Shown here: positions 1 to 64,000 of the stretch, one piece after another
How positions within the stretch are numbered: the stretch's first letter is position 1
How the letters are laid out: each line of letters starts with the position of its first letter
Assembly (NCBI GenBank): GCA_029531795.1
Contig: JAPEIS010000006.1
Span: 868,001 to 932,000, forward strand
DNA: 64,000 bases
Origin: Sclerotinia nivalis
Taxonomy: Eukaryota > Ascomycota > Leotiomycetes > Helotiales > Sclerotiniaceae
Direction of reading: 5' to 3'
Position numbers and translations under genes: made by a program
Notes under the pieces: model-generated
Seen by the model: only the letters and a program-made list of their open reading frames with translations
Told to the model about the DNA's origin: nothing
The model's database searches: none

Positions 1-3000
1 TATATATGAGTTTTCTCTAGGTGGAGCGAAATTCATTCATGTGAGTGTAAGAGAGCGTAAGAGAAAGGTATTCTTTCTTACTTGGCCGAGTCTCACTGAA
101 GACCATCGTGGTTGCTAGATTGAATAAACTGTTGCGAGATGAGCGCTGCTTGGTTGAGCGCTATCTCCAATATCTCGTTGTAGATGATGCGCGGGAAAGA
201 ATAATTAGTTTTTATTTCATTGTTCATCTTGAGCTTCGATAGATTCTCCCTGGTAGTCTTTACTCTCATGATCAGCCGCTGGACAACCATGATTCCTTGC
301 CCCTCCCTCCTCCTCCAGCGAACGGTTAATTAATTAACCAACGTACTATGGCGCCTTACTGATTCTAGAGCCAGCACCTTGAATTTCGCTCCAAAATCAT
401 CATCTCACCCGGACTTCCACTCTCGTGAGCTTTGGAAGTAATGGTTTCCTCCAAGCCCATATCTCTTATTCTTTTCACACTATACGTACTACTGAAGTTA
501 GTTGTTTTATACCGGATACATCAATGCTCCCTCGTAGCTTAGATATACGTACATCTCAGCATAGGTAGATTGCTGAAGTAGGATGTTAAACGTTTAATTC
601 GACTTCATGAATATATATCTATCTATCGCTTTCTTTCTTGTGCATTCGAGTTTCGAGTTCGTTGTATAATTAAAAAGGGGTTGGCGTCAGTGAAGCCGTT
701 GACTAGTGTTGTGTTGTCCGGGGTGTTGGAAGATTATGATATAAGTAGCTCATAGATTTAGAATATTGCTGTATGTGGATGAGGTATTTAGAGTGATTGA
801 GCGCTGTTCATATTCACGTTGAGCCGAGCTGATAAGCACATCGATCGATGTTTGCTCCTTCGTACAGTATGCAAAGTAGCTGCATGTCTATATATTTCCA
901 GAATCATATCCTAAAGTGAGCATACCGAATCGTATGCTTTTCTCCCGAGGCCTGTGATGTGCAGGAATAAGGAGCGAGGGAGCCCTCCGATTCGAGTGAG
1001 GTCGATATTTAATATTCGCATCTGGATTTAGCGTTCCGTTGTTACAGTCACGTTTTTGCGATGGCTGACTGATATGAGACACGTCTTAGATGGTTGGTAG
1101 CAGAGAAATAATTACGGATACATGATATATAATACATAATATAATACATAATACAATATATTTCCCCAACACAAGTCTCAACCTCGACCCCAGGATTCAG
1201 CAATACCATTAATGCCTGCACACCAAGATTTGTATAACTAGCCCCTCCAGAAATTTCCAGTATACAGAGTAATAATCACACGTGTAGAATTAGGAATTCC
1301 TATCTTTTAAGACCTTACCTTTATATAATCACAAAACACCGCGTAGGAAATGCATAAGCGGATATCGGTCTTGTTTCCATTCATTCAATTTTGGCTTCCA
1401 TCTTGAGTGATATATAAGGTTGCATAGTGCATTTAATAAACATTCATCATGCTTCCGCTTGGTTCTAGAGATACTACTGTGTAAGAATCTTTCCAGGATA
1501 TCTTACGCGCTTCAGATTCAGATGGAACTGAATATCTTCGCTCTAAGTCCAAGCTTAAGATAAGAACCATGTGAATATCTATCCCTCTAGAATCTCCTCT
1601 CTTCTCTACTCCGTACTTCACCATCCCTCTGTATCAAGCCTCCCACGGTACTCCGTAAGATGAAACAGAACATTAAACTTCCACACCTTCCTTCCGGTGC
1701 GGACCGCCAACCTCAAGATTACGAGTCGATAGTAGAATCCTTCTGGATGCCAAGTGCAGGTTCATTCCATAATCTCCTTGGCATACTATTAGAATTTTAC
1801 TTTTCGGCCTTATCTCCCTTCGCCCAATTGAGTGCTATTCAACTGCCGCCGACCGGGTTAATGCATTTATGTCATATTCATAATGCATCCCATTCTTTTC
1901 ATCGCCACTAACCTCACCAGCGCCCATCCAGCGACGCCAATACATTATTCTCCTCGCATCCAAATTAAACTTTTCCGCCTCATCTCTGGACGCCCCATCT
2001 ACTGCCACAAATTCCACAATTCCACGGTGGCACCGAGACCTCGGGGCCCGAGCACCGGCACTTTGCCTCCCTCTTCAGCCTAGTCTTGTCTCACTTTGCC
2101 TGCTTCCACGTTGTGCCGTCCGTTCGTCTCATCTCAAGAATGCCAAGTGCAGTCTGAAGTTTAAACTGTTGGCACAAAATTTTGTTCTAGATGTGCCCAG
2201 CATGCACTATCACCTACTACCGTATTACTAGATAGAGATTTTAATTTTGGGGATAAATATCCTGCATGCTTGGGGATTGACATGATTGACACGATTGACA
2301 GGATTGACACGTTGTGGTATGCACGCTGTGGGTACCTGCATCGGGAAAGCTGTCGGGCGGAAAAATTATGAAACTAAACGAAACAAAAACGCGGCCACGG
2401 GGATATGAAACGGAAAGGTTATTTATAAGAAATGTCGCTCATTGCATCGGAATGAATTGTATTCTCCGTTTTCCTTATAACATAAAAATATTTGACTTTT
2501 CTCGCTCGTGAAATGAGAGTCTGGAGGACAATATTTAAGACATTTTGATTGGTATTAATCTCATGCCCAGCTAAGTATTTCGTATGAGTGGATAAGGATG
2601 AACCCGTACCCCTTCTAACCTATATGAATGGTGGTGTCCAAGATAGTGATTTAATATACTTTCGTATAGAGTGAATTCATCTATACCAGGCTGAGATATA
2701 GGGAATCAAATCGAAGATAGAGTACATCGAGATCCCATCTGGTGGAGTCTGGATTGTGCTCTTGGGACGGAATTCTGTCCCGGACTGAGAGACTTTAACG
2801 TCTTGGTGGAACTATTGATTTGATCTGATTTGTTGCTTTGACTGATAGATGCCCAAGATTTATCCATCTTATGCATTTCATAGACTAAGATATGAATGAC
2901 AAAAGAAATTCGTACCCCAATGCATATCATAGTATTATTTGTGGAAAAACACTAGAGAATGCATCAAAAAATAGACTTTCACCAGCATCTAGGATACAAT

Positions 3001-5000
3001 TCATGATCCCGAAGCCTCATGCCACAGGGTTCATTTGAAGAGATCATCCCAACTCCAATGTCAAATAGAACAACGATATACCCCCGTTTCGTCGTCGGTA
3101 TCGCCATTCACGGTATCCCCATGATCCATATCCCCATTCTCGAAAACTCCCTCGAACTTAAATCTTCACCGAATTGCCTCATCTGAAAATCCGCTTGGAT
3201 GCTTGACTTCATCATTCCTTGTTCATCAGATGAACTCATCCGCCCTATGGAAATAAGAAAGCAGCGCATTTTCCTTCCCGCATGTATACGTGTAACACTT
3301 TGAGTGAATGACGAAACGCCCTCGATATTATAGTGTGGAGATCCGGCAACGATCTGAGGACAGGGGAGTTCCCGATGGATTGGACGAAGTACTTTACCAG
3401 TACCTTGCATAAGCTGTTTGCTCGAGCTCGAGTTATCTACATATGACGAAAGGACAAACGGTGAGGCTTATAAGAGATTGTTGCAGATGTCAACATGCAT
3501 TCGTGGGGGAATAGGCATCCGGGCGCTTAAGCAGGAGACGGATGTATAGGCAGATGCTTTTCTTTGCCTTCGCCCATTTAGCGGTCAGTGATTAGGATAG
3601 AACATGAGTGATGGGGTGAATCACGATCTCTGAAAGGTCGGTCAGAGATCGAAGACCGCGCACTTTACTTTTTCCTTTCCTTGTTGTTCGGATCGGATTG
3701 AAGAGTTTTTGGAGAAAAAATGAGGGGTGGGGAATTGCAGATTGAAAAATCTAGAAACTCAAAAAGTTGTTTGCTCAAGACTCAAGCATTCACCCTTTCA
3801 AATCATCGGAATCGAATATATAAAAATTGTACGCATTCACGATGAATGATGAATGAATCGAGATATGTGCGACGCGCAGGTAAGTGTATTGTAGATCCAT
3901 CCGTCAAAATGTGTAACGGTGAAACGAACTCGTGGATCTTGCGTGGATACAAGACAAACGTGAAGAATTAGAATATTCTATCCTCAGCTATATGTGACTT
4001 TCAGCATCAGATCATCATCATGCTGCAGTTATTGTGAAGTGTAAGCTGTAACTAACGTAGCCTAAAAAATCCACAGCACTCCTAAAAGAGGAATTCTTTT
4101 TACGAAAACCCAAGGGATTTGACGATAAGTGGACCAGAATACCGAGGATATCTTGAAAGGGTAGAGGATCTGAGGCAACTGGACTCTAGTTAATACATGT
4201 CATGTCTACCCCTTCATCAATGTCTGTGCAATCGCGTCCTTTCAGTGGCTAAATTGCCCTGCACTCCGTACGATGGTACATTTTTCAGTCATGTTACTTT
4301 TTTTGCGGGGCTATAGGTATGATAGGCTGGCTAATCCTCACCTGTTCAGTGGATCATAGTCAAGGATTTTTTCATAATCTGTCTTCTCTCTGCTTCCGGG
4401 AGAATCTTTCAAGAGGGAAATGGTACGACAGATACATATGAAAGAATTAAAATTCTATGCATCAAAAGAAACCAACAAAAAAGAGAAAAAAGAAAACAAA
4501 TCTTAGATTTAAAATCTAGAAATATCATCATGATTCACCATGATTCATCATGAAAGCTTGCTTGCCTTAACTCGAAACTATTTTTGAAAAAGCAAGCCAG
4601 TCAGCCTTATCATGTACGGTCATGTAATGACAATGAGATGAATCCAGTAGGAAGGTACCTACGTACTCGACCTATTCTCAATCCAGGACTAAAACGAAAA
4701 AGCGGATCAAAATTGAAGGTTCCGCATCACGAGCGAACACACTAACGATAAATACTACCATACAATTTCCCCTTTTTAACTGCTATACCGAGATAACAAA
4801 TCTTCTCTGTCGAATGTTACCATCAACCTTGAACTTCTCATGCGTTGTTCGTGACCATCTCGCGTTTCTTACTTCTTGAAGGTAGCACACGTAAGTAAGG
4901 ATTCTTGATATCAATAAATGCATAATAATGGATGTGGGATAACGGCATGGTTACCACGTTACGGCTGGTATGATGTATGATGGTATCCAGCATTCATGAA
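1..5000. other. AT-rich intergenic region without recognisable gene
   Basis: I find no reading frame here that looks like a protein. The open frames are under about 100 codons, have no family motifs and are not joined by convincing introns. The longest (minus strand, 3108-3410) is Ser/Arg/Met-rich without pattern. The region holds AT-rich stretches (around 1110-1165) and a small tandem repeat at 2275-2310. A non-coding RNA could be missed. Confidence 0.6.
2275..2310. repeat. Short tandem repeat, GATTGACAN units
   Basis: About four consecutive 9-10 base copies of GATTGACA followed by a variable base are visible. It is a simple minisatellite in intergenic DNA with no gene attached. Confidence 0.75.
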
Positions 5001-7000
5001 AATTGGCACCTTGGAAATTAATCAACAATAAGATTGTGCTACACTGCACAATCTGCGCTGCTGCAGAAAATCACCGCTGCCTCGCGCCTCGCGGGGATGA
5101 AAGTACGATGGGGAGGTGGAGAATGAATGAAAAAGCGACCCATATCCCTTCAAGGCCGGCTTACTGCAGCCTTCGGCAGCTTTCATAATTAGTATAGTGT
5201 CGGGAATTTTGCTGCATCTAAGACTTGGAAAGGTTAAGATTCAATCATCGGCGACCATTGAGAGAAATACCTGCGAAATACGTGCGGACAAATGCCAGGA
5301 GGTTACATTTTACGGAGCCCATCTTTCCTTTGCACTCCAAAGAATAATGCATCTAACCTTTTCCCTTGCGATCTTCAGGATAACTTAGAATCCTTGTACC
5401 GCGGTGTGAGTGACGGGGAGGATTTGTTTCCTTGTCATCTTTACTTTTTCTTTCTTTCTTTGCAATTAGCAGCTGGGCTTGGCTGGCTCGGAGTACCCCA
5501 CCTCCCTCTCTCCCTTACCCATGGCCGTGACATGGTTTCGAGGGTCCTAGGTTCAACTTGCAGAAGACCCGTAGACCTTTTCCCGCTCTTGCCAATGGTG
5601 TAAAAGAACAATAGCGTTGTTAGTTGTAACAGTAACTGTTGGAGCCTAAGGATCATGAGGACAATATCCGAGATCGAATTGGAACTTTGAAAGTTTGTAA
5701 AAGGCCGAACCGTCTTACAGGCCTAAGTGGAAAATTACCGTTGACAAGACAAACTAATGAGAACTCTAAATTCATAAGCTTCAACCAAACAACCCAAGTC
5801 GATCTTTTTCACTTTGTTCGGCATTCCGATCTGTATGAAACTTTTAGCACGGAAGGTACATCCGAAAACCTGACGCGTACGATATAACGCTTGCTTCCGC
5901 ACCTAACTTGCAAAATGTCTTGCACAAAACTCCACGATTCGTACAACTTTTGCAAAGTGGCTTCTCAGGAATCTCAGCAACTTCCCCGTCGAGCGGCCAA
6001 GAGATAGCGGCTGAATTCGTGGGTCAACGGCATATGGATGGATGTGGGCACCAAGAGTCAATTTTTGGATCTTTTGGGAACGAGCTGGCTCCCATCCGTA
6101 TCCAAAGTATTTCGTACGCTTCGACTTTCCCTCTACGAGTAAGTTCATGGTGCAACAAAAACTTTACGAGTACCTGCATACAAAAGAAAGCTTACCTACC
6201 ATTCCAGCTGGCCTTCAAGGCTTCATCATTTCTATCTTCAGCTCTCTGCATCATGTACAACAACTTATTATGTACTCAATTCTATGAATCCTTCCGAGAT
6301 CCAACCGATTTCCTGGAAGACCTTGCATGAGTGGTCCAAGAGAAGCGAATCCGAGAAATATGTATGCCCTCTCTCTCCAGCGGTGTGCCTTCGTACATTT
6401 CATTACTCGAAAAAAATATAGCATCATTCACACAAATCACAATATTTGGTCTTTGCATGACAGGCATGATAGACAGCAACAAATTCATATAATTCCCAGT
6501 CATTCCCAGGACAGCGGCTCATCCAATTTAAGCGCGTACTTTTTCTGGTCAATCATGGCTCAAGTACAATTTATATGCTTGAAAATGTGGAGATTGGGAG
6601 AATTCTTGTGTGTTGGTTGGTTGCGAAATGGGTTGCAAAGGCTTGAGAAAAGGGTTCCTGCAGAAGGAATGTGTTTCCTACCACCTTCGAGAATAATTCT
6701 TGAGCTTTTTGTACACCACGAGCTTCAGGCAGCTATTCCATTATTCCAATATATTGTCTATAAGCTGCTTGCATATCTGGTTTATTCGTACCAAAGAATA
6801 ATAAAGTACGCACAATCTAACCCCTTGAAAATGATCTCCTATGAAAAGCTCCGAATGGTTGATTCATTTGTACATGGAGGCCATGAAAATCTAGCGTGCT
6901 CCGTGGAGTCGTTGACCGGATCATCAACACCATGTCTTTGGTTATTTCATACTCCTTGCTAATCTATCCTGTTCATCCGAAGTCTGAAAGAGTCTCGACA
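5001..7000. other. Unassigned region with several medium open frames
   Basis: Both strands hold overlapping open frames (plus 5908-6330 and 6327-6962; minus 5903-6148). None shows a motif I recognise, and no intron joins them into a coherent protein. The minus strand between about 6960 and 6540 reads with few stops and could be old coding sequence. I treat the stretch as unassigned, possibly a gene relic. Confidence 0.35.
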
Positions 7001-9296
7001 AAGGAAGAAATCGATTAGATTACTGACTGATATCCTGCCGAAATACCCCCTACCCGTCTAAACTCTAAAGTAGCTTATTACAATCATGTTCCCGGAGGCT
7101 TATCATCAAAAGATACTCCTTATAGAAAGTCTTAATTTCTAGCTAGATGGATGTCAATTAGTAATATGTTTTGCTCAAGATAATACTGAATTCAACTGAT
7201 TCCACAAAATGAGAACCTTGGCATTTGGCATTGTCGATTTAGACGTTGATATTTGAAAGAAGATTTTCGATTGAAATAGAAACCGACTTTCAAATTTCGA
7301 CTTCCTTCGGTGACACCGTGATATATTTAATGAAATGAGATGATCTCCTTTAGTTTATGTAGATACTTGAAAGTTTGATTATTGATATGCTTGCTATACT
7401 CGAGTAAGAGCTTTCTTTTATGGAAAAATAATAGAATTAGGTTTATTTGCAGTTGTGCAGGAATTGGGAATTGGGAATTGGGGAGATATGGGATATGGAA
7501 TATGGGATATGGAGCTCGGGAAGCTTCAAAAGCTTTACAGGGGAAAGGGAAAGACTTAACCCATAGAAAACCTTAACCTAATCAACCTAATCAACTTAAT
7601 CAACCTTGGAAATTCAATGAAAATATGTTGTGATTCGTGAACCAAGGTAGACATGGTATTCATTTTCTATTTCTCTCCTTGGGATCGTCCGAACTTGGGT
7701 ATTTATTTAATTTATTAATTGAATTTATTCACAATTGGCCAATTAGATGTCAATTACTTGTGTACCCTTCTTGATTGAACCACAACGCTTTTCGCTTCAA
7801 TTTTATCTCCACCTATCTATCAAAATGAACAACCCCCGTTTCCGTTTACAACATTAATTTCAAGGATTTTGTACCTCCATGACTCCATGGCTAATTCAAT
7901 CTCATCCACTTACTTTACTCGACTCGACTCGACTCGACTCTACTTTACTTTACTTTACTTTACAACCTTGACAACCTTGACAATCATCCCTCATCCCTCA
8001 TCCCACCCACAAATCCTTCCTTACCTTATAATCAAAATCCTCGTTCACCTCGTTCTAATACAGCGATGGCACTGTTCAAGGGCAATTCCCTACGAGAGAA
8101 GGATGGGGTTCTTCCCAGCTATTGGGATCCTTTAGATTGGTGATTGGTCGAGAATCAGATGAAAAATAATGGATAAAAAGTGGTAAAAAAAAATTAATTG
8201 ATGCAGTAAAACATATCGTCGCATCGTTCAGCATCGGTCAATCGTTCAGCCAGTCACTACTCGTGGCTACTGTGCAAGCAATACATGGTGCACAGCTCCA
8301 TAGTCAGTCAATGCTGACACGCAAAAAGAATTCGCAGTCCTTCAGTCCCCAGCAATCCTTTTGAACTTCCTGTTCTCTTATTGTTTGTCAATTCCTCCTT
8401 TGGGACATTTTCAATTTAATTCTTCTCAAACCCTTCATCTTATTGGATCAATAATACTTTATTATTCTGCAGATACGGGTCGCTATTACTCTTCAAGGCA
8501 ATTTACAACTCCGTTATTGCATGAAAATAGACAAATCGGCGTCCTTGGTATTATGCATCACCAAGGGGATTGATCCGAAAGAAATACCTCGATTCAATAT
8601 TGTTCTACCTACATTTCATACTTCATCCAATCGCAACTGTGAGAAAAAGCTGGGGACGCAGAGCTCTCAACATATGATATACATCATACCTCACATGCTA
8701 AGTGTTGAAACCAACATCTCCAACTTAAGGTGAGCATTGTGTTGGTATCCACGTCCTATGGGGGAATATACATTAGTTTCCTCGTGGCTTTATATTGCCT
8801 CCGCGGTCTTTACGACGCGATTCAACATTCCGAGGATAGTACCCTTGATGCTGGATTGTATCGCTAAAGAAGAAACGCTCCTTGCTCCATATTTCTTGAC
8901 AAACACCCTGAATGGGAAACCCTTGTTGTTGACAGGCCTATTTTATTTGTGGCACATGCTGATCCGTATCTCCCCAGCCGAGCGTCGTCCGATATCCTCA
9001 ACCCGTCACTTTTATGTTGGACGTTCCCTCATTGTTGACTTTTGAAAGTCCTCACCTTTTTTTTTATCGACAAACACCGAAACAACAAGGCGTCATCGTG
9101 GCTGCAACGTGCCTCGATATAGCCTGTTCATCAGCCCCAGATCGATGATTGCGTCTTATGAAGCAGAAGGCATAAGCACAATTTCTCTTAACATATCGGG
9201 TTGGGATTCCCTTGTAGCCGACGCATTGTTCGATATATATCCTTCCCACAGAACCTCAATTGAGCTCATTGACAACTGTCCAACTCATCATTCAAT
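7001..9296. other. Intergenic region and upstream region of the 9297 gene
   Basis: No gene is recognisable. The first half is dominated by low-complexity DNA: GGGATATGGAA-type and AATCAACCT-type repeats near 7460-7610, and CGACT then TTTAC arrays near 7915-7965. The last kilobase is presumably the promoter and 5' leader of the gene starting at 9297. I see no strong TATA element close to that start. Confidence 0.5.
7911..7965. repeat. Microsatellites (CGACT)n and (TTTAC)n
   Basis: Tandem pentamers: about four CGACT units run directly into about four TTTAC units, followed by a duplicated CAACCTTGA motif and a duplicated CATCCCT motif. These are simple slippage-type repeats. Confidence 0.8.
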
Positions 9297-11948
9297 ATGT
9301 TCGGTCTAGGATCTGCAGGTATGGGCTCAAATAATTACCGCCCCTCATCCAAGAGGAGGATGTCTAAAAAAGACAATGCCCCGCCAACGGATAAACACTT
9401 AACGTACCCGCCGGTCGAAAGCTTCGAGCCAGCCATTGATGGACCCCCATCACCTCAAGGTATACGCGCATACACTGAGCAGATGAGAAGGGGCTCGGCG
9501 TTTGTCCCCAAATCGACTACCCCTTCATTCACCTCAGCTTCCTCCTTCCGATCCCGTCAATCCAGTCTCGATTCCTCCAACAGAATCGAATTGCAACGAA
9601 AATCCTCTGGCAGATCAAACGGCAGTAGCATGGCGGCGAAAGATAGACCCGATAGTATAAACCTATTCGGAAAAACGATTTTCTCTCGAAGCAGTAAAAA
9701 GTTTAGGCGTAATCATCCTTCAATGGGAGGGTCTTCAACATCGCTCGCGAGTGGTGCTGGAGAGAGGGAACGTAACGATGCATCTAGTCGCAGTCCACCA
9801 CCTGTTAGTTACCGTGCTCGAAAGAGCACCATCTCTGGACCATACAACTTTCAACACATTACACACACCCAACAAAATGAACTACCCAACTTGAGGCAAC
9901 TTCCTCCCACGGAATTGGTCTCCGGATTCTCGGCTTTACGGGCATCTCAAGCTCCAACGAACGGGAATCTCAAGGGTATTAGAGCTCGAGATCTAATGTT
10001 TGAGAATTTCTCTTCGGTAGCAATAGACTATGCCCCTGATGTTGACGCGCCTAGAAGTCCCACAAGCCCCAAGAGTCCGTCGTGTCCTGTTACCCCGCAA
10101 AGACAAACCGTACATCGGGCGTCTGTAACACCACCACAAAACAATCCATGGAGACCTATTAATTACTCCATGTCACATGATAATCTTCGATCAGTACCTG
10201 TACGCCCATCACGGTCTCCCGAGTCTCCTCACTGCACGGTCAATCCACCCGCTCGAACATCGTCAAGAGCAGCGTCAAGTTTCTTCAACCATGTTGACCC
10301 CTCTACTGCACTTGATTTTGGTCCATCTTTGAATGCCAACCTCCAGGAATCAGCGCCATTTGATTTTACTCCACAGACACATCCTTCGCCACCCAAATGG
10401 GATAGAAGAGAGTCGGACGTATCTGCCAAGCACCTGTCTCATGCAGTCACGACTCCCGGCGAGGAGGCATGGCCTTTATCTGCACCATTAAATGGAAAGT
10501 TTGGAGTTGATCTTGCGGATGTCCCCGAAGAGGAAGAACATGCTAGGACGCGATCAAGAGAGTCGAGCACAGATGGTGAATTGCGACTTTCAAAATCGGT
10601 CCCTGGTTTGAGGATGAGAGCACTTGAGCAAGCTCCACATATGCCGGATATGCCACCGATCCTAGGAAGACTTGGCTCTGTTGACACCACAAGATTTTTG
10701 AAACGACCCACCTCACCCAAGCTCAGCTTAACCACGGATTCTTGGGAAGACGCGATCGATTTTTGTTACATGGATGAAGCTGGCGAAGATTGGGATTATC
10801 AACATGAGGAAACATCTGAGGAGAACAAACCTGTCATAGCCCAAGCCCCAACGTCACTGACCCAGGTGGAACAGCCCGCTATGGATTTGCATCTTGATAA
10901 CCAACGTCATGTTTCTCCAGGCCGATTCCGTCCATCACTACTGGTCCCTGCACCTTTCGATCTTCCCGCACTTTCTCCACTGTCAAATTTGTCGAGCGCA
11001 TCGTCATTTCTACCCACTCCAACCGATTACTTCCGCCCTAATCACATGCGACTCAATTCCCACGCATCTTCGTTCAAAGAGTCGGATGGGTTCAATCTCT
11101 CCCCAACTCTTCTCATTCCTTCGGATGAATACCCTCTACAGAGCGAACAAGATGCTTTGTTCGACACATATCACCACGACAACGTCCCATCGGCCTCTAT
11201 TTACCCTATGGGTACTTATGAGCAACCTTCTTCACCAATAGACGAAACTCTTTCCAGTACCACCTCTTACCGCTCCTCGGTTTATTCACATAATAGTCTC
11301 AGAAGCAGCACTATTAGTAGCCGCTACAATCGATCCAGTCAAGATTCGGCTCTGCTAGTTTTCCAGGCAGGAAGCATGAGCAAAGCTCATAGAAGTATTG
11401 GATCTGCATCTTCTTTGCCTGATCTTGTCCCTTCTCTGCGCCCAAAACGTGACAGCAGAACACTTGGAGCACTCGCTACGACAACATCTGACCCAGAACT
11501 CGTAACCAAAGTTTCTGGCCTAAAATTTGATGATGACGAGTTATCTCCCTCTGAAGTTGCTGGGTTTCAGAATCTTCCAGTCAATCACGTACGCAAGTCA
11601 ATCAAAAACCCTAATCATTTTGCTCCACCCCCACCCGCCATTTCTACAGCCGTTCCCGATGCAGCGTCTAGCATTCTTAGCCCTGTAGCTGAGAGCTTTA
11701 CCGATTCGCCTCCTACCAGGCCACGTCTGAGATCTGCTCTTTCTCGCGAGCTATATGCTCCTGCCTCGGTCGAGTCCTTCATTTCCAACCACGGACGCAA
11801 GGTCTCTGCGCCAATCATCACTGACAGGAATTTCCAAGATATCGGACCTGGGTCAAGATCCAACACATTGTCTAATACCGCTGCGGCCGGCAAGCGCAGA
11901 GGAAGCTATAATCTTTTCCCTGCCCCTCCCACAACTACACCCAAATAA
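9297..11948 (+). CDS. Large Ser/Pro-rich hypothetical protein (883 aa)
   Basis: This is a single uninterrupted frame of 883 codons starting ATG at 9297; I do not recognise its family. The protein is rich in Ser, Pro, Arg and Thr and has many short SPxSP-like clusters (for example PRSPTSPKSPS, about residues 253-263) of the kind phosphorylated by proline-directed kinases. It looks largely disordered. There is no signal peptide, membrane segment or enzymatic motif. An acidic patch near residues 485-510 (EDAIDFCYMDEAGEDWDY) is the least repetitive part and may be a conserved short module. The N-terminus has a basic stretch (SKRRMSKK). Length, frame integrity and codon choice argue that it is a real gene. 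Its role is unknown; a regulatory or scaffold role is only a guess from composition. Confidence 0.85.
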   Translation: MFGLGSAGMGSNNYRPSSKRRMSKKDNAPPTDKHLTYPPVESFEPAIDGPPSPQGIRAYTEQMRRGSAFVPKSTTPSFTSASSFRSRQSSLDSSNRIELQRKSSGRSNGSSMAAKDRPDSINLFGKTIFSRSSKKFRRNHPSMGGSSTSLASGAGERERNDASSRSPPPVSYRARKSTISGPYNFQHITHTQQNELPNLRQLPPTELVSGFSALRASQAPTNGNLKGIRARDLMFENFSSVAIDYAPDVDAPRSPTSPKSPSCPVTPQRQTVHRASVTPPQNNPWRPINYSMSHDNLRSVPVRPSRSPESPHCTVNPPARTSSRAASSFFNHVDPSTALDFGPSLNANLQESAPFDFTPQTHPSPPKWDRRESDVSAKHLSHAVTTPGEEAWPLSAPLNGKFGVDLADVPEEEEHARTRSRESSTDGELRLSKSVPGLRMRALEQAPHMPDMPPILGRLGSVDTTRFLKRPTSPKLSLTTDSWEDAIDFCYMDEAGEDWDYQHEETSEENKPVIAQAPTSLTQVEQPAMDLHLDNQRHVSPGRFRPSLLVPAPFDLPALSPLSNLSSASSFLPTPTDYFRPNHMRLNSHASSFKESDGFNLSPTLLIPSDEYPLQSEQDALFDTYHHDNVPSASIYPMGTYEQPSSPIDETLSSTTSYRSSVYSHNSLRSSTISSRYNRSSQDSALLVFQAGSMSKAHRSIGSASSLPDLVPSLRPKRDSRTLGALATTTSDPELVTKVSGLKFDDDELSPSEVAGFQNLPVNHVRKSIKNPNHFAPPPPAISTAVPDAASSILSPVAESFTDSPPTRPRLRSALSRELYAPASVESFISNHGRKVSAPIITDRNFQDIGPGSRSNTLSNTAAAGKRRGSYNLFPAPPTTTPK

Positions 11949-13409
11949 ATTTTGCTTTTTAAAGTATAATATTGATTTATATACTATACACATTATTGTG
12001 TAATTGTACATTCCTGTACCACATTGTTCTTACCACCACTTGCACATCCGCATTTTTCCTTACTCAGACTCTTCGCTCTCTTAGAGCACCTCACTATGAC
12101 GACCTATGCTGTCACGACTCGAATTTCATATGTTCCCTTCTTCCAAAACCAAATTAAAAGAAAACAAAAGTTTCAATTGTTTACTTATATTCAGAGGCGG
12201 AAAAGCAAGAGGGTGGATTCCTGTATCATTATTCGTGCAATCGTTTGCGTTCGCATTTCCTTCGTTTGCATTATTGGTAGTTTTGCGAATTGGATCATCT
12301 GGTATCCAATCCCACGCGTTATGATGGGGGGTTTTTTTTTCTCTTTTGACCTTTTTTCCCTGGAGAACTTAGATGAAGGATTGCATCGCTCAATCTCTTG
12401 TTCATGAGCGGTTATGTATTACGATATGATGGATTTGTTTTGGCTGGTTTGGTCACATAGCTCGCTATCTACCTACCCAGCCACTTAGTACTGATTTTTT
12501 TTTTGTGTTCTTTGATTGAATCTGTATGCACGGCGGGTGCTAGTGGATTTTGACTTTCTGGGAAAAAGCTTATAGAAGGATGGGGGTTGGGGTTAGGGTT
12601 GTATGTATGGGATTGAGAGATTTTTGTTCCATTTTTGTTTCTTGCTTGAAGGATTTGTATTCTGTGGTGTTGCTTTGTGCTAGCCGTGTGCTTGTGTTTT
12701 GCCTTTTCTGAATTGGAGGGATCGGACTGTATTGGTATGGGGATGGTGAATCAGGCCTGGCTGCATACATTTGGATGGATGGTAGTATCTGCGTGGGAGA
12801 CGGTAAATACTTATTAGTATTTTGGTATTGGCACTGACGATTGGGATACGGGATGGTAGACTTGGTGTGTGAATATTTGAGAGATGTAATTCTTGTGTAC
12901 GAGGAGGTGGAAAAGAATACATACTCAAGAGTACTTAGTTCTAGATGCCCGCGCAAGATGGCTAGTTTAGTTTAATATAAGATATCATTATAACTCCCTT
13001 TGACTTTTTGCGATGGTTTCTACATGTACCTCCGTGCTATCTTGGGCCAAACTCGACATCATGCTGCTCCTCCGATAGCAAAGTTTCTGTTTCCACAGTT
13101 GTGGTACAAAGCGCTGTTGTTTGCTTCGTTCCAATGGTTGAATTCTTCTGAAAAGGCGTTTCGACGCAGAAATGCCCATATGCTCTAGTTATTTCCAGCA
13201 AACAGTTGTCATACTGGTACCCAATCCATCTTTATCACATCGGAATACATATTGTTCAACCCGAGTTTATGTAATATGTTGTGCAACACTAGCAACTCCG
13301 GTTGTGGTCCGATAATGTCTGACGAGTTTGCCTTACGAAACATCATCGTGCTTCTGGGATTTGTACGCTCACACTCACACGCTCTCCGACCTCTCGCTCC
13401 ATCATCGTC
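11949..13409. other. Intergenic region, 3' flank and low-complexity DNA
   Basis: This holds the 3' flank of the Ser/Pro-rich gene and the upstream side of the decayed NLR gene. Homopolymer T tracts occur near 12330 and 12495. The minus-strand frame at 12570-12956 is Pro/Ser/Tyr/Gln low-complexity sequence and is not convincing as a gene. Confidence 0.5.
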
Positions 13410-16400
13410 ATGGGCAAGATGATGGCTACGGACCCAGTTCTGGAATTTTTGAGGTCAGTTCCTCTAAATCGAAGCCTGATCGTTTGCGTAGTAGTGCGGA
13501 TACTCATACGCTCACAGTATGTTTTGGCCGCAGGCGGGACGACGTAGCAATCAAGTCTGGCAATCATACGATCGACAATTTAGGAATCACTATGAAGAAA
13601 TCTTGCGCATCGAGAATGATGAAATCCTTGAGAATATTCTACAAATAAAGTCCCTGCCATGCCTTCGCAAGCAGGTGGAACTGAAGCCTAACAAGGTTAC
13701 TCGCGATTGTTTGACTGAGTTTATTAGAACTTCAGAATCAAGCTTTTTGTGCTTGGAACAATTTAACTCTTCTCTCATTGATATTGTGGGCTTGGAATCT
13801 CGTGTGGCGGCATTAGCTTGAGGCAGCATTTATCAAATCTTGATGGTGAGTACTGTAACTCATGCTTTTATAACTTCCATGTCAATTATCTCCATAATAG
13901 CCTCTTTTAACTAATACTTCAAACTGCTTTCTAGATTGCGAGTGCTTGTAGCTCAAGGTTACTTGGGGACGTTGGGTCAATGCTTCAGATCTTGATATTG
14001 AAGCTTCCTAGGATTGACGACACAAGCATCGACGATCGCCCACCAAACGTGAACCTTGAGACTTCTCTAATAGAGGTATTCGGAGAATTAATATATATAC
14101 TGGCTCACATTCTTGAGGTGTTTAAGTTACAAGAGCACGGTTGATCTACTGTATCAGCTCTTGATGTGTATTGCTAACGAAAGTGCAGACGCGATTTTGG
14201 ACGAAACTAGAGTTTGACTTCGCTCAGAGCCGAGAACGGGTGCGTTACCATTCAAAGGACGTCAAATTGGAAGCAGAAAGCTTGGCTGCAATGCGGAACT
14301 CCAGAGAACAACAGCAAGTGAAAGGACTCTTGACTAAGCTCAATGTATGTGCACCCCTTCATTAATTCTCGATTAAGATTTTCCCATTGTACAACTGAAA
14401 ATCCATTCTTTATTTTTTTATTGGAACTTCCATTGTTGCATGTTTAGATCATTTTCCAACTACTTTATGAATACCTGTTCCAGATTTTGTCAACAGCGCG
14501 TCATTAAGCCCAGGACCTAGGAACTTGGTACCCTCGCAAAACGTGAGAATCTTCCTTGTTTCCACGTACCTGGCACGGCAAATGAGTGATTTTTGGTCCG
14601 GGACAGTCTTCTGAATGAGATCGCCTTGAAGCTAGATCCTCCAAATAGTTTTCAAAGTCCTAATATTCGAAGCATTGCATTGTATGGCACAGGGGGCGCC
14701 GGGAAGACGCAGATAGCTCTGCAATACGCATGTCGTTCACGTGAAAAGTTTGATGCTGTTCTCTGGATATCCGCCGATAAGCATTCAAAAATGGCAGAAA
14801 GTTTCCTTGACGTAAGTTTCCATCTTGGATTGACCTCTAAGGAATCAAAGCACTTGGATGCTACGGAGGCAATGACAATGACGAAGCGTTGGCTATCGGA
14901 TATAAGTATGAATATCTTTTCCATGGAGCCTAGACATTATTGCTGATGATTGTAGGATGCTCATGGCTCTTAATTTTCGACAATGCTGACGACATTGAAG
15001 TACTCAAAAATGTATGGCCTGGAGCTGCCTCTGGTTCAATACTGATAACTACTCGTGATCCGGGAGCGGCGTTGCATTCCGCTTCCCATGGGCTTCGTAT
15101 TTCCTCCTTGGATCCAGAGCAGAGCATTGTTGCATTCGCCAAGATTTTAGGTCAAAAGTTTAGAGATGAAAAGGATCTTGCGATGGCTTCTGAAATTACG
15201 CAGGTTTTAGGTGGCTTACCACTCGCTCTCAATAAAATGGGACGTAAGTAATTCCATCTTCTTTTGATCTTCTAAAAGTTTCTACTGTCGTGAAAGATGT
15301 TCAATGTGTGTGTGGGCATTGAAAAAAATCTTCTCCTAATGCAAGCTTTAATCTCCGATTCCATCAATGAGCATGCCCCTTGTCCATTTCAATCTCACAC
15401 ACTGTCACCCTCTTATTTTTTTCTACTTGCGTATTGACCACCCATTGTCTTGTTCTGTTCTGCACATTGGGATCTAGTAAATTTCAACATAATCTAGAGT
15501 TTCAATTAGAGGGTAAGATAGGGAAGGAAGATGGGAAATTGATGTGACGATTAAAGAACATTTTCCAATTTTTTTCGGGCCTCCTTTATCTCTCACTTCT
15601 CAGCATTTACCGGTTTTAATAATCTGTTAATCCTCTCTATTTCATCCCACTTTTCGCCTCCGTTCCATATCTCTCTCATTTCTTCATCCCGCCTAAAGTA
15701 GCTATTTAATGAATGCTTAGGTTATACCTGGAACATTTATAGGATTTTTCACCAAGCTCTTGGATGTATGTAGACTGACATGCATACTCTAAAGGTTATA
15801 TCAAGCAACGTCGCCTATCTCTCGAAGATTTCCTGAAGGAATACAAAAAGCACCAAAAAAGAATTCGTGGTCAAAAGATGGGCGCCTTTGACTATACAGA
15901 GACTATTGCGACCATCTGGAGTCTATCACTGGAGAGACTTCCAGACAATTCTACCACTTTATTAAGATTAATCTCATTCTTTGACCCGGACGAGATCAGC
16001 GAACCTATGTTAGTTGAAGGTGCCGGGTATCTCGTCTCTTCTCAAGAAGCCACTGAGTTTGAGTTTATTCAAGATGATTTTGAGTGATTTCCCATGTTTC
16101 CACCAAGCTAAAAAGCCTTAAGCTAACTGTTCTCAGTTTCTCCGAAGCACAAGATTCACTATTCAAGTCGGCACTTTTGGACAAAGATCCTACCACTCGT
16201 AACCTTTCTCTCCATAGGCTAATTCAAACCGCCGTCCTACACGATTTGAAAGAGGAAGATAAGCTTCGATATCTTCAAAGAAGCATAAAGTTGATGATCA
16301 AAGTGTTTCCCGCTGCTTGGGCTGATGGTACTGATGGCTATACGTATTCTAAGTGGGACTTATGCCGACGCTGCTTACCCATGTCATTCATTTTAGCAGT

Positions 16401-17555
16401 TATCTTTCGGGCGAGAGCCTTGCAGAAGATATTGTTAGCTCTTTCATTTCGTTGTTACTCAGGTGCTCTTGGTAGGTTGATTACATCCAGATAGAAAAGC
16501 CACTGAACTCGCTAGGTATCTCTATGAAAGCGAAGAGTATGCGGACAGTGCTGGCATGATCGATACTTGTCTTTCACTCGCCTCAAAACATTCTCTTCAG
16601 GAGACTCTGCAGTGCGCTGCGGTTCTCAATGTAAAAGGTCTAATTGAGGTGGATTTAGGAAATTCTTCAACGGCAGTGGGCTACCTTCGAGAAGGTCTGA
16701 GGCTGAAGGAGTCTCTTTGTACCAATCCCGATAATTGGTCGATTGCCGCTAGCATGAGCAATGTTGGTATCGCCTATATGGAAATGGGTAAAGTTGATCT
16801 CTCTATGGAGTATCATAACAAAGCCCTAGAATTTCGCAAGCGTATAAAATATAAGCGGTTAGACAAGTCCTATTTTAATCTAACAGCCCTATTGGTAAGA
16901 ATGGGTAAGCCAGATCAGGCCGAAAATATGTACAGACAAGTACCAGGAATCGGAGGTTTAACAGATGATGATCTATTGAATGATGATAAGCCACGTGCGG
17001 CGAGGTAAAACTCCCCAATTATCTTACACCGATCCTACATGTGGATGGAGTGTCGCTAATCCGCTCAGTGGCTTGCAAGTATTAAGTATCATCAGAGAAC
17101 AACAAGGCCGTATCGAAGATTCGCTAAGTTTGGCAATGAAAGTGCTAGAATTTCGACGAAACAAGTTCGGAGGTCGTTTTAAAACCTGTGGCTCGCTTTG
17201 TAGAGTTGGCCATCTTCTACTTAAGCTTGATCAGCCAACCACTGCAATGCAAACTATTTTTGGGGCACGCTGCCGTATACCTACTGACATTCTCGCTCGT
17301 AGTAAAGTCTTACAAGAATGCGTCTATAATGCTTCCAGTCTGCGGCTTGGGGAAGGCTACTCGGCATTGACACATTTCCGGACATATGTGGCATATGGAA
17401 AACTTGGCAAAGGCAAAGAAGCTGAAAATCATTTGAAAGAAGCTTTATTGGCACGCAAGATAGTTGTCGCTAGGACAAACTACTTGTTGGACTCTGTCTT
17501 CGAAGGTGCCTACGAGAAAGCTTATGAACAGCTTGTAGCCTTTGTCCTCTGGTGA
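13410..17555 (+). pseudogene. NLR-like STAND NTPase with C-terminal TPR repeats, apparently degenerate
   Basis: The reconstruction is exons 13410-13453, 13518-13845, 13935-14117, 14189-14344, about 14484-14905, 14956-15243, 15795-16083, 16137-16462, 16516-17004 and 17069-17555; most joins keep frame. The order is an N-terminal helical region, then an NB-ARC-type NTPase with Walker A GTGGAGKTQIA (14686-14718), Walker B LLIFDNADD (about 14968-14994) and the GLPLAL motif (about 15210-15228), a winged-helix-like linker, then TPRs from about 16520 to the end. Fungal STAND proteins of this type act as intracellular sensors in non-self recognition or regulated cell death. Lesions: TGA at 13819-13821, TGA at 14587-14589 (context NE*FLVRDSLL, where CGA is likely ancestral), unclear splicing near 14484-14530, and a one-base frameshift near 16372 between WDLC and LLTHV. 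One intron is 551 bp, ten times the rest. A GC-AG intron may exist near 17251-17304. Some breaks could be assembly errors, but their number favours a pseudogene. Confidence 0.75.
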
Positions 17556-18580
17556 TAATTTTGGGGGTGGTTTTTATGTTCCTAAGGAAGTCAGGTGTTC
17601 TCAATCTCACCAATTCCTTCATTCATTTCCTCTTGAGTGGAATATGCCTTGAAAAACCTGATGGATACAATAAACGTGCTCAATCTGATGGAAAGTCAGG
17701 CAAAAAATCTTCTAATACAGTGCCCTATCTCTAATAGCACTGCAATGCATGTATCTATATGGAGTTGATCGTGTCTTGCTTTTTTCCTTTCATCTTCATT
17801 GCTTGATATTAATGTCCTAGTGGTGGTCATGCTGATGGCCCTTCCAAGTTCAAATATCTTTCACTGCCCTCCGTTCGTATCCCACTAAACTGAAAGCTAC
17901 AACTGCTGCCCTTCCTACCCATTACACATTTTCCACTTTATCTATAGAAACAGAGAACACCCACCAAGCTTTCTCATTTCACACTTCGATCTATCCTCTA
18001 ATATTTTGGTAGTAAAGTAGACAAATTACGAAGAATAGTCCGTAATATAGATAGCAGCGCTAAGTGCTAAATGGCGTTGTTCCTAACATCGTTGACCCTT
18101 GACTTATGTTCTCAATAACAAACATTCATGTAGATTCTTGCAGCGTGGTTTATGAAGTTAATCTTGACCGCCATGGAGGTTTTATAGGTGGTGATAATTG
18201 ATAATTAATAACTCCATTCTGTTCTGATTTATCCTTGTGTGGAGTAGAGCTACTCTGGAAATGCAAACCATACTTCCTCATCTAAGTTGCTCAGACTTTC
18301 GGGTCAATGTCAGATCTTAGCTGTCATTGCTTTTTTGGGTAGAGTTCCATCAAGGTTTTAACTTTAAAGATTATACGGAATTCACCATAAGCTCAGCTAT
18401 TTCGAGCCAAGCTAGCGTTTCGTCGAAGTCTCAACATCACCAGGATAGGAAAAAGATTTGAGAGGATTGGACATTGCTGTAGTGAAAGGTTTGCTCAACC
18501 GTTGTCAAAGGTATCCTGACTTAATTCTTCATTCTTCTCTTCCAATGTCTGTTCCTAAGAAACATCATTCGTCTCTTAGC
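17556..18580. other. Intergenic 3' flank of the NLR relic
   Basis: No gene is recognised. Small frames at 17552-17734 and 18458-18661 have no features. The dispersed repeat at 18581-18748 follows. Confidence 0.5.
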
Positions 18581-18748
18581 GTCGGTACGTCATGTGACCA
18601 ACCTCACAAAGGAAGCCGTACCACTAGCGAACTCGAGTCCCTTCTCTTTCAATATAAATAAGACTGTCTTTTTATAGTATAATGATCAAGAATGAATAAT
18701 ATATAATAATATTACTATGCAATAGCATCACCGAAGTGATACCAATAC
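18581..18748 (-). repeat. Dispersed repeat, copy B (inverted relative to the copy at 31.15 kb)
   Basis: Read on the minus strand, this segment matches 31150-31312 over about 165 bases. Shared blocks include CGCTAGTGGTACGGCT, CCTTTGTGAG, TTGGTCACATGACGT, ATTCATTCTTG and a hairpin GTATCACTTCGGTGATGC. Many differences between the copies are transitions. The short length, AT-rich middle and lack of coding capacity fit a MITE-like or other non-autonomous element, or the terminal part of a larger transposon. I could not define terminal inverted repeats or a target duplication. Confidence 0.75.
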
Positions 18749-21700
18749 TTGGTTAACATCATCAACATGACAAGGAACATCGACTGTATCATTGAATTTG
18801 CGGGTCCACATTTGAAAAGCGGGTATGTTTTTGGATTGGATCAGATGCATTTCTTTGTGTAGTCCAAGATTGGGAATTCAACGGCTGGCCAAAGAAAGTT
18901 ATGGGGTCGACGATTGTTGGGAGCCGTGTCGGTGATGTGTTAGGTGGAGCTCAAGAGACTGTCCAGGTTGATCCAGAGGAGAAATTCTTGAAGAGACTTG
19001 AACTGGAAATCTAATAGTAGGAATTGTGCATACTACGAAATTGCGGATATGGAATTGCTGATAGGGGTGTTACTGATGCGATGGTGTTTCCTGCTGAAAA
19101 TGACCTAGGATTTGGTTACAAACACAACCAAAACTTAAACAAATGCTTATCTACCAAAGAAGAATAGCTATGAAATACCCTATTATGATTTTTGTTTTCG
19201 ATTCCCCATTCGTAATGATAGCACATTTTCTGGAGCGTTGATTATTCGGAGGAAAATTGGGTTTATCTCAATGACACCCGGATGCGTTGGGTGTGTGAGG
19301 GTTCCAATAGCTATCGATTATAAACCAAAGTTAACGGTAATGACACGGTCGTTATAGACTCTTTGGAAAGCTTAAGTAGAAGTATTGAGAAAACGATAGA
19401 TAAGCCGAAAAAAGTGTAAATTCACCGTAATGAGCACTATTAAGTGGCTGTGAACTGATAAACACTCTTAAATCATGCCGTAATGAGATGCAACTGTCTG
19501 AACAGAACCTTGCCCTTCAAGTTATCGACCTCAATCATGCACCGGAACGCGCAGATTTTGCATTATCCGCTCTTCCAGCAATAGAAAGGAGAGGAAAGAC
19601 TAAAGCGACTGGGCACTATCATGCGATAAGTAGTAATATTATTGCCATTATACTTTCTTGCTACAAACAGCGCGAGTTCGAAGAGTTTGTTTTTGTGGAT
19701 GAGGTCTATGTATATATGAGTTGTCTGGGTAAAAACGTCTCCTGGGCATTTTATCAATGACCACACAGAAATATCTGATGGTCCATCTTCTAAGCTATCT
19801 AGACAATCACAAGCTAATGCCCCTCTCAATGTTGCATTGCGATGATTTCACATCAGATGTACGACAATCGAGGCCAGCCGAGTCGAAAATCCTTCCAATT
19901 TCGACCCATGCGTTTCAAGTTGCCCCAATTGTTCAAATGAAGGATTTCGATGTGAACCAAGTACTGATGAGCAAATAATAACTTAAGACTCGAGTATAGA
20001 TTTTGCCACAGGCATGGACTGGAACGGAGACTTCTCTGTTAGCATTAGAACAATGATGCAAGGGGATTATCACAAAAGGATAAATCCTCAAGAAGCACTA
20101 TGGCATTGTATCGTATACAGCAAGGTACATATAGCAATATATAGAATAGAAACATAGATACAGCGCTGATAGCCCGTATGTAATACCAAGAGAAACAAGG
20201 AGAATAGTATGACATGGCGACATCAACCAATAAAATTATGTACCGCTGGTTTATGAGAAGCCAAGGAGCAAGCGAGTCGACTGCCTGGTTACTCTAACAA
20301 AACCTTCCATTTCACTGGTTTGATCTGTTCGTGGATCTTCTCACGGTCACGCAGAAATGTTTGACAGGAATATTTCGCGGGCCTGTGTAGAAAAATAACT
20401 TGGCTAGCTGAGTTGGAATCAAACCCGTGATTTGTACTCCGACTCAGTGTCAAGTAAACCGACACTAATGAAGTACAGAACATGCCACGAATTTGTTTTG
20501 CGATACTATATCCCAATATAACTTGTCATTCGTTGTTCCGATACCAGGAGTTTGGAGATTGGTTTGTTTTGGAATGATATATCCTCAATTTGTCTCGCCC
20601 GAAAGCTGGCGGGGAGGCGAATATCGGACACATGGGACTAGGAGAATAACAATTGACTCAAGTAATTGAAGTGAGATATCGGGAGCTAGAGTTTCTTAGA
20701 ACCACTGCAATGTCAGAGCAATGAAGTGCCCGAGCTTTGAGCCGTGCCGATGGTGAAACGTCTAATGGTTTGTTCAAATGGTTGAATTGTCTGTGTAACT
20801 ACCTTAAAATCAAGGTAACTTTTCACTCATTTCACTCATTTAAAAATATCGATGGAGGATCTTTGTGGAACATTCGATTCGCACAGGAGAAGTCAATCTT
20901 GTTGAGTGACACGTGAAAGTAACTCAATCTCGTCATCTTCATCGTGAACTTCGGCTTCTCCGCAAGTCTTGAACTATTTCGGTCAGCTAACACAGAAACT
21001 ATACTCTATCTATATCAGGTACAAGAAACTTAACTCAGTGTGCGCGGTCGTCATTCGACGAAAATTCATATGCTCGTTCCATCCAAAATTAATACCTTCC
21101 AAGAATCACACAAGCCGACATTAAAGAGTCCAATTTCATGGTACGTAATTACCACCACGGCCGCCAATGATCGCAGATCTCGGTTGCAATTATATAATAG
21201 AAAACAAAAGGTCGTATGACACCCTATTTGATTCGATAAGAGTTCCCCAAATTCATCCGCAGATAGTGGGATAATTTCATGTCCGAATTCTGGGTAATAA
21301 TGTAAATCAGATTCGTGTATGCGAATCAACAAAAATGCTAGGGTCCCAGCACAAGATTTTCATTTAGGACGTGTTGGATGTTCCAAAAGCGTACACTTGC
21401 ACAGACTTAGGAGGGCCGACTAATTGTTGGTGATGGTGAAGCTCTACTCCAATTTGATTTGTCAATAAATATGGAGGGCTTACTTTCAGTCTCCGTCAGC
21501 TTCAATCCTGCAAAGGCCTTGCTTCGAGGGATAAAATTAGAATTTAAATCTTTTGGTATCGAGATCAGTGCATGCAGTCGGAAAATACTTTTGCTGCCAA
21601 ATGCAGCGAGGGCCTTTCTGAGAAGCAACAACAAGCTTGAGTTAGGAACTTCCGGTAACAAAGCGCAAAAGTTCAAAGCCCAGGTAGTAAATAATAAGAT

Positions 21701-22362
21701 CAGATGTAAAAAGAGAGAGTTTGTTCCTCGGTATCGGAGGAGATTACCGAATTAATTTGAGTTTAGACTGGTCTGGTGCTACCCCAAAGTTTGCATAAAT
21801 CATCCTTGTCGTACCCCAGAATCCCCAGACTTTGCCCCAATCAAATCAAAGCTAATGATTTAATCCCGCCTCTAGGTTTTATAGTAGCGAGCAATACGAG
21901 CTTTAAGTATTGGCCACTGTTGTGATACGTTGCTCTGCCCACAAAACACTTGCTACCTCTTCAGTAGCCATTTTGGAAAGTCCCCGTTGCCACATAACAT
22001 ATACATGCTCTTCGACCCTATTGAATAGCGTTCTCTGCACATATTTTCCGGGTTTCCCCAAGCTGACTCGGTACCCACCCTTGACGCGTATTGTTACAAA
22101 AAAGGAAACGAGCAGTTGTTTATCTCTTAGCTGATCGTTTATTACAGAATGTGTGGAGTAATTAGACATCCATGGAATATCCTCCTAAATTGACCTTCGT
22201 ATTAGTCTTGTTCACATGTATATAAGTGTGGCTATCTGCAACTCTGAGTGACTTACCTGTCTATCTCTCAACATTAAACGCACTCGCTCACTTATCAACA
22301 ATCATCCTTTGTTGCCAATCACTCGTTTTAAAGGCAATCCATATACTCAAGTACTCTTCAAA
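18749..22362. other. Gene-poor region upstream of the CFEM gene
   Basis: No complete gene is recognised. An open frame at about 18804-19014 ends in a coding-looking stretch (VQDWEFNGWPKKVMGST) with no start, possibly a relic. A short Cys-rich frame near 19890-19975 (FDPCVSSCPNCSNEGFRC) is also orphan. Frames at 21407-21755 on both strands look like mutual shadows. Confidence 0.4.
22216..22225 (+). promoter_or_regulatory. TATA-like element upstream of the CFEM gene
   Basis: The sequence TATATAAG lies about 140 bases before the ATG at 22363, a usual distance for a fungal core promoter with a pyrimidine-rich leader. This is inferred from sequence only. Confidence 0.4.
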
Positions 22363-23060
22363 ATGCAATTCACCGTTGCCGGACTCTTGGCCATTGCTAG
22401 CTTGGCTAGTGCTCAATATGCTGGAATTCCAACTTGCGCTCAATCTTGTATCGCTGATGCAGTTAAAAAATCCACCACTTGTGGAGCCTCTGATACTGCT
22501 TGCCAATGCTTACCTGACAACGTCTCGAAGATTCAAAATGCTGCTACAACCTGTGTTATCGACGCCTGTGGTATCACAGTCGCTCTGAGTAAGTATTAAA
22601 ATTGAACCTTCGAATTGATCCCACTGACTTCTCTTTAGCCGTTCAATCTGCTGCTACCTCTGCATGTGCTTCCCTTCCTGCCTCGTCAGCCAGTGCACAG
22701 ACTTCCGCTAGCTCTGTTCCATCCTCTTCCGCTGTCGCTCCCAGCAGCTCTGCATCAGTTCTTCCGTCATCCAGCGCTGTTGCTTCCTCTTCATCTACCG
22801 CCGAGTCTTCACCTGTAGTATCTTCCGCTGCCTCGACTCCAGTATCTTCCGCTGCCTCGACTCCAGTATCATCTGCTGTCATTACCGTCACCCCGGTTAC
22901 TTCTGGCGTAGCTGCCCCAACTGGTAGCACTGGCTCCAACACTACCGCACCTTCCACACCGACCTCCTCTATCACTCCCTATACCGGTGCTGGAGCTCAA
23001 GTTAGAGCTGGTGTAGGAAGTGCTCTTGTCCTCGGTTTTGCCGCTATCTTTGCCTTCTAG
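22363..23060 (+). CDS. CFEM-domain GPI-anchored cell-surface protein (215 aa)
   Basis: Exons 22363-22588 and 22639-23060 join across a 50-bp intron (GTAAGT to TTTAG) and keep frame. Residues 1-17 form a signal peptide ending in ASA. The CFEM domain has all eight cysteines (C25, C29, C40, C47, C49, C64, C69, C85) with the family spacing, starting PTCAQSC and containing CQC. Asp44 lies in the TxxD-like position that ligates haem iron in the Candida CFEM proteins. A Ser/Ala/Val-rich stalk (about 90-185) contains a nearly exact repeat of SSAASTPV. The C-terminus is a short hydrophobic tail after small residues, typical of a GPI signal. CFEM proteins act at the wall or plasma membrane in haem-iron capture, adhesion or host interaction; which applies here cannot be told. 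The start follows from the signal peptide. Confidence 0.93.
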
Positions 23061-24703
23061 GCACCGAACAAATTTCAATCATGATAAGGATATGAAGGGT
23101 TATAATAATGATGGAATGTTAAGTTTGGAAAGGCTGAAAGGTTTGGAAATGGAAATGGAAATGAGATTAACGAGAATGGTGGCTTGGTGTCTAAAATTAA
23201 TTCTTCACACTTAATACTGTATGGCTTTCCATGTTACCTTTTACCATGAAAATGGTTGCATTTGAGAAAAAAATATTTATCTCATCGTGAATTGAACAAT
23301 GTCATGAAATAAAGCGAAAAAAGGTTAGAAGTAAGTGAGTCATAAGAATGAGGATCTTCCAAGACTTTTGTAGCCTTTCAATCGTGCCAGAGCGAATCCT
23401 GATGATGATAATGTTGCTTTCTTTCTCCAAGGATAAGGAGGATGTACCTATGGCCTTGCCAATCCATCTCAAAGCTATGAGATTTTTTGCAACATAAATC
23501 CTTTTCGGTATGAGCAAACGATAATGTCATCTTTGGAAATTCACAATGTTTTTTCCAGTGAAACAAATTGGGAGACGATGAAGATAAGGGAATACGGCGC
23601 TAGACCAAATGAACCTTAGCGATCCATCGCCCGTTTCCTATCCATAAATATTCAAAGTTATTTGACAACTATCTAACCCTCATTGAAAGAATATACTTAT
23701 ACCTTATAACAATAAGGGCGCGTATTCTTTCCATCATGATTGATGAAGTTCAATTCCTTGTGATGAACAGCAGCCCAGAAACTCAGTCTTGTACTCATCT
23801 GATTGCATCGTTGTATCTCATCAGCATCAAAGCTGATCTTTGTTCATAAGTAGAGAATGGTTGTGTCGGGAACTCTAATTAAAAGATTTGCTCGAGGATA
23901 TATTTGTGATCATTTTAAATATACAGGGATTCAAGAGCTTCTTTCATTTTATCTATAAAAGAATGAGGCAAAGGAATATCAAATCTTAAAATCCGTTGGT
24001 AGAAATTTGCGAAGGTTGTTTTAGTGATGACTCTGGTGCAATTTCTTACACAAGAATTTGCAAAGAAATAGCAACATTCGCTAGGGCATAGTGGTTGATG
24101 GTAATACAATTAATCAATGAATATAGCAGAGGACTAATTAGCTCTGATTGCTAGATTAACTTTATGTCTGTCTATCATCAGATGGGTTTAGACATGCCCG
24201 ACGTATTTTCATTATGATGGAAATAGCATGTACTACTTCCTTCTTTTCTTCCTCATCATTTCCATTGCCAGGCGTTCATATCCTTGCGCCCAGAAATATA
24301 CCAGTTCTGTATCTAGATCATTTTGTTCTGCTTTTCTTTCCCCTTTGTGAGTCTTTCAACTGTTCCTTGTTATTTGTTTAATCAGCTCAAGCCACCACCC
24401 TTTTGACCTAGTCGGAAAAGTCATATACCCCCTTTTTGGCATCAGTAGCAGCACAAGCACCGATTAGAGTTAATATAAGGTAATAAACTGAACTAAATTT
24501 TCATTCATCAATGACAATGAGAAAAGTGGTCCGCCAGTATCAAAAGCACACTAAATCATGTGCGTAAAATCCATTGTTAACGTTCTGAACTTGGTCATAC
24601 CCCATCTTTCAGATCTATCATTTCCCAACCAATATAATCAAGTAGAAACTTCCTTCAGTACCTGTGAAAACATGACGGGGATTTCATAGTGATATACAAA
24701 ATC
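23061..24703. other. Intergenic, no gene recognised
   Basis: AT-rich sequence downstream of the CFEM gene. The frames on the minus strand (23302-23566, 23915-24109) are short and have no motif or intron context. Confidence 0.5.
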
Positions 24704-24979
24704 CTAAAACCCAACATCTTGGTAGTCCCCCACTTGGAGGTCATTTTTCATGCCTTCTGCAAGTGCAGGATTGGTCAATTCTTCGTCATTCCTTGATTCT
24801 GCAGCTCTTAAAGCCACCGGAAAGTATATAAAGCGCATAGTTGAGAGTACAGTTCTTGATTCAAAGGTAGATGGTATGACTCTTTGGGGCATGAGCAGGA
24901 TCGGGCTCAAAGCCGGAAGCCCCATGCGTGAATCTTCAAGGAACTGACTCCATATTGCCCACGGGTTATCTCATATCCG
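24704..24979 (-). pseudogene. Possible gene relic (unidentified protein, minus strand)
   Basis: A minus-strand frame of about 92 codons reads as ordinary, complex protein sequence, starting DNPWAIWSQFLEDSR and ending ALAEGMKNDLQVGDYQDVGF. It has no obvious start. Upstream the same frame meets a TGA that could be a mutated CGA. I do not recognise the family. It may be the last exon of a lost gene, or a small gene starting at the internal ATG at 24925. Evidence is compositional only. Confidence 0.3.
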
Positions 24980-25498
24980 GCAGCAGTAATTAATAAAATC
25001 TACATTTTACATCGTCATCCAGTCCCTCTACTTGCCGTAGAAACATATACCATCACAACTCTCACTACTTCGAGGGTGAAACATATCTCATGACAGCGAT
25101 TGAAATTCTACATTCCTCTTGCAAAAGAAGAACCATGAATACAGGTCATGATCCCTAACCAAGCTTCACGTCTGGCGGAAATTATAGACGCCTCTGAGAT
25201 ATGGACTCCCCACTCTACTCTGATAACCCTGAAAGCATCCTCTAGCACACATGCTTTGCCCTCGTGATTGGAAATGGACTAGAAGCCGTTCGAACCTTCC
25301 TCAAGTATGGAGAATACCACGAGGTCACTGTTCAATAATGAATTGGGAGGATTCTTGTATGTTATTGGATCTATAGATCCAGGTAGGAGTCTTCGTGCCA
25401 TCTATATATATCTCTATTCTTGATCGTTGAGCAAACAAAAGACCCTTGAAATCCTGCTTCAAATCCTCCCAGTTTATCTTAGGACGAAAGTCTACGCC
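24980..25498. other. Intergenic, contains a TATA-like stretch
   Basis: No gene is seen. The run CTATATATATCTC near 25401-25413 lies about 90 bases before the small candidate gene at 25499 and could be its core promoter. Confidence 0.35.
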
Positions 25499-25764
25499 AT
25501 GTCCCGGACATACAACGCCGGAGACATTATCTCAGTGAGTTCAGTGTTGCAAGTACAGAATGCATATCCTGGCAATCACAAAAGCCAAAGAGAGTGAATA
25601 TCTTTGAATAACAGCGGCATTAACAAATCGACAATGATCTCAAATTCTTGTACTAGGTTTATGTTTATTGTGGAGATGTCTCGGACTCTGAAAACGGCTA
25701 TGGTGCTTTTGTTGGAAGCGCGATGTATATTGGATATTCTTATGGTGGGACTACGGATTATTGA
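25499..25764 (+). CDS. Putative small Gly/Tyr-rich protein, two exons (47 aa)
   Basis: The candidate uses exons 25499-25534 and 25657-25764, with donor GTGAGT, acceptor CTAG and an in-frame join. The predicted product begins MSRTYNAGDIIS and ends in a Gly/Tyr-rich tail (YSYGGTTDY). A TATA-like run sits about 90 bases upstream. I do not recognise the protein, and the 122-bp intron is longer than most here. It could equally be chance or the remains of a larger gene. Confidence 0.3.
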
Positions 25765-26491
25765 CTAGATTGTGTGCTTGTGAGCGGCATAATATAGGAC
25801 CGATTTATGGACGGTTCCTTGGGATTTGGGAAGAAGCATTGAAGGATGAGAGGTTTTTGGTGGTTGTTAGACGCATGGAGGTGAAAGAGTAAAAAAGGCG
25901 AAGGGAGGGTGGGGAAAATGGGAATGAAAACTAGGATGGCAAGGGGAGGAGTAGCGGAAAGTGGAAGGGGAGGAAGGGGCGCTAAGAGTATACACAACAT
26001 ATTCCAGTACTTTTCTGGCCTCACCAAGGCCGTGCCTGTGTTTCAAAGCTCATGAAACTATTAATGATGGCTTGAGCGTATGCAATGGATAAAAATAGGT
26101 AGCTATAGGAAGTGATCTTAGTTTGCGTATTCGAACGATAAATTCGTTAATATGTCGTCTCTTTTCAAGTATTCCAGATTATATATATTCGAATTGGCTC
26201 ATATTTTATCGTTGGCTGTTTAATGTTTGAACTTCATTGCGATATTCGAGGTTTGCTGTTCACATTGAGTTGGGATGTTGGCGTATAATTATTCAAATGG
26301 AGATAGAACAGGTATAGATTGTTGTCCAAATGGAATCGGAGCATTATAATTTCGCATATGCCAGTCCCGGCCACTCTTTTCGCTTCCATTGACAATTTTC
26401 TGAGGAAGATTTGTAATACGACAATTAAAACTCATTTTCTCGAACCGTTCTTACAGCTATTGTTCAATACCCGCTGAATGTCAACATACGA
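25765..26491. other. Intergenic, no gene recognised
   Basis: The minus-strand frame at 25758-26027 is Pro/Leu low-complexity sequence opposite a purine-rich tract (about 25850-25985) and is not convincing. Nothing else stands out. Confidence 0.5.
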
Positions 26492-28000
26492 TCAATCACT
26501 AGTGTCAGTCGGGTGCATCACCACCACTACTTGCATCACTCCCAATATGACCTGAGCCACACTAAGGAGAATTCCAATACCTCCAAACATCAACACCAGC
26601 CAAAACGCATACCACTGCTCCGTGGACTTTTTGTTCCGCCACAGTTGGTGCCATCCTTTGGGAGTATGTTTTGCTAGAAGCTCTTGCAATACAAGCAAAC
26701 GTCCTTGCAGATTTCGAAAGTCGTCTGGTGGATAGTATTCTTTTTTCTGCTTGAGGTTTTGTACGCCGAGTCGATGGAAGTTGAAAGATCGTTCACCGCA
26801 GATTTTGAAAAGTAACGGATCATGTATTTGCTTGGGAAGATTTAGGAATGGATGGATTTGTCGTCGAAAATTCCGCCGGGAGTTTTTGTTTTACCAGAAC
26901 AGCAATCTGTATGACAGAAGTACTTCACGGAGGAGATCGTTGAGATCGTCTTGAGTAGGCCAATCAAGACGCGTCTGATCAGCTGGGGCAGAACATCTTG
27001 AGTCGATCAGTATTCATAGTTGAACCACTAATATCGGAGCAGGCGTCTTTTATACACAGGCCAGAACTCACATTTTAAGCACACTCTTGTTTGCAATCTT
27101 ACCATGGTCACAAGTTATCCCCGGTAGGCATGAGGCAGCCAATGAAGGATATCGAAAGACATATAAGGTGTTTTGGCTTGAATCAAAGTCGAGATGTGAT
27201 TGGATAGTATCTACCCACTCAATAGTCGAGCCTAGAAGCCTATGAAGAAGGAACCAGTTGAACTCTTCGGGTAATATTGGCTTGGCAGCGTCTACACTAT
27301 GGCCGCTCTCGATATCTCCTGGTAAGTTCGAGTCCCCAGCAAACTTTCCACGCGTCGGGATGATTTTCCCAAAGCCATGTAGAAATCTGTAGAAGCTCTT
27401 TCCCCTATTTTCAGGGCTCATTTCCTGACTCGTACGTATAAAGCCGCAGTTGCCGGACACCTCTTGATTCTGAATTGATTAATATTGTATGCTTGAGACG
27501 ATGGAACCCATAGCATTGTCTGCCAACTCAAGATCGCGAAGAGATGTGATAAGCGGAGCCTTTCGCTGTTGCCAAAAACATCAACTGGCAGATGCATCGA
27601 AGCAGAGAAGTCACCACAAAGTTTCTCTAGACTCAGCTTGGACGAGCTGCAGCTCCTCGCAATGTTCGCCACTCCTAGAAACAAGCTCAAAGCTGGAGAT
27701 CCTAAGTTTAGATTGAGAGATAGCTGTAAACCGTTGTCTCCAAAAAGCTTTTCGTTCGGGTCATTAGAATCATATTACCGAAGCTCAAGGACAAGCTTAT
27801 CAGCCTGGCACTGTACCCAATACCTATACCAACCTAGAGATATTTGTCAGCCTACATCCCGTTCAATTATCTTCTCAATATGTCAGATAAATCTAATTCT
27901 CAAGTTAACTAGATGATCTTACTTACTCATTGACGAGTTGATCTCGGTTGGGAATATCTCTAGCACGGATGAGTCTGCTGGAATTATTTCTAAATTACTG
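26492..28000 (-). pseudogene. Degenerate gene for a fungal protein with a C-terminal membrane segment
   Basis: Read on the minus strand, an N-terminal block (LEIFPTEINSS), a GTAAGT intron and a block beginning WYRYWVQCQADKLVLELR lead into TAA at 27775-27777, then YDSNDPNEKLFGDNG in the same frame. After a frame change near 27460-27480 comes EEFNWFLLHRLLGSTIEWVD and LYVFRYPS, then a clean in-frame intron (GTGAGT donor near 27071, CAAG acceptor near 26997). Next is LLREVLLSYRLLFW followed by TAA at 26891-26893 and continuing NKNSRRNFRR, DPLLFKICG and a C-terminal hydrophobic helix (AFWLVLMFGGIGILLSVAQV). I recognise this block order and the tail as a large uncharacterised Pezizomycotina family often found near HET-type genes. 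No start codon fits the N-terminus. Two in-frame stops with coding continuing beyond each make it a pseudogene. Confidence 0.7.
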
Positions 28001-28800
28001 ATTTAGCCTCAAATCACCGTTTATTTCAACACAATAGTTGTGATTATTACCCTTCATTCTATTACGTCTCCATCCGATGGTAGCATGCCGCAGTCTTGTC
28101 GTGTGAATCGCGTGGGTAATTGGTTTTGCACACCCCGGGGTTGCGGAAGAAGACATGATGCAAATCCCAGATAGTGTATGCTAGATGGATATTGAATCAA
28201 CTCTCAAGAAGAAGTATCAATGTTGATGAGATTTGAGGAAGATGGTTAGTGTTCCAAGGTATTTGAACCTCAGGAAAGGAAGGACAATTTTCAGCAGATA
28301 TGTAATGGATCTGACTGGTTTCTATCCTTGTACACAACAGTACTGGTATGAAATGCAATAAAGTCATTCTTCTCAATTGGAGCAGAAGAACTCTTGAGGG
28401 GTATCATGATATGCATCAAATGCGTCTTCCCGTGGATATTCGACTCGGTGGCCCGAATTGGTGTGATACTGCAGCTCGAAGATGTGCCCCAGCGAAAAAA
28501 ATATCATCAGGTCGGCATTTGCACTGCCACAAATAAGGAATTTATTAGAGAGTACTGAATTGGTATATAATCAATAATGATCACTTTTTGCCTTTATAGT
28601 ACTTACTAAGTAGATAAGGATATAATAAGTCGGTGAATTCCATTTTAGGAGACTCCGACCGGGATTACTTCGGTATATTCTCGCGGGAGCATGAGGGGTT
28701 GAGGGGCAACATGTTATGTTATATATAGTGGTACTTTCCTATGTATTGCAAATTCTTCCTTTGACAAAGTTTCCAGTTTTCAATACATCGCCTATTCAAA
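28001..28800. other. Intergenic and promoter of the oxidoreductase gene
   Basis: No gene is recognised; the frame at 28348-28536 is short and featureless. A TATATATAG element near 28720 lies about 80 bases upstream of the ATG at 28801 and probably serves the downstream gene. Confidence 0.5.
28720..28728 (+). promoter_or_regulatory. TATA-like element of the oxidoreductase gene
   Basis: TATATATAG sits about 75-80 bases upstream of the start codon at 28801, followed by a pyrimidine-rich leader (about 28735-28765). This is a sequence-based inference. Confidence 0.45.
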
Positions 28801-30004
28801 ATGACAGATAAAAAATTCAATGTTGGAGTAATTGGCTATGGGTATATATTCTTCCTCAAGATCTCCTCTGATGTAGACTAACTGAAGCTCATAGCATGTC
28901 AGCCAAAGTCTTCCACATTCCACTCATTCTTGTTACTCCATCCTTCAATCTACACTCAATTGTCCAGCGAACCCCTAAGCCAAACGACGATGCCTCCAAA
29001 GATCATCCTGAAGCCAGAATCTACAATTCTGCAGATGCTATGTTTGCAGATTCAGCAATTGATATCATTGTCATAACCACAACGCCCGAGACACATTACC
29101 CCTTCACGAAAGCCGCATTACAAACGAATAAACATGTTTTGGTTGAGAAACCATTCGTGCCTACATCTGCAGAAGCTTCGGAGCTTATTTCTATATCCAA
29201 AGAGACTGGAAAGTTCATTTGCGTATACCAGAATAGACGATGGGATACGGATTTTTTGACTGTTAAGACATTGATTGGTAGTGGCGCATTGGGAAGGGTA
29301 GTCGAATTTGAGACACATTTTGATAGATATAAGGGCGAGAAACCTGCGACTTGGAAGGGCACATTAACCATGGAGGATGCTGGCGGTGTTGTGTATGATC
29401 TTGGAACACATTTGGTTGATCAAGCGTTTTGCTTGTTTGGCCTGCCGAAGACAGTAACAGCAATCTTTGCAAATCAAAGAGCTGATGGCTCACAAGAACC
29501 AGATAGTATGACGATTATGCTGGGTTATGGCGAGAAGGGACCGTTAGTAACCGCAAAGGCTGGGGTAAGCATCAATCAACAATTTTTGGTTACAGCTCTC
29601 TTTGGAAATATTCTGATCATTAACTTATTTAGGTTATGTGTGTGGAAGAAGAGCAATTACGATACTGGGTCCGAGGATCACAAGGCAGCTTTAAGAAGTA
29701 CCATCTCGATGTTCAAGAAGACCAATTGAAGGCCGGTCTTAAACCCGGTGATGCTGGCTTCGGTGTTGAACCAGAAGATAGATCCGGGAGATTAGTAGTA
29801 TTCGAGGATGGCAAACCCAAGGGCAGCACAGTCAAGAACGTGACTCCGCAGACTTATGCCACTCTCTATCAAGGCCTTGCCGATGCTGTAGCTAGTGGCA
29901 GCGAAGATGCTGTTCCAGTGAAGGCAAGTGAGGCTAGAGACGTTTTGAGAATTATTGAGGCAGCTAGGGAAAGTGCTAAGAGTAGAAAGACCATTGCGCT
30001 GTAA
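28801..30004 (+). CDS. Gfo/Idh/MocA-family NAD(P)-dependent oxidoreductase (360 aa)
   Basis: Three exons (28801-28841, 28895-29564, 29633-30004) join in frame across 53- and 68-bp introns; the first intron has an ideal ACTAAC branch point. The N-terminal Rossmann fold starts VGVIGYGMSAKVFHIP (about residues 8-23), the glycine-rich dinucleotide-binding loop. The EKP signature (VEKPFVPTSAEASEL, about 101-115) carries the conserved lysine of the family. The C-terminal alpha/beta domain contains DLGTHLVDQAF (about 180), where the histidine is usually catalytic. The start GYGxxxKxFHxP resembles bacterial YdgJ/IolW-type scyllo-inositol dehydrogenases, so a sugar or cyclitol substrate is plausible but unproven. 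Length is normal for the family. It is probably cytosolic, as no targeting signal is seen. Confidence 0.93.
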
Positions 30005-30290
30005 GGCGGTCGATTCCAGCTTTTGTTTCGGATTGGCGAGGAAATATTCTACGAATCTGTCAACTGTATATTTTGACATATTGTTTTCCTCTCTATCTGT
30101 AAAGGATAGAATGATACACATAAATATAATTTCACATTGATTTGATAGTGGGAGAGTTCATGGATGTGCTATTTTCAATTACCTGTGGAATAAACAGGTC
30201 GTAGTGTGAGCGCAATATTGTTTCTATATGTGAGGCTTCCACTATACCAATATGAGACATGTCATGCTTTCTTTTTTTTGGCCGCTACCT
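30005..30290. other. Intergenic between convergent genes
   Basis: Three-prime flanks of the oxidoreductase gene (plus) and the putative small gene (minus). Nothing else is seen. Confidence 0.5.
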
Positions 30291-30554
30291 TCAAAGCGTT
30301 GATGAACCGCTACTGCTTTCTGGTCCATCGCCTGCTTGTCGTCCACCACCCGTTACTGGCTCGGTAGACTCCTCTCTCTTACCATTGCCTGACATCTTGG
30401 CTGGTATCAAAGCTGTGCTATTAAGTTGGTCAAGCCTGATCGCTCGCAGAGTCAGCTAAATCCTATGCTGTTGAATAAATGGGGACTTACTTGGGCGCAA
30501 GTGGTTTAATGTTAACAGTGATTTCTGTTTGTGCAAATGGTATCCGATATGCAT
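30291..30554 (-). CDS. Putative small Gly/Ser/Glu-rich protein, two exons (61 aa)
   Basis: On the minus strand, exon 1 (30554-30491) starts ATG and ends at a GTAAGT donor; exon 2 (30412-30291) follows a CACAG acceptor in frame. The 78-bp intron matches local intron size. A TATATAA element lies about 15-20 bases before the ATG, which may mean that the true start is the ATG in exon 2. Exon 2 encodes MSGNGKREESTEPVTGGG and continues hydrophilic and probably disordered to SSGSSTL. The family is not recognised. Splice signals plus biased composition make it a reasonable gene candidate. Confidence 0.4.
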
Positions 30555-31149
30555 TGCGTTGACTTATATAGAGATCAGAAATGAAGAACTCGCAGTTATA
30601 CACAGTCTATTATTCACAAACGGAACTCAACCACTCGTTACATCGTGGTTGATAGCAGATTTCCAGTCACATCCTACATCATTTTCACTCATTCCAATAA
30701 ATATTAGTCAAAGTTCATATCTTACCTTTTGGAACACCAAAAAGAGATTTTCCGTGAGGAGTGTGCGCCATTATCCTCAGTCGTAAATATATTCGGAAAA
30801 CCAGTCACTAGCATACATACACGCAAAAGGCTCTACAAAGAATCACATTGAGAAATATAAACTTTCAATCCGTCAACGGTAGAACGATAATCCTTATACA
30901 TGGAGTACATGTGTGCTGATAGAGTCTCATGTAAGTCTACCCCTAGAACAGATATTCATTCATCATCGTCAAGGTCTCCTTTCATTTTTCAAATACGAAT
31001 ATCAGGCAGGCTTGAAGTAATCAGCAGCTTCGTAGCAATAAGAAGCAATGTGATTATATAAATGCTCTCAATAAATTCCATCATATTTTTGAACAACTTG
31101 CCGGATGAAAATTATTTCCCCCGAGTACAAGATATTTGATATTTGATAG
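30555..31149. other. Intergenic, no gene recognised
   Basis: AT-rich spacer upstream of the putative small gene and before the dispersed repeat. The plus frame at 30529-30786 overlaps the small gene's promoter and has no features. Confidence 0.5.
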
Positions 31150-31312
31150 TGTTAGTATCACTTTGGTGATACTATTCGCATAGTACTATTATAGTATTCA
31201 TTCTTGGTTGCTACACTATGAGAAGAGGGGGCTATTTATCTTAAAGGGGAAGGAGCTAGAACTCGCTAGTGGTACGGCTCCCTTTGTGAGATTGGTCACA
31301 TGACGTTCCAAC
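31150..31312 (+). repeat. Dispersed repeat, copy A
   Basis: This segment matches the reverse complement of 18581-18748. It begins with a perfect 18-base hairpin GTATCACTTTGGTGATAC (31155-31172) and ends with CTAGTGGTACGGCT, CCTTTGTGAG and TTGGTCACATGACGT. It is non-coding. It lies about 330 bases upstream of the amidohydrolase start, so it sits in or near that gene's promoter. A MITE-like or solo-terminus origin is inferred. Confidence 0.75.
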
Positions 31313-31642
31313 AGATATATCGGAATCTACGTATCACATTAGGATTTATAGACCGTATTCTATATCGTACGAAACGGAGTCAATCTTTTGTTTAAGGGGA
31401 GGTTTAGCAAGCTGATTATATGTTATTGATCTGTCTGTAATCTACGGAGTATTGTGTTCCGATTGCGTTCCGGAGATAAATCGTGAACGAAAGGTAAATC
31501 CGAAGCTAATTGTACGTCATTCAACTTTCTCTCTTGTATATATCTATATATCTTCAACGAATACTCCCCACTAACAAATATAGCAGATAATGTTTCAATT
31601 CCTTCCAAAGAATTAGACCAAACATCCAAAAAAACATTAAAA

Positions 31643-32635
31643 ATGTTACCACTCATCACCCTCGAGGAGCACTATCTATCCTCTGCAGTTCTCGCCGCTC
31701 AACAAGCAAGCGGTACTCCGGACCCATTTGCGAGCTTTCCAGCTCATTTAACCAGAAAATTAAAATCTCTGGATGATGAACGCGTCAAGGATATGGATGA
31801 TGGGAATATTTCTCTACAGATCCTTTCCCATGGTCCTATGGATCATGCTCCTCCCAAACTTTGCCAACAAATCAACGATGAACTCGCGGCAGCTATATCC
31901 AAAAATCCTTCCCGATTAAAAGGCTTCGCAACTCTTCCTATGGGATTCCCCATCGAAGCAGCCCAAGAACTAGATCGTTGTATCAATAAACTCAGTTTCG
32001 TGGGAGCATTAATTGATAACCATCTTGACGGTGAATTTTATGACGATGAAAAATTCTGGAGTGTATTTGAGAAAGTTTGTGCTCTAGATGTACCCATTTA
32101 TATCCATCCGAACTTCACGTCCGAAAAAGAAATGAGTAAATATCGTGGGAATTATCCAGAGGATATCGCAACCGCACTTAGTAATTGGGGATTAGGCTGG
32201 CATTTTGACACTGGGCTTCATTTCCTGCGTCTTTATGCTGCCGGACTATTCGATCGTTTCCCAAACATCAAAATAGTGTTGGGACATATGGGCGAATTGC
32301 TCCCGTTTAATCTCGAGAGGATATTCAAGATAGCGGGGAGATGGGGAAGGAAAAAGAGCTTAGAAAGGGTCTGGGAGGAGAATTTGTGGATTACTACTAG
32401 TGGCATGTTTTCGTTGGCACCATTGGCGTGTTTGGTGCAGACAAAGGGGAAGGATAAGATCTTGTTTAGTGTTGACTATCCGTTCTCTGGAAATGACACC
32501 GGAAGGGAGTTTGTGGAGAAAGTGGTACAAAGTGGATTGTTCGGGGATGAGAATTCGAAGGAGATGAGGGGTTTCGCGTTTGAGAATGCGGAGAGGTTGT
32601 TGAAGGTTAGGATTGCGGATAGAGGTGGTGTTTGA
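31643..32635 (+). CDS. Amidohydrolase-2 family protein, resorcylate/dihydroxybenzoate decarboxylase-like (330 aa)
   Basis: A single-exon gene whose full length matches the family of about 320-340 residues. The fold is the metal-dependent TIM barrel of amidohydrolase-2 proteins. Visible metal ligands are the N-terminal ExH (Glu8, His10 in ITLEEHYL), His155 (YIHPN) and Asp278 (SVDYPF); His215 in LGHMGE is the usual active-site histidine. This set and spacing match non-oxidative aromatic acid decarboxylases such as gamma-resorcylate and 2,3-dihydroxybenzoate decarboxylase, which release CO2 from hydroxybenzoates in the cytosol. The precise substrate cannot be read from the sequence. The promoter holds TATATA runs near 31536-31552, and a dispersed repeat lies further upstream. 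No neighbouring gene obviously shares an aromatic pathway. Confidence 0.92.
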   Translation: MLPLITLEEHYLSSAVLAAQQASGTPDPFASFPAHLTRKLKSLDDERVKDMDDGNISLQILSHGPMDHAPPKLCQQINDELAAAISKNPSRLKGFATLPMGFPIEAAQELDRCINKLSFVGALIDNHLDGEFYDDEKFWSVFEKVCALDVPIYIHPNFTSEKEMSKYRGNYPEDIATALSNWGLGWHFDTGLHFLRLYAAGLFDRFPNIKIVLGHMGELLPFNLERIFKIAGRWGRKKSLERVWEENLWITTSGMFSLAPLACLVQTKGKDKILFSVDYPFSGNDTGREFVEKVVQSGLFGDENSKEMRGFAFENAERLLKVRIADRGGV

Positions 32636-33741
32636 AGACCAGAAATATTGTCAGTTATGATTTACGGTGCGTATTATCATCCATGTATGAGATAGAGATA
32701 GACTTCTCAGCTCTATTTCTCGTTGGATAGCTGCAGACTCAGCAATTAATCCTTCAGCACTACTCCATTCTCACATATCCGGATAGGAAATTGGATATTT
32801 AGCAAATATCCACGCATAATCTTATAAATCCAATTGCTCTGATGAATTTTGCCTTGATTTGCGAATTGTGGGTACGATAATCGTATGTTCTGTGGAAAGG
32901 GAGTGCGGTCGGTGATGCTCTTTCCAAGTTGTGCATGAGTTCCTTCCCTATGAGAATTTTGGCTTTACATACACACACCATCTAAGTATGCACCTATCCA
33001 TCCAAGAAAAATCTTCTTGCATATTTCATCCACATCGTCTACAATTTTCCAATCATCAAATGTTCTCTAAATCATGAACGACATGTGCTTCTCATTGTCA
33101 ACCAAATGCTCTATACTTGGCAATTTGGATCTTCATCAAAATCATCATTGGATCAAATTTTCATAATATTCACTTGGTCTACTTCAGCTTAGACTTCTCT
33201 ATGTCATTTTTATCGAACCACAAAGTGTTGGCTAACTTATAATTTACAACTTCTTAGCCTCTGATCTACAATTCCTTTTTTCTTTTATTCTCCGGCAAAG
33301 TGGTTAATTTACAATCGTCGTAACAGAGGTGGTAGATGAGAATGCTCCTTTTGGCAGGATTTTCATAATCTCACATACGAAATCGAGTCTACAATCTTAA
33401 TTGCTGCTACTTCTCTTGCTTTGCTGCAAATTTCCAGAAACCCATACTTCGATCAAGCTCAAGATTAAGTCATCTTTAAAACCAAATACCCCTCACGCCT
33501 TTTCCCGTCTTTATTCACTACTTTTAGCTTACGAACGGGAGAGTCTTATCTACTGCTTTCCCACTTCCACTCTCTTTCAACCTTCTCAACAACAACAACA
33601 ACAATAACCTCCACCTCCAATATCACCGTCGATCTATCTCGACCTCTCACTTCTTTTATTGCTATTATCTTTTACTTACAATACATCTTTTATTATTTAC
33701 TTCCTTCAAAGCATCGATAACTTTGCTCGTATTCTATAATT
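32636..33741. other. Intergenic and long pyrimidine-rich leader of the BTB-like gene
   Basis: No gene is seen. The last 150 bases are CT-rich, and a run of CAACAACAACAACAACAA at about 33588-33605 lies in the probable 5' leader of the gene at 33742. The minus frame at 32799-32981 is featureless. Confidence 0.5.
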
Positions 33742-36567
33742 ATGGCTCCAAGACGTTCTCGTCAGCAATACCAACCTGGTGAGAAGGTCTTGGTTGTTGG
33801 TGACGCCAACAATCATGCATTCAATGCTCAAGCGCTCAACGGCAGAAAGAGACCAATCAAACCTCAACCTTCAATTGAGCAAGATACAATTGCAATTGAA
33901 TCTGATGATGAGCCACCCAGAAAATCTCGTCCAGGTATGCAAGAATCTCCAAGTATCTAGTTCCTACGTCAGATCATGCAGATACCAACTATAGCTTCAA
34001 TTTTAAATAATTAACTTCTGAATAGATCCACGCTCATCAGCAGCGAAGCTCCGTGCGCCTAAGCAAGAGGAAAGGCCAACCGAGTCCAGGCAAGAATCAG
34101 AAGTCGTCATCTCCCCAGAAGTCATTCCATGCCCAAACTTGTCCCCAACAAAACTTTTGCAGCCATTCGCAGATGAAGATGCTGATGTATACATCGTACT
34201 CACTCAGAAGAACTGCAAGTATGCATACAGGATGCACTCGCATATATTGAAGCGTGCCTCATCTTGGTTTGGGTGGCAACTAGAGGAGATTATCGATGAA
34301 GTGGATCCGGAAGTGGCAGCTGCGATCACTGAAGACTGTAAAATCAAATATAGATTTGAGATCAGATTTGATGCTAACCTCAAACACCACGTATTGAAGC
34401 GCACGGTAAATGATTTCCTTGTTTCCACCAAAAACACATGCACTATGGTTGAAAATTGGACAAATCGGACTGATTTCTACAGGGACTCACAAAGTACAAG
34501 AAGCAGCCACAGGCGGGCACCACTAGAGCTATCTGCAAATTCGACTCAAACGGACATTCCCTTCTTACCAGTAGTGGATCTCACACTCGTCAATCATCAT
34601 TATTTTTGCCACAATATGATGGTTCATTTGACGACGTTGAAATGGGGAATGTGGCTGGTGGCCTTGAAGCAGCTCTTCATCTTGATATTCCTAGTTCCAT
34701 TTCATTGTCAGGCACTCTTCAGCCGTCTCCTCAGAACCCAGTCAACGGACATCAAGAAGAAGAAGACGGCATCAAGTCAGAGGAAGATACAGCCATTCAA
34801 TTGGGTAGTGCTGAGCTTACTCCCCAAATACAAAAAGCTATGGCGGAGCAAGTTGCTACACCACCTTCAAGCCCCACCAAAGCAGGAGCTGGAACTGAAA
34901 CAGACCACATAACTTTTGAGGACCCTCAAGTCTACCTAAGCACTAAGATTTCTCATGAAGGATATACCACCACGCCACTCGAGACTCCTATGAAAGCAGA
35001 GGTTGGACTTGAGGAACAGATGTTCTCAGAAAACCTTCCAATTGCACAAAGTTCGCCAGAAAGACAACTTGAGATTGACAATGCAAATGACAAGGTTGAT
35101 GAACAATGTCAGCCAAAACTTCAGCCTAACCAGGTTCCATCAAGTCACCAAGTTTCCTCTGAAGAACAGCTTCAGGCTACTGTCTTTAATACGGGAAATC
35201 CAATAGAACCGGAAATCAAAGTTGAGGAAACACAGCAAGTAACAAACTTAATGTCACAAGTACTTTCAAGCATTAGAACCTCGCCTGAAAACCAGATTGA
35301 TGTTTCTCTCAATGAAAATTTGATGATCGAAGAGCCACAACGAGGCAACAGCCAAAGTATCCAAGTTCCTGCTGCTCACATTTCCCCTGCCAGACACATT
35401 GAAGCTCCTGCCGATGCAAGTTTGACAATCGAAGGACCGAAGCAGTCGCCAAGACTCTTTCCACAAATGTCTCTGGGTGCCCAAGAGCTGCCGGAAAAAG
35501 AGGCTGAGGTTCGTACGAACGGCAAATCAACGGCTGAGAAAAAGCAACAACCCAAGCTTGATCCAATTATGGATGAGTCGTCTTTTGATAATCATCCTGT
35601 TCCTAATACTGTACTCCCTACCACGGAAAAGCCAAACAATAATACACCAAACCTGGGCCCACTAGGACAACAAGCTACAACACCACATGCCGATGTCCTG
35701 GAGGCATACCACTCCCTCTTTCTCTGCTACTACAATTGCCCTCCCGCGATCTCCACGGCGGATGTGTCAAATGCGATGAGACAGTCCAACCTATTGATCA
35801 AGGTCGCTACACTCTACGATTCATTGAAGATTGTTAGACCTCATATCATTGCCTCTCTCCTTTCTCACGGCCGCAATCTATACTTAGCCATTCGTCAAGA
35901 CCCTCCTCGTTTTCTGATTTTGGCAGCCAAGCTACAATGCACTCCCATCTTTAAGGAAGCCCTAGTCCACATCGTGGGTCAATTTCCTTCCTGGCCATGG
36001 CCCACACCACAAGATTGGGTTGATCCTGCGCTCGGCAAATTCATCGAGAAGAAAACCGATGACCTTCAGAAGAAGAAACATAAAGTCACTGACGCCCTTT
36101 TCCAAAGCTGTCTCGTAAAGGATGGTGCGAGAGTTAGTATCAATAATTTGGACAAGACGACCTTTGATTTGTGGGTTATGGTACAAATCTGGCACGATTG
36201 GTTCTCTCAACAGTTACACAAATGCGCTCATGCTCGAATCCACGAACATGCGAGCGTGGAGAAGAACATGTATAGGTTGCTGGCTCAGGGTGGTGATGCT
36301 TATCTCAAGATCGACGATGTTATGTCAATGGTTGAACAATTCAAAGCCGTATCGGAGACCAGAGAGTGGGGACATTGGGAAAAGGATGAAGTTGAGTTGC
36401 AGCTGAATATTATGAAGGGATATGCTGCGAAGAAGGTAAAGCATTTGATGGTCAATGAGTTGATGGGTGATAGCAGCGGAGTTAATGGCGAACTCGCATA
36501 TCTCACTTGCACCAAGGTCGGTGAGTATGAGTTGCCCTGGGCTGTAACTGAGACTATCGAAGACTAG
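33742..36567 (+). CDS. BTB-like domain protein with long disordered middle region (885 aa)
   Basis: Exons 33742-33934, 34026-34405 and 34483-36567 join in frame (introns of 91 and 77 bp). Residues about 115-165 (DADVYIVLTQ, then YRMHSHILKRASSWFG) resemble the beginning of fungal BTB/POZ-type domains, where a stored ligand-binding helix follows the H-x-hydrophobic motif. Residues about 230-590 are Gln/Glu/Pro/Ser-rich and contain at least four degenerate 35-40 residue repeats. The C-terminal part (about 596-885, starting VLEAYHSLFLCYYNCPP) is helical, resembles the post-BTB region of related fungal proteins, and is the best-conserved-looking section. Such proteins are mostly uncharacterised; some BTB proteins are Cullin-3 adaptors, but nothing here proves that. 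The N-terminus is basic. The start is the first ATG after a CT-rich leader. Confidence 0.85.
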
Positions 36568-37172
36568 AGCCAAAATTGAGAGTGGAGCGAAGTATCGGAA
36601 TGAGGGCGAGGGGCAGCGGAAATCCGGAGCTGTTTAAAACTGCAGAAGGTATTCAATGGCAGGAAATTACTTGTGTAAGCTGGTATCTTCAACCTATGAA
36701 CATTCCGACGCAAGTAAGCGCTGGCACATATTTTTTTCTCTTATTATTTATCTTGCGAAGTATCATTATCATTTCTATTTTTTTCTTTTGCTCCATGAGG
36801 GATGGGTGGGATATTACTTCCTTTTTTTCAAACAACAAAATATCAGATATAGGCTGCTTTTGCCAAAGCAGACGGGATACACATACATGAAGAAATCAGG
36901 GAGAAATAAACAGCTAGAGAAGATAGTTTAACAGGGCCAATGAATGAAAATTTCCTTTTCAATGTTGATATGCTGTTGTTCCTTGCTCTTAGCATAAATC
37001 ATCATAAATATAACCTTATGAACAGTGATGATACATATCAATTTAAATCATCAATGAACTCCCCAGCTCCATATGCTCTGATCCAGTCCGTCGCCCAGCA
37101 TTTATAACGCCGATCCCGCCTAACTTTTATATAAACCCATCCATCCCATTATAGTATTTCCGCACCCCTAAA
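36568..37172. other. Intergenic between convergent genes
   Basis: Shared 3' region of the BTB-like gene (plus) and the cyclin gene (minus). Frames at 36576-36931 lie in the 3' flank and are low-complexity Phe/Ile/Tyr sequences. Confidence 0.5.
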
Positions 37173-38493
37173 TCATCCTTTCAAACTCCCTCCAAATAAA
37201 TCCCGCTCCTCTTTTAATCTCTGTTCGCGTTCCATCTTTCTTTTTTTAATAACCTTCTCATCTTCTTCACCCCCTTCTTTCCCATCTACTCCTTCTCGTT
37301 TCATCCTCTGTAGCCCGACTAAATCTGCTTTTTCGGGGTTTCGACATTTCTTTAATTTCTTAACTAGGGCTTGGATCTCTTGTCTCTGTTCGGGAGTTTG
37401 CTCTTCGGGGATCGAGGATAGGACTTGAGCGAGGTTTTTGATTAATGTGAGGAGTTTTTGGTGGGTTGATGTTGATGGCGCGGTGTTCGTATCTGGGTTG
37501 GAGGGGTTGTAGGATTTAAGAGCGAGGTAGAATGTTGTTAAGGGGGCGGAAGCGAGGTAGAGGGATGCGAACATTATTTGGGAGGGGGTGTAGTGGAAAT
37601 AGGCATCGCATAATAGAGCGCTGGTTTTGAGATATCGTCGTGCGATTCCGTGGCTTTCTAATACTAGTTTTTGCATGTTGGCGGGTCGTTGCGGTTCCAG
37701 TTCGGGCGGGACGGGGATCTTGTGGGTGGAGATGGAGAGGAGTTCCATGATTGCTCCTTCGAGACCGCGGTAGGGGTGTCGGATGTCGAATTGGAAGCGG
37801 ATTCCTTGGGTGAGGAGGAATTCTGAGGAGAGGATTTCTTCGGTGGTGGTTTTGCCGATGTCGCTGGCGAATCTGGTGATGCGGAAATAGTGATTTTCGG
37901 TTTTGGTAGAGAAGAAGAGGGCGGTTTTTAGGATGGTGGTGGGGGAATACGTCATTAGACTGTGGCTTATATAGAACCGGCGGATGTATTGGATTGCGGT
38001 GGCCTGTAATTGAGAAGAACATTAGAGATCTTTGAACAAAGACAAGTTGCGATTCGCCAGACATCTACCGTGTCCCATTGGGGAAAACTGGCCTGTCCCA
38101 CGAGATAGGACCGGCATTAAGCAAGTCCTTCTAGCAGAATTGGGAAACTTTCAAGTGAGAAAAACATACCTTAACTTCAATCGGCACACCCAAATGATCC
38201 CCCAATTGTAGCGTCTGCCTACAATAATAGTCCATCAACTTCAATTCCTCATCCACGGTCAAACAATCCACATCGCCCTCTGGCAAAGCAGTGCTAGCCG
38301 ACCTGCTATTCTCCGCCTCACTGTTATCATTTGAGGATGCAGCCCTGGCTTCTCGGGCGCGTCGAACGGCATCTCGAACCTGTGCTGTGGCTAGAGCATT
38401 TGTGCTTTCGCGCAAGGAGCGGAGTGCGGAGGGTGTGTAGGACCAGTGTCGATATTGGGTAGAAGTGCGATAGCGGGCGTCTTCGGTGGACAT
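37173..38493 (-). CDS. Cyclin H homologue, Ccl1-type TFIIK cyclin (384 aa)
   Basis: Exon 1 (38493-38170) and exon 2 (38003-37173) join in frame after a 166-bp intron (GTATGT to TTACAG). The N-terminus (YRTSTQYRHWSYTPSALRSL) is the cyclin H/Ccl1 signature. The first cyclin box spans about residues 80-200 and crosses the junction at EVK/ATAIQYIRRFYISHS, matching the conserved ATAxxYxxRFY segment. A second cyclin-like fold follows (about 205-300). The C-terminus is highly charged (KKRKMEREQRLKEERDLFGG). Cyclin H binds the CDK7/Kin28 kinase in TFIIH, phosphorylates the RNA polymerase II tail and activates CDKs in the nucleus. Length fits yeast Ccl1 (about 393). A Ser/Glu-rich insert at about 40-70 is typical of fungal versions. 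It is divergently arranged with the dioxygenase gene over 444 bp. Confidence 0.93.
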
Positions 38494-38937
38494 GATGAAA
38501 GTTAGTGGAGGTGATTATGGTTTCATGGTTACTCCGTATATTGTGAGGTTATTGATAGTATGAGGTGTTGGTGGGGTGTGGGAGCTTAGGGCCCAGGGAT
38601 ATTCGGAAATACTTTGTTCCGCTGATTTGGCTCGTCATACATCAACATCATCACAATGCTTTCAAGAAATATACAAACTATTAAACATGTACATAGCAAA
38701 TAGAATGTGGTAAGCGGAAAAATTTATTGATAATTTTTGTAATGTAAGCATCAGGAGGTAAATCTAAAAGTGACACGTCGTTTCCAATGTATAGAACTAC
38801 CAAATATCAAATATCCATCAAACGGAAACCCGAGCCGAGGCACCGAAATACATTCAAATATCATAAGACGAAAATCTCAAAGAAATCCATATTAATTTCA
38901 TCAATTTATGATGATATAACTAAAGCAATTCATCAAC
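38494..38937. promoter_or_regulatory. Divergent promoter region between cyclin H and dioxygenase genes
   Basis: The 444 bases separate two divergent start codons, so both promoters must lie here. The sequence is AT-rich in the dioxygenase-proximal half. I do not see a strong TATA box for either gene. Confidence 0.5.
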
Positions 38938-41191
38938 ATGTATCGCTCCATTCTTCGAGTCCAACGAGTTAGTCGTGTTGCTTCTCGTGTTGCTTCTCGT
39001 CGCTGCTATAGTAGTGTGCCTGAGATAAATCCCGAGCCTACTTTACCAACAAAAGAAGATGGCCACAACACAGTTCCCCATACGCCTGGTATCAGAAACC
39101 AGCGGGATCAATCTACGGATGAACCTGAGGATAAATCTGGGCCAGGTCCATTCAAACGTTTGAACATGGTAAATGATGTATATCCTTCATACACACGCAC
39201 CAAAGGTCAATTTCTTCAAGATACCACTCGTGGCTCACCTAAAGAGCTAGATAATGTATATCCTTCATACAAACGTGCCAATAGCCAATTTATTCTTGAT
39301 ACCACTCATGGCCCACCTGTGCCTCTGCGAAAGAATAACCGACCTCCAAATTTCATACGGCCTCTTCTCAATGATGGACTTTCAGCGCAGGAAAAAGCAA
39401 ATGAGGAGTCGATTAACTCCACCGCCGACCTTGGAGAAGAGATTATCCATCCAAAATTAGGAAAAGGTTATCGGGAGAACCTTCGTTTGCTTGACAATGG
39501 AGCATTCATGCCAATCAACTTCGTCGATGGGCCTGATTCGATGTAGGTGCACCTGCCCATATATCTTCATAATTTCAAGGGCTAACGGTTTTATAGTCCA
39601 CGTCGGTGGCTTAGGTAAGAAATGGAAGAATTTATTGAATTTCCAAGATTTTTAATCACTCAGTTGATAATATTTTAGAGACAATTGTCGTTGTGCAAAA
39701 TGCAGACGTCCTGATACTATGCAGCGAGAAGTAAACATATTCTCGGTAAATATCCCAATCATTAGTATGAGGGAGTTTCTGACAGATTAAAGTCTGACCT
39801 CAAGGTACTTCCAAATTCTATAAACCGGGCCAAACATGAGGGGCTTGAAGTAACATGTATGCACTTTGCCCTACATTCATCTTCAATGCTAACCTTGCAC
39901 AGGGCTCGATAGCGTAGGTGATGATGCTAAGCCAGATCATGTTACTATTTACCCATGGGATTGGCTTCACAAATATGAGGTTTACCGCAACGCAAATAGG
40001 TTCCGGCATGATAAACCTATACTCTTTACTGCCAAGCGAGGGGTAGATGATTTAGCGGAAGGAGGAGGTACAATGCCTAATCCAGAGTAAGCCTATGCCA
40101 TTCGTCATGTTCTGCAATATTTTGAGATCTTTTACAGTAGCCATCAAGTTGTCCTTTGGGACTCGTTTATCGGAAAAAACCCACCTACAGTCAATTACGA
40201 TGAAGTTATGGCTAGCGACACTGGTGTAGGGAAATGGACACGCATGATTGTGAGTTCTTTGATATTTTCAGTATTCCAAGTATTCATTAGTAATTTTCTC
40301 AGCACAACTATGGTTTCTGTTTCGTAGATGGAGTTCCAGTATGCCCTGAAAAGACTCAAGAGCTTCTCGAACGCATCGCTTTCATTCGCCCCACACACTA
40401 CGGTAAAATCTAGATACTTTAAATCGATTGGCCTTCATGATTAGCTGACGTCTCTAGGTGGTTTCTACGACTTCACATCCGATCTGACAATGAAAGACAC
40501 AGCCTATACCAGCGAAGCCATTGGTCCCCACACCGACACAACCTACTTCACCGACCCCGCCGGTCTCCAAATGTTCCATCTCCTTTCTCACACCGAAGGC
40601 ACCGGCGGCGAATCCCTCCTCGTCGACGGTTTCTGGGCTGCCCGCTCACTTCGCAATCGCTACAAAGATTCTCTATCAAAAATAGCTGTTCCTTGGCATG
40701 CTAGTGGTAATGATGGCATTAACATTACTCCCAATAGGCCATATCCCGTTCTCACGATGAATACGAATCGTGCGGCGACGCAGATACGATGGAATGAGGC
40801 GGATAGGGGAACTATTCATCCAGGGTACTCTCAGGAGTGGTACGAGGCGGCAAAAACGTTTAATGATAGGGTTAATGATCCGAGGTTACAGTATTGGTCG
40901 CAGCTCGTACCGGGACGGGCTTTAAGTGAGTTTTTAAGCATTCTTTTTTGGAATTTTCAGTGGCTAATTCCCGGGCAACAGTCTTTGATAACTGGAGAGT
41001 TCTTCATGGAAGATCAGAATTCACGGGTAAAAGACGTATATGTGGTGGATACAGTAAGTCGGAATTATCTTTAATACCGTTTATTAAACGATTCAAGATA
41101 CTAATACAACACAGTTAACCGTGATGACTATGTCTCGAGATACTTGAACACAAACTTCACCCGAGAACAAATCCTGGAGAAGATACTATGA
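38938..41191 (+). CDS. Trimethyllysine/gamma-butyrobetaine dioxygenase family protein, mitochondrial (588 aa)
   Basis: Ten exons keep frame throughout: 38938-39542, 39597-39614, 39679-39745, 39793-39856, 39903-40086, 40138-40249, 40303-40402, 40458-40925, 40982-41053, 41115-41191. The exon-4 acceptor could instead be 39805. Residues 1-26 (Arg/Ser/Val-rich, no acids) are a probable mitochondrial presequence. The small N-terminal GBBH-type domain begins RWLRDNCRCAKCRRPDTMQR (about 206-225), with zinc-type cysteines. The 2-oxoglutarate/Fe(II) core has His408 and Asp410 (GPHTDTTYF) and His548 (NWRVLHGR). The family hydroxylates trimethyllysine or butyrobetaine in carnitine synthesis; I favour trimethyllysine dioxygenase but cannot exclude the other. 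Exon 2 is an 18-nt microexon. An unusual extension (about 27-200) contains two imperfect copies of a VYPSYxRxxxQFxxDTT unit. Confidence 0.9.
39148..39320 (+). repeat. Imperfect internal duplication in the dioxygenase N-terminal extension
   Basis: Two adjacent segments encode related peptides of about 23 residues: DVYPSYTRTKGQFLQDTTRG and NVYPSYKRANSQFILDTTHG. The DNA copies start near 39175 and 39256 (both with GTATATCCTTCATACA). The duplication lies outside the catalytic domain. Confidence 0.8.
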
Positions 41192-42094
41192 TCGTGGATG
41201 TGGTGGCTATTTTCAATGTCTCTTCTTTAGGCGGCAGAGTGAATATGACGAGCGATCAATAGATGGTGGTCTAGCTCGGCAATAGAAACAATTACTAGAT
41301 AGTGCACAAAGGCATAGACATAGACTTGTTGGCCTGGTAGAATAGTAAAGAAGAGATGTGAGAGATGTTATAAGATGAGAGAGAGGTAGAGTGAACCAAA
41401 GGGTATTTTATAACTCCGCAGAAGTTTACAGTGATTTTTTATTTCAAGCACAGGGTTTCAATGATCCGGACTACTGGGAGTCCTGTTCGAGCACGTACGT
41501 CGAGAAGAATATGCTCGAATCATATGCTCGAATCGAGAAGTATGATGCAAGTGCAAGCTTCTCTTTCACTACCTCTGGCGAATTATCTACATGTTATACT
41601 GTTTCATATGATTTTATATCCTGTGTTTCTTTGGCCCCTATATCTCTCCTTCGAGATAATAGTCAAGTATTGAATGGGAAGCACTCACTTTCTTACCAAT
41701 CAGTTTTTGGACTTACATTCTCACTTTGTAAATAACACCAGCTTTTACTAGTCATAGATTTGTATTTTGTGTAAATTAATAACGCTGTGTTAAGTTGCTA
41801 ATTGTGACCTAGTTCGATATCAAGAAAATTCCACACTTTTTTTTTACTGTTGCAATCAGTGATCTTTCAGGCATGCCTTGCTAAAATAACCCTCTCAATC
41901 GTATCCCATCTCCTGTTTGTCCTAGATGCCGGTCTTTCGTACCTGCGACGTTGGAAGCCAGTGATTGCGTATAAAAATGACATTGAAGGAAAATCGGAAA
42001 TCAGAGCTTTGAGAGTGAAGCAGATGCTATTGGCGAGTACTTTTGAATGAGACCCCGGTAACCATCTCATTGTCAAATCTCAATTGAGATATTG
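41192..42094. other. Intergenic, no gene recognised
   Basis: Three-prime flank of the dioxygenase gene and the downstream side of the coiled-coil frame. Plus frames at 41391-41735 and 41850-42050 have no features. A T tract lies near 41837. Confidence 0.5.
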
Positions 42095-42779
42095 TCATGA
42101 GGCACTTGCGAGGATCAAGAAGTGTATTCGTTTCCTTGCTTTTCTCTCCAAGTCCTCTTCTGCGATTTTGAGCAGCTTTGCCCAGTTCGCAAGATTCTTT
42201 GCCCTTTTGTTGTGCTCCAAAATCTTACCTGGCAATCTTGCTACCATGTCACAAATGCTCTGGCACTCCCTTCGCTCTTCGTTGAACGACGATACTTCTT
42301 TGTTATACTCCCATATGTCTTTTTTGTAGTCGTCTAATGATATGTAGAACTTTGCCAGCGCTGTCTTGTAATCTGTTGTCTCCTCCACGATTTTCAATAT
42401 TTCTTCGTTGCGCGCAAATTCTGCGTTAGGTTTGTACTCATTTAGCACCCCGCCGACTTCTATTTCCATAGATTTCATTCCCACGGCTTTTCCTTCCATA
42501 GGTTCTGCTTTTTGGATTTTGAGCTTTGCTGCCATAATTTCTGCTTCCATTTTTTTTTACTTCCATAGCTCCTGCTTCTAGGATTTTGAGCTTTGCATCT
42601 CTTCTGGCGAACATGCACTTTTGTTCACGTTCTCTTTCGTTGAGCCAGTATTCCCTATCTAGGAGAGCTCTGTTTATTTGGCTTTCCACCATCTGTTCTC
42701 TTTCGAGTATGTCTGAAATGCGGGGATGTTTTCTGGTCATTGTGATTGTTGGGCTCGACTTGACAATGTGACTATTCAT
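42095..42779 (-). CDS. Coiled-coil hypothetical protein, frame broken at a homopolymer (about 228 aa if joined)
   Basis: Two overlapping minus-strand frames read as one protein if one A is removed from the nine-A run at 42550-42558. The upstream part (start 42779, alternatively the ATG at 42740) is Glu/Arg-rich (ILEREQMVESQINRALLDRE) and ends KLKILEAGAMEVKK. The downstream part begins MEAEIMAAKLKIQKAEPMEG and continues charged and helical to FYISLDDYKKDIWEYNKEV and LANWAKLLKIAEEDLERKA. The predicted fold is a long coiled coil with no enzymatic motif; the family is not recognised. KLKIxxA occurs on both sides of the break. The break may be a sequencing error, a real null allele or a programmed slip; the first is most likely for a run of nine. 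Confidence 0.5.
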
Positions 42780-44528
42780 TTGCTCAGTTAGCTATGCAAA
42801 GCTCGAGTCAGACTCCAAACTCACGATCTGCTATTTACCCGAAGTATGGCAATAAGAATTTTGTGCTTTGGATTGATTTTGCGAGTGGAGAGGTTGAGGT
42901 AGGATGATCATGATTGGTGTTTGTCTATAGCATGAGTCTCCCTAATCTTATAGTATTAGTACAGCAGAAGAGGGATAGATATTGACTAATACCTTAAGAA
43001 TCCTTCAATCGAAGCAAACTTCAAGCAGAACGCCTTTCTAGTCTTGTTCAAGAAATACAGTTCACAAGTCTACTGCACCATCGAAAACCCACAAAGCCAG
43101 AATCAAGATTGCCATGCAAATGCTTGCAAGTTCCCTTAATGTTATAGATGAAATTGGATCGGATACTGGTAGACCGGTAAGTAAGCAATAAGGGACCCAG
43201 AGCAAACCGTTCAAAAGAATGTGCAACTGGGAATGCAAATGGCGAAATAAAAAAGAAGCCAAAAGAAAAACAAAAAGAAAGAAAAGACTGATGCCCGTCA
43301 ATTCTGATAACATTTGGTTAATTTATACTGCGGTATTGACACTGTTTTGCAAGTTTGTGATTTTTTAGTAATGTATTATGCTCTCTAGATGTGCCAAAGC
43401 TTTAGTGAAGTGATTTCAGCCGCATTTCCTAGGGAGTACGAAAGTAGCAAGAACCCTCAACATCGGTTAGTCCTACCTGCCCTTCTTCTTTTCCGCGCTC
43501 TTACCAATCTTTCTCTCTTTCCTCTGTTTATTTATGTCACTTCCTTGGCCTTTCCCAAAATTTTCAAAAAAGAGGAATCAAAACAATTGTTTCCCAACAC
43601 AAAATACAATCAAAAAGACATTCATAGCTTTGTATACCTATCAATTTAAAGCCTCCGAGGAGTTTCCCGCATTATTTACTTTTTTCGAGGAATTATCCCT
43701 GATTCTTCATTCCATACAGTTGTTATGCATCAGGTAACTTCAGCTTATTGCCAATTATGCATTTACATCACCTGGTCTTTCACTCATCCACGATTTACCA
43801 CCTCTGAAGTTCAAATCGAATAGTCATTGAGTCGCTTCAATGTAAGGTCCTCGTACAAACTTTAGTCCTATTCTAGTCCTACTTCGAGGTAGGTCTAATT
43901 TCCCATTATTTCCCATAATCATCCGCTTGTGATGAGGATGTAGAAGAGGAAGCAGTAAGACTCGAATTAATTGTATGTGGAGATTGAAGCGCGGTAGAGA
44001 ATCCTATGGAAGGTGCGTGTGCTAGAGTCAAAGGAGTATATATTGGAGAACTCAGAATTCGTATTCATCGCTACAATGAGATAAATACACCAATTAGAAT
44101 ACCACACAAGTCAAACCCTCGTCTTCAGTATCCATTCTTCCTCATGCATGGCAGGCCACATCTTGCAACGAAAAGGAACTCAATCCCGGCTATCAAAAAA
44201 TCAGCAATGTATCCAAACAAGCAGGAAGACGGAGCAGAACCTTACAACCACAAGGCCATCCAAGCACCAGACTCAAGTCATCATCAACCAACACTTTATA
44301 CACGAAAATCGAAAATCGAAGGTTCGATTAGATCACTTAGCTCCTCATTTGAGGGTTCCCAGCTAGCACGCAACGAGGACGTGTGATCAAAGCTAGCCAC
44401 CCTATAGACGAATTAGTAGTTAGCGAAGGGGGAATACTTATCCAATTATACCATATCCTCCACCCACGACCAGCTCTCATGAAGCCCCATCGAGTGAGCT
44501 TCCAATGAGACTGTCCTAAACCAACCAA
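42780..44528. other. Intergenic, no gene recognised
   Basis: The minus frame at 43062-43313 is hydrophobic (Leu/Phe-rich) but lies opposite a purine-rich stretch and has no family match I trust. The plus frames at 43389-43737 and 44006-44386 lack features. Confidence 0.45.
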
Positions 44529-44674
44529 GCCAAGGAGATATCGCCAAGACACTCCCTAAAAGAAGTGAAAAGCTTCAGCCAAGGAGATATCGCCAAAACA
44601 CTTTCTAATAAAAGTGAAAAGCTTCAGCCAAGGAGATATCGCCAAGACACTTCCTAAAAGAAGTGAAAAGCTTC
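44529..44674. repeat. Tandem repeat, three 49-bp units
   Basis: Three head-to-tail copies start at 44529, 44578 and 44627. Each begins GCCAAGGAGATATCGCCAA and ends GTGAAAAGCTTC. The copies differ at only a few positions. The repeat is intergenic, with no clear coding frame. Confidence 0.9.
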
Positions 44675-45808
44675 TAGAAATAAACGAGACAAGGCCAAGG
44701 GGTATAGCATGAACAAATCACCTAAGTGAAAAGTCCGACAAGCGTTCCCCGAGAGCCAAGTTCGTGAAAATAATCTCGTCGAGTAACTGGACGAGAACAG
44801 TATAAATCCATCGAAATGCATCGAATATCCTGCTAGTCTTATCGAGCGCAGCTAGGATTTTGGTTGAAAAGATTCGATTTTTGCAAGTCGAAGTGGATAA
44901 AGAGGTCGAATTCAACATTTTGTGATGGTTTAAAGATCTGGGCGTAACTTATCGCGAGCTTGCCCAGTCTTGTATGACAATATGTTGGTGAAGTGATGTG
45001 ATTCGAATGTCGAGTCAAGAAAGAATCTCTGCTTGTCGTCTCGAGAGCAGCAGAGGGCGCATTCTTTCTTGATCGACGAAGGGTGTGTGTGTGGAGATTT
45101 GAAGATGTGAGGTGAGGTGATGATTGAGTGCGTTTAAAAGAGTTGAGGTTTGAGAGAGCTGTGTTGACTTCCACAACGCGCTGCACAGTCTCTTTTGAAC
45201 TCTTTGATATAGTATAATCTAACCTGTGACCTGAAACCTTTCCTGGAATATGGTGGTGGAGTCGAAGTGGTAGTCGCCGATCGATCGGGGCATCGTTCGA
45301 CGACTTGGGTTTGGGGATATGTAACGTGATTAGCAAATGTCTCAAGTCAAAAGGGGGGAAGGGGTTAAACTGACCATTTATTCTGAAGGTATGAACCGAA
45401 TTCGAGCGACCACAGCTCGTATGTCTCTAATCTGTAAACCATTAACGAGCAAAAGTAAAGTAAAAAGGGGATTAAAATCGCCAAAAAAAAAGCAAAAAAA
45501 GCAAAACAAAAATGGCTCGCCGGCCTCCCCCAAATAATGACAAAGGAAAGAAATATGTACAAGATGCGATGTTCGCTTTATTGGTGATTGTTTTGTGATA
45601 CCTTGAAGGATAGATATTCAGGTTACCAATCTGAAAATCTATTCCAACAAGGCCTTTATTTTAAATATTTTTTTGGCGATGGCTGATAAAAGCACATCTA
45701 TTTTGGTTGAAAAAAAGAAAAGGATTACTAACCTGGGTCCGGGGATTCCAGGAAGGGTCAGGTCAGGTCACAGGTTAGTAGTTAATAGTTAATAGAAGAT
45801 ACAGTGCA
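44675..45808. other. Intergenic, doubtful open frame on the minus strand
   Basis: The minus frame 44839-45345 (168 codons) is His/Ser/Thr-rich without motifs and is probably chance. A-rich tracts occur near 45480-45510, and a GGTCAGGTCA plus TTAATAG duplication near 45758-45795. Confidence 0.4.
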
Positions 45809-46792
45809 TCAATGTCCACCATGATTGATGCAACCGTATCTTCTATATTGGTCCCGAAGGACATGGAAACCCAGAGCATATTCGTCTGGTTCGAGAATTG
45901 CATCAGAGTAGTCTACCTCCGGATCTAAAAATCCTTCGGAAAGACTCTCTCTGCACTTAGTGCAGGTTGCATTCTCGTCGCAGCGTTCGAATGTGCTCTG
46001 GGCTATTGGGAGGAAATAATTTCCATCCCGTTTAGTGAACCATCCAGTAGCGTTGCCTTCTTGATCTCTTTCCTCAATAAGAGGAAAGGTCTCGTGAGGG
46101 CATCGCTTCTGACCCAAGTATTTCTGGTGATAGTTCTTCATTTTCTTAGGGACCACATAAGTGATTACCCTTCCACGAATACTATCACCGCTTGGTCCTG
46201 CAAAGCTGACTCTTTTCGCAGAGCGAGAAGAGGAGCTTCTGAAGCAGGACTTCAGCTGAAATACAGGGGCATCCGTCATCTCGACTTCAATTGAAATGAC
46301 TTCAGAGATTTCGGCATATGCCGACGCAACTTCCGTCATTTCAACATCCGTCATGGTGATGATGGATGAGATGGTTTTGTTTTGTTGCGCGCCAGCAACA
46401 GAAGAAGAACGAATAACTTCCTTGGATCTTTGACGAGAAGGAAGTTGATTCATTAATCTTCTCTCCATGAGAGAAGGAGTGAAGGCCGATCTAATAAAAG
46501 GCCTTCTCTTTCTCTCTGGAGAAGCAGAAGCAACCATGATTGAGCCGGCAAGCTCTTCAACTCGGGTCATCTTCTTGGTAGAAGATGAAGCAACGAGTTG
46601 GGCTGCTTGTGGCTCAGGAAGCGACTGAGTAATAGGTTGAGGAGCGACCTGGATGACAACAGGTGTTTCCTCGAGGGTGAGAGGGTTGGAGATGAGGTAG
46701 ACACAGGCAGCAACCACAAGGGTTGTGCCCATGACTTGGAGGAAGGCAAAGAAGGACATTGCAACGATTGATGTTGGAACAAAAATCGGCAC
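45809..46792 (-). CDS. Hypothetical protein with N-terminal membrane segment and RVSF motif (327 aa)
   Basis: A single frame from ATG at 46792 (alternative ATG at 46759) to TGA; the family is not recognised. Residues about 9-35 (FFAFLQVMGTTLVVAACVYL) form one strong hydrophobic helix, so the protein is a likely single-pass or signal-anchored membrane protein. A Ser/Val/Glu-rich linker follows. At about 190-200, SAKRVSFAGP contains the K/R-V-x-F consensus that docks protein phosphatase 1; this is a motif match only. The C-terminal third looks folded (RVITYVVPKKMKNYHQKYLG, then GWFTKRDGNYFLP) and has a Cys cluster, CDENATCTKC, that could bind zinc. Upstream on the minus strand is a strong CT tract typical of fungal promoters. 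I judge it a real but lineage-restricted gene. Confidence 0.7.
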   Translation of the reverse strand: MPIFVPTSIVAMSFFAFLQVMGTTLVVAACVYLISNPLTLEETPVVIQVAPQPITQSLPEPQAAQLVASSSTKKMTRVEELAGSIMVASASPERKRRPFIRSAFTPSLMERRLMNQLPSRQRSKEVIRSSSVAGAQQNKTISSIITMTDVEMTEVASAYAEISEVISIEVEMTDAPVFQLKSCFRSSSSRSAKRVSFAGPSGDSIRGRVITYVVPKKMKNYHQKYLGQKRCPHETFPLIEERDQEGNATGWFTKRDGNYFLPIAQSTFERCDENATCTKCRESLSEGFLDPEVDYSDAILEPDEYALGFHVLRDQYRRYGCINHGGH

Positions 46793-46924
46793 GCCGACTA
46801 AGAAAGAGTAAAGTGAGGTGAGAGCGTGGTAAGAAGTTGGGTATCGATGAGTTGGTAGCTCAAAGATAAAAGCAGAAGAAGTCAGAGTATGCAGTAAGAT
46901 GAGATTGAAAAATCAAAGTAATCA

Positions 46925-46990
46925 AAAGTGCATTCGCTGAAGAGAGAAAGAAAGAAGAAAGAAAAGAAAAGAAATGGAAAGAGAGGACAG
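46925..46990 (-). promoter_or_regulatory. Pyrimidine-rich tract upstream of the 327-aa gene
   Basis: On the minus strand the sequence is almost pure C/T for about 50 bases (46935-46985 on plus is nearly all A/G). Such tracts are common just upstream of transcription starts in filamentous fungi. Confidence 0.4.
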
Positions 46991-49900
46991 CGACCTAATT
47001 ATAGGAAATTCTGAATGGCAAACAAAGCTAAATTTGTTAAGCCTTCTAGTTGGGTGCTAATAAACAATGAAGTCATCAAATGCACTTAAGGTTTTTTTGA
47101 AAATAGTGGCAGCAACGGTTCTCTTTCGTCTCTTAGCAACCACCAAATTTTCTCTTAGCAACCAAACTCTCATCCGGTAAAGTTCAGATGAGGCTTCCTT
47201 ATTCTTCTATGTGGAATCATCAACTACTTGGATATCGAACATCTTGTTGGTTGGCTCTGATATGCCGGTATGATATCGACAAGTTCACTCCCGCTTAGCC
47301 ATCACTTCCCACACACTTCACAATCGTTGAAGTATAATACAGCATTTCAATATATAACTTGAACCCCCGAATTTCGATTCCTTTCTTCCCCTCTGCACAT
47401 GTAAATTTAACAGCAAACTCGTACATTTGGTAAATGAATTCTGGTAATGCATGCTCACTAGCCCAATGGAAATGCCGATGTCAACAAAGCTATCATGGAA
47501 GCTAACACTTAGCCTCAACCATAAAGAGTAGGGCAAGTTGGAAGAAGTATAGTACTATGACTAATACTTAGCTTATCCTTCAAAGTTTTGATATCGTCAA
47601 GATCAAGCACCATGTACGAAATTGACCTTCGGGTCAATTGACTACTCTAGAATGAAGTCATTGATAAGTGCAAACTTAGTCTCACCCAGTTCAAGAAACT
47701 GAACTAAATTTCCGGGTAAAAGAACACTTTTCATACTCCAAACTCATATCATGCTGTACTGCAACAATACCTCCAACTTTGACAGCATGGCATGACTGCA
47801 CATATCTGCACTATTACATCGGCGAACAGATTTCCATGACATTTATTTCCGTCGTACAAACAATACTCGGCAAATGTACAAAATAAAACTATATCCCGAG
47901 CCTAGTAAGCAGATCTTAGATAAAGTTCAAGACCCTTATTTTAGCTCTCAACCTGGTCATGGCAAGGGCCGATCTAGATCAATTTTTCTTTCTACTAGCC
48001 GCCCAAATACGGGACCAAGCGAAAGCTTAAATAGACAACGTATCCGATCAAACTAATTCATTGAAAAAAGACAAATGACGACAAGCCCTTATATTAACGT
48101 ATACACTGATAGTCATACTGAGAGGTGATATGAGGCGGGACTAATGATACACGATTGTTAGACTCCATCGTATGGCTTCGCATTCGACAATTTCCAATAA
48201 TCCAATGACGACATCAAAGATGTCGTCATCACATTAAGCTGCTATCTCCAGCCCCTTATCCGCAGTTGCGAAAAGTGGTGCTATATCTTTCTTTGTTCTT
48301 CGCCGTTCATTAATATCCCGACGCTAAAAAATAACGCTCTAGTTATATGATTGATTTCTATCATCTGCACAAGAGAAAATGAAAACGAACGACATAATAG
48401 CCCACCGGGAGCATCGCTCCTCACATCTAATCATCACTGCGTATCCAGAAACCAGCACATTGCTAATCATCACTGTGGCTTCTTTCTTCGACTCGAATGA
48501 GATATCTCAAACTTCTATCATGCAGTTCCCATCACAAGTGCCTCTCTCAACTAATCCATACACATCCGTCCTCAACCGCTTGGTCTCATAAGACTTGATG
48601 AAAGAAATAAAGTAATATAAACTCATACATCTCTTCCATACCTCCTATCATGCAAGAACCAGCTCAATTTTCCTCAACCCCTCACCCCTCACATTCTTCA
48701 TGCTATCCCTACATCTACAACCCTTTGCAAGCCTTAAATTAAACCCTAAATAAAACTCCTAAGACAAAGAAAGGATGTGAATCAAACCATATATTATCCT
48801 GATAAAATTCTTTCCTCTTCCTTAAATCCCCTTGACACCCCAACTGATACCTCCATTTGAAAAAAAAAACTCCCATCTATCCATATCTAAGACTTATTCA
48901 CCTACTCAGCCCATTGAATCAAATCCCACTCTTAGAACCTCAAAACTCCAAGCAAACTCCAGAACTATCAACATCTTTCCATCTATTCTCACTCTGCAAC
49001 CTCGGAGTCTTCAACACAAGATATAAAAACCATCATCTAGACTATTTTACATTAATCGATTTTGATTATTGAGGCAAGAAGAAAAGGTAGATATATAGTT
49101 GATAATTGAGGATGGGAATGGACGAAGAATTTGAGAGCGGAGATAGAAAACGTAATTGTGGAAATGAATTTATGTCGCAAGAGGAATATTTCTTCCATAA
49201 TAGACACATATCAAATAGCCAACTTACCCTCATTGTAACTCCCCTCCATTATGCATATCCAAACAAATTCCCCTCTATAACTTTTCTATTAGAATACAAT
49301 ATTAATCGTCCTCTTCCTATCCTTCTACCCCTCTTCATTCCGAGAAATAATTGTATTCTAAGCATAACCATCCATATACACACCTGAGTACATCCCTCTT
49401 CTCCCCTCCCTCAACTTCCTCATCACCAAAATCTCTTCCTCCAACTCCCCATCTCCCCCACAATCAACATCTTTTACCTTCCCCCCTTCCTCCCACACCC
49501 ACTACAACCCTTCCAAAAAAGAAAGAAAATAATCCGACCCCACAGAACTACCCCAAAAGACCCCAAAGAAACTCTCGAGCCTCCTCAATATCCTATCCCA
49601 AATATCAATCACCATATCAATCATCATATCAATCATCATATCCACCCTATAATCATCGAAATCTAATATCGAATTTGATATATAATCAAAATTTCAATCA
49701 TAAAACTTTCTTATACTTATCTATAATCCCCAATTTCTAAAATCCAAATCTCAAATCCCAAATCTCAAATCCCAAATCCCTAAACCACCCTCTACTCCAT
49801 TATCCAAACTTAAAAACTCCAAAGATATTACACCACAATTCCAAAACAAGAAACAAGAATAACAACCACACAAATAATAGTAATCGTAAAAAAAAAACAA

Positions 49901-50520
49901 AAAAAAGAGAAATCTAACCCCAAAAGACATTTAACATTTAGAAGAAAACCCAACGAGAAATAAAAAATTGAAACACGAAATGTGTATCGAAATCCTTCTA
50001 TAGGATTATCAAGATATTAGAACCTTATACTTACTTATACTCCATGAGTAACGCGAAACTATTCACAATTTATAATTCATAAGTCATCATCCATTCATCC
50101 ATTTCCGCACTTCTACTAAACTCACCCTCACACCCATCCCAAAAGAACCCATTAATTTTCAATTCTATTCTCATATTGCATCATCTGTCCAGTACCTACA
50201 ATAGCTAGATACAACAAATCCGTCTCCTTTTTTTATATGCCAGTCGATGAAATACTTCTTAAATTTGCTCTCCAGGATATCTTTTAAAAAACTCCCATCC
50301 ATCTATCCATCCATTCATTTGATTTCGATAGTTTTTACCATCCATCAACGCCTAGATAGCCCGCTTGCCTTAAAACGCCATGCTCATTCATTCCGTCCAT
50401 CCATTATTTCATCATGATTCAAGATTTCCACTCCTTCCCTTTTCATCTCACCCCTTCCATTCTTTCTGTCCAGCCAAGTAATCCACGAAAGTCTCCATGA
50501 GTTGAGGAAGAAATTAAAAG
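46991..50520. other. Long intergenic region with strong strand asymmetry
   Basis: No gene is recognised in 3.5 kb. From about 48650 to 50450 the plus strand is very poor in G, and open frames there (48832-49072, 49351-49740) are Pro/Ser/Tyr/Asn low-complexity artefacts of this bias. Short tandem motifs occur: a 15-base CATATCAATCAT-type unit at about 49600-49640 and AATCTCAAATCCC units at 49740-49785. The part next to 50521 is the 3' flank of Arp8. Confidence 0.55.
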
Positions 50521-52854
50521 TTAGTAATGCCAAAGAATCTTTTGACTTAATACCCTGGCGCCCAGCATTTCGAATTCTTTTTGTCCGATCCAACTCTCAT
50601 GCATCTTCATTCTAGCGAAAACACTTGCTCCCTTCCAAACCACCACCTGACCATCCATTTCCCTCGGACTAGTTCCCACCAAAATCCTTTCTGCGAGATC
50701 TGGTCTCTTCTTCCTGAGTTTATCTTCAAGGAATGGTCCAAATCCAGGAGTTTTCGCACCTCCACCAATCAACATGATGCCACCATAGAAGTCACGAGCT
50801 TTTTTATCATCATGCTTGGCTGCGTGGGTGATCGACGTGATTATGGCGGTGTCCAACGGAGCGATTGGTAACACGGAGTCACGTTCAATAGCGAGATCTT
50901 TAGCAGTACGGGCATGAATATCAACAAACATACCTGCTGGGGGTACAGGTGTGTTACCACTGTGACTACCGTTCATGCCGTTTGTGGGACCGGGAGAACC
51001 GGCGGTTGTTCCGTTACCTCCAAAGACAAATGGAACAGGGACAGGAGTGTTTGCACCTTCTGGAGCAGGTGACGCGGCAGCGGAAGTCACGCTAGAATGT
51101 ACCGGATTGTCTGTGTCCATACGAAGTAAGTTGAAAGGGTTGGGCTTCTCTTTTTGAGGTGTAGAGAAAGACATGTCAGCCATCCCGTTAGATGTGATCT
51201 GGTTAGTATTGTATCCATTTGCATTTGTTGCAATAGAGGGTTTGATAGCTGCCAGGATTGCAAGCTGAGCTGAAGATGTGGGATCATCCGGAGTGTCAAC
51301 ATCATAAGCATTGCATGATCGATCCAGGAGTTTGCGACGACCCTTCAATTTATCACTATTATCAAAGACCGAAGGATCGTAAAAGCCCATAGGGGCAAGG
51401 ATAACCTCATCATATGTTTTAAACCCATATTTGTGAGTAGGTTGATTTGGTGCGCGAAGGTGAAAATTGTAAAGTTGAACAGATATCTCAGCCTGATTCA
51501 TAGTACAGTATTTGATCTTTAGTTCCTCTGCGAGAAGAAAGTCGTAACGTCGTTTAAGATTTATGTCGGCATACGGAAAGTGATCATAGAGCATCATTTT
51601 GATGAATGTTTCAGTAACATCATATCCTCCATATTTGAGGTTAACGCGAGAATCCTCTATGCACATACCATCCTCAACACAGCAAATTGATGTCTTTTGT
51701 GCCCCAACATCAACTACACAAGCACTTGTATAACCAGCTCCAAATGTAGCGGCATGACTTTCTTGAATGAAGGCGACTTGTTTGAACTCAAAGCCCCTAA
51801 GACACATATCCAGCATTTGCTCCAGGTATTTCTTGTCATAGAGATCTGGTACCACCATTATACAGCTGTATTGTGTCCACTCACTGGTTCTCTTAAGACC
51901 AAGGTCTCTTTTTATGGCCTGCTCAATGATTGTCTCGAAATCATTGAACATCGCTTCGCGGATGTAATAATCATCCTCATGGAACCAACCGGATTGCATA
52001 GGCCAGAAAAGTTTATATGGTGGTTCGGAGTTGTCTGCTATGCGCTGTGCGTCGGGACCTGTAACAGCCTTTGTTGATCCTTTTGCAATATCCGTCCATT
52101 CCATACGAAGCGGATCATTGTGTTCTGGAATCTTTTCTGGTTCGATACGGCGATTGTAATTAACAACCAACTCTTTCGAGTTGGGTAATACTTTGCGCCT
52201 ATTTGCACGCATGTCTACCTTCAGATCGGCACACTGTTTGGTATATTTCTTTGACCATTCCTCTCCAAATTGCTGCTCTGGTGGAAGCTCAGGATCCTGG
52301 CGCTTTGGTCGAGGTTCGTATTCCTGGGATTCTGTGATTGGGAATTTTTCGGCAATTGCCATTATGACTGTCTTTGGAAGGGCATCGCTGGCCAAACCAA
52401 TGCGCAAATTTTGACTCCCAGGGTGGATGACGATCGTTTTCGAAGCAGCCAATTCATCCGTAACATCTGTATCTTCCGATTCGTCTTCGTCCATAGGTAG
52501 TGGTACGTCAGCGGTTCCTGTGCGCGCAAGAGCTCTGTCTTTATTTTTGGCATCGCGGATGAGTTTTTCTTGATTTGCTTCGTTCTGTAGACGTGATGCA
52601 AGCAATTGATCGTCGCGCTTTCCGAACTCTCTGTGAATTGTTAGTTGGTGAAAGTTGTAGGTCGTGAAAAGACAAGAGTTGGCAGGAAGGTATGCGATGT
52701 GAGGCAGACCAAGAAGGTAAGATACATACGTATAATAATTCTTCTGATTAATTGGGGTGGCTTCTGGCCAGCTTGTTTGCTTCAATCCATTGTCTGTTCG
52801 CTCCAAACCTTCTTCTCGCATCAACGTCCTCCCAGATTTCTTTCCGCCCGCCAT
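50521..52854 (-). CDS. Actin-related protein 8, INO80 complex subunit (744 aa)
   Basis: Exon 1 (52854-52730) and exon 2 (52630-50521) join across a 99-bp intron (GTATGT to TTCACAG, CTAAC branch). The intron is a multiple of three and has no stop, so a naive frame reads through it and adds 33 false residues; splicing gives NYYTEFGKRDDQ. The N-terminus (KSGRTLMREEGLERTDN) and INQKNYYT are typical of fungal Arp8. The split actin fold follows: the first phosphate-loop equivalent IVIHPGSQNLRIG (about 129-141 after splicing), then ACVVDVGAQKTSICCVEDG, and a C-terminal block with IMLIGGGAKTPGFGPFLEDKL and GASVFARMKMHESWIG. Arp8 supports nucleosome binding and remodelling by INO80 in the nucleus. A Pro/Gly/Thr-rich insert (about 535-610) is a lineage loop. 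Length fits fungal Arp8. Confidence 0.95.
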   Translation of the reverse strand: MAGGKKSGRTLMREEGLERTDNGLKQTSWPEATPINQKNYYTYVSYLLGLPHIAYLPANSCLFTTYNFHQLTIHREFGKRDDQLLASRLQNEANQEKLIRDAKNKDRALARTGTADVPLPMDEDESEDTDVTDELAASKTIVIHPGSQNLRIGLASDALPKTVIMAIAEKFPITESQEYEPRPKRQDPELPPEQQFGEEWSKKYTKQCADLKVDMRANRRKVLPNSKELVVNYNRRIEPEKIPEHNDPLRMEWTDIAKGSTKAVTGPDAQRIADNSEPPYKLFWPMQSGWFHEDDYYIREAMFNDFETIIEQAIKRDLGLKRTSEWTQYSCIMVVPDLYDKKYLEQMLDMCLRGFEFKQVAFIQESHAATFGAGYTSACVVDVGAQKTSICCVEDGMCIEDSRVNLKYGGYDVTETFIKMMLYDHFPYADINLKRRYDFLLAEELKIKYCTMNQAEISVQLYNFHLRAPNQPTHKYGFKTYDEVILAPMGFYDPSVFDNSDKLKGRRKLLDRSCNAYDVDTPDDPTSSAQLAILAAIKPSIATNANGYNTNQITSNGMADMSFSTPQKEKPNPFNLLRMDTDNPVHSSVTSAAASPAPEGANTPVPVPFVFGGNGTTAGSPGPTNGMNGSHSGNTPVPPAGMFVDIHARTAKDLAIERDSVLPIAPLDTAIITSITHAAKHDDKKARDFYGGIMLIGGGAKTPGFGPFLEDKLRKKRPDLAERILVGTSPREMDGQVVVWKGASVFARMKMHESWIGQKEFEMLGARVLSQKILWHY

Positions 52855-55746
52855 TTTGATGTCTCCGAAGTCGAATTCCTCGAGGCCGAGGGTTCTTTCG
52901 CGATGGCAATGGGCAAGGCCGGTTGGTTAGCTCCAGTGCCTCTGAAAAATACAAAGGGTGCAATAGGTGGAAATTGTAACTTTGGGAGCAATGATTTAAT
53001 TGATTTTGGTACAGAAGTACTATCTCCATTATCTTCTGGTGCTTCTGCTCGAGCCATGTTGATACTGCCTAGGCGGTCAAGAGCCAAGCTTTGCTGATTG
53101 GAGGCTACCCGAGACACAAGTTGGACTCAGATCTAGATGGGGTGGGGGATGATTAATATGAGAACAAAAATGGATTATCAAAGTAGGTATGGAGTAACTG
53201 ATTATTCACTGCCTGCTACAGACATTGATTTGATTGTGATATAAAGATATGTTGTAGTCCAAGATGTTCAGATACGTGTATTCACAGGATTGAGATAGCT
53301 TGCTTTAGCCTTATGTATTTTTGGCTAATTATTTCCTATTGACTTGATGCTAAGATGAGTATATCGCTACTATTCGGATTCGGATTGTAACAATCGATGA
53401 ATTTCAGTAATGAATATGTTCAAATTGGAGTAGTCTAACATTCAGTTGAACATGGTACTCAATGACGGTATTGCAAGGGCATTGGATAACTTGACCAAAT
53501 TCGCTCGTAGTTGATGAGATAATCATAAAGTAGATTTAAAAGATTTGAATGCAAAAAGTCACAATCTGAATACTACATGGGAACCTTAGGATCTCAAGAT
53601 TACAGTATCAATATAAATAATATGAAGCCAGAATTGCACATCGAAACCCAATCATTCGAAGACCAGTGGAAAACTGGGTAGGTGATGTTGGATGTCACGT
53701 GCCCACGTGTAATGAATCATAGAGCTGTGTAAACAGAAGAACTGTTTGACTACTTTACGATCCAGGTTTTGAAGGTTCTAAAGGCTCTACAATATTAGTG
53801 ATCGAGAGTCTGAATGATAAACTCTAAGTATGCAATAAAGTCCTAAGTGGTCGAATCTGACAGGCGTACTATTTAAAAGTCGGATGAAAGAATCTTCTAC
53901 CAACCTTCTAGAGAGACTTTTGAGGATCCATCCCGTGCACTTTCTATTCACTCCACCACTCCACACAACTCATGACTCTATGTAACTTGCATAACTTCAC
54001 ACGGGAGCCAGGCACGTAAGTCCGTTCATCCGTTCGTCAAACAAAGGGGTTTTTGGTGGCACACCAATCGCATCTATGTCCGAAAGCACAGGAGCGGAGC
54101 TGTCTTTGTCCGTACCCGATGTCTAGCGTAGGCTTTACGACCCATTTATCTAATGGGGTAAGGTGAGACAGGGGCGTTTGTCTTAACATTTGATATTCTA
54201 GAAAGGGAGCTCGCTACGAGGATAGTAGGTACGAGTACGCAGTAGATTGGCTACTATGGAATATATTGAAGAGAGCTGATTTGATGATATTGGGACCGAC
54301 TGTGAGATAGGGACAGTGATGATTAGCTTTTGAGCTTGAGATGGGGCTGGAAAATGATGAATGTGGTGACCCTGCAAAGACGAGCGGGTGAATTCGGTGC
54401 GATACCAGTAATGAGCTTATCCCTTTGTCGCATTTGCTGCAAAAGAATGTGACCTTAACGATCTGGACCATTAAGAAGTATTACAATTTTGAGTCATACC
54501 GATTGCATGAGTATTTTTTTTTCAAGTAGTGGTCATGTTTGTGTTAGCATAAAAAGCCATCTGAGGAATGGATTACGTTGACACGGGAATGAAATGGAGG
54601 AGCAAATCATAGAAACGGGGATGGTTAGTGATTGGGAGATGGTAAGAATTCGTTCTTTGATATTCCAGATGATTTCAAGCCACCAATAGTATAAGTATAG
54701 TATTGAATGTTAAGACTTTTCCTATTAGCCGGATATAATCATGAATGCATCCATATCTTTTAGCTGTCAAGTTTGGCTGGCTCAGCACGGGTCAAGCTTT
54801 TGATAGTCTGAGCAAGCTTTTGATCTGAGCAATCCGAAGAACCTTGTATTTTTTTCAAAGAAACAGATACGATGGATATACGAGAGGAATACGAGGAAAG
54901 CGAAACATAGATAGCATAAAATGGTGGCGAACGGAGACGATCAGATAATGATAAGATATTAAAATCTAATTTTATCATTTTATCATTGGTGAGATAAAAA
55001 GACATAAAAGATTCCAAGAACCCAAGAACCTTTCTTCAAGATCATCTTCGACTAATAATACTGGCAATGGTAGGTAGTTTCTACGAAATACGTGCAAAGC
55101 AAAAGTAGTCCAGTACACGATCGGTCGAGTACTTCATAGATGCGATTTGATATTCACTGGAGATCTGCTAGATACGTTTAGACCCGACTAATGGCTAACG
55201 GAAGCGACACAATTAAGATCCTAGGCAAGTTCACGTAGATTTACTAGGTAACTTTATAATCCTTGCCACCGAACTAGTCATCATAAATCCATCGGGAATT
55301 GCAACCTTCCGCATATCGGGATTTGTGGTACCCGTTTGAAGTTATGAAAAGTCTCCATCTCCCAACGTAAGTAAATAAGTAAATAAATAAGTAAATAAAT
55401 AAATAAGTAATCTACTTATCTCTTTCTTTTCAAATCCTCTTTTTAACGTACCTTACGTGATTATTTACTAAACATCCTCTTAATAATTCTTTACATACAA
55501 ACACGTTCATACTTCTAATTATATTATCAAACTCTATCAAGTTTTCCCAATACAAGACTCAAAAGACCGAACGTCATTAATTCTCACTCTGCTTAGTGAC
55601 AGTACGAAAGAAAAAGTTGCCACAAGCAGATATTACCGCCGCATACAGTACTTTAAAATACATACATCTCCAGCCAAGTTTCTATCGATTTGTTGCAGAT
55701 ATTGCCCACTTTTACGAATCCTCAATTCTTATCGAGGCCGCCAATC
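52855..55746. other. Divergent intergenic region between Arp8 and the ABC exporter
   Basis: A 2.9-kb spacer with no gene I can support; the frames at 52645-53117 are shadows of Arp8 or of its promoter. It must contain both promoters. Next to the ABC gene are a GTAA/AAAT microsatellite (55365-55412) and a CT/AT-rich leader. Efflux-pump genes often have large regulatory regions, which would fit, but I identify no specific factor site. Confidence 0.5.
55365..55412. repeat. AAAT/GTAA microsatellite
   Basis: About eleven consecutive 4-base units of AAGT or AAAT type. It lies roughly 340 bases before the exporter's start codon. Confidence 0.8.
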
Positions 55747-58700
55747 ATGGCTGGCGAACTATCAGAGAAACCTGAGACAGCGGGGCCCGAGAGTCGTCCA
55801 TCTAGCAACGGAGGCTCATCTTTTACTGAACGCGATTCTAGACAAGAACAAAAGAACGAGAATGGGACAACGAGGGTGTCGCCGGCTAAGGAAAATGATT
55901 TGTCGAAATTAGACTCGAATGTTGTGAAGGTGGCAAATAAGGATGAGGATATTTACGCACATTTACCTCCTCATGAGGCGGAAATATTAAAACGACAAGT
56001 GGTTTTGCCAGAAATAGCATCAGGAGTTGGAAATTTATATCGGTTCTCGACTACAAATGATATCATTATTATGGTTATCAGTGCCATCTGCAGTATTGCG
56101 GCGGGAGCTGCTTTACCTTTGATGACGGTTATCTTCGGTCAATTGGCGGGAACATTTGCAGATTACTTTGCAGGATCGAGTAGTAAAGAGCATTTTGATC
56201 ATACCATCAATCACATGGTTCTCTATTTTATCTACCTTGGTATCGCCGAGTTCGTCACCATCTACATATCTACTGTCGGATTTATCTATGTTGGAGAACA
56301 CATCAGTGGGAAGATTAGAGCACAATACTTGGCTGCTTGCTTGCGCATGAATATTGGTTTTTACGATAAGCTAGGATCAGGAGAAATTACTACCAGAATC
56401 ACAGCAGATACCAATTTGGTTCAAGATGGTATCTCCGAAAAGGTCGGCTTGACACTCAATGCATTGGCTACATTCTTTACGGCTTTTGTGATTGGCTTTA
56501 TCAAGTCATGGAAACTGACGCTTATTCTCACATCTACCGTTGCTGCCATCACCGTTATCATGGGAGGAGGTTCCAGATGGATTGTCATGTACAGCAAACA
56601 ATCCCTTCAATCTTATGCTATTGGAGGTTCTATCGCGGAAGAAGTCATTTCATCTATCAGAAATGCCACCGCCTTTGGTACTCAAGATAAACTCGCCCGT
56701 CAATATGACAAGCATCTTGCGGAGGCAGAAAAATACGGTTACAAGACCAAATTCACATTAGCTATCATGGTAGGAGGCATGTTTTTGGTCATCTATCTTA
56801 ATTATGGTCTAGCATTCTGGATGGGTTCTAGGTTCCTTGTTGATGGATCGATGACTCTTTCTCACATTCTCACAATCTTGATGTCTATCATGATCGGAGC
56901 TTTTGCTTTTGGAAATGTTGCTCCCAACGCCCAGGCTTTCACAACTGCTATTTCCGCCGCGGCAAAGATCTTCAACACAATCGATCGTGTTTCACCCTTG
57001 GATCCAACCTCTACTGAAGGTATCAAGCTCGATCACGTCGAGGGAACCGTCGAATTAAGACATATTAAGCACATCTATCCATCCAGACCTGAGGTCACAA
57101 TCATGAACGATGTCAGTTTAATTATTCCAGCCGGCAAAATGACAGCTCTTGTTGGTGCATCTGGATCCGGGAAAAGTACTATAGTTGGCTTGGTGGAGAG
57201 ATTCTACGATCCAGTCGGCGGTCAGGTTTTGATTGATGGGCATGATGTTAGTACCTTGAATTTGCGATGGCTACGACAACAAATTTCCTTGGTGAGCCAA
57301 GAGCCTACATTGTTTGGAACTTCTATATTCGAAAACATTCGCCACGGACTCATTGGAACTAAGTTCGAAAATGAGACAGAAGAACGTCAGAGAGAATTAG
57401 TTATCGAGGCTTCCAAGATGGCCAATGCACATGACTTTGTTTCTGCTTTACCTGAAGGCTACGAAACGAACGTCGGTGAAAGAGCCAGCTTACTTTCCGG
57501 TGGTCAAAAACAACGTATCGCAATTGCAAGAGCCGTGGTTAGCGATCCAAAGATTCTCCTACTCGATGAAGCTACATCTGCTCTTGATACAAAATCCGAG
57601 GGTGTCGTACAAGCCGCTCTCGAGGTTGCTGCTGAAGGACGAACTACTATTACAATTGCTCATCGACTTTCCACTATCAAGGATGCGGATAACATTGTTG
57701 TCATGACTGAAGGTCGCATCGTTGAACAAGGAACTCACAACGACTTGCTTGCTAAACAAGGTGCTTACTATAGATTGATCGAAGCACAAAAAATCGCTGA
57801 AACCAAGGAAATGACCGCGGAAGAGCAGTCAGAGATTGACGCCAAAGACGATGAACTTGTACGCAAAATGTCCAATAAGGTCGGAGGAATTGAATACAAC
57901 GAGGATCCAGATGATAAGAATATTGTCAACAAATTGAACCGCACAGCAACAGAAAAGTCACAATCATCTCTCGCACTTCAAGGCAAGACATTGTCATCAG
58001 AACAACATGATTCATTATGGACATTGATCAAGTTGATTGCTTCATTCAACAACACTGAATGGAAATTGATGTTGGTTGGATTGTTCTTTTCCGTCATTTG
58101 TGGTGGAGGTAATCCAACTCAAGCCGTTTTCTTCGCCAAGGAAATCATTTCGCTCTCACTTCCTGTCATTCCTGCCAACTTCCATACGATTAGACATGAT
58201 GTCGATTTCTGGTCTTTGATGTACCTTATGTTGGCGATTGTTCAATTCCTTGCATTTTGTGCCCAAGGTATTGCCTTCGCTTTCTGTTCAGAAAGGCTCA
58301 TTCACCGAGTCCGTGACCGTGCTTTCCGTACAATGCTTCGTCAGGACATTCAATACTTCGACAGGGATGAAAATACTGCGGGTGCTCTCACATCATTCTT
58401 GAGTACCGAAACTACCCACGTCGCAGGATTATCTGGAGTTACCTTGGGTACGCTTTTGACAGTTATTACTACGCTCATCGCGGCATGCGTCCTTTCTCTC
58501 GCCATTGCCTGGAAGTTGGCTCTTGTCTGTATCGCCACTATTCCGATTTTACTTGCTTGTGGTTTCTTTCGATTCTGGCTTCTTGCGAGATTCCAGCAAA
58601 GAGCAAAGAAGGCATATGAGAAGAGTGCTAGTTATGCATGTGAAGCTACTGGTGCTATTCGAACCGTTGCATCCTTGACCAGAGAGGAAGATGTCCTCGC

Positions 58701-59839
58701 TCATTATACCCAATCCCTCAAAGACCAAGAGCAAAAGAGTTTGAGATCGATCTTGAAGTCTTCATTACTTTATGCCGCATCTCAATCTTTGGTGTTCCTC
58801 TGCGTCGCACTTGGATTCTGGTATGGTGGTCAACGTATCGCTAACAAGGAGTACACCATGTTCCAATTCTTCGTTTGTTTCTCGGCTGTCATTTTCGGTG
58901 CTCAATCTGCTGGAACTATCTTTTCCTTTGCACGTAAGTAACTCCTTCGATCAATCATCTAAACTGCCTTGCTAACTTATCATAGCGGATATGGGTAAAG
59001 CCAAACAAGCCGCCCAAGAACTCAAGATTCTCTTTGATCGCAAACCTGCTATCGACTCTTGGTCCGAAGATGGAGAGCGCATGGAGTCTATGGAAGGATA
59101 TGTCGAGTTCCGTGACGTTCATTTCCGCTACCCCACTCGTCCAGAACAGCCCGTACTTCGTGGCCTCGACCTCCAAGTCAAGCCTGGACAATACATTGCT
59201 CTCGTTGGTGCATCCGGTTGCGGTAAATCCACGACCATCGCTCTTCTTGAACGTTTCTATGATCCTCTCGTTGGCGGTATCTATGTCGATGGTAAAGAGA
59301 TTTCTTCTCTGAACATCAGTGATTACCGCTCGCACATCGCGCTCGTATCTCAAGAACCAACTCTCTACCAAGGTACCATCCGTGAGAACATGCTCCTCGG
59401 AGCTGCCCGCGAGGATGTTCCTGATTCCGAAATCGAGTTTGCATGTCGTGAGGCTAATATCTACGATTTCATCATGTCGCTTCCTGAAGGATTTTCCACA
59501 ATCGTCGGTTCGAAAGGTAGCATGTTGTCTGGTGGACAGAAACAAAGAATCGCTATCGCTCGTGCTTTACTCCGTGATCCAAAAATCCTTTTGTTGGATG
59601 AGGCTACTAGTGCATTGGATTCTGAGAGTGAACATGTCGTCCAAGCAGCATTGGATAAAGCAGCAAAGGGAAGAACTACAATTGCAGTCGCACATAGATT
59701 AAGTACTATTCAAAAGGCAGATTGTATCTATGTTTTCGATCAAGGTAGAGTCGTGGAGAGTGGCACACACTCCGAGCTTATACATAAGGGTGGTAGATAC
59801 TCCGAGTTAGTCAACTTGCAGAGTTTGGGCAGAAAGTAA
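55747..59839 (+). CDS. Full-size ABCB-type multidrug exporter (1346 aa)
   Basis: Exons 55747-58933 and 58986-59839 join in frame across a 52-bp intron with a GCTAAC branch. The start is the ATG at 55747 (MAGELSEKPE); the open frame extends upstream only through a TTG codon. The layout is TMD-NBD-TMD-NBD: a hydrophilic N-terminus, a first membrane domain from about residue 115, NBD1 with Walker A GASGSGKST (470-478), LSGGQKQR (about 583-590) and Walker B with Asp607/Glu608; a charged linker; a second membrane domain from about 775; NBD2 with Walker A GASGCGKST (1137-1145), LSGGQKQR and Asp1267/Glu1268. Both NBDs keep the catalytic Glu and the H-loop (AHRLST), so both sites look competent. Fungal relatives are Pmd1/AtrD-type plasma-membrane pumps for drugs, fungicides and toxins, or exporters of their own metabolites. 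The substrate is not inferable. Confidence 0.95.
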
Positions 59840-60570
59840 TAGGGGAGAGATGGAATGGAATCTGAAGAAAAGAGATGCGATGCTTGATATGGAAGACGAA
59901 TATGGAGGATGATTTTGAATTTTTGAAATGCATTTTAATGGTTACAGATTTGATGAGCGTCACGCATAGATACCTCATTGGAGTTTTTAGTTTTTACATT
60001 TTCATGTTGTGGCACGAGAGCATATATATCATTGGTTCTTTCTTTTTAGCATGGCGATGGCGTTTAGAGGAGCATTATTATGTTATGTTATGCTTCATGG
60101 CATGATATGATATGGATATTAGTTTATAGATCTTGTGTTTGAACTTTGAATTTGGGGGAGGAAAGGAGATGATAGATATGTATTTTTGATGTATGGGGAT
60201 GTTTGTTATTGGATGGTGGATGGTGGATGGAAATACATACTAAGTAGATGAATGGATGGATGAATGAATGGATCATTCATGATGGATAATAAATGATAGA
60301 TGAATAGCGAAGGAAAACTCATCACTCTATTTCTTCTATACTACACTACTCTTCTTCATAATCGAATCAATATATCTACCTTCAGATCGGGAAATTATTC
60401 TTTGTGTAATGGGACTTTTTATATTAGTTCTAAGATTGTTTTGTATTATTATAATCTATAATCCTACTTTTAGATCATCGGATGTAACTCCGAACATTCA
60501 ATTTCGGTTTCGATGTTTGTTTAACTCTCGATTCTGATTCTGATTTTAGGTTGATGATTATATCTTCTTT
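59840..60570. other. Intergenic, 3' flank of the exporter and a short minisatellite
   Basis: No gene is recognised. GGATGGTGGAT and GAATGGAT-type repeats lie at 60210-60305. The stretch ends where homology to the NLR-type gene begins. Confidence 0.5.
60210..60305. repeat. Minisatellite-like GGAT/GATGAAT repeats
   Basis: Tandem GGATGGT units pass into GAATGGATGGAT and GATAGATGAAT units over about 95 bases. They are imperfect and of the simple slippage type. Confidence 0.7.
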
Positions 60571-61314
60571 GTTCAATGAAATATCACGATTGTGCGCTGG
60601 CATTTCGCAAGCGGATTCGATACGCCGGAACAGATAATTCTTATTTCAATATCATAGCGTTATTGGTGCGAATGAAGAAGCCGGAGGAGGCGGAGGAAAT
60701 GTATGGCCGCATACCAGGCATGAGGGCCATGGCGGAGGACGAGGTGTTGGATACAGACAGACCACGTCTCGCTAGGTATGTTTAAATTACTCTAGTTTTA
60801 TCGTACGATCTTCATGGAGACTGATCAATCCAGCGCATTATAGGTGATGAATATGATTAGAGAGCAACAGGGACGACTCGGAGACTCGTTGAATTTAGCA
60901 GTCAAGGTGCTCTCGACCTTCGAAGATTTGGGTTCAGTAAAGGGTTCAGACTGTGTGATTCGCTTTGCAGAATTGGAAATCTTCATCTTGAGCTTAAGAA
61001 TCCTTCTGCTGCAATGTGAGTGCCTCTCAAATAAATAGTTTAGAAAAACTAACCTTATTATATAGGGCACATTTGCAAGAATGTATCTCCGTCGCTGGTG
61101 GCCTATCGCTCGGGAAAGGATACAGGCTCTTGGCACACTACAGACCTTTTGTCGCGTGCAGTTAGCTAGCGAAAGGAGAAGAGGAGAAGAGGCTTTGGCT
61201 TTGGCTGCACGCAAGATAGTTCTGAGGAGTAATAACAATACCGAGGATTCTAGTCTGAGGGATACTGATCGGGAAGCCCACGAGATAGTCATTGCTTTTT
61301 TTTTTCTTTGGTAA
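60571..61314 (+). pseudogene. TPR-domain fragment of an NLR-like gene, paralogue of the 13.4-17.6 kb relic
   Basis: This matches only the C-terminal end of the NLR-like gene. SMKYHDCALAFRKRIRY, SYFNIIALLVRMKKPEEAEE and YGRIPG align to SMEYHNKALEFRKRIKY, SYFNLTALLVRMGKPDQAEN and YRQVPG; the intron positions also match (60776-60833 and 61016-61065). Homology begins abruptly at about 60571, and the NTPase part is missing. Decay is clear: TAG at 60841-60843 stands where the paralogue has CAA (Gln) just before IREQQGR; a frameshift occurs near 60930; a TAG and frame change lie near 61163. The end ARKIV...IAFFFLW-stop aligns with the paralogue's ARKIV...VAFVLW-stop. It has no start codon of its own and is not expected to be functional. 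Confidence 0.8.
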
Positions 61315-61697
61315 TCTTATAGAATGCTAATGAGGGCTTTATATCATAGTTGTGAGATTTAATGTAAACATCAAACTTATGTTTTGTTATTCCGATCAAC
61401 TACTGTGCAGTAATAACTACCAAACTTTGTTTGTGAGAACATCCGGCTTAAAGAATAACTAACTGGTGGGAGCCATATATCTTGATACTCTCTAGCTAGT
61501 GGTAGGTACTAGGTGATGGTTAAATTTCCACAAGGGATCCTATTAGCGTAGTGACTGCCGGCCTGTATTCGATGACTCCGCCACGACGTGCCAGTTTACC
61601 CCAGACTTCAAAACAATCAACAGCGGGAAGTACAAACGATTAATATACCTTCAAATTACCAGGGGTACAGTACTACTATCACTGGAACGCTGACGTG
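61315..61697. promoter_or_regulatory. Upstream region of the SAP-domain gene
   Basis: About 380 bases between the TPR fragment and the next start. No strong TATA element is visible. Nothing else is recognised. Confidence 0.4.
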
Positions 61698-63719
61698 ATG
61701 GTTGATTACGCAAAATATCGAGTGGTAGATTTGAAAAAGCTTCTGTTGGCTCGTCAACTTCCAACTAATGGCCTGAAAGCTGCTTTAGTGCAACGTTTGA
61801 CACAGTCGGATGCCATTCATGTTTCCATTGAGGAGGTGGTCAATGGCAGAGTTAAGCCAGAAATACCTTCTACCGCGTAAGTAATGCCAATAATCCCAGA
61901 GTTTTAGAAGACATGAAGACATGTCGTTGTCTTGTCTATTGTTGACGATTGCGGAGAGTTTCGCGCGACAGCAAGAATGCACTTGGGCACAAACCACTCT
62001 CGCTGGATTCTCTTGATTGCGATTAGATACTAACATCTCCTTAGCTCTCCACCTCAATCAGGAAATACAATTGGCAACGCAAAGCGTCAAAATCTGCATG
62101 ATGCTATGGATACACTCAAAAACATACCTGGCTTTACTCCTACGACCGCTGGTCATATGATGCTCAAACAGGAGAACAGCTATACCTCATCGCAGATCCA
62201 AAATCCGCAACCCACGCCGACAGCACATAATGCTTCACAATCCTCTCCATATACTAACCTCGATGCTGTTCAATTCAGTGAGAATGATTCTAGCGATGAT
62301 GACAATATTGACTTGGATGCCAATTATGATTTGCCAATTTCTCAATCTTCCTTCACCAATTCTCAGCCACAATCTCAGCCTGGTGTACATAGTCAATACC
62401 AGATGTCCCCCTCGACTCAAAACTATGGCAGAGCGCCACCGTCTTCAAGCTTCTACCAAGGCTATCCTAAAATGACACAGGATCCTTATGCACCGGCAAC
62501 TCCCACTCAACGCTATCCATTAACAACTCTTCAGAACAACCAGACATTACCACCATCATCCTTCAAGGTCCATAAACCAGGCAATACTAAAGTTCAAATC
62601 AAGTCGGAAAGGAGTACTTCAGATAGTGCTCTCAATTCTTCCTTGACGGATTTCAGCACCTTCCGAGCGACGCCTCAATCATTCACTTCAGCCTCATCAT
62701 TGTCTACAAACATCAAAACTCCGCATGTCGGACGACCTTCAAAGTCTCTAGCCAATGTGTCCTATCTATCGTATTATCAGATGGAGCAGATGTATTATAC
62801 AAGTGGCCAAGACCCCCAGAGTGACAAAGAAAAGCTTGCACGCAGGCAGTGGTTGGCAAAGTTGGGTGTTGATATTAACCCATTCAACTTTGTGTTCATT
62901 GATCCACTGCAGAGAGACAAGGTCGAAGTCCATTGGGCTTTGAAATCTCCGGAAATTCGTCGAGATATTGAGAAGAAAGCAATTCGATTGAAGCAGCCAT
63001 ATTCAAAGCGTGAGGTACCGCTTCGATTAGCTCCTTTCGCCCTACGAACACCTGTTCCAATCAAACTTGTCGGTCCAGTGCCTCTATCATTCGACGAATT
63101 AGAACAAAGATACTTCAATATTCCTCAAAGAAAAAGATTGGCTTATCATGATCTTATACCGGAAAGACTTGGCTGGCTCAAAGAATTGGGCTTGGACGAT
63201 CCCCGATATTTACCTCTGTCGCAGACTGCACTGGAAAGGCAGGTATTAAACAATCTCTATGATGAAAAACCACGCGTAGAGCGGAGAGCAATCGAAGCTA
63301 AAGCAAAGTACATCAATGCCATGCTCGACCCGCCAAACCCATCATGGGTGACTTTGGAGCAAACCTATGAGATCTACCCAGCGAGTGCCTTCACAGCATA
63401 CGCAGCATATCTTGATAAACGCCGCCAATGGCTCCAACAACTTGGCCTCGATATTGTCCCTTTCTGCTACAAAACCTTGGAGCTATCCGAGGGCAATATG
63501 CAGGGTATGGAGGTTGCCTGGAGCGCAATGACTGAGGTTGAACGTAATAAAGTTCTCGAGACAGCGAAGATCATCAAAGAAGACAGTAATCCAGTTGTTG
63601 ATTCATGGCCGGACTTCGAACACACATGGCCTTATGAAGGGCTGTTTTTACAAAAACAGTTGGTTAATATTGTATTCTTATGTCTTATGATAGCCTACAG
63701 AATAATCAAGAATTTGTAA
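61698..63719 (+). CDS. SAP-domain protein with three repeated helical modules (617 aa)
   Basis: Exon 1 (61698-61876) and exon 2 (62045-63719) join in frame across a 168-bp intron. Residues about 5-37 (YRVVDLKKLLLARQLPTNG, then KAALVQRL) are a clear SAP motif, a helix-extended-helix that binds DNA, often AT-rich, or RNA. Residues about 65-275 are Ser/Gln/Pro-rich and disordered, with an acidic patch SENDSSDDDNIDLD. From about 275 to 570 come three related modules of roughly 75-100 residues, each with an LxxxEQxY-like start and an RxxWLxxLGxD core (RRQWLAKLGVD, RLGWLKELGLD, RRQWLQQLGLD). The end is hydrophobic (LVNIVFLCLMIAYR) and odd for a SAP protein; it may be real, or an unrecognised intron may give another C-terminus. 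A nuclear role is inferred from SAP only. Confidence 0.85.
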
Positions 63720-64000
63720 ACTAATTTCCTTTCAATACCTGATTCATTTATTTGCAATACTAATGGGAGATTCAAGAGGGAGAGTCATCAAGTATCTAAG
63801 TAGGATTTGTCGTGGCTAGAGTTGTATCGGTGAGAATAGTTAATTCCAACATTCAGTTATTCAATAGCTCCACGCATTGTACCCTACCCCAAATATCATT
63901 ATTGATATTGTGATGCAGTCATACCAAATAGTAACATAAGGAATTAGAACTGCAAAGTTAAGGTAATTACGTCAATAATTCAGCAATTTACAAGTTTCCC
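63720..64000. other. Intergenic 3' flank to window end
   Basis: AT-rich sequence after the SAP-domain gene. No feature is seen. Confidence 0.5.

What the first reader, a model, noticed from the sequence alone, without database searches (positions are those of the whole stretch)
13410..17555. NLR-like STAND/TPR gene with several nonsense codons, some of C-to-T type
The reconstructed protein keeps Walker A, Walker B and GLPLAL motifs and TPRs, yet in-frame TGA codons occur at 13819-13821 and 14587-14589, and a one-base shift near 16372 breaks the frame between the linker and the TPRs. In both TGA cases CGA is a plausible ancestral codon. This fits inactivation by repeat-induced point mutation of a duplicated self/non-self sensor.
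Basis: partly seen in the sequence, partly recalled or inferred. Interest (0 to 1): 0.75.

Follow-up and report, generated by a model that had tools for sequence, protein, structure and literature searches.

The report
Decayed fungal immune-receptor gene (pseudogene)

Summary
Window 13410-17555 (+) carries an 11-exon NB-ARC/DUF7779/TPR gene of Sclerotinia nivalis. Its frame is broken by TGA 13819-13821, TGA 14587-14589 and a net one-base loss at 16378-16380. The stops align with Trp in 7 of 7 and Arg in 8 of 8 covering relatives; 8 of 8 run on through the frame break. The deposited model (OCU04_005970) is reproduced exactly only by starting after Walker A and using a 19-nt 'intron'. [quoted passage not shown] sclerotiorum, and 9 of 26 lineage-specific changes could be C:G to T:A, 2 of them CpA. 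Faster change than in Stromatinia cepivora (26 against 8) fits relaxed constraint, without a control gene. An older relic of the family's TPR end lies at 60573-61314, 64-71% identical. Verdict: a unitary NLR pseudogene decaying by ordinary mutation; modest interest.

The parts
13410..17555 (+). NB-ARC/DUF7779/TPR gene of the NLR (STAND) class, 11-exon conceptual model, disrupted
   Evidence: one frame from ATG 13410 to the frame break (apart from two stops), then one frame to stop 17553-17555; homologues at E=0
13410..14344 (+). N-terminal part (exons 1-4), aligned with the N terminus of complete relatives, some of which carry DUF7708
   Evidence: alignment; DUF7708 reaches E<=0.001 in 5 of 10 aligned proteins, but the window's own N-terminal piece has no Pfam match
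13819..13821 (+). in-frame TGA at a tryptophan column
   Evidence: Trp in 7 of 7 relatives covering the column
14587..14589 (+). in-frame TGA at an arginine column ahead of the P-loop
   Evidence: Arg in 8 of 8 relatives covering the column
14590..15243 (+). exon stretch holding the NB-ARC matches, Walker A encoded from 14686, with intron 14906-14955
   Evidence: Pfam PF00931; Walker A position
15244..15794 (+). 551-nt intron, the longest of the ten (next 176 nt)
   Evidence: no second copy in the genome DNA search
15926..16260 (+). DUF7779, split by intron 16084-16136
   Evidence: PF25000 in two exon pieces
16378..16380 (+). net one-base loss of frame between linker and TPR part
   Evidence: 8 of 8 relatives run straight through; two bases left over between the two frames
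16472..16515 (+). 44-nt intron; the deposited model uses a 19-nt 'intron' 16472-16490 here instead
16516..17555 (+). TPR part and conserved C terminus ending in LW
   Evidence: PF13424, PF13374; alignment
17249..17302 (+). 54-nt intron with a GC donor, retained as 18 extra residues in the deposited model; possibly a fourth lesion
   Evidence: the relic at 60573 has GTGAGT at the same place
60573..61314 (+). older relic of the C-terminal TPR part of a paralogue, with a stop near 61163 and changes of frame
   Evidence: tblastn with P0001, P0003, P0004, P0010 and frame translations; DNA identity 64% over 631 aligned exon bases, 71% over the best 402 columns

Best explanation
A unitary pseudogene. 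In the sequenced S. nivalis strain the single copy of a fungal NLR-type receptor gene (DUF7708-like N terminus, NB-ARC switch, DUF7779, TPR sensor) lost its function and has gathered substitutions, two stop codons and a one-base frame break by ordinary mutation under relaxed constraint. Working relatives are inferred to act as nucleotide-driven switches: the TPR end detects a cue, NB-ARC assembles, and the N-terminal part signals. In this strain, by the model, translation from the native ATG ends after 115 residues. Shown: sequence, lesions, relatives, no close duplicate found, mutation spectrum. Inferred: silence or uselessness of the product, what the receptor sensed, and when it was lost.
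For: Lesions interrupt columns conserved in 7 of 7, 8 of 8 and 8 of 8 covering relatives. The 11-exon model is otherwise continuous. Of frame-keeping GT-AG introns of 40-200 nt that remove the first stop, 0 of 12 have a consensus-like donor; for the second, 3 of 22 do, each deleting conserved sequence. S. nivalis-only amino-acid changes are 26 against 8 S. cepivora-only over 732 shared columns, two-sided binomial p=0.003; 7 of the 26 and 0 of the 8 hit columns identical in the eight other proteins (counted from its listing). Random changes in this coding sequence give 17.7 missense per nonsense; the compared stretch shows 26 missense and 1 nonsense. The deposited model needs a 19-nt intron and drops Walker A.
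Against: No transcript data. One assembly: the one-base break could be a sequencing error, although the two stops are substitutions and several other genes in the window have long open frames. The 26:8 rate test has no control gene, because S. cepivora's flanking orthologue is not listed apart. Only two stops and one frame break mean that loss is recent or that part of the protein could still be made. GC donors can be functional (recalled), so the fourth candidate lesion is weak. The Sclerotiniaceae relatives also have odd models (P0001 lacks the N terminus, P0003 skips two stretches), so a complete intact orthologue within that family is not shown.
Confidence: 0.85

Rival explanations
1. Inactivation by repeat-induced point mutation after duplication.
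For: A related relic does exist 43 kb away on the same contig; the genome has 8 matches to the DNA-methylase family (none assigned to the RIP enzyme RID); RIP-killed NLR pseudogenes are documented in Podospora (PMC1805685, passages); 9 of 26 changes could be C:G to T:A.
Against: DNA search of the assembly finds only the locus itself. The relic is 64-71% identical, below the 80% that PMC1805685 gives as the limit. Locus TpA/ApT 0.76 and (CpA+TpG)/(ApC+GpT) 1.36 against flank windows of 0.70 (sd 0.05) and 1.33 (sd 0.06), n=103. Stops not in CpA or CpT context. Of 26 changes 11 are transversions only, 6 are T:A to C:G, and 2 could be CpA.
Confidence: 0.04
2. A null allele of a locus that is still polymorphic in the species: some strains keep a working receptor and others, such as this one, carry the broken form, as reported for het-v in Neurospora. 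(Compatible with the best explanation for this strain.)
For: Few lesions, so recent loss; patchy presence among annotated Sclerotiniaceae proteins; precedent in PMC9262711 (passages).
Against: Only one strain was available; no allele data.
Confidence: 0.25
3. A shortened product is still made and used, for example from ATG 14791 as in the deposited model, acting as an altered or dominant-negative receptor.
For: The frame from 14590 to the break at 16378 is open after splicing; the deposited model is predicted there.
Against: It would lack Walker A and the N terminus and would leave frame before the TPRs; more change at invariant columns than in S. cepivora argues against constraint.
Confidence: 0.06
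4. Assembly or base-calling errors in a working gene.
For: The frame break is a single base; one assembly only.
Against: Three separate lesions plus a GC donor in one gene, while long frames elsewhere in the window are open; two of the lesions are substitutions.
Confidence: 0.05

Closest known systems
Fungal NLR proteins of NB-ARC/TPR architecture (for example Aspergillus P0004-P0006, 951-968 aa)
   Same: NB-ARC, DUF7779 and TPR in the same order, 37-39% identical over 91-98% of the query
   Different: The window copy is disrupted; its N terminus has no Pfam match, where P0004 has DUF7708
Stromatinia cepivora EAF04_000704 (P0001) and Monilinia vaccinii-corymbosi DSL72_008039 (P0003)
   Same: Closest relatives, 90% and 74% identical; DSL72_008039 and DSL72_008047, the orthologue of the window's flanking gene, are listed on contigs of the same length (3,356,619) with close tag numbers, so probably neighbours
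   Different: Neither has the second stop or the frame break; P0001's model starts downstream of the first stop; P0003 has Trp there
het-v (het-Vb) pseudogenes of Neurospora (PMC9262711, passages seen)
   Same: Independent premature stops, presence/absence turnover, and annotators' unsupported introns that step over the lesions
   Different: A different gene; population data exist there and not here
Podospora NWDp1/NWDp2 pseudogenes (PMC1805685, passages seen)
   Same: NLR-family pseudogenes with nonsense codons
   Different: Those show strong RIP skew and are about 80% identical to each other; this locus has neither skew nor such a partner

Membership tests
Fungal NLR of NB-ARC/TPR type | NB-ARC with P-loop | tested here: met
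   PF00931 E=1.2e-18 on the read-through; Walker A GTGGAGKT
Fungal NLR of NB-ARC/TPR type | C-terminal repeats (TPR) | tested here: met
   PF13424 and PF13374
Fungal NLR of NB-ARC/TPR type | recognised N-terminal effector domain | tested here: inconclusive
   no Pfam match for the window's N terminus; DUF7708 in 5 of 10 aligned proteins
Fungal NLR of NB-ARC/TPR type | continuous open frame | tested here: not met
   two stops and one frame break: a pseudogene of the family, not a working member
RIP-inactivated pseudogene | a duplicate above about 80% identity | tested here: not met
   only self in the DNA search; relic 64-71%
RIP-inactivated pseudogene | skewed RIP indices | tested here: not met
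RIP-inactivated pseudogene | excess C:G to T:A at CpA (or CpT in Sclerotiniaceae) | tested here: not met
   inferred from proteins of relatives and the window's codons; contexts from PMC4352252
RIP-inactivated pseudogene | RID-type methyltransferase in the genome | tested here: inconclusive
   8 matches to PF00145, not assigned to subclasses
Unitary pseudogene | no working copy elsewhere in the genome | tested here: met
   matches outside the locus and the relic are 35% identical or less; six-frame search in which only the best candidates are scored
Heterokaryon-incompatibility (het) locus | allele-dependent incompatibility | not testable with these tools
   needs strains and fusion tests

The most novel reading that the evidence does not exclude
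This strain carries a null allele of an allorecognition or antiviral NLR that still segregates in S. nivalis and is being lost repeatedly across Sclerotiniaceae: a relic in the same 64 kb, odd models in two relatives, and no orthologue seen among annotated Botrytis or S. sclerotiorum proteins. The locus would then be a turnover hotspot.
Probability: 0.2. Interest if true: 0.45.

Novelty: new member of a known kind. Interest (0 to 1): 0.22.

Why it matters
It shows that a deposited NLR protein (OCU04_005970) is an annotation artefact of a pseudogene, which matters for counts of fungal NLR repertoires, and it removes a supposed RIP case. If strains differ in the lesions, the locus would be a natural test of NLR turnover in a sclerotial plant pathogen.

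Tried and rejected
Rejected: CGA as the ancestor of both stops (the first is a Trp column). RIP (no template found, no index skew, contexts and spectrum that do not fit). Splicing out of the stops. Treating 14142 TGA, 16473 TAG and the stops just after 17004 as lesions: each lies in an intron whose removal restores alignment to relatives. The 14140-14183 intron has a weak donor (GTTGAT) and a branch site close to its end, so a lesion there cannot be excluded. A protein search with the TPR part alone, meant to find shorter models, returned nothing at E<=0.001 among 1971 candidates. Short remnants annotated in Botrytis or S. sclerotiorum were therefore not seen, but candidates were limited by length, so this is weak. 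A control gene for the rate test failed because S. cepivora's flanking orthologue is not separately listed (120 of 268 hits shown). No genome paper for S. nivalis is among the 10 of 26 papers listed by one search. Three further literature searches gave the papers cited. PMC12258605 was also looked at (passages): its authors dropped NLR candidates with frameshifts or premature stops and found no strong relation between NLR number and RIP. The structure-prediction and fold tools were not used: domain identity was not in doubt. The other NB-ARC/DUF7779 loci (C4, C8, C9) were looked at only coarsely.

Full report
Identity of the genome. The window is G000:C6:868001-932000 of a 50.3 Mb assembly. 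Contig C6 is 2,869,516 bases. The protein search lists Sclerotinia nivalis OCU04_005970 (P0002, 675 aa) on a contig of that length, and the same length appears for the window's own flanking protein P0121. P0002 is reproduced letter for letter from the window. The organism is therefore S. nivalis, a plant-infecting relative of S. sclerotiorum (recalled; carrot disease in the abstract listed).

Gene anatomy. With the closest relatives as guide, the locus resolves into 11 exons from ATG 13410 to the stop at 17553-17555. Nine introns are GT-AG and one (17249-17302) is GC-AG; lengths are 44-176 nt plus one of 551 nt. Exon pieces match NB-ARC (within 14590-15243), DUF7779 (15926-16260) and TPR_12/TPR_10 (from 16481) above their curated cut-offs; the TPR matches of the last piece (from 16980) are below theirs. 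The read-through protein matches the three families as a whole. The N terminus has no Pfam match of its own but aligns with relatives in which DUF7708 is recognised; DUF7708 appears in 5 of 10 aligned proteins.

Lesions. In that model the frame is continuous except for three places. TGA 13819-13821 aligns with Trp in 7 of 7 relatives that cover it (P0003, P0004, P0005, P0006, P0010, P0011, P0013). TGA 14587-14589 aligns with Arg in 8 of 8 (those plus P0001). At 16378-16380 the frame moves by a net loss of one base, while 8 of 8 relatives run on as CL(P/R)HV. P0002, being this locus itself, is left out of all three counts; the relatives are 8 that I chose from the 134 hits. Two uncertain places come on top: the GC donor at 17249, where the relic at 60573 has GTGAGT, and the weak donor at 14140.

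Can splicing rescue it? Among frame-keeping GT-AG introns of 40-200 nt, 12 candidates span the first stop and none has a consensus-like donor. 22 span the second and 3 have one (all from 14543), but these would delete the conserved stretch around PCFHVPGT. The deposited model avoids the stops by starting at ATG 14791, downstream of Walker A (encoded from 14686). It avoids the frame break by an intron of 19 nt, less than half the length of any other intron here, and it retains the 54-nt intron. PMC9262711 (passages) describes the same kind of unsupported introns in Neurospora het-v models.

RIP. (1) A duplicate: the DNA search of the assembly with 13410-17555 returns only itself. A protein-level search finds a relic at window 60573-61314, but its DNA identity is 64% over 631 aligned exon bases and 71% over the best 402 columns, under the 80% limit given in PMC1805685 (passages). 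(2) Index skew: TpA/ApT 0.76 and (CpA+TpG)/(ApC+GpT) 1.36 at the locus against 0.70 (sd 0.05) and 1.33 (sd 0.06) in 103 overlapping flank windows. The product index is 1.3 sd above the mean and inside the flank range (maximum 0.80); CA/TA and TG/TA show no clear skew either. (3) Context: S. sclerotiorum transposons show CpA, then CpT, signatures (PMC4352252, passages). The first stop, at a Trp column, cannot come from CGA, and the change falls in a CpC context; the second, if from CGA, is CpG (my reading of the bases printed). (4) Spectrum: of 26 S. nivalis-only amino-acid differences, 11 need a transversion, 6 are T:A to C:G and 9 could be C:G to T:A, 2 of those 9 at CpA. (5) Machinery: the genome has 8 matches to the DNA-methylase family, none assigned to RID, so this is open. 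Predictions 1 to 4 are not met.

Decay. Over 732 columns present in S. nivalis, S. cepivora and M. vaccinii-corymbosi, 568 are identical, 26 are S. nivalis-only, 8 S. cepivora-only, 115 Monilinia-only and 15 differ in all three (binomial 26:8, p=0.003). Seven of the 26 and none of the 8 hit columns identical in the other eight proteins (my count from its listing). Random substitution of this coding sequence with a transition weight of 3 gives 69% missense, 27% synonymous and 3.9% nonsense. The stretch compared holds 26 missense changes and one of the two stops, which is what largely unconstrained change would give. There is no control gene for the branch rate, and the missense count includes the time before loss.

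Distribution. Apart from the locus's own model, relatives over 70% identity were found only in S. cepivora and M. vaccinii-corymbosi, while the neighbouring gene at 9297-11945 has orthologues in Ciborinia, S. borealis, M. fructicola and three Botrytis species. This suggests repeated loss, but pseudogenes that are not annotated cannot be seen in a protein database, and candidate length was limited.

How it would work. By family knowledge (recalled, with the fungal NLR architecture described in PMC9815663, passages), such proteins are STAND switches. Among solved structures P0001's NTPase part matches AfsR and the plant NLR Sr35; its TPR part matches engineered TPR proteins and kinesin light chains. 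Nothing here tells what the receptor sensed. In this strain the first stop ends translation from the native ATG after 115 residues.

Verdict. Confirmed observation; interpretation half right: an inactivated NLR, but not by RIP as far as these tests reach. It is a new member of a known kind (NLR pseudogenes of fungi), of modest interest.

Noticed in passing
window 60573-61314 (+): A second, more decayed relic of the TPR end of the same family, 43 kb downstream, sharing two intron positions with the main locus; tblastn of the window found no NB-ARC or N-terminal part with it.
   Followed up: partly
window 14791-17555: Deposited S. nivalis protein OCU04_005970 rests on a 19-nt intron and a start after Walker A: an annotation artefact.
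   Followed up: yes
window 15244-15794: A 551-nt intron, three times longer than the next in the gene, with no second copy found in the assembly; no origin found.
   Followed up: no
L028 (C4:1639500-1646500), L029 (C9:1135500-1141500), L030 (C8:147500-153500): The other NB-ARC/DUF7779 loci found in the assembly; few in number, intactness examined only coarsely.
   Followed up: partly
P0003 (M. vaccinii-corymbosi) and P0001 (S. cepivora): Their gene models skip or lack N-terminal stretches, which may hide lesions of their own.
   Followed up: no
window 55001-55500: The only one of 254 windows of 500 bases with RIP-like indices (1.15 and 0.73), G+C 0.36, upstream of a long frame that looks like an ABC transporter (by eye, no family search).
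   Followed up: no
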